This document shows positions 1 through 32,908 of a stretch of 32,908 nucleotides of DNA, one piece after another. This DNA comes from Gammaproteobacteria bacterium. GTDB taxonomy: Bacteria > Pseudomonadota > Gammaproteobacteria > Eutrophobiales > Eutrophobiaceae. The notes below the pieces were generated by a model. That model was given only the letters and a program-made list of their open reading frames with translations, had not been told where the DNA came from and searched no databases. Location of the stretch: assembly GCA_028281365.1 (NCBI GenBank), contig JANQJZ010000007.1, forward strand, positions 1 to 32,908, given 5' to 3'. The stretch's first letter is position 1, and each line of letters begins with the position of its first letter. Position numbers and translations under genes: made by a program.

Positions 1-1
1 A

Positions 2-280
2 TCAAATTCTTTTGATAATTCAAAAATATCATTTCCTAAACTTGAATCATGGAATCCATTACATCAAGTTGCGACCATAGCGGTTCAGGTTGATAAAAAA
101 AGAGTTTTATGTCGTATTTCAAAAGAAGTTTTGAGATTAATCTCTACAGATAAAGATGCAGATCCCATGTCCATCTTGAGCGATAATCGTTCTTTGTTTG
201 AAAGTAAAGCAAAAAAACTAATAGAAAGTAAAGCATATGAAGAAGATGGATCAATCACCATTAGAAAAGTGAATATGTAA
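2..280 (+). CDS. DUF1488-like small protein, 5' end outside window
   Basis: An open frame enters from the left edge and ends at TAA 278-280, giving about 92 visible residues. The visible protein has a 'FPxxExWNP' stretch, then 'VATIAVQVDKKRVLCRIS', an acidic middle and a lysine/glutamate-rich helical tail. This order (Phe-Pro/Trp motif, a beta strand with a cysteine, an IS-x-E helix) resembles the DUF1488 family of about 85-residue gammaproteobacterial proteins of unknown function. The start codon is not in the window. The stop lies only 5 bp from the CCA end of the convergent tRNA-Met gene. The family call rests on remembered pattern similarity, so I hold it moderately; that the frame is coding is more secure. 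Confidence 0.5.
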   Translation, partial: SNSFDNSKISFPKLESWNPLHQVATIAVQVDKKRVLCRISKEVLRLISTDKDADPMSILSDNRSLFESKAKKLIESKAYEEDGSITIRKVNM

Positions 281-285
281 ATAAT

Positions 286-362
286 TGGTGGCTATGGCTG
301 GACTTGAACCAGCGACATCAGCATTATGAATGCTGCGCTCTAACCAACTGAGCTACATAGCC
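286..362 (-). tRNA. tRNA-Met (CAT), elongator type
   Basis: The minus strand folds as a full cloverleaf. The acceptor arms are GGCTATG/CATAGCC, the D arm is GCTC..GAGC, the anticodon stem is CAGCA/TGCTG with loop TTCATAA (anticodon CAT), and the T arm is CTGG-TTCAAGT-CCAG. The discriminator is A and CCA is encoded (286-288). The acceptor, D and anticodon arms resemble the E. coli elongator Met tRNA rather than the initiator, because 1-72 is a normal G-C pair, or the minor Ile2 species. The 20 bp at its 5' end (344-363) recur at 512-531. Confidence 0.95.
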
Positions 363-531
363 AAAGTTTTAATATATTATTTTATAAATTTAATCTTCTT
401 TGTAACCATAGCCCTAAACTCGACATCCATGTCTCGTTAATGGTCCAGCTACGGACTCCTGTCCTTCGTGTTCGTCGCACTGCGAAAATTTCATTTTCGG
501 TTGCTCCTTACCCAACTGAGCTACATAGCCA
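363..531 (-). repeat. Structured repeat bounded by a copy of the tRNA-Met 5' end
   Basis: The 20-mer CCAACTGAGCTACATAGCCA occurs at 344-363, inside the tRNA-Met 5' end, and again exactly at 512-531. Between the copies lie three hairpins: CGAAAAT/ATTTTCG (483-489 with 493-499), GGAC-TCCT-GTCC (453-464) and GACA-TCCA-TGTC (422-433). On the minus strand the two short loops read AGGA and TGGA. The core read on the minus strand, CGCAGT..ACGAA.CACGA, matches the element at 13936-14030. The remaining 363-405 is AT-rich and probably carries the tRNA promoter. No convincing protein is encoded here. Confidence 0.65.
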
Positions 532-627
532 TGAAGATAAAAAAGGAACGGGATTTTCTTTGCTCTGGATGGTCTTGTCAAGAATGGATTACCGGAGACC
601 TTCGATAATCTCCTTCAATCTCTTCAG

Positions 628-1263
628 TCAACGTGTACCAAAGATAACCATGGTTTTTCCAGAGACAGAAATCAGGTGATCTTCTTCAAGGCTTTTCAAT
701 ACACGTCCAACCATTTCTCTTGAACAACCTACAATACGTCCCAATTCCTGCCGTGTAATTCGTATTTGCATCCCATCGGGATGGGTCATGGCATCTGGCT
801 CTTTACACAGGTCAAGTAATGTTCTGGCTACACGGCCTTTTACATCGGTAAAGGCTAAATCACTAACCTTACGACTGGTCCGCCTTAACCTGATTGCCAT
901 CTGCGATGCGATTGAAAAGAGTAGATCGGGAAAAATATTATGTAGCGTTTTTAATTTTTCATAGTTTATTTTGGCTATTTCAGATTTAGATTTGGCCCTG
1001 ACAAATGCAGTTCTATGACGACCATTGTCGAATAAACCAATTTCGCCAAAAAATTCGCCTGAGTTTAAATAGGCTAAAACAATCTCATGTCCTTTACTGT
1101 CCTCGATCATGACAGTTACTGAACCACTGACAATATAGTAAAGATCATTAGAAGGTTCGCCTTCCTTTATAATCAATTGTTTAGCGGCATACGTTTTTTG
1201 GTGGCAATGTTCAAGAAACTGTGAGATTAACGGATCTCGATCTTGTGCTGACGAATTTGCCAT
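628..1263 (-). CDS. crp: Cyclic AMP receptor protein (Crp/Vfr)
   Basis: This is a global transcription regulator that binds cAMP and then DNA as a dimer. The 211 residues match the E. coli Crp length (210). The N-terminal cyclic-nucleotide domain (about 15-125) holds the phosphate-binding cassette 'GEIGLF..GRHRTAFVRAK', with E74, R84 and T85 in the places of E. coli E72, R82 and S83. The C-helix 'RRTSRKV' keeps the Thr-Ser pair that contacts the adenine. The C-terminal winged helix contains 'ITRQELGRIVGCSREMVGRV', nearly identical to the Crp recognition region. The ATG follows a GAGGG about 8 nt upstream. It diverges from yhfA, as in E. coli, which supports true Crp over another Crp/Fnr paralogue. 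Confidence 0.93.
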   Translation of the reverse strand: MANSSAQDRDPLISQFLEHCHQKTYAAKQLIIKEGEPSNDLYYIVSGSVTVMIEDSKGHEIVLAYLNSGEFFGEIGLFDNGRHRTAFVRAKSKSEIAKINYEKLKTLHNIFPDLLFSIASQMAIRLRRTSRKVSDLAFTDVKGRVARTLLDLCKEPDAMTHPDGMQIRITRQELGRIVGCSREMVGRVLKSLEEDHLISVSGKTMVIFGTR

Positions 1264-1351
1264 TTGTTATTCCCTCGAAAATTGATCACTGCTATGTGAG
1301 TATGAACTATGTTACTCTTTTTCCCGAAAATCAACTGCTTGGAGTAATAAA

Positions 1352-1780
1352 TTGGATATAAAGGTAAGTTGGGACGGTGGAGCAAAGTTTATCGGTGAAT
1401 CTTCTACTGGTCATGAGGTGATTATGGACGGACCTCCTGAAGGCGGTGGACAGGATCAGGGCCCCCGACCGATGGAAATGCTGTTATTAGGAACAGGTGC
1501 TTGTAGTGGTTACGATGTTGTCTCTATCTTAAAAAAATCCCGGCAGGCTATTTCGTCGTGTGAAGTGCAAGTAAGTTCTGAGAGGGCTGATACTGATCCT
1601 AAAGTATTTACAAAAATACATTTACATTTCAAGCTTTCCGGAAATGCTTTAAAAGATAAGCAGGTTGAAAGAGCAGTCTCACTTTCCGCTGAAAAATATT
1701 GTTCTGCTTCAATAATGCTTGGAGCAACAGCAGAAATTACGCACGATTATGAAATTCTTGAGGTGGATGGCAACTTGTAA
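1352..1780 (+). CDS. yhfA: OsmC-family protein YhfA
   Basis: A 142-residue OsmC/Ohr-fold protein. It has the two family cysteines, C51 in 'GTGACSGYDVVSIL' and C117 in 'EKYCSASIML', plus the 'GPRPMEMLL' segment before the central helix. Members of the fold include thiol peroxidases, but YhfA itself has no firmly assigned substrate. The start is TTG, with GGAG at 1341-1344 placed 7 nt upstream, and no in-frame ATG gives a better N-terminus. The gene diverges from crp across an 88-bp gap, the same arrangement as in E. coli. That gap contains TCACA-like half sites but no full Crp palindrome, so autoregulation cannot be claimed. Confidence 0.88.
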   Translation: MDIKVSWDGGAKFIGESSTGHEVIMDGPPEGGGQDQGPRPMEMLLLGTGACSGYDVVSILKKSRQAISSCEVQVSSERADTDPKVFTKIHLHFKLSGNALKDKQVERAVSLSAEKYCSASIMLGATAEITHDYEILEVDGNL

Positions 1781-2002
1781 CGGTGCTCGTTGAGTTGTTC
1801 CATAATATGTTTTAATAAACTGGATTCATCCTCCCTTTTTCGCTATGAAGATACCAACGGGCATTTGATGTAGTAATGACAGCAGATCGTCTGAGTCAAA
1901 GACGGTAGTTGGATTATATCGACTTCTTGACTCCTTAAACTAAAGCTCATTTTGGGTTGTTTGTCTAAGCTTATAGCGGTGGGAACTGCAAAAACATTAG
2001 CT

Positions 2003-2377
2003 TTAATCGACTGTTTTCAAGCTGATTGTTTCACCCGGCTTGACGTTAGAAAGAACATCAAGATTATCTTTGGTATGGCCCCATATATTAGTTTTTGCTG
2101 CCAGTCTGATTTCATTCCCCTCTGATATTGGGGTAGGCCCATACCCGATAGCAATACAATCACCTTCGACCCAAAATGCTATTTCACCTGGTTCAACAAC
2201 ATCTTTAGCATTGTTTTCCCGTTCAATTTGAACAGGTGTCGAAAAGTAGACTTCTTGCCCCCAGGTTTGTGCAATGGAGTCAAATGGTAATGCCGCAACT
2301 ATTTTCTTTGCGGTGGGGGTGTCCAGACAATCGATAATAATCTCAATTGCGCCAATATTAACTACAATGCTTGTCAC
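2003..2377 (-). CDS. Cyclophilin-like fold protein (TM1367 type)
   Basis: A 124-residue all-beta protein with the pattern of the cyclophilin-like (TM1367/DUF369-type) family: a leading 'IEIIIDCLDTPTAKKIVAALPF', a 'WGQEVYFSTP' strand, 'VEPGEIAFWVEGDCIAIGYGPTP' in the middle, and 'IWGHTKDNLDVLSNVKPGETI' at the end. No peptidyl-prolyl isomerase catalytic set is evident, and the family has no established function. The start is GTG, 4 nt after the stop of the response regulator, with no Shine-Dalgarno sequence, which suggests translational coupling in a two-gene operon. No signal peptide or membrane segment is seen, so it is presumably cytoplasmic. Confidence 0.75.
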   Translation of the reverse strand: MTSIVVNIGAIEIIIDCLDTPTAKKIVAALPFDSIAQTWGQEVYFSTPVQIERENNAKDVVEPGEIAFWVEGDCIAIGYGPTPISEGNEIRLAAKTNIWGHTKDNLDVLSNVKPGETISLKTVD

Positions 2378-2381
2378 GACG

Positions 2382-3035
2382 TTATTTAGTATCGGGTCTG
2401 TCTGGACGTATCATTAAAGCTACGGGACCGGTTATTACTTTATGCAGTAATACAGACAGGCTTTTGGTTCCGGTTTTTCGAAAACTGTGTTTTAAGTGAG
2501 TACGAATCGTCGAGACACTCAAGTTTAGTTTTTCGGCAACAACATCTACATCCGGGTCCTCAACCAATAATGAGACGACGCGGGCTTCAGCGCGAGACAG
2601 GTTATAAGCTTGCCGTAATGCTTCTTCCAGGCTGGGTTTTTTTTTACTATCCGGATCTTTATTACTCTTATCTAATGCAAAACGTACCGTGGTTTTTAAA
2701 TCAGTATCACGTAATGGCTTATTTATAAATCCATACGGGTTACTCATTTGTGCTCTTTCTAACGTATCTTCATCGTTATATGCAGTAACATAGATAACCG
2801 GAATATCAAATTTCTGCATAATGACTTCCGCAGCATCAATACCGTCGAGTCCTTTTTCACCTAGATTAATATCCATCAGGACCAGGTCCGGTTTTAATTG
2901 TTTTGTCTTTTCAATGGCTTCGGCGCCAGTATGGGCAATCCCTGCTACCTTAAAGCCAAAGTTTTCCAGATAGAGTTGCATAACATGGGCGGTAGTAAGA
3001 TCATCGTCAACGACCAGTATACGTTCCCCCGACAT
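2382..3035 (-). CDS. Orphan response regulator, REC plus LuxR-type HTH
   Basis: A 217-residue two-domain regulator. The receiver domain (about 4-120) has the acidic pocket D10-D12, phospho-acceptor D55 in 'LVLMDINLGE', the 'VIYVTAY' switch Thr and 'NKPL' Lys. A lysine-rich linker leads to a LuxR/FixJ-like HTH, 'LSRAEARVVSLL...VAEKLNLSVSTIRTHLKHSFRKTG'. The frame runs open to an upstream ATG at 3077, but the ATG at 3035 (MSGERILVVDDD) has GGAGG 5 nt upstream and puts the receiver strand at the usual distance, so I chose it. No histidine kinase is encoded nearby. It is cotranscribed with the cyclophilin-like gene. The target genes are unknown. Confidence 0.85.
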   Translation of the reverse strand: MSGERILVVDDDLTTAHVMQLYLENFGFKVAGIAHTGAEAIEKTKQLKPDLVLMDINLGEKGLDGIDAAEVIMQKFDIPVIYVTAYNDEDTLERAQMSNPYGFINKPLRDTDLKTTVRFALDKSNKDPDSKKKPSLEEALRQAYNLSRAEARVVSLLVEDPDVDVVAEKLNLSVSTIRTHLKHSFRKTGTKSLSVLLHKVITGPVALMIRPDRPDTK

Positions 3036-3249
3036 TGTGCCTCCAAAAATAAACTTTGATGTACTTGATACTTTCATGTTAATTATATATCGAATTACCC
3101 ATGCAAGACTCTAACCAAATTTGAGTAAAAAATAACTCAAAAAAATCATCAAAAATTATTAGTAATTTAACTTAGATATAGATAAGTCTCGGATAATTAG
3201 ACTCACTACTATTTAAGTGGTGTCTATTTAGAATTATAGATGAATAGAG

Positions 3250-3552
3250 TTAGATCTTTTTAGGGTCGATAGCACGTTCTATATAAAATTTATAGATACC
3301 ATCGGTGCACGAAAATTCAATAATCTTATGTTTTGTGCGGGCGCAATAGGCCTCAAAGTCAATTTGAGAATGTGGATCGGTAGCTTCAACAAATAGAATT
3401 TGCTTAGGCTCCATTTTGTTGAGCAATACCTTGCTTTTCAGTATAGGCAAAGGACAGTTAAGTCCTTTTGCGTCCAGATATTCGTCAAACGAGGTATGCT
3501 CTTTTGTATTTGTAGTGGCCAAGGTACTTATTCGTAAAAAGTTGCTTGGCAA
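3250..3552 (-). CDS. TusA/SirA-family sulfurtransferase-like protein
   Basis: A 100-residue protein with the TusA signature 'LDAKGLNCPLPILKSK', in which C33 of the C-P-x-P motif is the persulfide-carrying cysteine. A two-strand/helix pattern follows that ends in 'DPHSQIDFEAYCARTKHKI'. TusA proteins relay sulfur to tRNA thiolation, cofactor synthesis or sulfur oxidation; which role applies here cannot be told. There is no in-frame ATG before the motif. TTG at 3552 lies 8 nt after the znuD stop and is the likeliest start, with TTG at 3522 as the alternative; neither has a good Shine-Dalgarno sequence. The tight spacing behind znuD suggests one transcript and coupled translation. Confidence 0.8.
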   Translation of the reverse strand: MPSNFLRISTLATTNTKEHTSFDEYLDAKGLNCPLPILKSKVLLNKMEPKQILFVEATDPHSQIDFEAYCARTKHKIIEFSCTDGIYKFYIERAIDPKKI

Positions 3553-3560
3553 CCATTTTA

Positions 3561-5546
3561 TTAAAAACCGGCCTGGAACCCAACCATAACAGCTCTTCCC
3601 ATGATAGGTGCGCGGTCTTTAATAAATGATGTATGCAATGCACCGTGTTCATCTAACAGGTTTGTCGCTTTAAGAAAAACATTTAACTTGGCAGTAGAAT
3701 CAATTACATCATAATCAGCATGAAGATTTAATAAAGAATACCCGCCTGTATCTGTCTCTAATGGAGCATTATCATTCTGAGCGAGTACACTGGTGAAATC
3801 TATACCTGAAGCAAATCTTCCATATTGATAATCAAGACCTGTTCCGATTCTTGCCGGTGAAATTCGGGCAATGTTGTCATCATTATCACGTTCAGCACGG
3901 ACATAATCTGTAAACAGATTCAGATCAAGTTGACCATTATTACCAGTATAAAGATTTAAACTTGCCGCAGCTTCAAAACCGTAAAAGAGGGTATCGTCTG
4001 CTTGATATTGAACAAGCTGAAGCTCACCGCCCAGAGTCACGCCATCATCTTCAACTTCGTCAACCTCACCATCACCATTACGGTCAAGACCTTGTAAGAA
4101 GATATAGTCTTCGATGTAGTTAACGAACAGACTCACGTTCCATTTAAAGACACCTTCCTCACGCGCCAAGATCAGGTCAATGTTATTTGATGTTTCTTCA
4201 CCTAGTGTAGCTTGACCCTCTTCAAACGTACCCGTCGCGTGATGCGGGCCATTCGCAAACAGTTCTTCAGCAGCCGGAGCACGTTGACTTCGGCTAATAT
4301 TAAATCCGAGTGCCATTTCCTCAGTAAAATGCCAGTGAATACCGGATGAAATGCTGTATAAATCAAAACTAACCGAAGCGGCATTGTCAGGGTCACTTTC
4401 ATTGTGTTCATAACGACCGCCAATTTCAAAGTGAACTGTATCATCTAAAAAGTCGGTATCTTCCAGTATAAATATGGCAAAGGTATCGGTGTTTGTTTTT
4501 GGTATGAAAGATTCCTCACCAACGGCACTGACATCACGATAGCCAAATTGGGTACCGATTACACCAGTAAATACACCGATCGGTGCATGTAATAATTCAA
4601 CACGACCTTCAAATTGCTCATTGTTAAAGACTGTACCGGCTTCACCAGCATCTTCAAACTCGGTGTGTTCATAATCGGTATACCCACCCTGGACATTGAT
4701 TGCAGTAATCCCGGAAATTGGATTATTCCACTGTCCTGATAAATCGATACGGTCAGATTCGGATTCTATGAAGGGTAGTTCATCAGGTTCTTCCGGGTTA
4801 ATAGGTACGCCATGGGTTGAATCAAAATGTCCAAATGACATACCCAAGTGTCCCCAGTTATCTACAAAAGAGCCACCGATGTTAAAATTCTGTGTATCGT
4901 AAAAACTGTTATCTACCTGTCCGTCTTTTGATTCATAGTTTCTGGCATCACGATCTAAGCCATCAATATGAAATGCTATATTTTTAAAACCTCCTTCAGC
5001 CTGAAATGAGACGACTTTTTCAAGTGAATTGACGTTATAACTGGAATAAAGCTTTGGACTGAATGAGTCAGGTACGTATTCTGGAATGCGGTTGGTAACG
5101 ACGTTTACCAAACCGCCCGATGCTTCACTCCCGTAGAGTAAGGTTGCAGGCCCACGAAATATTTCAATCTGTTCGGCTTGTAGTGGATCGATAGTTACGG
5201 CGTGGTCGACACTGATGGTGGAAACGTCCATGGAGCCAAGACCATTTTCCAGAACCTGTACTCGGGCACCGGATTGCCCACGTATAACCGGTCGGCTTGC
5301 CAGTGGACTGAAACGATTGGTTGTTACACCCGGTATATTCTCCAGTGTTTCACCAATGGTGGATGCCTGTTTTTCTTTTAGTTCTTCACCTAATAATAAT
5401 GTAACAGGTTGTGAAATATGCTCGATGCTCTGTAGACCAATCGGTCTGGCAGTTACCGTGTATTCATCAAGTGTTGTTGTTTCTTCTGCAAATGATTGCT
5501 GTGATAACACAAGCAGAATAAATGCACTTGTATAAAACGTTTTCAT
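3561..5546 (-). CDS. znuD: ZnuD-like TonB-dependent zinc receptor
   Basis: An outer-membrane TonB-dependent receptor of 661 residues. It has a signal peptide (MKTFYTSAFILLVLSQQSFA), a plug domain starting near 'DEYTVTARP' with 'PGVTTNRF', 'RPVIRGQ' and 'IEIFRGPATLLYGSEASGGLVNV', and a beta-barrel ending in the terminal Phe typical of outer-membrane proteins. The segment 'SQRAPAAEELFANGPHHATG', followed by 'LGEETSNNIDL', is characteristic of the ZnuD subfamily known from Neisseria. Asp/Glu-rich loops such as 'NPEEPDELPFIESESD' suit metal capture. The ATG has GGGGGA about 6-7 nt upstream. It diverges from zur-znuACB across a Zur-type palindrome, so zinc-dependent repression is likely. Copper or heme receptors are the alternatives, but context argues for zinc. 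Confidence 0.88.
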   Translation of the reverse strand: MKTFYTSAFILLVLSQQSFAEETTTLDEYTVTARPIGLQSIEHISQPVTLLLGEELKEKQASTIGETLENIPGVTTNRFSPLASRPVIRGQSGARVQVLENGLGSMDVSTISVDHAVTIDPLQAEQIEIFRGPATLLYGSEASGGLVNVVTNRIPEYVPDSFSPKLYSSYNVNSLEKVVSFQAEGGFKNIAFHIDGLDRDARNYESKDGQVDNSFYDTQNFNIGGSFVDNWGHLGMSFGHFDSTHGVPINPEEPDELPFIESESDRIDLSGQWNNPISGITAINVQGGYTDYEHTEFEDAGEAGTVFNNEQFEGRVELLHAPIGVFTGVIGTQFGYRDVSAVGEESFIPKTNTDTFAIFILEDTDFLDDTVHFEIGGRYEHNESDPDNAASVSFDLYSISSGIHWHFTEEMALGFNISRSQRAPAAEELFANGPHHATGTFEEGQATLGEETSNNIDLILAREEGVFKWNVSLFVNYIEDYIFLQGLDRNGDGEVDEVEDDGVTLGGELQLVQYQADDTLFYGFEAAASLNLYTGNNGQLDLNLFTDYVRAERDNDDNIARISPARIGTGLDYQYGRFASGIDFTSVLAQNDNAPLETDTGGYSLLNLHADYDVIDSTAKLNVFLKATNLLDEHGALHTSFIKDRAPIMGRAVMVGFQAGF

Positions 5547-5582
5547 TATTATTCCCCCAATAACAAAAAAATCAGTATAGTT

Positions 5583-5598
5583 ATATGCTGGTGCATAT
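5583..5598. repeat. Inverted repeat in the znuD leader
   Basis: ATATGC-TGGT-GCATAT is a perfect 6-bp inverted repeat with a 4-nt loop, 37-52 bp upstream of the znuD ATG. It could be a hairpin in the znuD leader RNA or an operator for another regulator. It does not match the Zur consensus. The sequence shows the symmetry only. Confidence 0.4.
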
Positions 5599-5652
5599 CT
5601 GACAAAAAAATAAGTAAAATTAATGACTTAAAAAATATTGTTTTATATTTGT

Positions 5653-5667
5653 GGTTTCAACGAAACC
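5653..5667. repeat. Inverted repeat GGTTTC-AAC-GAAACC next to the Zur box
   Basis: Perfect 6-bp arms (5653-5658 and 5662-5667) with a 3-nt centre, ending 6 bp before the Zur palindrome. Its position in the shared znuD/zur promoter region makes it a candidate second operator or a promoter-region hairpin. I do not recognise the motif. Confidence 0.4.
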
Positions 5668-5673
5668 TAATAA

Positions 5674-5690
5674 ATGTTATATTATAACAT
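5674..5690. promoter_or_regulatory. Zur box between znuD and zur
   Basis: ATGTTATATTATAACAT is a perfect 8-1-8 palindrome and matches the proteobacterial Zur operator core (TGTTATA-N-TATAACA). It lies between znuD and zur-znuACB, placed to repress both directions when zinc is sufficient. The genes flanking it are exactly those Zur controls in other gammaproteobacteria. Confidence 0.85.
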
Positions 5691-5699
5691 CACACAAAA

Positions 5700-5716
5700 A
5701 CGTAACGATATAACAT
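5700..5716. promoter_or_regulatory. Possible second, degenerate Zur half-site
   Basis: TATAACAT (5709-5716) is identical to the right half of the upstream Zur palindrome. The matching left half (5700-5707, ACGTAACG) agrees at only 4 of 8 positions. It lies closer to zur and could allow a second dimer to bind and strengthen repression of the znu side. This is an inference from spacing and one good half. Confidence 0.45.
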
Positions 5717-5754
5717 AACAATAAATACGTCAAATCATTGAAGGAGCTTAGATT

Positions 5755-6252
5755 TTGCAAAAGAGTAAAGTATTAAGTCCGTTTAAACCGGCCAGACATA
5801 AGCATCAGGAATGTTTACAGTCTGCATTAAAGGCGGCAAAACAACATTGTGATAATTCAGGTCAGCGTTTAACCCCTTTGCGTAAACGCGTGCTGGAACT
5901 GGTCTGGGAGAATCACGAGCCTGTAAAAGCTTATGACATTCTCGACAAGTTGAAACAAGACAAGTCGTCTTCTGCTCCACCGACGGTGTACCGTGCACTC
6001 GATTTTCTACAGGAACAAGGTCTCGTACACAAAATTGAATCATTAAATGCCTATGTTGGTTGTGGCAAACCGGATGAAATCCATAGCAGTCAATTTCTGA
6101 TTTGTTATAAGTGTGGTTCAGTTGCAGAACTTGATAACTCAGAAATACGCAAACTTTTACAGATAAATGCTGATAAATTTGGATTCAGGATTGATGAAGA
6201 AATGATCGAGATAAAAGGTCATTGTCAAGAATGTCTTGATGAAGGGAAATAA
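5755..6252 (+). CDS. zur: Zinc uptake regulator Zur (Fur family)
   Basis: A 165-residue Fur-family repressor. The N-terminal winged helix contains 'GQRLTPLRKRVLELVW' and the recognition helix 'PPTVYRALDFLQEQGLVHKIESLNAYVGC', whose ending is typical of Zur rather than Fur. Structural-zinc cysteines are present as C117-x2-C120 and C157-x2-C160; C103 and the histidines around H110 are candidates for the sensory site. The start is TTG with AAGGAG at 5741-5746, 8 nt upstream, and there is no better ATG. It is followed 2 nt later by znuA, so the repressor is the first gene of the operon it probably controls, giving autoregulation through the Zur box. Confidence 0.92.
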   Translation: MQKSKVLSPFKPARHKHQECLQSALKAAKQHCDNSGQRLTPLRKRVLELVWENHEPVKAYDILDKLKQDKSSSAPPTVYRALDFLQEQGLVHKIESLNAYVGCGKPDEIHSSQFLICYKCGSVAELDNSEIRKLLQINADKFGFRIDEEMIEIKGHCQECLDEGK

Positions 6253-6254
6253 TA

Positions 6255-7124
6255 ATGAAGAGATGTGTGAGATTTATTTGTTTATCGTTATTTTTGTCGT
6301 TTTTTTTATTTGTAAATGTTAAAGCCAGCAGTAAATTAAATGTATTTGTCAGTATATTGCCACAGAAATATTTTGTAGAGCAAGTAGGGGCCGAACATGT
6401 CAATGTAAATGTTATGGTTGGTCCAGGTCAAAGCCCGGCCACCTATGAACCTACTCCGAAACAGATGGCAGCACTAGCTAAAGCGGATATCTACTTTTCG
6501 ATTGGGGTACCATTTGAACATGCATGGATAGAAGAAATTAAAAGTAATAACAAGGATCTAATTATAATTGAATGCTGCAAAATGATCGCAAAACAATATG
6601 AGCATGATCATCACCATCATCACGATTATAATAGTGAATTTGATCCACATATTTGGACCAGTCCAAACAAGGTCATTCAACTTACAGGCATTATTCAGGA
6701 AAAATTAATTGAGATTGATAACAAAAATGCTAAGTCATATAAAGCTTCAGCAGAAAAATTTAAAGATGAATTGAATAGGCTTGATGAAAAGATTAAAAAC
6801 AAAACAACACACTTGAAAAAGAGAGACCTGGTTGTTACACACCCTTCATGGAGTTACTTTGCAGATCAATATGGTTTTAATCAATTATCTATTGAGGTAA
6901 GAGGTAAGGAACTTCAGGCAAGTTCTATGACGAAATTGATAAGTCATGTAAAAGAAAAAGAGATAAGAGCGGTATTTTCACAACCACAATTTAGTCGTCG
7001 CGCAGCGGAAGTTCTTGCCAGAGAAACAGGTGCAAAAATTATTGATCTCGATCCATTGGCTTTTGATTATATTGAAAACATGAATGATGTAGTTGATAAA
7101 ATTGTGCAGGGAATGTCTTTATGA
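6255..7124 (+). CDS. znuA: Zinc ABC transporter substrate-binding protein ZnuA
   Basis: A 289-residue periplasmic metal-binding protein (cluster A-I). A signal peptide (about residues 1-24) precedes 'KLNVFVSILPQKYFVEQVG'. The charged loop 'YEHDHHHHHDYNSEFDPHIW' is the His-rich zinc-acquisition loop of ZnuA proteins. Metal-ligand candidates H132 (DPHIW) and H196 (THPSW) are present, with an acidic candidate in 'DLDPLAFD'. The position that normally carries the first His ligand reads 'SPATYEPTP', that is A62, so this is the variant subgroup without that His. It overlaps znuC by ATGA (4 nt), indicating coupled translation. Confidence 0.9.
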   Translation: MKRCVRFICLSLFLSFFLFVNVKASSKLNVFVSILPQKYFVEQVGAEHVNVNVMVGPGQSPATYEPTPKQMAALAKADIYFSIGVPFEHAWIEEIKSNNKDLIIIECCKMIAKQYEHDHHHHHDYNSEFDPHIWTSPNKVIQLTGIIQEKLIEIDNKNAKSYKASAEKFKDELNRLDEKIKNKTTHLKKRDLVVTHPSWSYFADQYGFNQLSIEVRGKELQASSMTKLISHVKEKEIRAVFSQPQFSRRAAEVLARETGAKIIDLDPLAFDYIENMNDVVDKIVQGMSL

Positions 7125-7849
7125 ATAATGTTGTAATTGATATTAATGACGTCAGTTTTAGTTACGGTAATGTTTCAGTACTGGAAAAAATTTCATTAAA
7201 GATTTTCGAAGATGAATTTATTGGCATCATTGGTCCTAATGCCAGTGGTAAAACTACACTATTAAAACTGATCCTGGGTTTACTCGAACCAGACAATGGA
7301 AATATTGAGAAACATAAGAAAGATGATAAGGAAATGTCTAATCTTATTGGTTATGTCCCACAACATATTACCTTTGCCAGGGATTTCCCTGTTACTGTCA
7401 GAGAAGTAGTCATGATGGGACATGTATCTTCAAGTTCAAGGCTCTTTCGTTTTAAAAAAGATGAGGTTGAAATAGCTAAAGACATAATGCAAATGTTGGA
7501 GATTGAAGAGATAGCCGATCGACAGGTCGGTGCTTTATCAGGAGGCCAATTACAACGTGTCTTAATAGCGAGAGCACTGGTCTGTAAACCTGAGATTCTG
7601 ATTCTGGATGAGCCAACTTCAAATGTCGATGCGCGAGTTGAAGAAGATATCTTTGCGCTTTTAAAAAATTATAGTGAGCATATGACGATTATTGTTGTTT
7701 CACACGATATCGCATTTATATCAGGTTATGTAGATCGTGTAGCTTGTTTAAATCGAACTCTTGTGTGCCACGATACAGAGTCTATAAGTGGCAAGATGAT
7801 CGAAGATTTGTATGACGCACCTGTAAAAATGATCCACCATCATCATTGA
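7121..7849 (+). CDS. znuC: Zinc ABC transporter ATPase ZnuC
   Basis: A 242-residue ABC ATPase that powers zinc import on the cytoplasmic face. It has the Walker A 'GPNASGKT' (38-45), the Q-loop in 'GYVPQH', the signature 'LSGGQLQRVLIARAL', the Walker B 'ILILDEPTSNVDA' and the H-loop 'VVSHD'. The protein ends in 'KMIHHHH', a short His tail seen in some ZnuC proteins and consistent with zinc. The start overlaps the znuA stop by 4 nt, and znuB follows after 4 nt, so the three are one translational unit. Confidence 0.92.
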   Translation: MNNVVIDINDVSFSYGNVSVLEKISLKIFEDEFIGIIGPNASGKTTLLKLILGLLEPDNGNIEKHKKDDKEMSNLIGYVPQHITFARDFPVTVREVVMMGHVSSSSRLFRFKKDEVEIAKDIMQMLEIEEIADRQVGALSGGQLQRVLIARALVCKPEILILDEPTSNVDARVEEDIFALLKNYSEHMTIIVVSHDIAFISGYVDRVACLNRTLVCHDTESISGKMIEDLYDAPVKMIHHHH

Positions 7850-7853
7850 TAAT

Positions 7854-8675
7854 ATGACTGAGTTTTTTACTGCATTAATCGAATATTCGTTTCTACAGCA
7901 TGCCCTGCTGGCTTGCTTATTAGCCAGTATAAGTTGTGGTGTGATTGGTAGTTATATCGTAGTGAAACAAATTAGTTTTCTCACTGGTGGCATCGCACAC
8001 TCAGTTTTGGCAGGTATGGGGATTGCGTATTTTTATAATGCTTCTCCAATTCTAGGCGCAATAATTGCGGCTTTGGTATCCAGTATCCTGATTGGATTGA
8101 TTAGTCTGCGCTGGAAGGAGCATGAAGATGTTTTAATTGCCGCATTTTGGTCAGCAGGCATGGCAATTGGCTTGTTATTTTTGTCGCGTACACCGGGTTA
8201 TAACATTGATCTTATGAGTTATTTATTTGGCAATATTTTGTTAATTTCGACAAATGATTTGTTATTGATGTTGTTGCTTGATTTGGTAATTCTTACTACG
8301 GTTCTATTTTTTTACAAACAATTTTTAATTAGTGTTTTTGATGAAGAGTTTGCCCGATTACGAGGTGTCAATACTGAGTTTTTTTATATTTTATTGCTGT
8401 GTCTTATTTCGATCACTATCGTTATTCTAATTCAATTAGTAGGTTTAATATTGGTAATTGCTCTATTAACCTTACCAGCTGCGACAGCAAACCAATATGT
8501 CTCTTCACTTTATAAGATGTTTTTTTTATCAGCATTAATATGTTTAGGTGTTAGTTTATGTGGCGTGTTCATTTCTTTTGGACCGGATTTACCAACCGGG
8601 TCAACAATTGTCTTAGTAGCGTGCTGTACGTATTTTATTTCGGTCTTTCTTAAACGTTTTATTAGTACTGCTTAG
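7854..8675 (+). CDS. znuB: Zinc ABC transporter permease ZnuB
   Basis: A 273-residue ABC-3 family integral membrane permease with about eight hydrophobic segments. Family landmarks include 'CGVIGSYIVVKQISFLTGGIAHSVLAGMGIAYF' near the N-terminus (written here as one segment, about residues 28-60), the 'FDEEFARLRGVN' coupling region that contacts the ATPase, and 'LVGLILVIALLTLPAATA' in the last third. It is the last gene of the zur-znuACB operon. It ends only 2 bp before the stop of the convergent aroG gene, so no separate terminator fits between them. Confidence 0.92.
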   Translation: MTEFFTALIEYSFLQHALLACLLASISCGVIGSYIVVKQISFLTGGIAHSVLAGMGIAYFYNASPILGAIIAALVSSILIGLISLRWKEHEDVLIAAFWSAGMAIGLLFLSRTPGYNIDLMSYLFGNILLISTNDLLLMLLLDLVILTTVLFFYKQFLISVFDEEFARLRGVNTEFFYILLLCLISITIVILIQLVGLILVIALLTLPAATANQYVSSLYKMFFLSALICLGVSLCGVFISFGPDLPTGSTIVLVACCTYFISVFLKRFISTA

Positions 8676-8677
8676 TT

Positions 8678-9733
8678 TTATTTATTTCGACGAGCTTGAC
8701 TTGCCTCGGCGAGATTTTTAATTAACTTAACTGTATTATCCCAGCCCAGACAAGCATCCGTAATACTTTGTCCGTAAACTAATTCTTTATCAGGTTTTAC
8801 ATCTTGACGTCCAGCCACTAAATGACTTTCGATCATTGTACCTATAATACGTTTATTCCCATTTGCAATCTGATCGGTTACTGCTTGGCCAACGTCGAGT
8901 TGTGCCTCATGTTGTTTTTTACTATTAGCATGACTTAGATCTACCATTATATTTGCAGGAAGATTTGCGGATTCTAATTCTTCAGAAACTTTTTCAATGC
9001 TATCAGGATCATAATTCGGTTCCTTTCCACCACGTAATATAATATGACAATCAGGGTTACCGTTCGTTGAGAATATTGCTGCATTACCTTCTTTTCTTAG
9101 TGAAAGAAAGTGGTGTGGTCGTATCGCTGCACCAATTGCGTCAACGGCAATCTTGGTTGTGCCATAAGTACCATTTTTAAATCCGACGGGACATGACAGG
9201 CCAGAAGCCAGTTCGCGGTGAACCTGGCTTTCGGTTGTTCTCGCTCCAATAGCCCCCCAGCTTATTAGGTCAGTAACATATTGAGGTGTAATTAAATCGA
9301 GAAATTCGGTCCCGGCAGGAACACCGATGTTATTTAAATCCAGTAACAGTTGCCTCGCCAGTCGCAGTCCTTTATTGATATTAAAACTGTCATCCAGGTC
9401 AGGGTCATTAATTAGCCCTTTCCAACCTACTGTAGTACGTGGTTTCTCAAAATAAACCCGCATTATGATTAAAAGGCTATCTGAATATTTATTAATTAAA
9501 GGTTTTAATCTATCGGCATATTCTTTAGCTGCATCGATATCGTGGATAGAGCAGGGACCACTGATGACTATGAGCCGGTCGTCTTTACCATGCAGAATAT
9601 TATGTATTGCATTACGGGTTTCTGCAGTCGTTTTTGCCGCTTCTTCAGTGATAGTTATTTCCTCACAGATCACAGAAGGCGATGTAACTGCCTTAATCGA
9701 TTCTATTCTTAAATCATCAGTAATATATTTCAC
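8678..9733 (-). CDS. aroG: DAHP synthase, class I alpha (AroG type)
   Basis: This enzyme condenses phosphoenolpyruvate and erythrose 4-phosphate, the first step of aromatic amino-acid synthesis. The 351 residues match the E. coli AroG/F/H length and align from the N-terminus ('MKYITDDLRI') to 'SITDACLGW'. Conserved active-site blocks are 'GPCSIHD', 'MRVYFEKPRTTVGWKG', 'GAIGARTTESQVHRELASG', 'GFKNGT' and 'DLSHANS'. The start is GTG, forced by an in-frame stop just upstream and supported by the N-terminal alignment, although no Shine-Dalgarno sequence is obvious. Which aromatic amino acid inhibits it cannot be read from sequence; AroF or AroH are alternatives. It follows hinT by 35 bp and is probably cotranscribed. 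Confidence 0.93.
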   Translation of the reverse strand: MKYITDDLRIESIKAVTSPSVICEEITITEEAAKTTAETRNAIHNILHGKDDRLIVISGPCSIHDIDAAKEYADRLKPLINKYSDSLLIIMRVYFEKPRTTVGWKGLINDPDLDDSFNINKGLRLARQLLLDLNNIGVPAGTEFLDLITPQYVTDLISWGAIGARTTESQVHRELASGLSCPVGFKNGTYGTTKIAVDAIGAAIRPHHFLSLRKEGNAAIFSTNGNPDCHIILRGGKEPNYDPDSIEKVSEELESANLPANIMVDLSHANSKKQHEAQLDVGQAVTDQIANGNKRIIGTMIESHLVAGRQDVKPDKELVYGQSITDACLGWDNTVKLIKNLAEASQARRNK

Positions 9734-9768
9734 GATTTATTTATTTTTATAAGGTTTTTTGTGATTGC

Positions 9769-10110
9769 TTAGCCAGGAGGCCAAATGAAATTACGACCTG
9801 CCAATAGATGGACATGGAGATGAAATACTGTTTGTCCTGCGCCTTCGCCGTTATTAATATTTAACCGGAATGCATTCTCATACCCTTCTTGTTTGGCTAT
9901 TTCTCCCGCCTTTAATAACAGATGCCCTAATAATTCCTGATCAGATTGTTCTGCGTCTACAATTCTGGGGATGGGTTTTTTAGGAATTATCAAAACATGT
10001 AAGGGTGCCTGTGGATTAATATCCTTAAATGCAAGACATAGATCGTCTTCATAAACGATATCAGCCGGAATTTCCTTGTTGATAATCTTACTAAATAGAG
10101 TTTCTGTCAT
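9769..10110 (-). CDS. hinT: HIT-family nucleotide hydrolase (HinT-like)
   Basis: A 113-residue histidine-triad protein. The N-terminal 'TLFSKIINKEIPADIVYEDD' and the catalytic triad 'HLHVHLLAGR' (H97, H99, H101) identify the HINT branch, which hydrolyses purine phosphoramidates such as adenylated lysine. The C-terminal 'WPPG' is the usual end for the shorter bacterial HinT proteins. It lies 35 bp upstream of aroG on the same strand. A TATAAT sequence sits on the minus strand at 10153-10158, placed to act as its promoter. Confidence 0.9.
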   Translation of the reverse strand: MTETLFSKIINKEIPADIVYEDDLCLAFKDINPQAPLHVLIIPKKPIPRIVDAEQSDQELLGHLLLKAGEIAKQEGYENAFRLNINNGEGAGQTVFHLHVHLLAGRNFIWPPG

Positions 10111-10152
10111 TATCTTAATACCTGGTTTCTATCGGGCAATTAGCGAGCAGCG

Positions 10153-10158
10153 ATTATA
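10153..10158 (-). promoter_or_regulatory. Putative -10 box for hinT-aroG
   Basis: A perfect TATAAT on the minus strand, 43 bp before the hinT ATG. The upstream spacer contains the small palindrome GCGCC-TAAAT-GGCG. No good -35 hexamer is present at 17 bp, so the call rests on the -10 sequence and position. Confidence 0.35.
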
Positions 10159-10206
10159 GCGCCTAAATGGCGAGAATAAATACTTTAGAGAAAATAAGAT
10201 TTATAA

Positions 10207-11379
10207 CTAGCGTAGAAAATAAGCAGAATGATTACCAAAATGTCTCATTTTGTCGTCAAACATAACTTGCTGAATAAATTTATCCAGGATCGATTCCTGG
10301 TTTTGACTGCCGTCATCATAATGAAAATGAAAAGTTGTCGTTGGCCCTGCTAACGATGGGATTGCAGCGAAGCTTGGTATACGGATATCAAATTTTTTTA
10401 CCAGTTTCAGTTCGTCCAGTTGTGACCTGACGTTATCAACTGTTGCAAGTATATAATTTGAGACAAACTCAGGTTGGTCCAGATGAATAATATGCCCGCT
10501 TTCTTCAGCTAAATATTGGTTACTATTCATACTGATATATTGCAAATCATTTTGCAATCTTGACCATTGTTGTTCGCGTCTGTCACCAAGATCATCATAC
10601 GCCCAAACGCGTTTCCCACGTGTAAGAATAGTAACCGGAAATGAATAGGGTGGATGATTAGTTAATTTTGAGACCTGCTTTGCACTGGCTTCCATATAAT
10701 CAAGTTCATTAAGCAAAGTGCTTTTTGATTTCATTGTTGACATTAATAAAAATGCAGTACGTTTAAATTCATTTGGGTAATTATCAGAAATGATTGGGTT
10801 TACAATACGAACTTGATAACTGTTTTTATATCTTAAATATTTATTATTTCTTTTGACCTTTATTCGTTTGAATTCTTCTGTGTCAAATTGCTCCGGATGA
10901 GATGAATCAACTAAAACCAGTCCAGCAGTCAATTGAGGATATTTGCTGGCAAAATAGCGTACGTTATAACCACCGAAGGAATGACCTACCAGAATATATG
11001 GACCGGATACCTTTGCTGCACTAAGTAGCCTTCTTAATTCGCTGGATATCCTTTCAGTTGTTCTGGGTCTGGGACCAGGATCGCTCCAGCCATAGCCGGC
11101 CCGATCGTAGCTACATATCCTCACATTTTCAGAGAGGTTCTTTTGTACTTTTATCCACTCCAGTGAAAAACCACCGATGCCTGAATCAATGATTACAGAT
11201 GGCGAACCCGTACCAATGCAATGAATATGTAACCGATGTGTCCCAATATTAATTAATTCGCCCGGGTATATTTTATCTTTTGCAAAAGTATTAATTGACA
11301 GCGTGGCTAGAGAAACAAAAAGCAAAGAGTAAGTAATAAAGTGAATAGTTTTCAATGTTTTTACATTACTTCTCACCAT
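10207..11379 (-). CDS. Secreted alpha/beta hydrolase
   Basis: A 390-residue alpha/beta-hydrolase with an N-terminal signal peptide or anchor (hydrophobic residues about 12-33, possible cleavage after 'INTFA'), so it probably acts in the periplasm or outside the cell. The fold is clear: oxyanion-region 'IDSGIGG', 'RICSYDRAGYGWSDPGP', the nucleophile elbow 'GHSFGG' with S134, 'LVLVDSSHPEQ', and a late catalytic His in 'ESGHIIHLDQPE'. The substrate is not predictable from sequence. About 60 residues beyond the catalytic His are unusual and end in 'HFGNHSAYFLR'. The ATG has AAGGAG 8 nt upstream. It stands alone, with no obvious operon partner. Confidence 0.85.
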   Translation of the reverse strand: MVRSNVKTLKTIHFITYSLLFVSLATLSINTFAKDKIYPGELINIGTHRLHIHCIGTGSPSVIIDSGIGGFSLEWIKVQKNLSENVRICSYDRAGYGWSDPGPRPRTTERISSELRRLLSAAKVSGPYILVGHSFGGYNVRYFASKYPQLTAGLVLVDSSHPEQFDTEEFKRIKVKRNNKYLRYKNSYQVRIVNPIISDNYPNEFKRTAFLLMSTMKSKSTLLNELDYMEASAKQVSKLTNHPPYSFPVTILTRGKRVWAYDDLGDRREQQWSRLQNDLQYISMNSNQYLAEESGHIIHLDQPEFVSNYILATVDNVRSQLDELKLVKKFDIRIPSFAAIPSLAGPTTTFHFHYDDGSQNQESILDKFIQQVMFDDKMRHFGNHSAYFLR

Positions 11380-11872
11380 TTCACATTCTCCTTTTGCTGG
11401 TCATTCACGAAGATTTGGCAAACCTCGTGTCATGAGGAGCTTATATCCAATATCGGTAAATCTGATGATATCCTGATGCGAATTCAATTTACTCATGTTC
11501 AAGCCTGTTAAAAATTTTGTAATCTATATTGAGTAAGGCAATAGCCATGCCAAATTTGTAATCTACATTGAATAACGCAAAGCTATACCAAAACTGTTTG
11601 ATTTGTTTATTAATTAAAATCATGGGCTTAAGACTTAAATTCCAGTTTATAATTTATAAACTGCTTGAATATAGTGCAATGCATCATTTTTATGGTGCAA
11701 TTATTTGATGGAATCAATGTCTCAATCTTCATACTATAAATAGTGTTTCCTGAGATGTTGATGCTTTAGTTATAACATTATTATTCAAGACAATAAATAA
11801 TAAATGCAGTCTATTTTTTATATCTGTTGGCTGATTGACGGCACATATTAATAAAGCTTAAGAGTTACAATT
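11380..11872. other. 493-bp gene-free gap, AT-rich
   Basis: I see no convincing gene here. The gap holds the two-copy tandem repeat at 11512-11589 and otherwise AT-rich DNA, which must contain the upstream promoters of the hydrolase (left) and of the lipoprotein gene (right). Neither promoter could be assigned with confidence. Confidence 0.6.
11512..11589. repeat. Two-copy imperfect tandem repeat, about 39-bp unit
   Basis: The unit begins AAATTTTGTAATCTATATTG at 11512 and again as AAATTTGTAATCTACATTG at 11552. The shared scaffold is AAATTTGTAATCTAyATTGArTAAsGCAA, ending GCyATrCC. The two copies abut. Such repeats can arise by slippage or bind a regulator twice. No function can be assigned. 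Confidence 0.6.
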
Positions 11873-12514
11873 GTGAATAAAGTTCGGAATATGGGTATAT
11901 TGGTTTTATCTGGTATTGGTTTGTTGACACTATATTCATGTCAGGCGGAAATGACTCCATTACAAGTCTCGGAAAGATTTTGGCAAGGAATTCAAACAAA
12001 CAATCTCACTAGTATTAAAAAATATAGTCTGCCGGAATCTTTTGAAGGTAATGATAATACGGACAAATTAGGTGAAATAAGGAATATTGAATTCGGTAGA
12101 GTAGTGATTGATGGTGAATTTGCTGAAATTGAAACAACAGTCACTATCATACAAAAAGATAATGAAGATCATATTACCCTCAACACTTACCTGGAAAATC
12201 GTAAAAATAACTGGTTCGTGAATTACGCTGGAACCGTACAGCCTTTGCAAGTCAACCAGGATATGGCTGAATTGATGGAAGGTATAGAAGAATTAACAGA
12301 AGAATTTGCAGAAGAACTGGAAGATTCATTTGGTGAATTCAAGGAAAAAGCAATTCCGAAAATTAAATCCAGGCTTGAGGAAGTAGAACAAGAACTCCGG
12401 GATAAAATTCCGGAATTGAAAAATATGATAGAGGAAGTTTTGAAAGACCTGGAAAAATCAATAGAGGAATCGTTCCCACCACCATCGGAAGAACCAAAAA
12501 CGCAGAAAACCTGA
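11873..12514 (+). CDS. Putative lipoprotein with NTF2-like domain and acidic coiled coil
   Basis: I do not recognise this as a named protein. The 213 residues start with a lipoprotein signal, 'GIGLLTLYSCQAE', in which C23 would be lipidated. Residues about 28-125 ('TPLQVSERFWQGIQTNNLTSIKKYS' region, then 'NRKNNWFVNYAG') resemble the DUF4878/NTF2-like fold of bacterial lipoproteins. Residues about 125-200 are a strongly acidic amphipathic helix rich in E, L and K that should form a coiled coil, followed by a Pro/Glu tail. The start is GTG at 11873, with AAGAG upstream; an in-frame ATG 18 nt downstream is possible but has no better ribosome site. It precedes another unknown envelope protein on the same strand. 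Confidence 0.7.
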   Translation: MNKVRNMGILVLSGIGLLTLYSCQAEMTPLQVSERFWQGIQTNNLTSIKKYSLPESFEGNDNTDKLGEIRNIEFGRVVIDGEFAEIETTVTIIQKDNEDHITLNTYLENRKNNWFVNYAGTVQPLQVNQDMAELMEGIEELTEEFAEELEDSFGEFKEKAIPKIKSRLEEVEQELRDKIPELKNMIEEVLKDLEKSIEESFPPPSEEPKTQKT

Positions 12515-12532
12515 ATAAATTTTATATTTACT

Positions 12533-12573
12533 AATATTAAGTTGATATAATAGATACAGAAATTCTTAATATT
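12533..12573. repeat. 9-bp AT-rich inverted repeat
   Basis: AATATTAAG at 12533-12541 is mirrored by CTTAATATT at 12565-12573 with a 23-nt loop. TATAAT lies inside the loop at 12546-12551, so the arms flank a candidate -10 box for the gene starting at 12620. The arms could be an operator or a weak hairpin. There is no U-tract to support termination. Confidence 0.35.
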
Positions 12574-12619
12574 TCCAAGCAAACCTTTATACGTGGCTAA
12601 TACAACTGGGGAGTGGGGT

Positions 12620-13159
12620 ATGAACAAGATATACGGTTTATTGATAATACTGATTTCTTTTTCATTAAATTTATATGCTATAGAGCCACAATTAGACCAT
12701 CAGGGAATGATCTATTTCAATATGACATTTGATGCTGGTTATTCAAGGAAAACCGAACATGATTTTGGATTTAGATTTGATAGAGGTTATGTTGAACCAG
12801 GAAGTAATATGACGGTGAATCAACTGGTTGGTAAACCTGCCATTATAAACCTGCAGATGAATAACAATGGAGTACAGGCTTTTGAGCTTAATGGGATTAA
12901 TTATTCCTATAAAGATTACGTTTTTTATGGCGCTGAAGGTGGTAATGCCAAGACAGCAGATACTGAAACTACTGGTGCGAAGACAACAGGTGCTAAAACG
13001 GCAGATACAGAAACAGCAGCTGTAGAGAATGAAACAATAACTACTGAAGAACAGGTTGTAGAAGAATCTGAGTTATCTAAAAGAATTGGTGAAATACCGT
13101 TAGGTGTATGGATAGGAGCGATTATTGGTATAGTTGCGCTAAGTGCAGGGACAAATTAA
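12620..13159 (+). CDS. Unknown exported protein with Thr-rich repeats and C-terminal anchor
   Basis: I do not recognise this protein. The frame is open from 12593, but the ATG at 12620 has GGGGAG 6 nt upstream and begins a clean signal peptide (MNKIYGLLIILISFSLNLYA), so it is preferred; this gives 179 residues. The exported part (about 21-110) is polar and beta-rich ('QGMIYFNMTFDAGYSRKTEHDFGFRFDRGYV' region). A low-complexity linker made of repeated AKTADTET and GAKTT units follows (about 115-140). A hydrophobic helix, 'GVWIGAIIGIVALSAG', ends the protein. The plan is an envelope protein held by a C-terminal membrane segment through a flexible Thr-rich linker. Confidence 0.7.
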   Translation: MNKIYGLLIILISFSLNLYAIEPQLDHQGMIYFNMTFDAGYSRKTEHDFGFRFDRGYVEPGSNMTVNQLVGKPAIINLQMNNNGVQAFELNGINYSYKDYVFYGAEGGNAKTADTETTGAKTTGAKTADTETAAVENETITTEEQVVEESELSKRIGEIPLGVWIGAIIGIVALSAGTN

Positions 13160-13243
13160 ATACAGGTAATCATTTCTTTATCTATAATAATTAGTAAATT
13201 TATTTGAATTAAAACTATAAACGGTAAATAACGGAGATGTTCT

Positions 13244-13903
13244 ATGTCATTAAGAATTAATGATGAGGCCCCAAACTTTACAGCCCAAACTACCCAGGGC
13301 GAGATAAATTTTCATGAGTGGATTGGCGATCAGTGGGCGGTATTGTTCTCTCACCCAAAAGATTTCACTCCGGTTTGCACAACCGAGCTGGGTTATATGG
13401 CTGGCCTGGAATCAGAATTCGCCAAACGGAATTGTAAGATTATCGGATTAAGTATTGATTCGGTCGATGACCATCATGACTGGTCCAAGGACATTGAAGA
13501 AACACAGGGTTATGCTGTTAATTACCCAATGATTGGTGATAGCGATCTGGCCGTAGCCAAACTTTACAACATGTTACCTGCAGAAGAAGAGGGAACTGCG
13601 GAAGGACGGACCGCTGCTACTAATGCTACTGTTAGATCTGTTTTCATTATTGGTCCGGACAAAAAAATTAAATTGATGTTAACGTATCCAATGACTACAG
13701 GACGAAATTTTGATGAGATTTTGCGTGTATTGGATTCCATGCAATTAACGGCAAAACATAAAGTCGCGACACCGGTAAACTGGAAGAAGGGTGAAGATGT
13801 CATTATTGTTCCAGCTGTATCTGATGAAGAAGCCAAGGATTTATTCCCAGATGGTTTTAAAACAATCAAGCCTTATCTTCGGACTACTAAACAACCGACG
13901 TAA
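13244..13903 (+). CDS. 1-Cys peroxiredoxin (Prx6 type)
   Basis: A 219-residue thiol peroxidase that reduces peroxides. The peroxidatic C45 sits in 'SHPKDFTPVCTTELG', preceded by the thioredoxin-like N-terminus 'INDEAPNFTAQTTQGEI'. The C-terminal extension 'TPVNWKKGEDVIIVPAVSDEEA...FKTIKPYLR' is the Prx6-family arm and distinguishes it from AhpC. No conserved resolving Cys is seen after C45, apart from C60 in 'KRNCKIIG', which lies in an internal strand. The ATG has GGAG 8 nt upstream. It is monocistronic as far as can be seen and points toward the repeat and tRNA-Ile2. Confidence 0.92.
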   Translation: MSLRINDEAPNFTAQTTQGEINFHEWIGDQWAVLFSHPKDFTPVCTTELGYMAGLESEFAKRNCKIIGLSIDSVDDHHDWSKDIEETQGYAVNYPMIGDSDLAVAKLYNMLPAEEEGTAEGRTAATNATVRSVFIIGPDKKIKLMLTYPMTTGRNFDEILRVLDSMQLTAKHKVATPVNWKKGEDVIIVPAVSDEEAKDLFPDGFKTIKPYLRTTKQPT

Positions 13904-13915
13904 ATATATTTAATA

Positions 13916-14050
13916 GATATTGGTGGGCCCGTAGGGCGAAGTGAAACCGATTGTCCTTAAATGGACAATCGCAGTTCACGAAGCACGAGTCAGGGATGAC
14001 GAGATGGATCAGTGTCAGGGATGGAAACTATATTAAGTTGAAATAAAATT
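13916..14050 (+). repeat. Structured repeat bounded by a copy of the tRNA-Ile2 3' end
   Basis: GATATTGGTGGGCCCG-TAGG at 13916-13935 repeats 14052-14072, which is the 3' end plus immediate downstream flank of tRNA-Ile2 (one base missing in the copy). Between the copies is a long hairpin CGATTGTCC/GGACAATCG (13948-13956 with 13963-13971), extended by GTGAA/TTCAC, then GTCA-GGGA-TGAC (13989-14000) and a second CAGGGATG motif (14016-14023). The order and the core CGCAGT..ACGAA.CACGA match the element next to tRNA-Met. Read on the minus strand, the long hairpin could also end the rpoD-tRNA transcript. Confidence 0.65.
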
Positions 14051-14056
14051 GGATAT

Positions 14057-14133
14057 TGGTGGGCCCGGTAGGACTTGAACCTACGACCAATGGATTATGA
14101 GTCCACTGCTCTAACCAACTGAGCTACAGGCCC
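14057..14133 (-). tRNA. tRNA-Ile2 (CAT anticodon, lysidine type)
   Basis: A full cloverleaf on the minus strand: acceptor GGGCCTG/CGGGCCC with one T-G wobble, D arm GCTC..GAGC, anticodon stem/loop GTGGA-CTCATAA-TCCAT, T arm GTAGG-TTCAAGT-CCTAC, A discriminator and encoded CCA (14057-14059). The anticodon is CAT, but the loop CTCATAA and the 'TTGGTCG' variable region resemble E. coli ileX rather than tRNA-Met, and an elongator Met gene is already present at 286-362. It should need TilS to make lysidine at C34 and read AUA. It lies 17 nt after rpoD and may be cut from the same transcript. Confidence 0.85.
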
Positions 14134-14150
14134 TGGAAATAAACCGAAAG

Positions 14151-15989
14151 TTATGTATCAAGGAATGTTTTAAGCTGATCGGACCGGGATGGATGACGCA
14201 GCTTACGCAAGGCCTTGGCTTCAATTTGACGAATTCTTTCACGAGTTACATCAAACTGTTTCCCGACTTCTTCAAGTGTATGATCAGTATTCATATCAAT
14301 ACCGAAACGCATTCTGAGCACTTTAGCTTCACGTGGTGTTAATCCTTCCAGCGCATCACGAGTTGTTCGTCGTAGACCTTCAAAGCTAGCCGAGTCATTC
14401 GGAGCCTGTATATTCGCGTCCTCAATAAAATCACCCAGGTGTGAATCTTCATCATCACCAATAGGTGTTTCCATTGAGATTGGCTCTTTCGCGATTTTTA
14501 ATACCTTACGTACTTTTTCTTCCGGCATTTCCATTCGTTCGGCCAATTCTTCCGGTGTTGGTTCACGTCCCATTTCTTGCAGGATTTGCCTTGAGATACG
14601 ATTTAATTTATTGATTGTTTCAATCATATGGACCGGGATTCTGATCGTTCTTGCCTGATCAGCAATTGAACGGGTAATCGCCTGACGAATCCACCAGGTT
14701 GCATAGGTTGAAAATTTATAACCACGTCGATATTCAAATTTATCAACGGCCTTCATTAAACCAATATTGCCTTCCTGAATCAGATCAAGAAACAATAATC
14801 CACGATTGGTATATTTTTTTGCTATTGAAATAACCAGTCTAAGATTGGCTTCAACCATTTCCTTTTTAGCGCGTCGTGCCTTGGCTTCACCAATTGATAT
14901 CTTACGATTGATCTCTTTTATTTCGGCAATGTTGAGTAATGCATCATCAAAGATAAACGCCAACTTTTCCTGGGCCTTCAAAATCTCTTCTTCGAATACC
15001 TTTAGTTTTTCCGTATAAGGTGCTTTCTCCTTAAGTACATTTTTTATCCATTTGAGATTGGTTTCATTACTAGGGAAACTGGCAATAAATTCCTTACGTG
15101 GCATTTTTGCTTCTTTGACACAAAGCTCCATGATGAGTCTTTCAGTGTGACGGATGCGGTCGATCAAGTCTCGCAAGTTGTCAGTTAATAAATCAATAAA
15201 TTTAGGCGTAAGACGCAGTTCCAGGAAACATTGCGCCAATTCCTGTTCGTGTACTTTCGTTTTATTGTTATCCTTACCGTAACGTTTAACTGCTTTTATA
15301 AATTTAATATGCAGTTTTTCCAGCTTCTCTATGTGTTCTCTAACGTCTTCGGCAGTCAGTGCGATTTCTTCTTCTTCTTCAGAGTCGGACTCATCATCAA
15401 TACCAGTATTGTTATTCTCGGTTGGGTTTGAGACCTGAATCCCTTCATCGGGATATTCTTCAGTATCATTGAAGCCGATAATGACATCACTCAGTTTCAT
15501 TTCTTCTTTCAAGATCAAATCAAAGGCATCAAGCAAGGTCCGAACTGTGCCGGGATAGCTCGACAAGGCTCCCAATACCTGGTTAATGCCTTCCTCAATC
15601 CGTTTTGCAATCTTGATTTCACCTTCGCGGGTTAATAAATCAACTGTACCCATCTCCCGCATATACATCCTGACCGGATCGGTTGTTCTGCCAAACTCGT
15701 TTTCCAGGCTGGCGAGAGCCGCTGCCGCTTCTGCAGCAGCATCTTCATCGGGGACATCAGTATTATCAGTAATCTGGCCATCGAGATCCGGTGGAGACTC
15801 ATGCACAGTGATCCCCATGTCATTGATCATATTGATAATATCTTCAATTTGCTCTGGCTCAACAATATCGTTAGGCAGGTGATCGTTGACCTCATGATAG
15901 GTCAGGAATCCCTGCTCCTTGCCTTTCGCAATTAGCAATTTCAGTTGCGATTTCTCGTCTTCTTTAAAGATCTGTTCTGCTTGTTCCAT
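14151..15989 (-). CDS. rpoD: Primary sigma factor RpoD (sigma-70)
   Basis: The housekeeping RNA polymerase sigma factor, 612 residues (E. coli 613). Region 1.1 occupies about 1-80. Region 1.2 begins at '[23 protein letters not shown]'. A long acidic non-conserved insert follows, with a '[12 protein letters not shown]' run. Region 2 has '[19 protein letters not shown]', '[20 protein letters not shown]' and '[16 protein letters not shown]'. Region 4 has '[20 protein letters not shown]' for -35 recognition. It is the distal protein gene of the rpsU-yqeY-dnaG-rpoD cluster and is followed by tRNA-Ile2. The Shine-Dalgarno sequence before the ATG is weak. Confidence 0.97.
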
Positions 15990-16139
15990 AATTTATTTGG
16001 CTCGATATTTGCAAAGAATTTAATGATAAATATTGATATAACTGTTTGATTAATAAAGAACAATTGTTCGGGCTAAAACAGTCAAGCTTAGCATATAGAC
16101 TTAGATTCCGCTAGGTAGAATTTAAATAATTTCAGAGAG

Positions 16140-17888
16140 TTATTCTGATTTTTGCTTGTTCCGAAAATATGCTTTTTGCTCTTCACTAAGTTCAGAAGGA
16201 CTGTGCTTTTCCTTAAAGTCCTTAAATTCCTCCAGGTTATCTTTAATTAACCCGTTAATAGCATCAAGAAATTCACTATCAGTTACCTTGCTTTCAATAA
16301 ATGTTTCTTCGTCTGCTGCAAGTTCACGTAATCGACGTTCAAATTTAGTATCACGCCAATTTTCCAGGATTGCGGCCAGGGTGATATTGGGTCTACTTTG
16401 AATAAATTCAATAAGCTCACATAAAAAATTAATGCCAGGAGTGGGGTGGGCCGCCAGCTTGTCGATTGATTCAAGCTGATTCACCAAAGACGGTTGGTGA
16501 AGTAAACAACGAACTAACCAACGAACCTTCTCAATCCCCTTATCCTTCGTATAGTCTGTTTTTTTAAACGGTTTATGGGTTTTGTTATTAGATAACTCCG
16601 ATAGGTGTCGTTGTATGTCGTTAATTTCACAATGAGTCAGGTTTGCTAATTCCTGAATTAGAATATCTTGATAGGGACCAATCGGTAACTGGCTTAAATA
16701 AGGCAATGTTTTGTTTACCATAACGGATCGACCTTCTGGTGATTTAAGGTCCAAATCTTTATTTAAGGATGAGAATAAAAACTCTGAAAGTGGAATTTGC
16801 ATTTGATTATCAGTAAATGACTTACTTCCCTTGTGACGTACAAAACTATCAGGGTCTTCACCTTCCGGTAAAAACATAAAGTACAATTGCTTGCCTTCAC
16901 GTAATAGTGATAACGAGTTTTCCATTGCACGCCATGCGGCTTTTCTTCCGGCGTTATCCCCGTCAAAACAAAAGACGAGTTTATTTGTTATCCGAAACAG
17001 CTTTTCCATATGTTCAGGTGTTGCAGCAGTACCCAGGCTGGCAACGGCATTACATATCCCGTATTGCGCCAATGCTATGACATCCATATAGCCTTCGACG
17101 ATATATAAACAATCAGTGTCTTTTATCGCCTTACGAGCTTGATAGAGTCCATATAATTCACGCCCCTTATGAAAAATGGGTGTTTCAGGTGAGTTCAAAT
17201 ATTTGGGTTTGTCATCCGCATCCAATAGCCGACCGCCAAGACCGATAGCACGACCGCGTTGATCGCGAATAGGAAACATCAAGCGGTTTCGAAAACGATC
17301 GTAATAACCGCCCTGATCTTTCTGGATAATGGCACCTACCTTAAATAAACGTTTCTGCGCATCATGAGACTTACCTAATTCATTTATCAGGTTGTCCCAT
17401 CCAGGTGGAGCAAAGCCAAGTTCAAATTCTTTTGCTATCTCGCCACTAATACCCCGGCCTTTAAGGTAATCAATGACGGTATTTGCCTGCGGATGTTGTC
17501 GGAGCTGTTTTGAATAAAAATTGGTTATCATTTCCATTAATTCATAGAGTTCGCTGGATTGATTGCTACTTTTAGTTGCATCCGTTACTTCCCGGGGTAT
17601 TTCCATGCCAGCACGGGAAGCCAGATCTTCAATCGCATCAATGAATCCCATATGCAGGTATTCCATTAAAAAACTTATCGCTGTGCCATTCGCCCCGCAG
17701 CCAAAGCAGTGATAAAACTGTTTTTGTTGACTTACTGTGAAGGAAGGTGTTTTTTCATCATGAAACGGGCAGCAGGCTTGATGGTCTTTTCCTGCCTTTT
17801 TAAGTGGCACGTAGGCATCAATGATATCGACAATATCGATTCTATTGAGTAATTCATCAATGAAATGTTGTGGGATTCGACCAGCCAT
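16140..17888 (-). CDS. dnaG: DNA primase DnaG
   Basis: Synthesises RNA primers at the replication fork. The 582 residues match E. coli (581). The N-terminal zinc ribbon carries C40, H43, C61 and C64 ('CCPFHDEKTPSF' and 'YHCFGCGANG'). The core has 'FRNRLMFPIRDQRGRAIGLGGR', and the TOPRIM domain shows 'LYIVEGYMDVIAL' and 'VFCFDGDNAGRKAAWRA' with the metal-binding acidic residues. The remaining C-terminal part, about 430-582, is the helicase-binding domain. The gene has no clear ribosome-binding site. The 219-bp gap before it, toward yqeY, contains the heptad hairpin at 17961-18039. Confidence 0.97.
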   Translation of the reverse strand: MAGRIPQHFIDELLNRIDIVDIIDAYVPLKKAGKDHQACCPFHDEKTPSFTVSQQKQFYHCFGCGANGTAISFLMEYLHMGFIDAIEDLASRAGMEIPREVTDATKSSNQSSELYELMEMITNFYSKQLRQHPQANTVIDYLKGRGISGEIAKEFELGFAPPGWDNLINELGKSHDAQKRLFKVGAIIQKDQGGYYDRFRNRLMFPIRDQRGRAIGLGGRLLDADDKPKYLNSPETPIFHKGRELYGLYQARKAIKDTDCLYIVEGYMDVIALAQYGICNAVASLGTAATPEHMEKLFRITNKLVFCFDGDNAGRKAAWRAMENSLSLLREGKQLYFMFLPEGEDPDSFVRHKGSKSFTDNQMQIPLSEFLFSSLNKDLDLKSPEGRSVMVNKTLPYLSQLPIGPYQDILIQELANLTHCEINDIQRHLSELSNNKTHKPFKKTDYTKDKGIEKVRWLVRCLLHQPSLVNQLESIDKLAAHPTPGINFLCELIEFIQSRPNITLAAILENWRDTKFERRLRELAADEETFIESKVTDSEFLDAINGLIKDNLEEFKDFKEKHSPSELSEEQKAYFRNKQKSE

Positions 17889-17960
17889 AGTTTGGTTTAG
17901 TATAACCTCAGCTTTGGATAAAAGGTTGCAGTTTATATTCTAAAAAAGCCTCATTGCAGC

Positions 17961-18039
17961 GTGTTAGGTAAAACGTGAAGAGTGAAAAGAAAATTACTAA
18001 TGCTTATTATTAGGAAACCTTTCACGCTTCACATTTTAC
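17961..18039. repeat. Hairpin of NNGTGAA heptads between yqeY and dnaG
   Basis: The left arm GTAAAACGTGAAGAGTGAAA (17968-17987) faces the reverse complement of the right arm, which reads GTAAAATGTGAAGCGTGAAA (about 18020-18039). The loop is about 30 nt. Each arm is built from heptads of the form NNGTGAA. It sits in the 5' flank of dnaG in the cluster, where a hairpin could affect RNA processing or readthrough. A related copy lies at 20577-20656. Confidence 0.6.
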
Positions 18040-18107
18040 TAAATACCGCCACAGCACCTTGATGCTCTTTTAACGGACAATGGTAGGTAATGCAGGCTTG
18101 AAGAGAA

Positions 18108-18557
18108 TTATGTGGTCAAGCGGGATTTGATTAGACCGCTAACCTTCCCCATGTCGGCTCGACCTTGCAGTTTGCCTTTCAAAACTCCCATGACTTTACC
18201 CATATCTTTCATGGTTTCAGCGCCGGTATCTGAAATAGCCTGTTCGATCATTTGGTTAATTTCATCTTCAGACAATTGTTCTGGCAGGTAAGCTTCGATG
18301 ATATCGAGTTCAAATTGCTCTTTATTTACCAGATCATCCCGACCAGCTTGTTTAAATTGTTCAATTGAGTCGCGATGTTGTTTCGCCATCTTGTCAAGGA
18401 TGGTAATGGTTTGTTCATCATTCAATTCGATGCGTTCATCAACCTCTTTTTGCTTAAACGCAGCCTGGATAAGTCGCAGGGCAGCAAGTCGTTCCTTGTC
18501 CTTGCCGCGCATGGCAGTTTTTACGTCTTCATTTATTTGATCTTTTATATCAGCCAT
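18108..18557 (-). CDS. yqeY: GatB/YqeY-domain protein
   Basis: A 149-residue YqeY protein, a family related to the tail domain of the GatB subunit of tRNA-dependent amidotransferase. Landmarks are 'MADIKDQINEDVKTAMRGKDKERLAALRLI' at the N-terminus (residues 1-30), 'EYL-type' helix 'LDIIEAYLPEQLSEDEI', and 'KDMGKVMGVLKGKLQGRADMGKVSGLIKSRL' at the end. No catalytic residues are known, and its role is unclear. Its position between rpsU and dnaG is common in gammaproteobacteria. It starts 31 bp after the rpsU stop, with no obvious Shine-Dalgarno sequence. Confidence 0.9.
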   Translation of the reverse strand: MADIKDQINEDVKTAMRGKDKERLAALRLIQAAFKQKEVDERIELNDEQTITILDKMAKQHRDSIEQFKQAGRDDLVNKEQFELDIIEAYLPEQLSEDEINQMIEQAISDTGAETMKDMGKVMGVLKGKLQGRADMGKVSGLIKSRLTT

Positions 18558-18588
18558 TGCTGATGGGACAGTAAATTAATGAGGTTGA

Positions 18589-18804
18589 TCAGTAGGGGCG
18601 AACGCGGCGCAAGACGTTTCTTGACGCCTGTTTTTGCGCTCGTTTGACAGCTGCTGCCGCTTTACGTTTTCTAACCTGAGTCGGTTTCTCGTAGAATTCC
18701 CGACGATGAACGTCAGCGAGCGTACCTGCTTTTTCGCAGGCGCGTTTGAAGCGGCGCATTGCAATATCAAACGGCTCATTGTCTCTTACCTTCACAGAGG
18801 GCAT
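18589..18804 (-). CDS. rpsU: 30S ribosomal protein S21
   Basis: A 71-residue, strongly basic ribosomal protein. It shows the S21 pattern '[20 protein letters not shown]', '[22 protein letters not shown]' (residues 35-56), and ends 'RRVRPY'. The length equals that of E. coli S21. AAAGGA lies about 11 nt upstream of the ATG. It is the first gene of the rpsU-yqeY-dnaG-rpoD cluster and diverges from tsaD, the classical arrangement. A shadow frame on the same strand overlaps it but is not coding. Confidence 0.96.
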
Positions 18805-18852
18805 AGTGTTTGTTTTCCTTTGTCCTAATGGGTCTATTGGGAAAAGGCGGAC

Positions 18853-18880
18853 ATTTTAGTGAGAATGGTCGAAATTGCAA
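18853..18880 (-). promoter_or_regulatory. Putative sigma-70 promoter for rpsU cluster
   Basis: On the minus strand, TTGCAA (18875-18880) and TAAAAT (18853-18858) are 16 bp apart. They match the -35 and -10 hexamers well and lie about 50 bp before the rpsU ATG. This would drive the whole macromolecular-synthesis cluster. No start-site data are available. Confidence 0.5.
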
Positions 18881-18917
18881 ACTTAGAATAGATATTTTAG
18901 GGAAATTACAGCGATTT

Positions 18918-19928
18918 ATGCAGGTATTAGGTATTGAAACATCTTGTGATGAAACAGGTATTGCTGTTTATGATTCAGAGTCAGGCTTGCTTGGACATAG
19001 TCTTTTTAGTCAGATTGACCTGCATAAAGAATATGGTGGCGTAGTCCCGGAGCTCGCATCACGCGATCATGTACGTCGTATTTTGCCGTTAATCAAAAAG
19101 ACTCTGGACGAGAGTAACACCAGTTTTAATAAGTTGGATGCTATTGCCTATACTGCCGGACCGGGTTTGATGGGTGCCTTGCTTGTGGGCACAGCTGTGG
19201 GCCGGAGTCTGGCATTCTCACTTTCGATCCCGGCAGTCGGCGTGCATCATATGGAGGCACATCTATTGGCACCTATGTTGGAAGATACTGTTCCTGATTA
19301 TCCATTTTTAGCCTTGTTGGTATCAGGCGGACATACTTTGCTGGTCCATGTTAATGTTGTCGGCGACTATAAGGTTTTGGGTGAATCGGTTGATGATGCT
19401 GCCGGTGAGGCATTTGACAAGACAGCCAAGTTACTCGGTTTACCTTATCCGGGCGGTCCGGCTATATCTGCTTTAGCAGAAAAAGGTGATAGTGAACGTT
19501 TTCATTTTCCAAGGCCAATGACTGATCGTCCCGGTTTAGACTTTAGTTTTAGTGGTCTTAAGACACATGCATTAAATACAGTTAATTCAGAAGCAAATGA
19601 TGAACAGACCAGGGCAGATATAGCTCGCGCATTTGTTGATGCTATTGTGGATACATTTATTATTAAATGTCGGAGAGCAATAAAACAGACCGGACTAAAT
19701 CAACTCGTAGTGGCGGGTGGTGTCAGTGCTAATAAACAATTACGCGAAGGATTAATAACACTGATGAATGAAGTTAATGGCAAAGCCTTTTTCCCACGGC
19801 CGGAATTTTGTACGGATAATGGTGCAATGATAGCTTACGCCGGGTATCTAAGGATCAAATCAGGCCAGGCTGAGTCTCTTAACTTCCAGGCCAGACCGCG
19901 TTGGCCTATCGAAGCATTGAACCTTTAA
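18918..19928 (+). CDS. tsaD: tRNA threonylcarbamoyltransferase TsaD
   Basis: Transfers the threonylcarbamoyl group to A37 of ANN-reading tRNAs (t6A synthesis). The ATG at 18918 gives the canonical start '[14 protein letters not shown]' and 336 residues (E. coli 337). The frame is open further upstream to 18810, but those 36 extra residues are unlike the family and would reach almost to rpsU. Metal ligands H111 and H115 are in 'HHMEAH'. Other family blocks are '[14 protein letters not shown]', 'VSGGHT', '[22 protein letters not shown]', 'FSFSGLKT' and '[13 protein letters not shown]', with the C-terminal Asp in 'FCTDNGAMI'. It ends 2 bp from the convergent plsY stop. Confidence 0.96.
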
Positions 19929-19930
19929 GG

Positions 19931-20527
19931 TTAAATATCTTTTTGTCCAATCTTGTCTTCTTTACCTGAAATTAGATTCTGAATATTTGATTGATGACGC
20001 CAAATAAGAAGTCCCATCATAATTATGTGGCAAATAAGATAATTTAATTCGTGTAATAAGAACCATGAAAATAAGGGTGTCAAAAATACTGCCGTTAATG
20101 CGGCTAAAGAGGAATATCTAAAAATAAATGCCATGATTAACCAGGTGACAACGTAAGCCAATCCCAATTGCCATTGAGTGGCGAACAAAACCCCGATTAA
20201 TGTTGCAACACCTTTTCCGCCTTTAAATTTGAAGAATACTGGAAATAGATGGCCGCTAAATGCAGCTAGACCACACAGTGCGACGATTAACGGCGGTTGA
20301 TTCAGTAAAAGCGCAATGAAAACCGGAATAAAACCTTTCAGCACATCACCTGTTAAGGTCAATATTGCAGCTTTCTTTCCATGTAATCGCATGACATTGG
20401 TCGCGCCAGGATTGCCTGAACCTTCACTACGCGGGTCGGAAAGGTTAAAAATTCTGCAAACCAATACGGCTGATGCAATTGAGCCCAGTAAGTAGGCCAG
20501 TAGAATTAAAATACCTGCGATTATCAT
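19931..20527 (-). CDS. plsY: Glycerol-3-phosphate acyltransferase PlsY
   Basis: An inner-membrane acyltransferase that uses acyl phosphate to acylate glycerol 3-phosphate, the first step of phospholipid synthesis. The 198 residues hold about five membrane segments. The conserved loops are visible: 'GSIASAVLVCR', 'DPRSEGSGNPGATNVMR' (motif 1), 'GHLFPVFFKFKGGKGVAT' (motif 2) and 'RHQSNIQNLISGKE' near the end (motif 3). The C-terminus is charged and cytoplasmic. The gene sits between tsaD and folB, its usual gammaproteobacterial place. Confidence 0.95.
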   Translation of the reverse strand: MIIAGILILLAYLLGSIASAVLVCRIFNLSDPRSEGSGNPGATNVMRLHGKKAAILTLTGDVLKGFIPVFIALLLNQPPLIVALCGLAAFSGHLFPVFFKFKGGKGVATLIGVLFATQWQLGLAYVVTWLIMAFIFRYSSLAALTAVFLTPLFSWFLLHELNYLICHIIMMGLLIWRHQSNIQNLISGKEDKIGQKDI

Positions 20528-20576
20528 TTGTCTATTGAAATCGGTCAGACGGTCAGGGTCAAGTTAATCATTCGAT

Positions 20577-20656
20577 GTGAAATGTGATATGTAAAGTGTA
20601 TGTGCTCGAATTTGTACTGTAGTATTGACTTTTCACGTTTCACACTTCACTTTTTC
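20577..20656. repeat. Second NNGTGAA heptad hairpin, between plsY and folB
   Basis: The left arm GTGAAATGTGATATGTAAAG (20577-20596) pairs imperfectly with the right side, whose reverse complement runs through GTGAAGTGTGAAACGTGAAA (20632-20651). The right arm continues to 20657. Period-7 GTGAA units are plain in both arms. It lies in the divergent plsY/folB promoter region. It shares motif and period with the copy at 17961-18039. Confidence 0.6.
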
Positions 20657-20685
20657 ACTATAAATATAAACAGAGAATTATTGAT

Positions 20686-21042
20686 TTGGACATTATCTAT
20701 TTAAGAGATTTACGGATTGACACCATCATTGGTATCTACGACTGGGAACGTAAGATGAAACAAACAGTGATCATCGATCTTGAAATGGCTACAGATATTC
20801 GAAAAGCCGCCGACAGTGACAATATTGATGATACATTAAATTATAAATCTGTTGCCAAACGATTGATCAATTTTGTAGGTGACAGCGAATTTGAATTGGT
20901 CGAATCTCTTGCTGAGCGAATTGCTGAACTGGTAATGACAGAGTTTAATGTGCCCTGGCTGCGTTTATCACTTAATAAAAAAGGAGCTGTTAGAGGTGTC
21001 AGGGATGTAGGCGTAATAATTGAACGTGGTAACAGGGAATGA
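20686..21042 (+). CDS. folB: Dihydroneopterin aldolase FolB
   Basis: Cleaves 7,8-dihydroneopterin to 6-hydroxymethyl-dihydropterin and glycolaldehyde in folate synthesis. The 118 residues align end to end with E. coli FolB: 'DLRIDTIIGIYDWERKMKQ', 'DLEMATDIRKAADSDNIDDTLNYKSVAKRL', 'ELVESLAERIAEL' with the active-site Glu, and 'LSLNKKGAVRGVRDVGVIIER' with the catalytic Lys region. The start is TTG at 20686, chosen because it gives the family N-terminus (MDIIYL); the upstream AGAG is weak. Its stop overlaps the folK start by ATGA. Confidence 0.94.
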   Translation: MDIIYLRDLRIDTIIGIYDWERKMKQTVIIDLEMATDIRKAADSDNIDDTLNYKSVAKRLINFVGDSEFELVESLAERIAELVMTEFNVPWLRLSLNKKGAVRGVRDVGVIIERGNRE

Positions 21043-21536
21043 CATTGACACCAGTTTATTTAGGTATCGGTAGCAATATCGATCGTGAGTCTAATATCCT
21101 GGGCGGACTGTCTGAATTAAAGAAAAATTATAAGGAACTCAAAATATCGCCGGTTTATGAAAGCAAGGCGTTTGGCTTCGAGGGGGATAATTTCTTTAAT
21201 CTGGTAGTTGGGTTTAATACGGATTTGGGTGTTGATGATTTGGAAGCATATTTGAGAGAAATTGAATATAAATTTGGTCGTAAACGGGATCAGACTCGAT
21301 ATTCATCTCGCACGCTGGATATCGACCTGTTGCTTTATGGTGATCTGGTCTGTGATAAACATGAGTTACCGAGAATAGATATTATTAAGTTTGGCTTTGT
21401 TCTGAAACCATTATGCGATTTAGCACCGGATCTGGTGCATCCAGAGAAAGGATTACCAATCAGTCAGCTTTGGCATGATTTTAATGGTATCGGTAAAGAT
21501 TTAAGACTGGTGCAAGAATTTCCATTACATGATTAA
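21039..21536 (+). CDS. folK: HPPK, 6-hydroxymethyl-dihydropterin pyrophosphokinase FolK
   Basis: Transfers pyrophosphate from ATP to 6-hydroxymethyl-dihydropterin, the step after FolB. The 165 residues contain 'VYLGIGSNIDRESNI', 'SPVYESKAFGF', 'FFNLVVGF', the signature 'RTLDIDLLLYGD' with the two magnesium Asp residues, and 'LPRIDIIKFGFVLKPLCDLAPDLVHP' (about residues 107-132), where many family members have 'HP' at the Ile-Ile position. It overlaps folB by 4 nt and is thus translationally coupled. Confidence 0.93.
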   Translation: MTLTPVYLGIGSNIDRESNILGGLSELKKNYKELKISPVYESKAFGFEGDNFFNLVVGFNTDLGVDDLEAYLREIEYKFGRKRDQTRYSSRTLDIDLLLYGDLVCDKHELPRIDIIKFGFVLKPLCDLAPDLVHPEKGLPISQLWHDFNGIGKDLRLVQEFPLHD

Positions 21537-21683
21537 TATTGTTTGTTTTTTTGAGTCATACAATTGGTGAAGTTAATGGTGAGCAGGGAAACGGAAAGTC
21601 ATATAATGACAACGTTGAGCCATATATTACATTATCCAGACAGCTCGCAAATGAACTTGGAGCAATTACAGGAGTAACTCAGT

Positions 21684-22097
21684 ATGAATATTAATGTTTG
21701 GTCAAATATTATCATTATTTTTCTGTTTGTTTTTCTATCCGGGTGTATTCAATATAAAGAACAAAAGAAAGTACAAAACCTGGAGTCAGCATTAACAAGT
21801 TATGATGTTGCTTTGCGTTGGGCAAAATACCAGGATGCCTATAGTTACCATGTTTCTCCAAATGGTACCCAGCCTCCGGCTGATCTGGATGCATTACGAG
21901 AGATCAGTATTACCGGAATAAAAGTAGTCGAAAAGACGATAAATGAAGATCATACCGAGGCGAATGTAAAATCCGTTGTAAGTTATTTCTTAAAAACATA
22001 CGGAACCGTTAAAGAACTTAAGCTCGAAACAAATTGGTGGGTAAATGAAAAGACGGGGCAGTGGTTTATAGATGGTGAATTTCCTAAATTTGAATAG
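21684..22097 (+). CDS. Unknown small lipoprotein
   Basis: Not a protein I recognise by name. The 137 residues start with a lipoprotein signal, 'IIIIFLFVFLSGCIQ', with lipobox L-S-G-C and C21 as the lipidated residue. The remainder, 'LESALTSYDVALRWAKYQDAY...', then 'EANVKSVVSYFLKTYGTVKELKLETNWW' (about 93-120) and 'GQWFIDGEFPKF', has the helix-then-sheet pattern of NTF2-like lipoprotein domains. AGGAG lies 9 nt before the ATG. It is downstream of folK by 147 bp and ends 3 bp before the convergent FolM-like gene. Confidence 0.72.
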   Translation: MNINVWSNIIIIFLFVFLSGCIQYKEQKKVQNLESALTSYDVALRWAKYQDAYSYHVSPNGTQPPADLDALREISITGIKVVEKTINEDHTEANVKSVVSYFLKTYGTVKELKLETNWWVNEKTGQWFIDGEFPKFE

Positions 22098-22100
22098 ACT

Positions 22101-22829
22101 TTAAGAATATAAAGTTCTCCCTCCATCCACATTGATTATCTGTCCGGTTATATAGTCGGCATCCCTGATTAAAAATAGTACGGCTTTTGCTACGTCTTCC
22201 AGACTTCCTGTCCTTTTTAATGAAGTATGATCAAGAATATCCTGTCTGGTTTTTTCATCCATTTCTTCCGGCCAGGTAATAGCACCAGGAGCTATAGCGT
22301 TCACACGGATTGGACTCAATTCTTTCGCCAGGGACTGCGTCAGCATAATTAATCCTGCCTTGGAGATACTATAAATTGTATGACTAACAAGAGGGCGATA
22401 TGCGTGAATATCTGCAATGTTGATAATACATCCTTTATTTTTCCGGATTGATGGAGCAATAAGTTGAGAAAGGAACAATGGCGCTTTCAGGTTAATATTT
22501 ATTAATTCTATCCACTGTTCATCAGATAATGAATTAACAGGTGTAGGATAAAAGGCAGAGGCATTGTTAACCAATACATCAATACTTCCTTTGAATTCCA
22601 GTGCTGCGTCAATCAATGCAGAATAATATTCTTTATGCTGCAGGTTGGCTTGAATCATTATTGCCGAATCACGCCTTTCACCATTTAGTTTTCGTACCAG
22701 TTCATGTGCTTCCTGTGCAGAGCTATTGTAATGAACAACGATATTCATCCCCGTTTTATGCAGGTGTTCTGCAATTGCTGCACCTATACGTCTGGCAGCT
22801 CCTGTTATTAATACTGTTTTGTCGAGCAT
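22101..22829 (-). CDS. folM: Pteridine reductase-like SDR (FolM type)
   Basis: A 242-residue NAD(P)H-dependent short-chain reductase. The dinucleotide motif is 'TGAARRIG', the Arg-rich form of the pteridine reductase group. The catalytic region reads 'INIADIHAYRPLVSHTIYSISKAG', with Asp at the usual Ser position plus the Y-x3-K pair, which again points to the PTR1/FolM class. FolM reduces dihydromonapterin and dihydrofolate. The position near folB and folK supports a pterin role. It also has 'NNASAF' and the C-terminal 'GQIINVDGGRTL'. A fatty-acid or other SDR role is the less likely alternative. No clear Shine-Dalgarno sequence. Confidence 0.85.
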   Translation of the reverse strand: MLDKTVLITGAARRIGAAIAEHLHKTGMNIVVHYNSSAQEAHELVRKLNGERRDSAIMIQANLQHKEYYSALIDAALEFKGSIDVLVNNASAFYPTPVNSLSDEQWIELININLKAPLFLSQLIAPSIRKNKGCIINIADIHAYRPLVSHTIYSISKAGLIMLTQSLAKELSPIRVNAIAPGAITWPEEMDEKTRQDILDHTSLKRTGSLEDVAKAVLFLIRDADYITGQIINVDGGRTLYS

Positions 22830-22895
22830 TTATATCGTTATAAATTATTGAACTGTTCTTGAATGATTTCAGAAACAGAATAACATGGCAACGTT

Positions 22896-24092
22896 ATGAC
22901 ACAAGCCAGCTTGCATAATACTATTAGTTCCCTGCCAGAGCCCGATGAACAGGCAATGAAACTAAGTTCTTTATTAAGTGACTCCATAAAATCCCTTATC
23001 GAAAAAAATAGTGGCAGTATAGGTTTTGATCGATATATGCAAGCATGCTTATACGAACCGGGACTTGGTTATTACTCTGCAGGTAGCCGTAAATTTGGGG
23101 CTGCCGGTGATTTTATTACTGCACCGGAACTTTCACCCTTGTTTTCAAGGTGTTTGGCTGCACAATGTGTGCAGGTACTAAATGATCAGAGTTCCGGGGT
23201 TATATTAGAGGTAGGGGCCGGCAGTGGGCGTATGGCTTGTGATATTTTGCTTGAAATGGAACAACAAAATATTTTGCCGGAAGAATATTGGATTCTTGAA
23301 GTTAGTGCTGATCTGATTGAACGTCAGAAACAGCTTGTTTCTGAGATTATTCCACAGCATCTAAACAGAATTAAATGGTTAGATAAATTACCAATAGAAA
23401 AATTTAATGGAATAATACTTGCCAATGAAGTTGTAGATGCCTTACCAATACGGCGATTCAATAAAGTTAATAATATTTTTTACGAATTAAAAGTAAAACA
23501 TTATGGCGATAGATTTGGCTGGACTAGTGATCAGGCTGATAAAGAATTAGTTAGTGCTATTGAGTTGTTAGAGGAAAAATATGGACCGTGGCCAGAAAAT
23601 TATTATTCGGAAATAAATTTGTTATTAGATGGGTGGGTTAAATCATTCAGCGATATTATTAAAAAAGGATTAATGTTAATAATTGATTACGGTTATCCCG
23701 GTTCGGATTATTATCATACTGAACGAGAAGACGGTACATTACTTTGTCATTACAGGCATCATGCCCATTCAGATCCGTTTTTATATCCTGGTTTGCAGGA
23801 CATAAGTAGCTCTGTCAATTTCACTGCATTGGCAGAAAGCGCAGATAGTAATGGTTTAAATGTTTGCGGATACACGACGCAGGCCTATTTTCTGATCGCA
23901 TGTGGTCTTGAAAAATTGATTGGTGATATAACTTCCAAAGACATAAAATCTCAGACCGAGATTGGCCATCAGGCAAGGAAGTTGACTTTACCTGAAGAAA
24001 TGGGTGAGAAATTTAAAGTGATGGCGTTATCGAAAAATTATACATCACCTTTATTAGGCTTTTCAGTCATGGATCAACGTGTGAGACTCTGA
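22896..24092 (+). CDS. SAM-dependent methyltransferase, MidA/NDUFAF7 family
   Basis: A 398-residue class I methyltransferase of the COG1565 (MidA, DUF185) family; the mitochondrial relative NDUFAF7 methylates a complex I subunit arginine. Family marks are 'FDRYMQACLYEPGLGYYS', 'GAAGDFITAPELSPLFSRCL', the SAM-binding 'LEVGAGSGRMACDIL', 'GIILANEVVDALPIRRF' and 'LIIDYGYPGSDYYH'. Its bacterial substrate is not established. An NDUFA9-like protein is encoded further right (26919-27884), but whether the two act together is not known. The gene diverges from the FolM-like gene across 66 bp. Confidence 0.9.
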   Translation: MTQASLHNTISSLPEPDEQAMKLSSLLSDSIKSLIEKNSGSIGFDRYMQACLYEPGLGYYSAGSRKFGAAGDFITAPELSPLFSRCLAAQCVQVLNDQSSGVILEVGAGSGRMACDILLEMEQQNILPEEYWILEVSADLIERQKQLVSEIIPQHLNRIKWLDKLPIEKFNGIILANEVVDALPIRRFNKVNNIFYELKVKHYGDRFGWTSDQADKELVSAIELLEEKYGPWPENYYSEINLLLDGWVKSFSDIIKKGLMLIIDYGYPGSDYYHTEREDGTLLCHYRHHAHSDPFLYPGLQDISSSVNFTALAESADSNGLNVCGYTTQAYFLIACGLEKLIGDITSKDIKSQTEIGHQARKLTLPEEMGEKFKVMALSKNYTSPLLGFSVMDQRVRL

Positions 24093-24099
24093 CTCTAAT

Positions 24100-24813
24100 A
24101 TGAGCTTATATCAATATATTCCGGTCGTACTACTAACGTTAATTATATCAGCTTGTAAAACCGGGGTTGTAAGGGAGAACAAGCCAGTTGAAGAAAGATC
24201 CGGAATATCGAACCTTGCCAAAACAGATGTTGATAATGTACTAGATATCCACATCCGTGAGTCAAGGCGTTTATTAAAAGAGCTTATGGTTAAACTTTAT
24301 AAGCGTAATCCACGTGAATTGAAAAAATCAGAACTAATATTACCCGAAGAACATCTTGTAAGGTTATTTGATCTTGAACATGACTGGAATTTCCCCGAAT
24401 TGGAAGGCAAACATGACACTGATGTTATTAAACTGACATTTAGTGATGAATATAAAGGCGATCGCGTTTTCTCATTTATAGCAGGTTTATTGTCGATGAT
24501 CATGAAATCTTATAATTATCAGTCAGAATTTTTCATGTTTGATTCAGTCGACCCACAAAAACTTTATAATAGTGCTCGAAATATTGAAATCGCTGCCTGG
24601 AAATTGGGGAATAACCTGGATTCTCATGGTGAGTTGTTTTTATACAGCAACTCTTTACCGAACGAGGATGTTGTAAATTTGAGTTATGAACGCCTATTTG
24701 GCAAATTAATTGCGACCCAGGATAATATTGCAATAATTATTGCGGGTAAAAAGAATCGAACTATAAAAACTGTAATACAAAAAATGGCCACCGCTATTTT
24801 TTTGCCTATATAA
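24100..24813 (+). CDS. Unknown lipoprotein
   Basis: A 237-residue protein I do not recognise. The N-terminus 'YIPVVLLTLIISACKTG' is a lipoprotein signal with C19 as the lipidated residue. Charged helical segments follow ('RESRRLLKELMVKLYKRNPRELKKSE', about 53-78), then 'DRVFSFIAGLLSMIMKSYNYQSEFFMFDSVDP' (about 121-152), which has a possible membrane-associating stretch. It begins 7 bp after the methyltransferase stop and ends 16 bp before uppP, so the three genes probably share a transcript. No function can be suggested beyond an envelope location. Confidence 0.75.
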   Translation: MSLYQYIPVVLLTLIISACKTGVVRENKPVEERSGISNLAKTDVDNVLDIHIRESRRLLKELMVKLYKRNPRELKKSELILPEEHLVRLFDLEHDWNFPELEGKHDTDVIKLTFSDEYKGDRVFSFIAGLLSMIMKSYNYQSEFFMFDSVDPQKLYNSARNIEIAAWKLGNNLDSHGELFLYSNSLPNEDVVNLSYERLFGKLIATQDNIAIIIAGKKNRTIKTVIQKMATAIFLPI

Positions 24814-24829
24814 TTTTCTGGAATAACCA

Positions 24830-25630
24830 TTGGACCTGATACATCTCATCATACTGGCATTGATTCAGGGTATAACCGAGTTTTTACCTGTATCGAGTTC
24901 GGCACATCTTATTCTCGTTCCTGTATTAACCGAATGGCAGGATCAGGGTTTGGCTATAGATGTTGCTGCACATCTGGGAAGTTTGTTTGCTGTTATTTTT
25001 TATTTCAGAAAAGATATTGCTCGTATATTAATTGCCGGTATTGAATCTATCTCAAAACAAAAGATTGATAATATTGACAGTAAACTTTTTTGGTATCTGG
25101 TATTGGCAAGTATCCCGGTCTTGGTAACAGGATTTATATTTAGAGATTTTATTTCCACGTATCTACGTGAGCCATTGGTTATTGCAAGTACATCTATCGG
25201 TTTCGGTTTATTGCTATGGTATGCAGACGTTTATGGCAAACGAATCCGTCGATTAGAGTCTTTATCAATTGGCGACGTCATAATTATAGGGATTGCACAG
25301 GTATTTGCATTAATTCCCGGTACGTCTCGATCAGGTATCACAATAACAGCAGGTCTGTTATTGGGCCTGGACAGGGTGAATGCAGCACGATTTTCTTTCC
25401 TTATGTCCATACCAATTATATTTATTGCCGGTGCGTATGAAACTGTAAAACTAATACAGGCTGGCACAGGTATGGATATATTTAATTTTATTTTTACCAC
25501 GTTCTTATCAGCAATAAGCGCATTTGCTGCGATACATTACTTCCTGCGATTTATTGACAGAATTGGAATGTTGCCGTTTGTAATCTACCGGGTAATCCTC
25601 GGAGTAGTACTAATCTTTATTTTTATTTAA
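24830..25630 (+). CDS. uppP: Undecaprenyl-diphosphatase UppP (BacA)
   Basis: An inner-membrane phosphatase that recycles undecaprenyl diphosphate for peptidoglycan and other polymers. The 266 residues have about eight hydrophobic segments. Both catalytic motifs are intact: '[18 protein letters not shown]' near the N-terminus and '[21 protein letters not shown]' in the second half, plus '[12 protein letters not shown]'. The start is TTG at 24830 with GGA 8 nt upstream, and it gives the normal family N-terminus. Its last 21 bp overlap the 3' end of the convergent cca gene. Confidence 0.94.
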
Positions 25631-26830
25631 AAATAGTTCTATATTTTTTATCTGTTGTTTTTTTATTTCCTGTCCAAGTTTTTTCCCTTCCAGTCCCTTG
25701 CCCTGTAGTGAACTCCCATCAACAGAATTTGCTGCGTCTAGTGCTTTTTGAAAATATTCAGTTTGTGGGTAGTCTCTATTTTCGAAACCTGCGCGTCCCC
25801 GCGCATCTGCTTCACATGCAATTAAAAATTGTTGAAAGCGTTCAGGTCTTCTAAAAGCATCAAGTTGCTCGAGCTTTTTTAAAATTGTCTCAGGTTTCAT
25901 TTCCTGTATACGGTGACAATCGAGATGAAATTTTGATACACAATTTGCAAGTTCACGATATTTGTTTGGAATGCGATAACGCCTACAAAGTTTATCTATT
26001 AATTTTACGCCACGATTTTCGTGGCCATGGTGGTTGGGTAATTTATCTTTCGGTGTGGTCCCTTTACCCAGATCATGTACTAATACGGAAAAGCGTACCA
26101 TAGTGTCATCGGTTAAGCGTGTCGATTGGTTTAAACTCATGATAGTGTGTAAGCCGGTATCAATTTCGGGATGATAAATTTCAGGTTGGGGAACACCAAA
26201 TAATGCTTCGATTTCAGGAAACAATTTTGCCAAAGCATTACATGAACGTAATACAAGAATAAATCTTGCAGGATAATTACCTGATAGTGCTTTTTCCAAT
26301 TCTGTCCAAACACGTTCTGGCACCAATGAATCCAGTTCATCAGAATCTGAAATTTCTTTTAACAATGACATGGTTTCAGGAGCCACTTTGAAACCAAATA
26401 GCGCAGCAAATCGTGCCACACGTAATACTCTTAGAGGATCTTCAATAAAAGCTGGTGATACATGACGTAGTATTCCTTCCTGTAGATCTGATTGACCACC
26501 ATACGGATCTATTAGTTTGCCGTTTTCATCTTCAGCAATAGCATTGATGGTAAGATCCCTGCGTTTTAGGTCTTCTTCCAGGGTTACTTCAGGTGAAGTA
26601 TGAAAAGTAAACCCCTTGTATCCCTTACCGGATTTTCGTTCAGTTCGTGCCAGCGCGTATTCTTCTTTACTTTCCGGATGTAAGAAAACCGGGAAATCAT
26701 TACCAACAGCCTTGAAACCGTTTTCGATCATTTCTTCTGGTGTCGTCCCGACGACAACCCAATCACGATCCTTGACTGTAAGTCCTAAAAGTTTGTCCCG
26801 TACTGCACCGCCAACTAGATATGTCTGCAT
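25610..26830 (-). CDS. cca: CCA-adding tRNA nucleotidyltransferase
   Basis: Adds or repairs the 3' CCA of tRNAs. The 406 residues are of the gammaproteobacterial class II type with an HD domain (E. coli 412). The N-terminus has '[13 protein letters not shown]', 'DRDWVVVG', '[19 protein letters not shown]', and '[15 protein letters not shown]'. The middle has '[16 protein letters not shown]', and the HD domain reads '[15 protein letters not shown]...HHGHE'. Both tRNA genes in this window encode CCA, so repair may be its main job. The 3' end overlaps uppP by 21 bp. It lies downstream of slt and the NDUFA9-like gene on the same strand. Confidence 0.95.
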
Positions 26831-26918
26831 ATTACCTAAATAAAGTTATCTGTTGGTTAAATATCTTGCCTTCGTTCAATGTGAGCAACAAGTTTATTTG
26901 ATGAGAAATTATACTGGT

Positions 26919-27884
26919 CTATTGCCGTCTGGAGGCACTACGAAAAATTGAATAATTAGAACGAAAGTCTTTTCTTTTTAAGTACCGGGGCACGATGGAT
27001 TCGATAGGCATTGTTTCGATACCAGACCTTGCCAGGTCATGGCTCTCGCAAATACTATCTGTTTTTGCAGAAAGGTAATTATCTGTTGAAAAGGGCTTGC
27101 CAGGAACAAAATCAAAAATTGTCGCTTGTATCCGGGACAGGATATCGTTCAATGGAATAATGGTTCTGTTTAGATCCATCACATTTGCTGTGTATTCAAC
27201 GAGTTCCTTCAGACTATAAACTTTCGGACCACATAATTGATATTTTTTATCATAACTTTCCGGATCAGTTAATGACCGGACCATAATTTCTACAACATCA
27301 AGGACATATATTGGTGCAAATTTTGTGTCATGACAGGCCAGGGGAAAGAATAACGGTGAAATCTTTAACAGGTTAGCAAAGCGATTAAAAAAACTATCAT
27401 CTCTACCAAAAATCACAGAAGGTCTGAAGCTGGTAACATTTAATCCGGATGTATTGGAATGTAATATGTTTTCCGCTTTACCTTTTGTACGAAGGTAGTG
27501 GCTTTTACCGTTTTCGGCATCTGCATTCAGGGCACTCATCTGCAATAATCGTTTAATTCCATTTTTTTCACATGCGTGCAGAAGTTTTTCTACCAGACTA
27601 ACATGAACATGTTCAAAACCACTTCCATTGTTTCCTTTTTCATTAAGTATTCCGACCAGGTTTATGACAACATCACAATCCGAGGTTTGCTGTTCGAGCT
27701 GGTTTGGATCATGAATATTCGTTTCTACCAAATCGAGTTCGGGTAACAAAATAAGATTATCCCGGTTATATTCCCTGTTACGAGTCAGTACCTTGAGTTT
27801 ATATCCTTCACGAGCGAGACGATTACATAGTGAATGACCAACAAAACCTGTCCCACCCAGTATAGCTATACGATTAATTAACAT
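26919..27884 (-). CDS. NAD(P)-binding NDUFA9-like protein
   Basis: A 321-residue extended SDR/NmrA-type protein of the group named for complex I subunit NDUFA9. The N-terminal dinucleotide motif is 'ILGGTGFVGHSLCNRLAREG'. 'DVVINLVGILNE', 'QMSALNADAENGKSHYLRTKGKAE' (about 115-138), 'SFRPSVIFGRDDSFFNRFANLL' (about 151-172) and 'YQLCGPKVYSLKELV' are characteristic of that group. The catalytic Tyr/Lys pair is in 'YLRTKGKAE'. Bacterial roles are uncertain. The start codon lies inside the end of slt (11-bp overlap), so translation is coupled. Confidence 0.85.
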   Translation of the reverse strand: MLINRIAILGGTGFVGHSLCNRLAREGYKLKVLTRNREYNRDNLILLPELDLVETNIHDPNQLEQQTSDCDVVINLVGILNEKGNNGSGFEHVHVSLVEKLLHACEKNGIKRLLQMSALNADAENGKSHYLRTKGKAENILHSNTSGLNVTSFRPSVIFGRDDSFFNRFANLLKISPLFFPLACHDTKFAPIYVLDVVEIMVRSLTDPESYDKKYQLCGPKVYSLKELVEYTANVMDLNRTIIPLNDILSRIQATIFDFVPGKPFSTDNYLSAKTDSICESHDLARSGIETMPIESIVPRYLKRKDFRSNYSIFRSASRRQ

Positions 27885-29916
27885 GTCTGTTATCCGAAAT
27901 CTTAACAGCAGTACAGCTTAAATTGGCCACGAGATTTTTCTTTCTGGATATGACTAAAGCCATTCTTTCTTTAATAGGCTTAATTTTCGATTGTAAACGC
28001 CAGTCATAGATGTTGGCGAAATAAAGTACACGTCGGACATATTTGCGAGTTTCATTGAATGGAATTTGTTCAATCCAGACATCAGGCTCTTCACAACCGG
28101 TTTTGGGTAGCCATTTTAAAACACGATGTGGTCCTGCATTATAGGCTGCAGTAGCCAGCACCATATTCCCTTTAAATTTATCCAGCATTTGTTTCATGTA
28201 AGCACTACCAATCGGTATATTGGTTTCTGCCCGTTTTAGTTTGTGGGTTTTAAATCCGTTTAAGCCAATTCTTTTAGCGGTAACTCTCCCGGTTGCAGGC
28301 ATAACCTGCATCAGGCCCAATGCACCTGCAGGTGATCTGACATCTTCAATAAAAGCACTTTCAGCACGTACCAGACCATATACCCAACTGGGATCAAGAT
28401 TACGTTTTTTGGAATATTTATCTAATAATTCATTAAAAAGAATCGGGAAACGTAATACAAGATCGTCATATGCTTTTGCACGGCTCATAGTAAATATAGC
28501 ACGATCATGCCAGCCCCATTGGCTTGCGACAGCAGCGGCCATTTGCATTTGATATGTTGTCATTTTATTTAATGCATGGTGCCATTCACGTCTTGCCTGG
28601 TGTGACATATTTAATTTAAAAAATTCATAGGCACGTTTAATTGCCGGAAGAGATTCTATTCGAGAGAATTCTTCTTTATTTTCCGGTAATGGGTAATGAT
28701 TCATTCTGTAGGGCGAATTACTTTTATCTGCGGCAAGAAAGCCGTAATAGTCTCTTTCTTTAGCCAATTCACTAAAAATTTCATTAGCCTTTTCAATATC
28801 ACCCGTTTCTTCCAGAGAGCGTGCATGCCAGTAACGCCAGCGTAAATCGATATCAATTACAGGAGGTAGTCCAATGGTCCATTTTCTTAATAAAGGCCAG
28901 TCTTGATTTGCCAGTGCAGTTCGCAAACGATAATGAAAGACTTCTTCGTTAACGTGATAATTATCAATTTGATCGAGTAATTGAGCCGCTAATTTACTTT
29001 TACTTTTTGCTGCTCTTACTGCCAATGTACGTTCTATTTCAGCAATATCACCCGATGTAAAGGAATAATGATCCTGCAGTGACTCTAACCTTTTTAATGC
29101 TTTGGCAATATCCTGTCTAGCAAGACGTAATATCCCGTGAATTAATATCTCTCTACCAATCGGTGTGTCTTCAATGTTTGGCTTATTAGTATACTTATAG
29201 GGATTATTGTGAATTTGAATCCATTTTTTTGCCAGTTTGCGATTTTCCGCACCAAGTTTTTGAGACAGGTAATTAGCCAGACTAATTTGTGAATTTTGCA
29301 TTGATAACCGTATGCGTTCCCAAACCAAATCGTTTGTCATGAGCTCACTTTTATAAAGTAATGCAAAAGCTGGATCACATTGTGGCGGTAATGATTTACC
29401 GGTTAACCATATCGTTCTGATATCTTCCAGTAAAAAAGTTTTATTGTTCGTTTTTATTCTTGCCTGCAATTGATAACATTGCATCGTTGTATCTTTTTGT
29501 TGCGTATAGTTATCTAGAAATGTTTGCCAATGTCCACGTTTTACAAGCAATTTTAACCATGATGTCCGTAAACTTTCGGTAACAGGTAAATTAGAATATC
29601 GTTTCAGGAAATCAATAACTTCATCATTTTTTACTTTCCAGAGCCGTTTACGCAAATAGCTATAACGTAAATAAGGGTAGAGGGGATAGTCCTTTAATGT
29701 ATTTGCAATCTTGCCGAATGTTTTAAATTGTTTTCTGTCCAGGGCTTTGCTTGCTGCGAGATAATCTTTACGTTGTGCTTCAATCGATTTTGCATTAGCT
29801 GGGGATGTATGAATACCCGTGAGGAACAAAATAGAAAGCAAGAGAAAACCACACTGTCGTGACAGGCAGCTTGAATATAATGTTCTTCCCGCTTTAGGTT
29901 CGGTTGTAAAAAACAT
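27874..29916 (-). CDS. slt: Soluble lytic murein transglycosylase Slt
   Basis: Cleaves the peptidoglycan MurNAc-GlcNAc bond to make 1,6-anhydro ends in the periplasm. A signal sequence ends near 'SPANA'. A long alpha-helical superhelix of about 450 residues follows, and then the catalytic domain with 'YGLVRAESAFIEDVRSPAGA' (catalytic Glu about residue 519), 'LGLMQVMPATG' and 'LATAAYNAGPHRVLKWLP'. The frame opens with TTG-GTG-TTG-ATG; I chose the ATG at 29916 (680 residues), but TTG at 29925 is possible. Length is close to E. coli Slt70 (645). Confidence 0.92.
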   Translation of the reverse strand: MFFTTEPKAGRTLYSSCLSRQCGFLLLSILFLTGIHTSPANAKSIEAQRKDYLAASKALDRKQFKTFGKIANTLKDYPLYPYLRYSYLRKRLWKVKNDEVIDFLKRYSNLPVTESLRTSWLKLLVKRGHWQTFLDNYTQQKDTTMQCYQLQARIKTNNKTFLLEDIRTIWLTGKSLPPQCDPAFALLYKSELMTNDLVWERIRLSMQNSQISLANYLSQKLGAENRKLAKKWIQIHNNPYKYTNKPNIEDTPIGREILIHGILRLARQDIAKALKRLESLQDHYSFTSGDIAEIERTLAVRAAKSKSKLAAQLLDQIDNYHVNEEVFHYRLRTALANQDWPLLRKWTIGLPPVIDIDLRWRYWHARSLEETGDIEKANEIFSELAKERDYYGFLAADKSNSPYRMNHYPLPENKEEFSRIESLPAIKRAYEFFKLNMSHQARREWHHALNKMTTYQMQMAAAVASQWGWHDRAIFTMSRAKAYDDLVLRFPILFNELLDKYSKKRNLDPSWVYGLVRAESAFIEDVRSPAGALGLMQVMPATGRVTAKRIGLNGFKTHKLKRAETNIPIGSAYMKQMLDKFKGNMVLATAAYNAGPHRVLKWLPKTGCEEPDVWIEQIPFNETRKYVRRVLYFANIYDWRLQSKIKPIKERMALVISRKKNLVANLSCTAVKISDNRHVN

Positions 29917-30044
29917 CAACACCAAATTATTATCTTAATTAAAGGAATTGTCCTTATTTCAACACGTTTTCGCAATAGTTTTATCCAGATTAAAAACATC
30001 AGGAACTGACCATACTTTATAAAGAAATCTCGGTAAAATAGCTT

Positions 30045-30854
30045 ATGCTCTCTGAATTAACTTTAATGATAATAATTGCCTATGCAGTGGCTGGTGTTTT
30101 TGCAGGTCTCATAGGGGGTATGTTGGGTTTAGGCGGGGGGATAGTTATTGTCCCTATCCTGCATTATTTATTTACTCAGCAAGACTTTCCAACGGTGACA
30201 TTAATGCATGTGGCTGTAACAACATCACTTGCAACAATAATAATTACGTCAATATCTGCAACATATGCACACCATCGTAAAAAAGCTGTGTTATGGCCAG
30301 TCGTTTTTCGATTCGCTCCAGGCATACTTGTTGGTGCTGGTTTAGGTGCAATTTTGGCTGACTCGCTATCAAGTGATTTGTTACGTATCACTTTTGGTAT
30401 TTTTGAGATTTTGGTAGCTATTCAAATTGCATTTAAGTTAAAACCTGAAGCGAAAATGTCATTACCTGGCACGAAAGGATTGGCAGGTTCGGGAGTTGGA
30501 ATCGGGTTATGCTCAACATTGTTAGGTATTGGTGGTGGTACATTAACAGTACCGTTTTTGCTTTGGTGTAATGTTCATATCCGAAATGCTGTTGCCATTT
30601 CTTCAGCTTGTGGATTTCCCATAGCTTTGGCAGGGACTACCGCAATGATAATTGCAGGTTGGAATGAAATTGATTTACCGGAAAATTCATTCGGGTATTT
30701 GTATTGGCCTGCCGCACTGATTATTGTGGCGGTGACCGTTATTTTTGCACCGCTTGGTGCCAGGCTGGCGCATTATTTACCCGTCAAGACTTTAAAACGT
30801 TTATTTGCAGTTATACTTGTAATAGTAGGAGTTCGAATGTTGATGCAGGGGTAA
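30045..30854 (+). CDS. TauE/SafE (TSUP) family permease
   Basis: A 269-residue inner-membrane transporter of the TauE/SafE family with about eight hydrophobic segments. Both repeat motifs are present: 'GVFAGLIGGMLGLGGGIVIVPIL' at about 17-39 and 'GSGVGIGLCSTLLGIGGGTLTVPFLLWCNV' at about 148-177. Members export sulfite, sulfoacetate or other small anions, and some are tied to sulfur metabolism; the substrate here cannot be read. Its stop is 2 nt before the ATG of the CULT-domain gene, so the pair is likely translated in a coupled way. Confidence 0.9.
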   Translation: MLSELTLMIIIAYAVAGVFAGLIGGMLGLGGGIVIVPILHYLFTQQDFPTVTLMHVAVTTSLATIIITSISATYAHHRKKAVLWPVVFRFAPGILVGAGLGAILADSLSSDLLRITFGIFEILVAIQIAFKLKPEAKMSLPGTKGLAGSGVGIGLCSTLLGIGGGTLTVPFLLWCNVHIRNAVAISSACGFPIALAGTTAMIIAGWNEIDLPENSFGYLYWPAALIIVAVTVIFAPLGARLAHYLPVKTLKRLFAVILVIVGVRMLMQG

Positions 30855-30856
30855 TC

Positions 30857-31258
30857 ATGACATCACTGGTTTGGGGACATTACTGGTTTAAGAAAACAGA
30901 TCTTTTAACAGATCCGCAAGCTGAACAGGAAAACTCAGTTGAATCTGAACAGACTAAAAAATTATTTTGTCATGTATGCAAACATCATATAACTGATTTG
31001 GATCAAGCTATTTCCATTAATAATTCTCATACGCATACATTTACTAACCCTGCCGGTTATACTTATACAATCAATTGTTTTCGCTCTGCCACTGGTTGTT
31101 TGACAGTTGGTGACCCTACTAATGAATTTACCTGGTTTGGTGGTTATGAATGGCAAATTGCATTGTGTCAATCATGTAAGGAGCAGTTAGGTTGGTTATT
31201 TACTAATGATAATGAGTTCTATGCACTAATTAATGATCGATTAACTCATGTCCCCTGA
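30857..31258 (+). CDS. CULT-domain protein, bacterial cereblon-like
   Basis: A 133-residue protein consisting almost wholly of a CULT domain, the thalidomide-binding domain of human cereblon. It compares well with the Magnetospirillum single-domain protein MsCI4. The zinc cysteines are C38-x2-C41 ('FCHVC') and C104-x2-C107 ('LCQSC'). The aromatic cage is W93 ('FTWF'), W99 ('YEW') and W113 ('LGWLF'), with the same spacing (6, then 14) as the MsCI4 cage W79, W85 and W99. N64 ('TNPAG') matches MsCI4 N50. The physiological ligand of bacterial CULT proteins is unknown. The frame opens at 30704, but the upstream part lies inside the permease; the ATG at 30857 fits the family. Confidence 0.88.
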   Translation: MTSLVWGHYWFKKTDLLTDPQAEQENSVESEQTKKLFCHVCKHHITDLDQAISINNSHTHTFTNPAGYTYTINCFRSATGCLTVGDPTNEFTWFGGYEWQIALCQSCKEQLGWLFTNDNEFYALINDRLTHVP

Positions 31259-31358
31259 AGTGAGGGTTTGTAGGAGAATCCAGTTACAAAAGAAACTAGT
31301 ATGAAAAACAGTGAAACAGCAAGTTCTTTTGAGTAATAACTAACAATACACCAAGGGT

Positions 31359-31778
31359 ATGACAGTAATTCAAAAAACACTAAGTTTTAATACGCGGCCG
31401 AGACAAACACTGGAGTTTACCGGTGATGTGCAACAGGCCGTTTCTAACAGCGTGATACAACAGGGTCTTTGTCATTTATTTATTCAGCATACCAGTGCTT
31501 CTCTCATGTTATGTGAAAATGCAGACCCTGATGTTCGTGTAGATCTGGAAACCTTTATGCAAAATATTGCACCTGATGGTGATCCTATGTTTTGTCATAC
31601 AACGGAAGGGCCGGACGATATGCCGGCTCATGTCAGGACATTAATTACTAATGTCAGTCTCACAATCCCGGTTGCATCATCACGTTGTCAACTCGGTACC
31701 TGGCAGGGCATATATTTGTGGGAACATCGGACCAGTCCACATTGTCGTAAAGTAATCATGACACTTTATGGAGAATAA
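31359..31778 (+). CDS. yjbQ: YjbQ/UPF0047 family protein
   Basis: A 139-residue single-domain protein of the YjbQ (UPF0047) family, annotated in many genomes as a secondary thiamine-phosphate synthase on the basis of E. coli YjbQ activity. The conserved centre is 'LFIQHTSASLMLCENADPDVRVDLE', running from about 45 to 69. 'GPDDMPAHVRTLIT' and 'LGTWQGIYLWEHR' complete the signature with the conserved His residues and the E-H-R end. It lies 100 bp after the CULT gene and 1 nt before the DUF427 start, so it is probably cotranscribed with the latter. Confidence 0.9.
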   Translation: MTVIQKTLSFNTRPRQTLEFTGDVQQAVSNSVIQQGLCHLFIQHTSASLMLCENADPDVRVDLETFMQNIAPDGDPMFCHTTEGPDDMPAHVRTLITNVSLTIPVASSRCQLGTWQGIYLWEHRTSPHCRKVIMTLYGE

Positions 31779-31779
31779 A

Positions 31780-32064
31780 ATGGGAAAGGCAATATGGAAT
31801 GGAGCAGTATTGGCAGAAAGTGAAAACTATGAAGCAGTAGAAGGTAATATCTATTTTCCACCTGATTCAATCAACAAGGACTATTTCAAAGACAGTGATA
31901 CACACTCAACTTGCCCCTGGAAGGGTGAGGCCAGTTACTATGATATCCAAGTGGATGGAAAAACTAATAAAGATGCGGCCTGGTACTATCCCGAGCCAAA
32001 AGAAAAGGCAGAAAAGATAAAAAATCACATTGCTTTTTGGAAAGGTGTGGAAGTTACAGGGTAA
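31780..32064 (+). CDS. DUF427-domain protein
   Basis: A 94-residue beta-rich protein of the DUF427 family, function unknown. It has 'IWNGAVLAESENYEAVEGNIYFPPDSI', running from about 5 to 31, then 'DTHSTCPWKGEASYYDI' and 'NKDAAWYYPEPK', which are the family hallmarks. The frame also contains an ATG at 31768 inside yjbQ, but the ATG at 31780 has GGAG 6 nt upstream and gives the normal family start. It ends 2 bp before the stop of the convergent uracil-DNA-glycosylase-like gene. Confidence 0.88.
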   Translation: MGKAIWNGAVLAESENYEAVEGNIYFPPDSINKDYFKDSDTHSTCPWKGEASYYDIQVDGKTNKDAAWYYPEPKEKAEKIKNHIAFWKGVEVTG

Positions 32065-32066
32065 AC

Positions 32067-32642
32067 TTATCTCAAGATAGATCTGATTTTTTTTCTAAGC
32101 TCAGATAGATTGCTTTTAACAAACCAGGGGTTTTTCTTTAGCCAGATATTATTTCTTGGGGAAGGGTGGGGTAAGACGAAATAGTCAGGTAGATATTCCT
32201 GATAATGCTTTACCGTGTCGGTTAGAGTTTTCTTTTTTAAATCTTTTAAAAAATAATTTTGTGAATATTGGCCTATTAATAAAATAAGCTGTTTGTTCTT
32301 TAGTGTTTTTAGAATTTTATCCATCCACAGTTCCGCACATTCAGGTCGTGGCGGTAAATCACTTTTTCCATTGTTACCCGGATAACAAAACCCCATTGGC
32401 ACAATGGCAAAGTTTTTTACGTCGTAAAATTCTTCAGGTGTAACGTTTAACCATTCCCGCAAACGATCGCCACTGGCATCATTCCACGGAATACCGCTGT
32501 TATGGACTTTAATACCCGGTGCCTGACCGATGATGGCAATTTTTGATTTCGTTGAAAAATTCAGTATTGGTTTTGGAGGATAAGGTAAATGTGTCTTGCA
32601 TGTGGTGCATCGACGGATTTCGTTTAATAATTTTTGTGACAT
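32067..32642 (-). CDS. Uracil-DNA glycosylase-like protein
   Basis: A 191-residue protein of the uracil-DNA glycosylase superfamily (UDG-like, COG1573-related). The N-terminal 'EIRRCTTCKTHLPYPPKPIL' holds the C12/C15 pair; motif 1 is 'IAIIGQAPGIKVHNSGIPW' and motif 2 is the C-terminal 'FVLPHPSPRNNIW'. Further Cys residues ('GFCYPG', 'RPECAEL') could serve with C12/C15 as iron-sulfur ligands as in family 4 enzymes, but that is inference. Members of this short group have not all been shown to act on uracil. The ATG lies directly behind the terminator of the upstream YHS gene and has no Shine-Dalgarno sequence. Confidence 0.8.
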   Translation of the reverse strand: MSQKLLNEIRRCTTCKTHLPYPPKPILNFSTKSKIAIIGQAPGIKVHNSGIPWNDASGDRLREWLNVTPEEFYDVKNFAIVPMGFCYPGNNGKSDLPPRPECAELWMDKILKTLKNKQLILLIGQYSQNYFLKDLKKKTLTDTVKHYQEYLPDYFVLPHPSPRNNIWLKKNPWFVKSNLSELRKKIRSILR

Positions 32643-32644
32643 TA

Positions 32645-32675
32645 GAAATAAAAAAGGGCCTGCTTTAACAGGCCC
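32645..32675 (-). terminator. Rho-independent terminator after the YHS gene
   Basis: On the minus strand GGGCCTG-TTAAAG-CAGGCCC (32656-32675) is a perfect 7-bp GC-rich stem with a 6-nt loop, followed by TTTTTT. It starts 9 bp after the stop codon of the YHS gene and ends 3 bp before the ATG of the glycosylase-like gene. Confidence 0.9.
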
Positions 32676-32684
32676 TATATTGTA

Positions 32685-32908
32685 TTAAAGTTCAGCTGGA
32701 GATTTATGCTTAATTTTGGTCCAGTGTTTGTTAGCTTTCTTAATACGTCCCGGTACGTCCTTTAACCAGTCCGCCTGAATATTCTTGTCCAGGTTCAGGT
32801 ATAGACGTCCATCAACCACCTTCCAGGCCTCCGGGTCACTGACAAACTTTTTGCCTACCGAGACACCAAAGGCACACCAACCGCCGTAAGCCGGCAGGTA
32901 TTTTTCCG
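32685..32908 (-). CDS. YHS-domain protein, 5' end outside window
   Basis: The frame enters from the right edge on the minus strand and stops at TAA (32685-32687); 73 codons are visible. The visible part, 'EKYLPAYGGWCAFGVSVGKK' then 'DPEAWKVVDGRLYLNLDKNI' and 'WLKDVPGRIKKANKHW', matches the C-terminal part of secreted YHS-domain proteins, whose single Cys and aromatic residues are typical of YHS metal-associated domains. The role is not established. The N-terminus, likely with a signal peptide, lies outside the window. A strong terminator follows the stop. Confidence 0.8.
   Translation of the reverse strand, partial: EKYLPAYGGWCAFGVSVGKKFVSDPEAWKVVDGRLYLNLDKNIQADWLKDVPGRIKKANKHWTKIKHKSPAEL

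Follow-up and report, generated by a model that had tools for sequence, protein, structure and literature searches.

What does a bacterium do with the pocket that binds thalidomide, and do the genes beside it tell us anything about its use? The bacterial CULT (cereblon thalidomide-binding-domain) proteins, the simplest natural form of this pocket, were described in 2015 as a group of single-domain proteins, mainly from delta-proteobacteria, with a few alpha-proteobacterial, gamma-proteobacterial and spirochete members (PMC4287342). Here, we analyze one such gene within a gammaproteobacterial stretch of DNA of 32,908 nucleotides (hereafter the window). A preliminary description of the locus had emphasized a minimal protein with an intact ligand cage, and it had taken the closely coupled TSUP (TauE/SafE) permease gene as a hint that a small anion or a cyclic imide or ureide-like metabolite might link a sensor to an exporter. 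The account that on balance we favor, with moderate confidence, is that of a conserved CULT cage reader, encoded by an accessory gene whose transporter neighbor is there by inherited gene order.

The gene product almost certainly belongs to the CULT family, of which it is a genuine yet ordinary member, and the source genome has a single copy. The protein passes the cut-off of the Pfam model Yippee-Mis18 (PF03226, E 1.3e-6), and the Pfam scan revealed no second domain in its 133 residues. The Yippee and Mis18 proteins share this model with it and have the beta-tent fold that would be expected of it; it is set apart from them as a CULT by the presence of the full three-tryptophan cage. In a phmmer search of the PDB, all 46 matches were cereblon entries and none was a yippee. 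They include MsCI4, the cereblon isoform 4 of Magnetospirillum gryphiswaldense and likewise a single-domain bacterial CULT (chain 4v32, E 7e-21; PDB 4V2Y family; PMC4287342, PMC4449219), and human cereblon, whose CULT domain has the zinc CxxC pairs and the three-tryptophan cage in common with our protein (matching stretch 35-117, E ~1e-9). Unlike human cereblon, the bacterial protein has neither a LON domain nor a DDB1-binding region; to our knowledge, the cullin-ubiquitin machinery is absent from bacteria.

The alignment with MsCI4 is ungapped from residue 37 to just past W113, so that residue numbers convert by the addition of 14. The zinc ligands C24, C27, C90 and C93 of MsCI4 thus become C38, C41, C104 and C107, and its cage tryptophans W79, W85 and W99 become W93, W99 and W113, with a spacing of 6 and 14; that the spacing is identical in the two proteins had been noticed at the outset. 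The asparagine picked out in the preliminary description, N64, is indeed the equivalent of N50, and the other MsCI4 ligand contacts (as given in PMC8900816), P51, A52, E76 and F77, are retained as P65, A66, E90 and F91. The characterization of the cage as intact thus holds for every listed contact residue and needs one amendment: its fourth residue is F115, where MsCI4 has Tyr101, and this is the sole cage difference between the two. The hydroxyl of that tyrosine raises affinity and leaves the binding mode unchanged, and human cereblon lacks it also (PMC8900816). A zinc-pinned beta-tent fold would be expected by homology; the AlphaFold prediction, made from four sequences, had a mean pLDDT of 36.

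Features of the CULT locus; positions are those of the window unless another locus is named
Feature	Position	Strand	Basis
Soluble lytic transglycosylase (SLT), divergently oriented; flanks the locus as a constant feature	27874..29925	-	Pfam, synteny
TSUP/TauE-SafE permease (269 aa); 2-nt gap to CULT	30045..30854	+	Pfam TauE PF01925 E 2.5e-57; synteny
AGGGG ribosome-binding-like stretch for CULT, within the TSUP 3' end	30847..30851	+	sequence
CULT (cereblon thalidomide-binding-domain) protein, 133 aa; ATG at 30857, stop ending at 31258	30857..31258	+	ORF translation, Pfam, phmmer, alignment
N-terminal aromatic motif Y9-W10-F11-K12, ~28 residues before C38; candidate docking motif	30881..30892	+	relatives' alignment
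First zinc CxxC (C38, C41)	30968..30979	+	phmmer alignment to MsCI4, relatives' alignment
N64, equivalent of MsCI4 N50	31046..31048	+	invariant across 29-sequence alignment
Cage tryptophans W93 and W99 (MsCI4 W79, W85)	31133..31153	+	alignment, PMC8900816
Second zinc CxxC (C104, C107)	31166..31177	+	phmmer alignment, relatives' alignment
Cage W113 and F115 (MsCI4 W99, Y101; here Phe)	31193..31201	+	alignment, PMC8900816
YjbQ/UPF0047, conserved downstream neighbor	31359..31778	+	Pfam, synteny
DUF427, conserved downstream neighbor	31780..32064	+	Pfam, synteny
CULT-rhodanese loci	L114:3005-3427, L119:3649-4071, L121:7248-7763, L126:7339-7785	same strand	

The survey of the gene covered the source genome's own phylum; bacterial CULTs such as those of Haliangium and Leptospira fall in others. 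CULT was found in 33 of 96 close relatives, in 30 of the 53 genomes of the source family, in 29 of 369 genomes of a sample of the class and in 21 of 398 genomes of a sample of the phylum; 20 of these last 21 lie outside the class, all of them in one other class (represented by 48 genomes). Wherever the gene occurs, its pocket varies little. Thirteen columns are invariant among 29 aligned proteins (C38, C41, N64, W93, F94, W99, C104, C107, G112, W113, F115, F121 and I125). Of 61 loci, drawn from 27 families, 60 retain the full set of zinc and cage residues, in which the fourth aromatic is either F or Y. CULT is an accessory gene that is frequently lost and whose pocket is strongly conserved. 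It nonetheless evolves faster than the genes around it (mean pairwise distance 0.54 vs 0.34-0.40). No phage, plasmid or viral carriage was found when it was looked for, and apparent fusions of CULT to other domains were rejected, since the long ORFs in L031 and L033 merely overlap TSUP in another frame.

Such a patchy spread could also mean that the gene has no present role and is decaying on its way out, and decayed copies do exist in three loci (L148, L060 and L061). We consider this very improbable for the source genome, whose CULT has an intact frame, all of its zinc and cage residues and the motif of its tail, with a pN/pS of 0.27-0.42 against relatives, a comparison in which synonymous sites are near saturation. 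The three decayed copies each differ. In L148, the last stretch of CULT persists between TSUP and YjbQ (1380-1440, minus strand) in a genome with no intact CULT, and this remnant is a case of gene loss in progress. In L060 (family f97), the CULT beside TSUP (1360-1790) appears broken: its first CxxC is in a different frame and the second zinc motif is partly deleted, with the cage residues kept; this copy (L107/L060) is the sole locus without an intact zinc and cage set. In L061 (1426-1829), CULT is split across two frames, which encode residues 27-92 and 78-131, by either a frameshift or an assembly error.

If the pocket is under such constraint, does its nearest neighbor reveal what it serves? 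The TSUP stop codon (30852-30854) leaves a 2-nt gap before the CULT start, just as had been reported, and the putative ribosome-binding stretch of CULT lies inside the permease gene; a terminator scan of the interval between them gave nothing trustworthy, and a promoter scan of the locus nothing above chance. This arrangement is what one would expect if the two formed a sensor-exporter pair, in which CULT would bind an anion, imide or ureide and either control or report its export by TSUP. The neighborhood moreover recurs. Among the 53 family genomes, with TSUP orthologues accepted at E 1e-40 or better, all 21 that have both genes carry them adjacent and co-oriented with CULT downstream, as a functional link would also produce, and adjacency is found in four further gammaproteobacterial families.

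The same genomes speak against such a pair in other respects. Besides the 21 with both genes, 9 have CULT only, 13 TSUP only and 10 neither, counts that come from one lineage with many draft assemblies; each gene is thus repeatedly absent alone, and their co-occurrence is not beyond chance (Fisher P = 0.39, in a test that ignores relatedness). In several genomes from which CULT is missing, the rest of the locus remains: three TSUP-only genomes keep the flanks (L146, L160 and L167), in two others TSUP is followed by DUF427 (L153 and L156), and one is the genome with the CULT remnant described above. When TSUP is missing, CULT mostly still adjoins SLT (L127, L128, L130-L132, L134 and L135), and the broken CULT of L060 stands beside an intact TSUP. 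Outside the family, TSUP adjoins CULT in 5 of 26 genomes of the class (two from f12 and one each from f140, f120 and f97, the last with the broken copy) and is not adjacent in the other 21, nor in any of the 20 genomes of the other class. In three of these four families (f12, f140 and f120), a wider gene block is shared. Elsewhere, the immediate neighbors of CULT are diverse (FIST, AAA/FHA, 5'-3' exonuclease, M48 peptidase, BatD and GGDEF), and outside the clade none recurs beyond rhodanese, in part of the other class, and common signaling proteins. Finally, the pairwise distances of CULT correlate no better with those of TSUP (0.51) than with those of YjbQ (0.52).

These co-occurrence, flank, neighbor and distance data favor a reading of the TSUP linkage as regional gene order with independent losses. 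That the order is regional follows also from the other genes of the locus, which stay in place too, in the family arrangement SLT(-) / TSUP-CULT-(DUF1499 or membrane ORF)-YjbQ-DUF427(+); the name DUF1499 is our own reading of the sequence by eye and not a Pfam result. TSUP is hence best read as a syntenic neighbor by inherited gene order and no obligate partner. We think it quite likely that the two genes are not functionally coupled, and the candidacy of TSUP as the functional partner of CULT, to which co-occurrence, synteny and distance correlation give no support, was rejected; a sensor-exporter pair seems correspondingly unlikely. The conserved neighborhood that had been anticipated among relatives thus exists, and it is restricted in range; the hint about ligand and exporter that had been drawn from it falls away, given the independence of the two genes and the unrelated neighbors in other lineages.

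Two other features of the locus deserve mention. Between CULT and YjbQ, relatives have either a further gene or a membrane ORF on the opposite strand; in the window, the corresponding interval (31259-31358) measures just 100 nt, a short part of which resembles the end of that membrane ORF, and so the intervening gene has probably been lost here. Some 520 nt downstream of CULT lies DUF427, a part of the conserved locus which itself has a beta-tent fold (PMC4287342). No sequence similarity linking CULT with DUF427 was found, and we treat their common fold as a coincidence and not as a meaningful link.

With the transporter hypothesis weakened, two leads remain, the tail with its conserved motif and the direct capture of the ligand, and the search for function shifts from the gene neighborhood to the capture of ligand and partner. 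The bacterial ligand had been called unknown, which is now only partly true: uridine is a low-micromolar ligand of MsCI4, which also binds thalidomide and partly folds upon ligand binding (PMC4449219), and for eukaryotic cereblon it has been proposed that the natural degron consists of C-terminal cyclic imides, arising from protein damage or by an enzymatic route (PMC11974815, PMC12117711). By analogy with these relatives, our protein most likely reads a cyclic imide or uracil-type group. Its cage would bind a small cyclic group by its imide edge (CO-NH-CO), and this group might be the C-terminal aspartimide or glutarimide of damaged proteins or peptides, as for eukaryotic cereblon, or a uracil-type base. 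Protein C-terminal cyclic imides are our tentative first choice, at somewhat less than even chances. PCMT, a proposed enzymatic source of such imides, is near-universal in the surveyed genomes and is for that reason uninformative on the protein-damage reading. A uracil- or uridine-type small molecule is possible but less probable, and we give much the same weight to a ligand of some other kind.

Should the ligand be of the pyrimidine type, CULT could act as a cytosolic sensor of uracil or uridine that has no protein substrate. The uridine affinity of MsCI4 argues for such a role, to which we accord roughly a one-in-three standing at best; the recurrent neighbors of CULT include no pyrimidine genes, and the uracil-DNA glycosylase gene that adjoins the locus (32067-32642) does so, among the relatives examined, only in the window and in L146.

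The tail qualifies the view that the protein is almost nothing but a CULT domain. That view stands as far as further Pfam domains are concerned; it overlooks the 37 residues that precede C38, as compared with ~23 before the first cysteine of MsCI4, which are mostly variable apart from a short recurrent aromatic motif. We defined the motif as one hydrophobic residue, then F, L, Y or W, then D, K, N, R or E, located 27-33 residues before the first cysteine; it reads YWFK in the window and often xFFD, also xWFD, in relatives, and across families its distance from that cysteine is some 28-31 residues. It is present in 16 of 18 family sequences, in 11 of 23 from gammaproteobacteria outside the family (8 families; mean of 2.0 on shuffling, with 0 of 5000 shuffles as high) and in 6 of 19 from the other class (shuffle mean 1.8, P 0.006), figures to be read with the knowledge that the motif was defined after inspection, that the shuffles ignore kinship, which inflates significance, and that start codons in high-GC loci are uncertain. 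For these reasons the motif is a lead and not a proof. It may mark a docking tail or partner site, a point of contact for whichever factor acts on the ligand once it is bound.

The adaptor ClpS, which serves N-degrons, offers a model for how cage and tail might cooperate. By this comparison, the bacterial CULTs would be ubiquitin-free C-degron adaptors, the cage taking a C-terminal aspartimide or glutarimide on damaged proteins and the tail docking on a protease or repair enzyme, a scheme that we regard as a long shot. A last observation concerns the recurrent neighbor in the other class: in four genomes of three families, a small rhodanese gene lies directly after CULT on the same strand. Taken together, rhodanese and TSUP could hint at sulfur metabolism, or they may again reflect inherited gene order.
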